From the NCBI GenBank assembly GCA_016791325.1, contig JAEUMU010000030.1, positions 1 through 10,606 on the forward strand: 10,606 bases of DNA, written 5' to 3'. A program made the translations under genes and the position numbers. Under the pieces are notes generated by a model. It had not been told where the DNA came from, searched no databases, and saw only the letters and a program-made list of their open reading frames with translations. Position 1 is the first letter of the stretch; each line of letters opens with the position of its first letter. Shown here in pieces: positions 1 to 10,606 of this stretch. Source of the DNA: Hyphomonadaceae bacterium (GTDB taxonomy: Bacteria > Pseudomonadota > Alphaproteobacteria > Caulobacterales > Aquidulcibacteraceae).

Positions 1-294
1 GTCCGCGCCATGTTCGAGGCAAGCGATAGCTTGGTCGACTGTGCGAATGCCACCCGCCACACAGAGCGGCACATCCAACGCCCGCGCAACGCGCGCCAGC
101 CATGCGTAGTCCAACGTACGGCCCTCCGGGGAGGCGGAGATGTCGTAAATGACAATCTCATCGGCGCCCTGATCGCGATAGCGCCGCGCCAGCTCCACTG
201 GATCGCCGGCGTCGACATGGCCTTCGAAGCGCACGCCCTTGACCACGCGCCCGCCTTTCACATCAAGGCAGGGGATAATGCGTCTAGCTGGCAA
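1..294 (-). CDS. hisF: Imidazole glycerol phosphate synthase cyclase subunit HisF (5' part, cut by window edge)
   Basis: HisF is the cyclase half of the HisF-HisH synthase. It uses ammonia from HisH to convert PRFAR into imidazole glycerol phosphate and AICAR in the cytoplasm. Only the first 98 codons are visible. The (beta/alpha)8-barrel start [19 protein letters not shown] puts the catalytic Asp at residue 11, the usual HisF position, which supports a TTG start at 294. A GGAGG stands six bases upstream of this TTG, and no ATG lies near. The gene overlaps the end of hisA by 11 bases, implying translational coupling. The stretch [10 protein letters not shown] followed by CVAGGIR resembles, from memory, the E. 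coli type (YDITAS..GR, CVAGGI) more than the usual alphaproteobacterial HisF. The family is certain; the start codon is likely. Confidence 0.95.
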
Positions 295-1006
295 GGGCGT
301 CCTCCAGCGTAAATCGTCGCTCGTAGAGCGCGCGCCCGATAATGGCCCCAGCAGCGCCGGCGGCGCGCAAGGCCTTCAGATCCTCAAGCGTCGCCACGCC
401 GCCGGAGGCTTGAATGAGAACATCGGGCCGCTGGCTCGCAAGCCCGGCCATGAGCGCGACGTTAGGGCCGGTCAAAACGCCATCACGCGAAATGTCGGTC
501 ACCAACGCATGCCTCAGCGCGCCTTCGGGATACTGCGCCAATACATCGCCAAGCATGCGGCCCGAGCCCTTGGCCCAGCCGTCCACGGCGGCTTCATAGC
601 CGTTCGCCACGGCGCGAACGTCGAACGCGCAGCACACGCGCTCGGCGCCCAGCGCTTCGACCCATGCGCGTACGTCTGCGGGCCGCTTAACCGCCGCCGA
701 TCCCACGACCACACGCGCGACACCGGCCTCAAGCAGCGCTTCAACGTGTGCGCGCTCACGCACGCCGCCACCCGATTGAACCCTGAGGCCGCTTTCACGG
801 GCGATCGCGCCGATAAGTTCGTGTTGCGCGGGCGCGCCAGCGCGGGCGCCGTCGAGATCCACCACATGCACCCATGTCGCGCCAGCCTCCGCGAAAGCGC
901 GCGCTTGGGCAAAGGGCTCGCCATACTCGGTGACGTCGTCGAAGCAACCATGCTTGAGGCGCACGCAGCGCCCGCCAATAAGGTCGATGGCCGGATAGAT
1001 CAGCAT
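284..1006 (-). CDS. hisA: Phosphoribosylformimino-AICAR-phosphate isomerase HisA (ProFAR isomerase)
   Basis: HisA carries out the Amadori rearrangement of ProFAR to PRFAR, the step before the HisF-HisH synthase. The protein is 240 residues, normal for this (beta/alpha)8 barrel. The first strand carries [14 protein letters not shown] with catalytic Asp8. Phosphate-binding repeats are QSGGGVR (78-83) and QASGGV (199-204). The second catalytic Asp is D129 in AFDVR, and TDISRDG follows at 170-176. The frame extends 23 codons upstream, but the conserved start MLIYPAIDL sets the start at 1006. That ATG overlaps the end of hisH (ATGCTGA, 7 bases). HisA-type barrels with [15 protein letters not shown] and TDISRDG resemble the E. 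coli protein from memory. All key residues are intact. Confidence 0.97.
301..305 (-). promoter_or_regulatory. Ribosome binding site deciding the TTG start of hisF
   Basis: The minus strand reads GGAGG here, inside the 3' end of hisA, six bases before TTG at 294. A consensus Shine-Dalgarno at good spacing, together with the correct register of HisF Asp11, argues for TTG rather than a missed ATG. Confidence 0.7.
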
Positions 1007-1596
1007 GGCAGGATCGCAAAGTTGCGCAGAATGCGGGCGCCGACTGCCCCTGAGCGTTCGGGGTGAAACTGGCACCCAAAACTCCGCTGATCGCCAACAA
1101 TCGCCGCGAAAGGCTGCCCATACTCCGCCTGCGCCAAGGTGAACTGGTTCAGCGGGCAGACGTAGGAATGCACGAAATACGCATAATCGCCCTCGTGCAC
1201 GCCTTCGAGCAGCGGATGGTCAGCCACCGCATGCAGCCTGCTCCAACCCATATGTGGTGAAATCGCATCCGGAGAGGAGGGCAGGCGCGTTACGGCGCCC
1301 GGGAACCGGCCCAATCCTTGGGCGTCGCCTTCCTCGCTGCGTTCAAACAAGAGCTGCTGGCCTAAACAAATGCCGAGCAGCGGCCGCGAGAAGCGACGCA
1401 ACACTTCACGCAAGCCGCGCTGATCGATCAGCGCCATCGCGTGCGCCGCCGCGCCTACGCCCGGCAACACGAGGCGCGGCGCTTCGCTAATCTGCGTGGC
1501 GTCATCGCTGAGCGCCGCGTCTATGCCCAGGCGCTCAAACGCGAACATCACCGCCGCTGTGTTGCCGACGCCCAGCTTCGCCACCACCACGCTCAC
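1000..1596 (-). CDS. hisH: Imidazole glycerol phosphate synthase glutaminase subunit HisH
   Basis: HisH is a class I glutamine amidotransferase that hydrolyses glutamine and feeds ammonia into the HisF barrel. At 198 residues it has the usual length. The triad is visible: Cys77 in LLGICLGQQ, and His178 and Glu180 in CQFHPERSG. The oxyanion/tunnel region LVLPGVGA (42-49) and the family signatures PHMGWSR and YFVHSY are present. The start is GTG at 1596, which overlaps the stop of the hisB fusion as GTGA; no better in-frame start lies upstream. The N-terminus reads KLGVGN where many homologues have DYGxGN, a conservative oddity distant from the active site. FVHSY-x-CPLN and QFHPERSGAVGA resemble the enterobacterial HisH from memory. 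Confidence 0.96.
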   Translation of the reverse strand: MSVVVAKLGVGNTAAVMFAFERLGIDAALSDDATQISEAPRLVLPGVGAAAHAMALIDQRGLREVLRRFSRPLLGICLGQQLLFERSEEGDAQGLGRFPGAVTRLPSSPDAISPHMGWSRLHAVADHPLLEGVHEGDYAYFVHSYVCPLNQFTLAQAEYGQPFAAIVGDQRSFGCQFHPERSGAVGARILRNFAILPC

Positions 1597-2969
1597 GCCA
1601 ACATCCCCTTGGTCGAGGGCGTGGCGTCGCCTTCTATGCGAACAGCCTGGCGCAATGCCCGGCCCAGCGCCTTGAAGCAGGCTTCTGTTTTATGGTGATC
1701 ATTCTCGCCTTTCACGCTCACATGGATGCTGGCCCCAAGGCTCTGCGCGAGGGATCGAAACACGTGCTCGGTCATCTCTGTCGGGTAGGCGCCCAGCAGC
1801 GGCGCGGTGAACGCCGCTTCCCAGACAAGATACGGCCGCCCGCCGAGGTCGATCGAGAGGCGCGCTTCGGCCTCATCCATGGGCAACAAGAAGCCGTAGC
1901 GGGCGATGCCGCGCTTTTCGCCGAGCGCCTGGCGCAGCGCTTGGCCGAAGGCGATCGCGCAGTCCTCGATGCTGTGGTGCGCATCGACGTGCAAATCACC
2001 ATCGCAGCGCAGTTCAAGGGTGAAGCCGCCGTGGGCGGCCACTTGCTCAAGCATGTGGTCGAAGAATCCGAGCCCTGTCTCAATGCGCGATCCGCCTTCG
2101 TGGCCGAGATCCACCCGGGCTGTGATGCGCGTTTCCTTGGTTTCGCGCAGCACTTCGCCCGTGCGTCGTGCGCTCGGTGCGCTGATCGCGCCAAGGGCCA
2201 GCAGCGCGCGATCATTCAGTTCCGGCGCGCCAACATCGATGCGAAAAATTTCAGCACTGACCCACGCGCCCTGTGCGCCGTGCCGCGCCAGCGCTGAACG
2301 CGCGGTGTCGCGATTTTCAGGCCGCACGAAAACGAACGGCCCTTGGCCCGGTGTCAACACCCCGCGGTTCGCCAGCGCTTGCTTTATCCGCGCCACCTCC
2401 GACTTCGCATCGCGAATGCGCCGCTCGCGCAGATAGGCTTTCTGGGGATCAAGCGCGGCCATCGCCAGGGAGATGGTGGAAGGCGCGAACGCGTCGGGCT
2501 CCAAGCGGCCCGCGCACGCCTCGACCAGATCCGGCGCGCCAATCAACGCAGCACAGGGTTCGCCTTGAAGACCAAACTCAAGCCCAAGATTACGAATGAC
2601 AATCACATGGTCCGCGGCAAGCGCACAGCTTGGGCTGTCGCCAAAGGCGATTAGTGTTTCGTCCACAACCACCAACACGCTGCTGAGCGCCGCCTCAGCA
2701 GCTGTGACGACGCCGCCATCGTGCGGATCGGGTGATGTCCGCACCACCACATCCGCGCCATCTTCCACCAGCGAAAAGCCGTACGCGCGCGCAGCGCGCT
2801 CGGCGCTATCGCTTTTTGGCGCCGCGACTGCGCAGCGTTCCCCACGCAGCAGCAACGCCACCCCGTGCCAGAGCCCGCGCACCGGTAAGATGCAAGCTGC
2901 GTCCAGGCCAATGGCCGTCGCCATGCGTTCGCGCAACGGCGCGAGCTCCGGTGGAAGGACGTCAGCCAT
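1593..2969 (-). CDS. hisB: Fusion of a degenerate HisC-like aminotransferase domain and imidazoleglycerol-phosphate dehydratase HisB
   Basis: The predicted protein is 458 residues. Residues about 268-458 are a complete IGPD, which dehydrates imidazole glycerol phosphate to imidazole acetol phosphate. Its manganese-binding motifs are intact: FFDHML (302-307), HHSIED (331-336), PMDEA and DHHKTEA (424-430), with PSTKG near the end. Residues 1 to about 265 align with HisC-type fold-I aminotransferases. VVDETLIAF (101-109) matches VVDEAYxxF, IRNLGLEFGLQG (125-136) matches RTxSKAFGLAG, and FRIDVG (242-247) matches LRITVG. The PLP lysine is Leu130, the PLP-contacting Tyr is Leu106, the NPTG loop is replaced by PDPHDGG, and the domain is shorter than the ~350-residue HisC. 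Aminotransferase activity is therefore unlikely. The start is ATG 2969, overlapping hisD by 8 bases; the longer frame upstream is an Arg/Trp-rich antisense-like extension. The dehydratase call is certain; the role of the front domain is unknown. Confidence 0.9.
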   Translation of the reverse strand: MADVLPPELAPLRERMATAIGLDAACILPVRGLWHGVALLLRGERCAVAAPKSDSAERAARAYGFSLVEDGADVVVRTSPDPHDGGVVTAAEAALSSVLVVVDETLIAFGDSPSCALAADHVIVIRNLGLEFGLQGEPCAALIGAPDLVEACAGRLEPDAFAPSTISLAMAALDPQKAYLRERRIRDAKSEVARIKQALANRGVLTPGQGPFVFVRPENRDTARSALARHGAQGAWVSAEIFRIDVGAPELNDRALLALGAISAPSARRTGEVLRETKETRITARVDLGHEGGSRIETGLGFFDHMLEQVAAHGGFTLELRCDGDLHVDAHHSIEDCAIAFGQALRQALGEKRGIARYGFLLPMDEAEARLSIDLGGRPYLVWEAAFTAPLLGAYPTEMTEHVFRSLAQSLGASIHVSVKGENDHHKTEACFKALGRALRQAVRIEGDATPSTKGMLA

Positions 2970-4257
2970 GGCGGGGGAGTCTAACGTCAGCGGCGCGTGC
3001 GTGTGCTTCCAGTCCCTCCAGTCGCGCCAGCCGCGCCGCCGCCGGCGCCAGCGCCGCCGCGCCATCGCGGCTGATTTCCTGCACCACAAAGCTTTTCATG
3101 AACGAGGCGGCGTTCACGCCGCTCCACGTAGCGGCTGCGCCATCCGTCGGCAGAACGTGGCTCGGTCCGCAAACATAGTCGCCAAACGTCTCGCCGCTCC
3201 AGCGTCCGACGAATACCGCGCCGGCATTGCTGATGCGCTCAACAACCCGCTCCGGTTCTGCAGTCTGCACCGAGAGATGTTCGGGCGCGTAAACGTTGGC
3301 GGCGTCCGCAGCCTCAGCCAAGTCGCGCACGATAATGCAGCGCGCGTTGGCGAGCGCGGCTTGCGCAATCGCTGCGCGAGGCAGCGCCGGCGCCTGCGCC
3401 GCCAGCGCGCGCGCGACCGCGTCGGCAAGCGCGGGCGAGGGCGTCGCCAGCAGCACTTGTGCGTCGGTATCGTGTTCGGCTTGGCTCAATAGATCTGCGG
3501 CGATCACCTCTGCGTCGGCGCTGTCGTCGGCGATCACCATGAGTTCACTCGGCCCGGCTGGCACATCGATCTGCGGCCCGCCCGGCAGGCTCGCCGCATA
3601 GCGCTTGGCTTCAGCCACATAAGCGTTGCCCGGCCCGAAGATCTTTTGCGCCTTTGGCGTCACCACACCGAACGTAAGCGCCGCAATCGCTTGCGCGCCG
3701 CCGACAAGCCATAGGCGCTCCAGCCCACAAGCTGCGGCCGCCGCCACCATCATTGGGTGTGGCGCGGCGTTGCGCCCAGGCGGCGTGATGGCGATGCGTT
3801 GTGCCACGCCGGCCACGCGCGCGGGCGCAGCCAACATGATCAAGGTGGAAAACAACGGCGCTGTGCCTGCGGGCGCATAGAGGCCGCAAGAGTCGATCGC
3901 CCGCCAGACGCGCGTGCAGCGCACGCCCGGGGCGATATCCACGCTGAGCGCCCGTGGCAGCGTCGCCTCGTGAAAGCGCGTCACGTTCGCCACCGCCAGG
4001 TCGAGCGCGGCCAGGTCCGCACGATCCAACTTTGCACGCGCCGCGTCGATCACGTCGCACGTGAGTGTAAGTGCGGCGGGCGCGCGCTTATCTAGGGTTT
4101 CGGCCCAGCGCGTGAGCGCGGCTTCCCCCTCCGCCTCCACTTCATTGAATATGCGTTTTACGACAGCGCTCACTTCGCCATCTCGCCGCCGCGTGGGGCG
4201 GGTCAGCGCCCGCGTTTGCGCGGCCGCATCAAGCTCGCTCCAGATTACGCGCTGCAT
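2962..4257 (-). CDS. hisD: Histidinol dehydrogenase HisD
   Basis: HisD is a zinc-dependent NAD enzyme that oxidises histidinol twice to histidine, the final steps of the pathway. The protein is 431 residues, typical for the family. Zinc ligands are Gln259 and His262 (SQAEHD), Asp360 (FGDYVCGPSHVLPT) and His419 (LEAHARA). The catalytic pair Glu326-His327 lies in YAPEHLSV. The nucleotide-binding region includes KIFGPGNAYV (205-214) and DVPAGPSE (231-238). These positions coincide with E. coli numbering as I recall it. The ATG start lies 10 bases after the hisG stop, and the end overlaps the next gene by 8 bases. Nothing appears broken. Confidence 0.97.
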   Translation of the reverse strand: MQRVIWSELDAAAQTRALTRPTRRRDGEVSAVVKRIFNEVEAEGEAALTRWAETLDKRAPAALTLTCDVIDAARAKLDRADLAALDLAVANVTRFHEATLPRALSVDIAPGVRCTRVWRAIDSCGLYAPAGTAPLFSTLIMLAAPARVAGVAQRIAITPPGRNAAPHPMMVAAAAACGLERLWLVGGAQAIAALTFGVVTPKAQKIFGPGNAYVAEAKRYAASLPGGPQIDVPAGPSELMVIADDSADAEVIAADLLSQAEHDTDAQVLLATPSPALADAVARALAAQAPALPRAAIAQAALANARCIIVRDLAEAADAANVYAPEHLSVQTAEPERVVERISNAGAVFVGRWSGETFGDYVCGPSHVLPTDGAAATWSGVNAASFMKSFVVQEISRDGAAALAPAAARLARLEGLEAHARAADVRLPRHG

Positions 4258-4267
4258 CGCTGGCGTC

Positions 4268-5143
4268 TCACATCATCTTTTCGATTGGCAACACCAGAAT
4301 GGCCGAGGCGCCCGCGCCCTTGAGGCGTTCGAGCGTCTCCCAAAAGACCGATTCCTGGCAAACCGCGTGTACCGCCACCGCGTCGTCGCGCCCTGCCAGC
4401 GGCGTCACTGTCGGCGCGCCAGCGCCGGGTAGAATTGCGCTGATTTGCGGCAGCGCCGAGCGCGGCGCGTTCATCATCACATACTTTGCGCCGCGGCTGG
4501 CGACGACGCCGCCCACGCGATCGACAAAGCTCTCCGCATTGCGCTGCAATTCCGGATCGAGCGCTCTGCGCCCACGGATCAGCACAGCTTCGCTCTCGAG
4601 CACTGTTTCAACCGCCGCCAGGCCGTTGGCCTCCAACGTGGCGCCGGTGGAGACAAGATCGCAAACAACTTGCGAGAGCTTCAACCGCGGCGCCACCTCA
4701 ACGGCGCCACGCATCTTCACAATTTCAGCGCCAACCCCGTGCTCGTCGAGAAATCGCCGCAACACGCCTGGATAAGAGGTGGCGATGCGCACGCCATCGA
4801 GGCTGTGCGGCCCTTCATAGCGGAAGCTCTCCGGCGCGGCGATTTTGAGCGCGCACCGGCCGAAGCCGAGCCGCATGACTTCCTCCGGCGCGCGTTCGCC
4901 CTCGCTTGACCGCTCCGCTAGAACATTGAGGCCCACAATGCCAAAGTCCGCGACCCCGTCGGCTACGAACGTGGGAATATCGTCGTCCCGAACGCGCAGC
5001 ACATCGATCGGTGCGTTTTCTATGCGGTAGAGCAGCTCGTTCGCGCCTTTGACGACGCGCAGCCCCGCAGATTCCACAAGTTCCAGGCTCTTGTCAGCCA
5101 AGCGGCCGCTTTTCTGAAGCGCGATGCGCAAACGCTGGCTCAT
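4268..5143 (-). CDS. hisG: ATP phosphoribosyltransferase HisG, long form
   Basis: HisG catalyses the first committed step, joining ATP and PRPP into phosphoribosyl-ATP. At 291 residues this is the long, self-sufficient form. It has two periplasmic-binding-like catalytic lobes and a C-terminal ACT-like regulatory domain (about 217-291) where histidine feeds back, so no HisZ partner is needed. Motifs seen are LQKSGRL (9-15), RVRDDDIP (50-57), ATSYPGVLRRFL (121-132), the PRPP loop DLVSTGATLEANGL (162-175), and the end CQESVFWETLERLKG...LPIEKMM. From memory this closely follows the E. coli protein, whereas many alphaproteobacteria carry the short HisG with HisZ. The ATG overlaps the stop of the upstream regulator as ATGA, and a weak GAAGAGA precedes it. 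Confidence 0.97.
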   Translation of the reverse strand: MSQRLRIALQKSGRLADKSLELVESAGLRVVKGANELLYRIENAPIDVLRVRDDDIPTFVADGVADFGIVGLNVLAERSSEGERAPEEVMRLGFGRCALKIAAPESFRYEGPHSLDGVRIATSYPGVLRRFLDEHGVGAEIVKMRGAVEVAPRLKLSQVVCDLVSTGATLEANGLAAVETVLESEAVLIRGRRALDPELQRNAESFVDRVGGVVASRGAKYVMMNAPRSALPQISAILPGAGAPTVTPLAGRDDAVAVHAVCQESVFWETLERLKGAGASAILVLPIEKMM

Positions 5144-5454
5144 TTTTGTCTCTTCAGTCGGTCAAGCACGCGCCGATAGCCTTGGTAGGGCATGTCTTTG
5201 AGGAACCGCGCCACCCGCACCACCGTCGCCGTGCTTGCATCGGCGCGTTCAGCGATTTCACGATAGGAGAGTTCGCCGCCATCCAGCAGGCGCGCCACCA
5301 GCCAGCGCTCAGAGAGCGCCCTGATTTCGCCCGGCGTGCAAAGGTCGGCCAAGAACGCCTCCGCCTCTTCGCGGCTTTTCAGCGTCAGCAAGGCGTCGAT
5401 CACGTCCGGGCGGGCGGCCGCCGGGGCGGCGCGGAAGGCGGTAGTTGTATTCAT
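5140..5454 (-). CDS. TrpR-related regulator of the YerC/HisR type, first gene of the his operon
   Basis: This is a small DNA-binding protein of the TrpR superfamily, 104 residues. The core runs LLTLKSREEAEAFLADLCTP, then EIRALSERWLVARLLDGGELSYREIAE and the recognition region ADASTATVVRVARFL. This matches YerC/YecD proteins, in which DLCT.xEI, ERW.VA and ASTAT are conserved. Family members in Firmicutes have been proposed (as HisR) to repress histidine biosynthesis genes. Placement at the head of this operon, with an ATGA overlap into hisG, suggests local autoregulation by histidine or a related signal, which is an inference. The frame continues to an ATG at 5505, but the family length, the likely promoter inside that extension and the lack of conservation favour ATG 5454. 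There is no Shine-Dalgarno before it. Confidence 0.88.
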   Translation of the reverse strand: MNTTTAFRAAPAAARPDVIDALLTLKSREEAEAFLADLCTPGEIRALSERWLVARLLDGGELSYREIAERADASTATVVRVARFLKDMPYQGYRRVLDRLKRQK

Positions 5455-5462
5455 GTAGCAGC

Positions 5463-5491
5463 GCGATAGCACATGAGAACACGCTAGGCAA
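5463..5491 (-). promoter_or_regulatory. Candidate sigma70 promoter of the his operon giving a leaderless transcript
   Basis: The minus strand reads TTGCCT (5491-5486), a 17-base spacer, then TATCGC (5468-5463). Transcription would begin about 6-8 bases later, at or within two bases of the ATG at 5454. This fits the absence of a Shine-Dalgarno before that ATG. The four-base arms TAGC (5467-5470) and GCTA (5483-5486), 12 bases apart, lie between and across the hexamers and could be an operator, but they are short. The nearby GGAGGAGGG at 5500-5492 does not sit at a usable distance from an in-frame start. Confidence 0.4.
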
Positions 5492-5536
5492 CCCTCCTCC
5501 AGCATTGAGGCTCAGGTGGTTACCCCCACGGGGAGG

Positions 5537-5557
5537 GCGGCCGCCTTGCACGGCCGC
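5537..5557. other. GC-rich hairpin between the TetR gene and the his operon
   Basis: A 7-base perfect inverted repeat (GCGGCCG / CGGCCGC) with a 7-base loop starts directly after the stop codon of the TetR gene that ends at 5558. It could end or slow transcription from the regulators before the his promoter. No T-run follows on either strand, so it is not a classic intrinsic terminator. Confidence 0.4.
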
Positions 5558-6175
5558 TTACGCGCGCGGCAGCAGGCCGGCGCAGATCACGGCCACATAG
5601 TCGCGTGCGGTTTTCCTTGGCGAGAGATTGCTCCAATCGCCGGGCGCATAGGCGATCCAATTGAGCGCGCCGAACAGATAGTTGGCGGCGATTGCGGGAT
5701 CGGTTTGCGCATCGATCGATCCGTCGGCGACGCCGTCGCGGATAATGTTCTCAAGCATGCGGTCCGCCGCCCGCTGGCGTGTTCTCATTCGCTTTTCGTT
5801 TTCGGGCGAAAGGCCGCGTATGCCAGTTTCCACGAGGGCGCGTCCGAAATTTGTGAAGCCACCCTCTGCGTAGTGCCGCAAGAAAATTTCCAATCGCTCA
5901 AGGCCGGTCCTGTCACTGTCTTGGGCTGCGTCAAGCGCGGTCTTCACCGCGGCGAAGCCAATTTCGTGCAGCTCGAACAGCAGCTGATCCTTGCTCTCCA
6001 CATAATAATAGAGCGTGGGTTTGCTCACATTGAGCCGACGCGCAATGTCGGCGAGCGAAACGTTCTCGAAGCCGTTCTCGACAATCAGATCAGCGGCCGC
6101 GTTGAGAATCGCCTCTTTCTTGCTGGCGAATTGTTCGTGTCGGCGCGGCTTCCGCCTCGTGCGGCGCTCAGGCAT
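5558..6175 (-). CDS. TetR/AcrR-family transcriptional regulator (distal copy of a tandem pair)
   Basis: The protein is 205 residues, the usual length for one-domain TetR repressors. An Arg-rich tail (residues 4-12 hold seven Arg/Lys) precedes a helix-turn-helix: SLADIARRLNVSKPTLYYYVESKDQLL (40-66). The C-terminal ligand domain contains YLFGALNWIAYAPGDWSN. An NWIxxWY-like segment of this sort occurs in TetR regulators of acyl-CoA, lipid and steroid degradation, so a lipid-like inducer is possible but unproven. The gene lies 21 bases after an evident paralogue with the same length and layout. The two are probably co-transcribed and may bind the same operator. Target and ligand are not determined by the sequence. 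Confidence 0.9.
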   Translation of the reverse strand: MPERRTRRKPRRHEQFASKKEAILNAAADLIVENGFENVSLADIARRLNVSKPTLYYYVESKDQLLFELHEIGFAAVKTALDAAQDSDRTGLERLEIFLRHYAEGGFTNFGRALVETGIRGLSPENEKRMRTRQRAADRMLENIIRDGVADGSIDAQTDPAIAANYLFGALNWIAYAPGDWSNLSPRKTARDYVAVICAGLLPRA

Positions 6176-6196
6176 GGTGTTTCCGATTCAAGAACA

Positions 6197-6814
6197 TCAA
6201 GATCTTGCAGCGAAGCCGCGTTCGATCATTTGTACAAACTTGTCGGCGAGCTGATCGTGGTCGAGACGATCATTTTCCACGTACCATCGCGGAATCCAGC
6301 TTACGGCGCCAAAAATCATTGCTGCGGCCAGCTTGGGGTCAGCGTTCTGCAAAGAGCCGTCCTTTGCGCCCTCGCGTAGAATCTTTCGCATCGTGGCGTC
6401 TTGCTTGCGAACGATCGCACCCAGTTCCTGCTGGCGCGCCGCTGTAAGTATCCGTCGATCGGTTCGTACGGCGCAACGGCCAAACGTCGTGGACATGATC
6501 TTTACGTAAGCGGGGAGGAAAATCCGCAGCTTGTCGCGCCCCGCGCCTTCAGTCGCCGCTGCATTGTCAAGGGCTGTCGAAATGTCGTCGAGCGTGCGTT
6601 TGGCGATCTCGAACAGCAAATCCGCCTTGCTGCCGATATAATGATAAAGCGCCGCCTTTGAGATCTGCATGCGCTCGGCGACCTCAGCCAAGCTGGCGTC
6701 ACGAAATCCCTTTTCCACGAACAAGGCGGCGGCGCTTGCGAGTAATTGCTCGCGCCGCTCTTCATAGTCTTGGCGGTTGCGGGCCGGCGCAGTCGGCCAG
6801 GGCGAGCTCTTCAT
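6197..6814 (-). CDS. TetR/AcrR-family transcriptional regulator, divergent from the oxygenase gene
   Basis: The protein is 205 residues from ATG 6814. The frame is open a further 44 codons upstream, but the extra part is Cys/Gly-rich and has no TetR similarity, so the shorter start is preferred. The helix-turn-helix is SLAEVAERMQISKAALYHYIGSKADLL (41-67). The ligand domain holds IFGAVSWIPRWYVENDRLDHDQLADK, matching the SWIxRWY type of lipid-related TetR regulators. It is a paralogue of the next gene: both have LYxYxxSKxxLLFE, the same length, and FGAxxWI at the same place. It is transcribed away from the PhyH-type oxygenase across a 276-base region that carries an inverted repeat. This layout usually means the repressor controls the divergent genes and itself. 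No clear Shine-Dalgarno precedes the ATG. Confidence 0.9.
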   Translation of the reverse strand: MKSSPWPTAPARNRQDYEERREQLLASAAALFVEKGFRDASLAEVAERMQISKAALYHYIGSKADLLFEIAKRTLDDISTALDNAAATEGAGRDKLRIFLPAYVKIMSTTFGRCAVRTDRRILTAARQQELGAIVRKQDATMRKILREGAKDGSLQNADPKLAAAMIFGAVSWIPRWYVENDRLDHDQLADKFVQMIERGFAARS

Positions 6815-6984
6815 GACGAACCAGGAATCGCGCCTGACCCCAGACGCCGCTTTGTAGCGTGCATTATGGGGGCAAACGGCAAACGAAACACCTCCGCTCC
6901 CGCATTGAGCAAGGCGAGAGGCGGTCCCGCCCCGGCCCTGGGGCAAGGCGGGCGGCTCCGGTTTCCGGGCGCCCGATTCCGCCC

Positions 6985-7012
6985 TTGAATTTGCCTTACC
7001 GGTCGGTAGAAT
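6985..7012 (+). promoter_or_regulatory. Candidate sigma70 promoter of the PhyH-type oxygenase gene
   Basis: TTGAAT (6985-6990), a 16-base spacer and TAGAAT (7007-7012) form a reasonable -35/-10 pair. The leader to the ATG would be about 72 bases. An alternative pair, TTGCCT (6991-6996) and TATCGC (7012-7017), has a 15-base spacer; its hexamers are identical to those proposed for the his promoter. Confidence 0.45.
6997..7008. promoter_or_regulatory. Candidate TetR operator TACCG-GT-CGGTA
   Basis: The 12 bases TACCGGTCGGTA form an inverted repeat with five-base perfect arms. They lie between the proposed -35 and -10 and overlap the first two bases of the -10 element. Position, symmetry and the adjacent divergent TetR genes make it the best operator candidate in the window. 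Binding is inferred. Confidence 0.5.
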
Positions 7013-7078
7013 ATCGCTCTGTCGCAGGACGAACCGCGCCGCAGAGCGCCCGCGCCCTTATGGAGCGCGCAGATCTTG

Positions 7079-7083
7079 GGAGG
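7079..7083 (+). promoter_or_regulatory. Ribosome binding site deciding the oxygenase start
   Basis: GGAGG lies seven bases before ATG 7091. It selects this ATG over the in-frame TTG at 7076, which overlaps the Shine-Dalgarno itself. Confidence 0.75.
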
Positions 7084-7090
7084 ACTGAAC

Positions 7091-8032
7091 ATGGGCACCG
7101 CGTCCGATAACCTCGCGAAACGCCAGGAAGAGAACAAACCTTACCGGGCCGAAGGCTCGCCCGCCGGCGCCGCGCAGCCGATGGATCGGATCTGGGAGGC
7201 GATCCGCAAGCACGAGTTGGAAAGCCACATCGCAGATCTCGAAACCCATGGTTTGACGATCATTCCGCCGGAGAAGGCGGCCCCTGATGGGTTCATAGAA
7301 CGGCTCAAGGCCGCGACGCTGCGCTTTATCGAAAAACAGGATGGCCGGGCGCCGGATTTGGAGAAGGGCGAAAGCCACCGCAATCAAATCCTCGGCGATT
7401 ACCATTACATGGTTCTGCACGATCCTGTGTTTCAGGAAATGTTCTGCCAGCCGGTGGCGTTGGCCGTGCTGGATTATCTGCTTGGCGAGAGTTCAATCAT
7501 TCACGCGATGTCGGCGTTGTGCAAAGGCCCGCACGACAAAACCATTCCGGGCAGCGATCTTGTGCTGCCGCTTCACAGCGACAATCAATTGTTGCCCGGT
7601 CCGTTTCATCCCTATGCCGAGTTCTGCAATCTGACCTGGAATTTGACCGAATATTCCAGAGAAGATGGGTCGCTCGCTTATGTGCCTGGCAGTCACAAGC
7701 TTTGCCGCCATCCGCTTCCCGGGGAGGGGATCGCTCAAGCGGTCCCCGTTGAGGCGGCGCCGGGCTCACTCATCTGCTGGCATGGAAATACTTGGCATGG
7801 CGCGTTCCAGCGCAAGAAGCCGGGGTTACGCCTCTCAATCGGCGCAATCTATTCGCGGCCATATATCTGGCCGCGCCATCCGCTGCGTGAAGACGTCCCG
7901 CAAGCGGTCCTTGACGCCAATCCGCCGCGCTTCGCGCGTCTGTGCGGCAAACACGTCATGACCAATTGGCGCGAACCAGGCCCCACCTATTCGGCCGACA
8001 TTATCCACGCCTACCCGACGCAGTTTCACTAG
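7091..8032 (+). CDS. Phytanoyl-CoA dioxygenase (PhyH) family Fe(II)/2-oxoglutarate oxygenase
   Basis: The 313-residue protein is a cytoplasmic non-haem iron oxygenase of the PhyH fold, expected to hydroxylate an unidentified small molecule with 2-oxoglutarate and O2. The double-stranded beta-helix carries the iron triad: His162-x-Asp164 in LPLHSDNQ, and a distal His, most likely His236 in WHGNTWHGAF (His231 is also possible). Arg247 in LRLSIG probably holds 2-oxoglutarate. EDGSLAYVPGSHK (191-203) and APGSLICWHGNTWH are typical PhyH core segments. The first ~55 residues are a helical extension. The name reflects the family only; no CoA specificity can be read. It is followed after 71 bases by an M20 peptidase on the same strand and is divergent from two TetR genes, so the pair is probably one regulated unit. 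Confidence 0.88.
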   Translation: MGTASDNLAKRQEENKPYRAEGSPAGAAQPMDRIWEAIRKHELESHIADLETHGLTIIPPEKAAPDGFIERLKAATLRFIEKQDGRAPDLEKGESHRNQILGDYHYMVLHDPVFQEMFCQPVALAVLDYLLGESSIIHAMSALCKGPHDKTIPGSDLVLPLHSDNQLLPGPFHPYAEFCNLTWNLTEYSREDGSLAYVPGSHKLCRHPLPGEGIAQAVPVEAAPGSLICWHGNTWHGAFQRKKPGLRLSIGAIYSRPYIWPRHPLREDVPQAVLDANPPRFARLCGKHVMTNWREPGPTYSADIIHAYPTQFH

Positions 8033-8103
8033 CGCGCGCGGGTCACTTGGCCGGCGTGCTCTATCGGCGCCCGGTCAAGTGCCCGCCTGTGCAAGGAGCG
8101 GGG

Positions 8104-9579
8104 ATGAAGAAGCCGATATTGGCCGCGCTAGCTGCGGTCTTTATGCTTTGCGCCGTCTTAGTCGGCGTGGTGCTCTATCGCGCGTTGACCTTCGGCGCGC
8201 CGCAGCCGGCCGTGGTGGCGCTTGAGTCTCTCGATTTCAGCATCGACACGGCAGCCGTGCGTTTGGGCGAAGCGATTCGATTTCGCACCGTTTCGCTTGC
8301 AGGCGCCGAGGGCGATGATCCTGCGCAGTTTGAGCATTTCCATCAATGGATGCAGTCGAGCTATCCAGCCTTCCACGCGACCGCTCGACGCGAAGCCATC
8401 GGCTACTCCTTGTTGTACACATGGGAAGGCGCCAATCCCGCGCTCGCGCCAATCATATTGCTCGCCCATCAAGACGTCGTGCCCGTGCCCGGGGATACTG
8501 TCGCAAGCTGGAGCGTGGATCCGTTTGGCGGCAGCCTGCGTGATGGCGCCGTTTGGGGGCGGGGCGCGCTCGATGATAAGGGCTCCTTGATCGCACTGTT
8601 GGAGGCGGCGGAGTATCTGGCCGCCCAAGGTCGTCGACCCGCAAGAACAATTCTGTTCGCTTTCGGACACGACGAGGAAATCGGCGGCGAAAGCGGCGCG
8701 CGCCGCATCGCTGAATTGTTGGCCGCGCGCGGCGTGCGCGCCTGGTTCGCCTTGGATGAAGGCGGCGGCGTGATTGATCGCCACCCCCTCACAGGCGCGG
8801 CGGTGGCGATGATCGGCGTTAGCGAACGCGGATTCGGCGCCATGCGCGTGCGCGCCACGGGCCCGGCGGGCCATTCATCTCTGCCGCCGGCGGAAACAAC
8901 GGTTTCAACCCTGGCGCTGGCGATCACACGCATTCACCGGATGCCGCTTGAGCGCAGTCTGGAAGGTGGCCCGGCCATGGATATGATGCGCGCCCTGGGC
9001 TCTGAGCTTCCCTTGCCCGCGCGCGCGGCTATCGCCAACGAGTGGCTCTTCGGCCCGTTGATCCAGCAGCAAATGGCGTCGAGCCCGCCTGGGCGGGCGC
9101 TGGTCGGCACCAGCATCGCCCCAACCATGCTGCAGGCTGGCGTACGCGCCAACGTGCTTCCCGCCGAAGCGACCGCCATCATCAATTTCCGAATTCATCC
9201 GCGCGATAATGCCGATACAGTGCTCGCGCGCGCCCGTGCTGAGGTGGCTGATCTAGAAGGTGTGACAGTGGAATGGTCTGGCGAGCCTCGAAACGCCGAT
9301 CCGATTTCCAGCTCGTCATCGTCTGGCTATGCGCTGATCGCAGGCTTGTCGCGCGCGCTGTCACCTGAGGCGCCGGTGGCGCCGATGTTGGTTCTAGGGG
9401 GAACAGATTCGCGTCACTACCGCGCGGTTGCTGAAGACGTGTACCGGTTCGCCCCCGTCGTCGCGGGCCTGGACGAAGCCCGCCGCGCGCACGGCGTCGA
9501 TGAACGGCTCACAGTCGAAAACCTCAATCGAATGATCCGTTTCTACATCGCCATCATGCAAACCGGCGAGCACCCCTAA
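8104..9579 (+). CDS. Membrane-anchored M20 family metallopeptidase (PM20D1 / carboxypeptidase S-like)
   Basis: The 491-residue protein is a di-zinc hydrolase of peptidase family M20. Residues about 4-26 form one hydrophobic segment after MKK, a signal anchor that would place the enzyme outside the inner membrane. No lipobox or clear signal peptidase site is seen. Metal and catalytic residues are His122 and Asp124 (LLAHQDVVPVPG), Asp157 (WGRGALDDKG), Glu191-Glu192 (GHDEEIGGE), Asp218 (ALDEGG) and His438 (GGTDSRHY). His257 (GPAGHSSLPP) opens the dimerisation domain. Length and motifs resemble the PM20D1/CPS1 group, whose members hydrolyse or make N-acyl amino acids or C-terminal dipeptides. The start is ATG 8104, with AAGGAG five bases ahead. 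The frame is open back to 7942, but that part is antisense-quality sequence inside the oxygenase gene. Confidence 0.9.
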   Translation: MKKPILAALAAVFMLCAVLVGVVLYRALTFGAPQPAVVALESLDFSIDTAAVRLGEAIRFRTVSLAGAEGDDPAQFEHFHQWMQSSYPAFHATARREAIGYSLLYTWEGANPALAPIILLAHQDVVPVPGDTVASWSVDPFGGSLRDGAVWGRGALDDKGSLIALLEAAEYLAAQGRRPARTILFAFGHDEEIGGESGARRIAELLAARGVRAWFALDEGGGVIDRHPLTGAAVAMIGVSERGFGAMRVRATGPAGHSSLPPAETTVSTLALAITRIHRMPLERSLEGGPAMDMMRALGSELPLPARAAIANEWLFGPLIQQQMASSPPGRALVGTSIAPTMLQAGVRANVLPAEATAIINFRIHPRDNADTVLARARAEVADLEGVTVEWSGEPRNADPISSSSSSGYALIAGLSRALSPEAPVAPMLVLGGTDSRHYRAVAEDVYRFAPVVAGLDEARRAHGVDERLTVENLNRMIRFYIAIMQTGEHP

Positions 9580-9635
9580 GCACACGAGTGCGCGGCATCA
9601 GCCTTTGCGGCGCCCTTTGCTCTGTGCGCCCGCCC
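9580..9635. other. Short convergent gap between the M20 gene and the DGPF/YCII gene
   Basis: The two genes face each other with 56 bases between their stops. A GGCGC/GCGCC pair with a long loop is the only secondary-structure hint. I see no T-tract terminator in either direction. Confidence 0.4.
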
Positions 9636-10073
9636 TCACATATATTTGCCGTGCTTCTCCTCGGCGTGCTCTGCGATGCGCGTGCTCTGGGCTTCAATCT
9701 CGGGTGTCGAGACGTCTGCGAAATCGTCCATGCTGCGCAGCGGCCGGATCTCGATGTCAGAATCGCTGAGTTGAGGGTTAGGGCAGCGTTTCACCCATTC
9801 GATCGCATGCTGCATGGAATCGACTTCCCATATCCAAAAGCCAGCAATGAGCTCTTTGGTTTCGGCGAATGGTCCGTCGGTGACAAACCTGTCCTTGCCC
9901 GAGAAATGCACGCGTACGCCTTGAGAGGAGGGGCGTAGGCCCTCGCCAGCGACGAGTACGCCTGCGTTCACCAGTTCCTCGTTATAATTCATCATCGCCG
10001 CCAGGAGCTCCGCTGGCGGTTGGGCGTCCGCTTCGCTGTGCTTATCCGCTTTGACAATCACGATGACACGCAT
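9636..10073 (-). CDS. DGPF-motif YCII-family protein
   Basis: The 145-residue protein belongs to the YCII/DGPF family (ferredoxin-like alpha/beta fold, COG3795-type). Visible landmarks are MRVIVIVKAD at the start, NAGVLVAGEGLRPSS (36-50), the naming motif TDGPFAETKELIAGFWIWEV (65-84) and the RCP-x-P segment. The C-terminal ~25 residues are charged and variable. The biochemical role of the family is not settled. Members are often found next to ECF42-group sigma factors, but none is visible here. The start is ATG 10073, preceded by AAAGGA six bases ahead; the longer open frame upstream is Cys/Arg-rich and unlike the family. An ECF-type promoter candidate stands 30 bases upstream. Confidence 0.9.
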   Translation of the reverse strand: MRVIVIVKADKHSEADAQPPAELLAAMMNYNEELVNAGVLVAGEGLRPSSQGVRVHFSGKDRFVTDGPFAETKELIAGFWIWEVDSMQHAIEWVKRCPNPQLSDSDIEIRPLRSMDDFADVSTPEIEAQSTRIAEHAEEKHGKYM

Positions 10074-10102
10074 GGAGGGTCCTTTCGCTTTGACGGAGCA
10101 TA

Positions 10103-10140
10103 GGACGAACGAGCCCCGCGCGCGCCGACAAATGCCGACA
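10103..10140 (-). promoter_or_regulatory. Candidate ECF-sigma promoter of the DGPF/YCII gene
   Basis: The minus strand reads TGTCGG (10130-10125), a 17-base spacer, then CGTCC (10107-10103). A second TGTCGG sits exactly ten bases upstream (10140-10135). TGTC at -35 and CGTC at -10 are the pattern of many ECF sigma factors. As I recall, ECF42 promoters have TGTCGA and CG(A/T)C, and ECF42 genes are linked to DGPF proteins. The start of transcription would be about 20-25 bases before the ATG. Confidence 0.4.
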
Positions 10141-10264
10141 TTCTTTTGCGACCGCACATGCGCACCCACCCCAGCGCGCAAGCTGCGGGTCCTCGAATCT
10201 GCGCCGCAAACAGGACAAACCCACCGGCACGCCCTTGCGCCTATGTTATCGCAGATCACAACGA

Positions 10265-10274
10265 TGACCGGTCA
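10265..10274. repeat. Perfect 10-base palindrome TGACCGGTCA
   Basis: This palindrome lies between the 3' end of the tRNA and the DGPF/YCII gene. It shares ACCGGTC with the candidate TetR operator at 6997-7008. It may be a regulator half-site pair or chance in GC-rich DNA. Confidence 0.4.
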
Positions 10275-10282
10275 CAGGAGGC

Positions 10283-10372
<90 letters not shown>

Positions 10373-10388
10373 GGAGCTTGGGTGTTTG

Positions 10389-10408
10389 CCGCCGGGTGGG
10401 CCCGGCGG
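10389..10408. other. Strong GC hairpin just upstream of tRNA-Ser
   Basis: CCGCCGGG and CCCGGCGG form an 8-base perfect stem with a 4-base loop, 16 bases before the tRNA 5' end. It may be part of the tRNA leader or end transcription from the upstream gene. No T-run follows. Confidence 0.45.
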
Positions 10409-10495
10409 TCGGGCGGCGGCTGTCGCCCGGCGCACCATCTCTGGAGCGCGCGCCGGTTTAGTGCAAGCCTCGGGCCGGATCAATCGGGCAGGTGA

Positions 10496-10518
10496 GCGGC
10501 GCCGTTGCGCGGCGCCGC
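10496..10518 (-). terminator. Candidate terminator hairpin after the outer-membrane protein gene
   Basis: GCGGCGCC and GGCGCCGC form an 8-base perfect stem with a 7-base loop, 13 bases after the stop at 10532. The position suits a terminator or mRNA-stabilising stem. It lacks the T-tract of a classic intrinsic terminator. Confidence 0.45.
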
Positions 10519-10531
10519 CCGGCCCGCACGC

Positions 10532-10606
10532 CTAAAAGTTAATGGCCAGCCGCGCCGTCGGGGTTTGGCCATCGACGTTATCGCCGAAAACGCCCTCATA
10601 GCCGAG
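10532..10606 (-). CDS. C-terminal end of a probable outer-membrane beta-barrel protein (partial)
   Basis: Only the last 24 codons and the TAG stop are in the window. They read LGYEGVFGDNVDG followed by a last strand ARLAINF. A final beta strand with alternating hydrophobic residues and a terminal Phe is the BAM recognition signal of outer-membrane proteins. The YEGxFGDN turn before it is common in autotransporter barrels and some porins, but the subfamily cannot be decided from so little. The frame is open to the right edge. Confidence 0.6.
   Translation of the reverse strand, partial: LGYEGVFGDNVDGQTPTARLAINF

Follow-up and report, generated by a model that had tools for sequence, protein, structure and literature searches.

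In the enterobacterial bifunctional phosphatase/dehydratase HisNB (NF003937), an N-terminal pathway enzyme is joined to HisB, the imidazoleglycerol-phosphate dehydratase of histidine biosynthesis; HisN is an active phosphatase of a family other than HisC. PMC8305728 describes the HisB of Balneolota as having an N-terminal extension without similarity to HisN. The Balneolota HisB frames L028, L029 and L076 have an extra N-terminal ~100–140 aa, and this extension may be a parallel case, an eroded fused HisN. The locus studied here resembles HisNB in carrying a pathway enzyme fold in front of HisB, and that fold is HisC. The literature searched, subscription papers lying outside it, yielded no account of a HisC-HisB fusion, and passages of PMC8305728 and PMC10138114 were among the texts covered; PMC1963479 gave no match for hisC, for which the typography of its gene names may be part of the reason. 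The preliminary description of this DNA knew of no such fusion, and this agrees with the literature searched. Combined names are nevertheless already assigned to some of the proteins by annotation pipelines: JGI labels some live fusions as both histidinol-phosphate aminotransferase and imidazoleglycerol-phosphate dehydratase.

The window, the whole stretch of 10,606 nucleotides that was analysed, comes from a Hyphomonadaceae bacterium and holds these his genes:

1..294 (-), hisF, cut by the contig end, called by its N-terminal motif and not by family search
284..1006 (-), hisA (PF00977), start assumed to be the ATG within ORF 284-1075
1000..1596 (-), hisH (PF00117), its GTG overlapping the fusion stop
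1593..2969 (-), pseudoHisC-HisB fusion gene, 458 aa
1593..2171 (-), HisB domain of the fusion, residues 267-458 and stop
2172..2969 (-), dead HisC-fold domain of the fusion, N-terminal, residues 1-266
2962..4257 (-), hisD (PF00815), with an 8-base overlap with the fusion start
4268..5143 (-), hisG (PF01634/PF08029)

A frameshift or assembly artefact is excluded, as P0002 and relatives have the same open frame; P0002, the representative of a 3-member database cluster, is uninterrupted along its whole length and has 2 residue differences from the window. Relatives found in protein and genome searches also exclude a fusion unique to this genome. Directly upstream of hisG, with a 4-base overlap, lies a small protein of the Trp-repressor family (5140-5505, minus strand), which may regulate the his operon. 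Also upstream of the his genes are two neighboring TetR-type regulators (5558-6175 and 6197-6946, minus strand), each with a TetR_C_24 domain. Beside the operon are a PhyH-type oxygenase (7076-8032, plus strand), an M20 peptidase (8104-9579, plus strand) and a YCII-domain protein (9636-10259, minus strand), for which the family search revealed no link to histidine.

The C-terminal part passes the curated IGPD cut-offs, with 201.5 bits for PF00475 (cut-off 27) and 247.7 bits for NF002111 (cut-off 231). Against the HisNB model, the window reaches 280.3 bits versus a cut-off of 443, with the match limited to residues 267-457, the HisB part, and so it is not a HisNB. Residues H305, H331, H332, E335, H402, H425, H426 and E429, which we take to be the metal-binding His/Glu set of HisB, are invariant in the fusion alignment, confirming that the metal-binding histidines first noticed in the window are all present. 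Judged by these residues, the HisB of the fusion is active.

Compared with HisC (TIGR01141; PDB 7szp, 1fg3), the N-terminal domain is without the PLP lysine, tyrosine, asparagine and phosphate arginine, and without the N-terminal arm. Asp81 stands where NPTG has its PLP Asn, and the other positions are occupied as follows:

2580..2582 (-), Leu130 at the PLP-lysine position
2652..2654 (-), Leu106 at the PLP-tyrosine position
2556..2558 (-), Pro138 at the PLP-phosphate arginine position

The aminotransferase class I/II fold is retained, and the TIGR01141 score is 40.8 bits, below the cut-off of 276.55. Structure prediction of the dead domain was confident (pLDDT 92.7), and an unrelated fold was ruled out by structure prediction and comparison; HisB assembles as 24 subunits, and the structure models of the fusion are of monomers. 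Fold and lost-site residues thus agree with the original view of a HisC-derived domain, devoid of catalytic residues, fused to a complete HisB. PLP chemistry is presumably absent from this domain.

Using the first 270 residues as the query, a protein search (7997 candidates scored) returned 5 matches, all fused to HisB, and a 19-fusion alignment returned 5999 matches, the best 120 of which were listed. In an alignment of 137 fusion rows, which contains near-duplicates, the lysine, NPTG, the tyrosine and the arginines are all present in 31 (551-565 aa), and 106 are without the lysine (409-500 aa). Among the matches listed, live rows were named Sphingomicrobium and Allosphingosinicella, and dead rows Vitreimonas flagellata, Asticcacaulis and Caulobacteraceae. 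The live HisC-HisB fusions of sphingomonads and the window's order (L011, L016 and L191-L207, for example) share the domain order, operon slot and HisB lineage of the window and keep the catalytic residues; those with an unambiguous start measure ~545-600 aa, and 14/19 are without another HisC.

HisB was present in 279 of the 299 genomes of the order, and 114 matched the fusion profile at E<=1e-90. With the live, remnant and excised classes assigned by frame length and match range, these comprised 28 live-length fusions, 1 full-length dead fusion (G099/L208, carrying RSLSSAYG), 37 shortened dead fusions, 22 remnants in which the domain is trimmed to ~200 aa, 25 HisD-HisB genes and 1 truncated case (G169, left unclassified). 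Sequences were read for 17/28 live, 38/38 dead (window included) and 15/22 remnant cases; the lysine was kept in 17/17 live loci and missing in 37/37 dead loci (L208 included) and in the window. The HisD-HisB sequences read were 5/12 in genus g29 and 13/13 in genus g1, where the frames of L119 and L126 run off the contig end and that of L128 has masked bases. In the window's genus, HisB occurred in 24/30 genomes, as 10 dead fusions, 13 HisD-HisB genes in which HisB lies in HisD's reading frame and the HisC domain is absent, and 1 free HisB. This last, at L107 (G127), is of another lineage (45% identity) and replaces the fusion. Among the E<=1e-90 matches and the 31 free HisB placed in the tree, a scope narrower than all non-matching genomes, no free HisB of the fusion lineage was seen. 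A class sample of 289 genomes gave 8 matches at E<=1e-110, of which 5 lay outside the order; all five are frames of 550-584 aa, and L322, the one read, is live.

HisD and HisB share one frame with a short linker, of 632-636 codons in genus g1, and no such fusion pair was met in the accessible parts of the literature searched. The loci are:

Genus g1, complete frames: L108, L110-L112, L114, L115, L117, L118, L121, L124
Elsewhere: loci L218, L220-L222, L225 (f4 g29); proteins P0231, P0241

The dead fused domain of the preliminary description is therefore maintained in relatives, but it is one stage of a series, and elsewhere the domain is live, reduced to ~200 aa or gone. In lineages where HisB sits in HisD's frame the domain is dispensable, and it was apparently lost twice.

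Another reading holds that the domain is still an enzyme, through another lysine or a different chemistry. Asp103-Glu104 is invariant in alignment A3, and the full fold is predicted. However, the lysine is absent from its position in 106/106 dead rows as well as in the dead loci fetched, with widely varying replacements; none of Asn, Tyr and the two Arg is retained in all dead rows; and a free HisC exists in relatives. We regard continued catalysis as highly improbable. The suggestion that the domain binds imidazole acetol phosphate at its old site also found no support, as the old pocket positions differ among members of the dead clade (kept fractions: Lys 0.00, Asn 0.02, Tyr55* 0.01, Arg335 0.41, Arg222 0.56). 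Their retention is not significantly lower than that of other conserved columns (0.29 vs 0.40, p 0.43; 0.29 vs 0.47 in columns not mostly gapped, p 0.12), and a pocket kept for a ligand is unsupported, though the difference is non-significant either way.

A search of 80 genomes with the HisC model found a free HisC in 28/28 dead (L208's included, with G094 just below the cut-off), 21/21 remnant and 12/12 HisD-HisB genomes, and in 5/19 live-fusion genomes, 17 of which had the fusion read, while G178 and G272 were counted as live by an in-frame HisC match above the cut-off. A live fusion and a free HisC occur together in G287, G004, G223, G111 and G035, which are candidates for the stage just before inactivation. 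In the window's genus, 9/10 dead and 13/13 HisD-HisB genomes have a free HisC above the cut-off, and all 22 genes share the strand of hisB and lie ~3-4 kb downstream of it. Only the window's own assembly (G000), which is 65% complete and whose contig ends in hisF, departs from this; its free HisC was not seen (best other HisC-model matches <=95 bits), and a gene placed as in relatives would lie past hisF, beyond the contig end. When the free HisC of one genus-g1 genome was compared with the live fused domain, identity was only 23-32% (15/17 live loci, those where the live domain was the better match). The free enzyme therefore looks like a member of a separate HisC subfamily, and a recent duplication of the fused domain does not seem to be its source.

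Trees were built for five operon genes, the domain and HisB, from part of the loci of each state (86 loci in one set). In the operon tree, the f4 remnant and HisD-HisB clade adjoins a live f4 clade (support 100), and L208 falls among live relatives from f5 (100). The HisD-HisB loci of genus g1 lie in a single clade (98) far from the f4 one. The domain tree unites the shortened dead domains (98), with L208 adjacent (100). The HisB-only tree, which is poorly resolved, with many supports <70 and an arbitrary root, splits the g1 HisD-HisB loci, placing L270 apart from four others. The trees conflict on the number of inactivations, through the placement of L208 and the grouping of g1 HisD-HisB loci. 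Together they point to at least two inactivations, one in the f4 clade and one in the clade to which the window belongs, with L208 as a possible third. On the operon tree there were probably also two excisions, and the true numbers may be higher.

To quantify constraint, omega was calculated by NG86, with no correction for codon or transition bias, on pairs of relatives; the window itself is without a close DNA relative among them. In genus g16 the dead domain is under purifying selection, with omega of 0.07-0.44, each below neutrality at p<=6e-6 (binomial), in all 11 close pairs (11/190 with dS under 0.45, sharing genomes). In the same pairs omega was 0.05-0.35 for free HisC, which the dead domain exceeded each time by 0.01-0.16, and 0.02-0.18 for HisB. 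Median values over 252/253 pairs were 0.33 for the dead domain, 0.15 for HisB, 0.29 for HisD and 0.32 for HisH. The closest pair in the window's genus, L255/L256, gave 0.15, and the median there was 0.37, near saturation (17/28 pairs). Remnants gave 0.66 (g26) and 0.46 (g28), most g1 and remnant pairs being near synonymous saturation; one live pair passed the filter. The ratio of N-domain to HisB protein distance rises from 1.9 in live to 3.0-3.1 in dead fusions, split by length (<=500 aa taken as dead, as also in A3). Omega and protein distance together indicate that constraint was relaxed stepwise and is not absent.

A neutral relic in the course of being lost, with selection only on the open frame, would be in keeping with the trimmed and excised relatives, the remnant values and an N-domain indel rate in g1 of 2.85 per 100 codons against 0 in HisB (17/28 pairs). 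The g16 values, the confidently predicted fold and a g16 domain length of 278-290 in 19/20 rows (the twentieth mis-cut; in this set the G201 domain, cut too long at 607 codons, was kept) contradict it, so that for g16 it is largely refuted, and overall we consider it improbable. The claim that the domain is maintained and not decaying is thus upheld in relatives, where synonymous changes dominate, and new residues approach fixation in the dead clade:

2865..2867 (-), His35, in 93% of 85 dead rows of A3; Asp in 27/27 live rows
2499..2501 (-), Glu157, in 99% of A3 dead rows; Pro in all live rows
2337..2339 (-), Pro211, in 98% of A3 dead rows; Asn in all live rows

These residues and Arg254 are common to the dead clade and, with few exceptions, absent from live rows of its order; they are nearly fixed over Asticcacaulis-, g16- and Vitreimonas-type proteins. 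L208 is without all four, and L129 without three.

Such residues could mark a selected pseudoenzyme, serving HisB in oligomer assembly, stability or contact with free HisC or HisD through His35, Glu157, Pro211 and Arg254. The omega values far under 1 in g16 favor this reading, as do the constant N-terminal partner of this HisB lineage in the sample and a 200-aa remnant that is also predicted to stay folded. However, the domain is gone in 25/114 genomes (two operon-tree clades) and cut to ~200 aa in 22, its pocket residues are not specially kept, its evolution measured against HisB is quicker than that of the live domain, and fold constraint by itself could yield omega <1. A scaffold or regulatory role, as initially proposed, is thus possible, and we hold the selected role to be the main rival account, though the less likely one. 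Similarly tentative is a stricter form, in which this lineage's HisB needs an N-terminal partner or is locked to one, the dead HisC, with new conserved residues of its own, having been repurposed as an obligate aid to assembly or stability, and its loss leads to HisD and not to a free HisB.

We consider it somewhat probable that the dead domain persists as a folded leader that HisB tolerates, kept in place by their common start codon and the cost of misfolding. The ancestor would have been a bifunctional HisC-HisB whose dehydratase half supplied imidazole acetol phosphate for transamination by the HisC half. A second, free HisC may then have rendered the fused one redundant, after which the lysine and tyrosine of the PLP site, the phosphate arginine, the NPTG loop and the N-terminal arm would have disappeared from the HisC half, leaving a compact, folded, non-catalytic domain on an active HisB, with a mainly structural and translational function. 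The domain would be kept because HisB is made only within this frame, its start codon lying in the dead domain and overlapping the end of hisD, so that damage to the fold or frame would damage HisB. Where deletions chanced to restore a clean frame, the domain may have shrunk or vanished, and HisB joined HisD. Against this passive leader, the g16 constraint exceeds the need of a mere leftover, and this constraint and the nearly fixed derived residues also fit a selected role; the conflicting trees and the unseen free HisC of the window count against it as well. That HisB of this lineage was not seen free fits the passive leader and the selected role alike.

Within one order, a single operon slot thus spans a series that starts with live fusions, some accompanied by a redundant free HisC, continues with dead domains of full and then reduced length, and ends with a 200-aa remnant and with removal of the domain to give HisD-HisB. 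Why a dead domain long stays folded, and what finally frees a fused domain, can now be tested. If the partner-locked reading is true, this is a natural experiment on how an enzyme domain caught within an essential fusion can die, shrink and be exchanged. Annotators should not expect a HisC signal before HisB to provide the transaminase in Asticcacaulis, Vitreimonas and their relatives. Pseudoenzyme domains in general are dead catalytic folds retained by selection, as here, and pseudoenzymes are mostly observed as end points. Unlike them, the live, dead, trimmed and excised forms described here share one locus in one order, and loss goes with a substitute enzyme.
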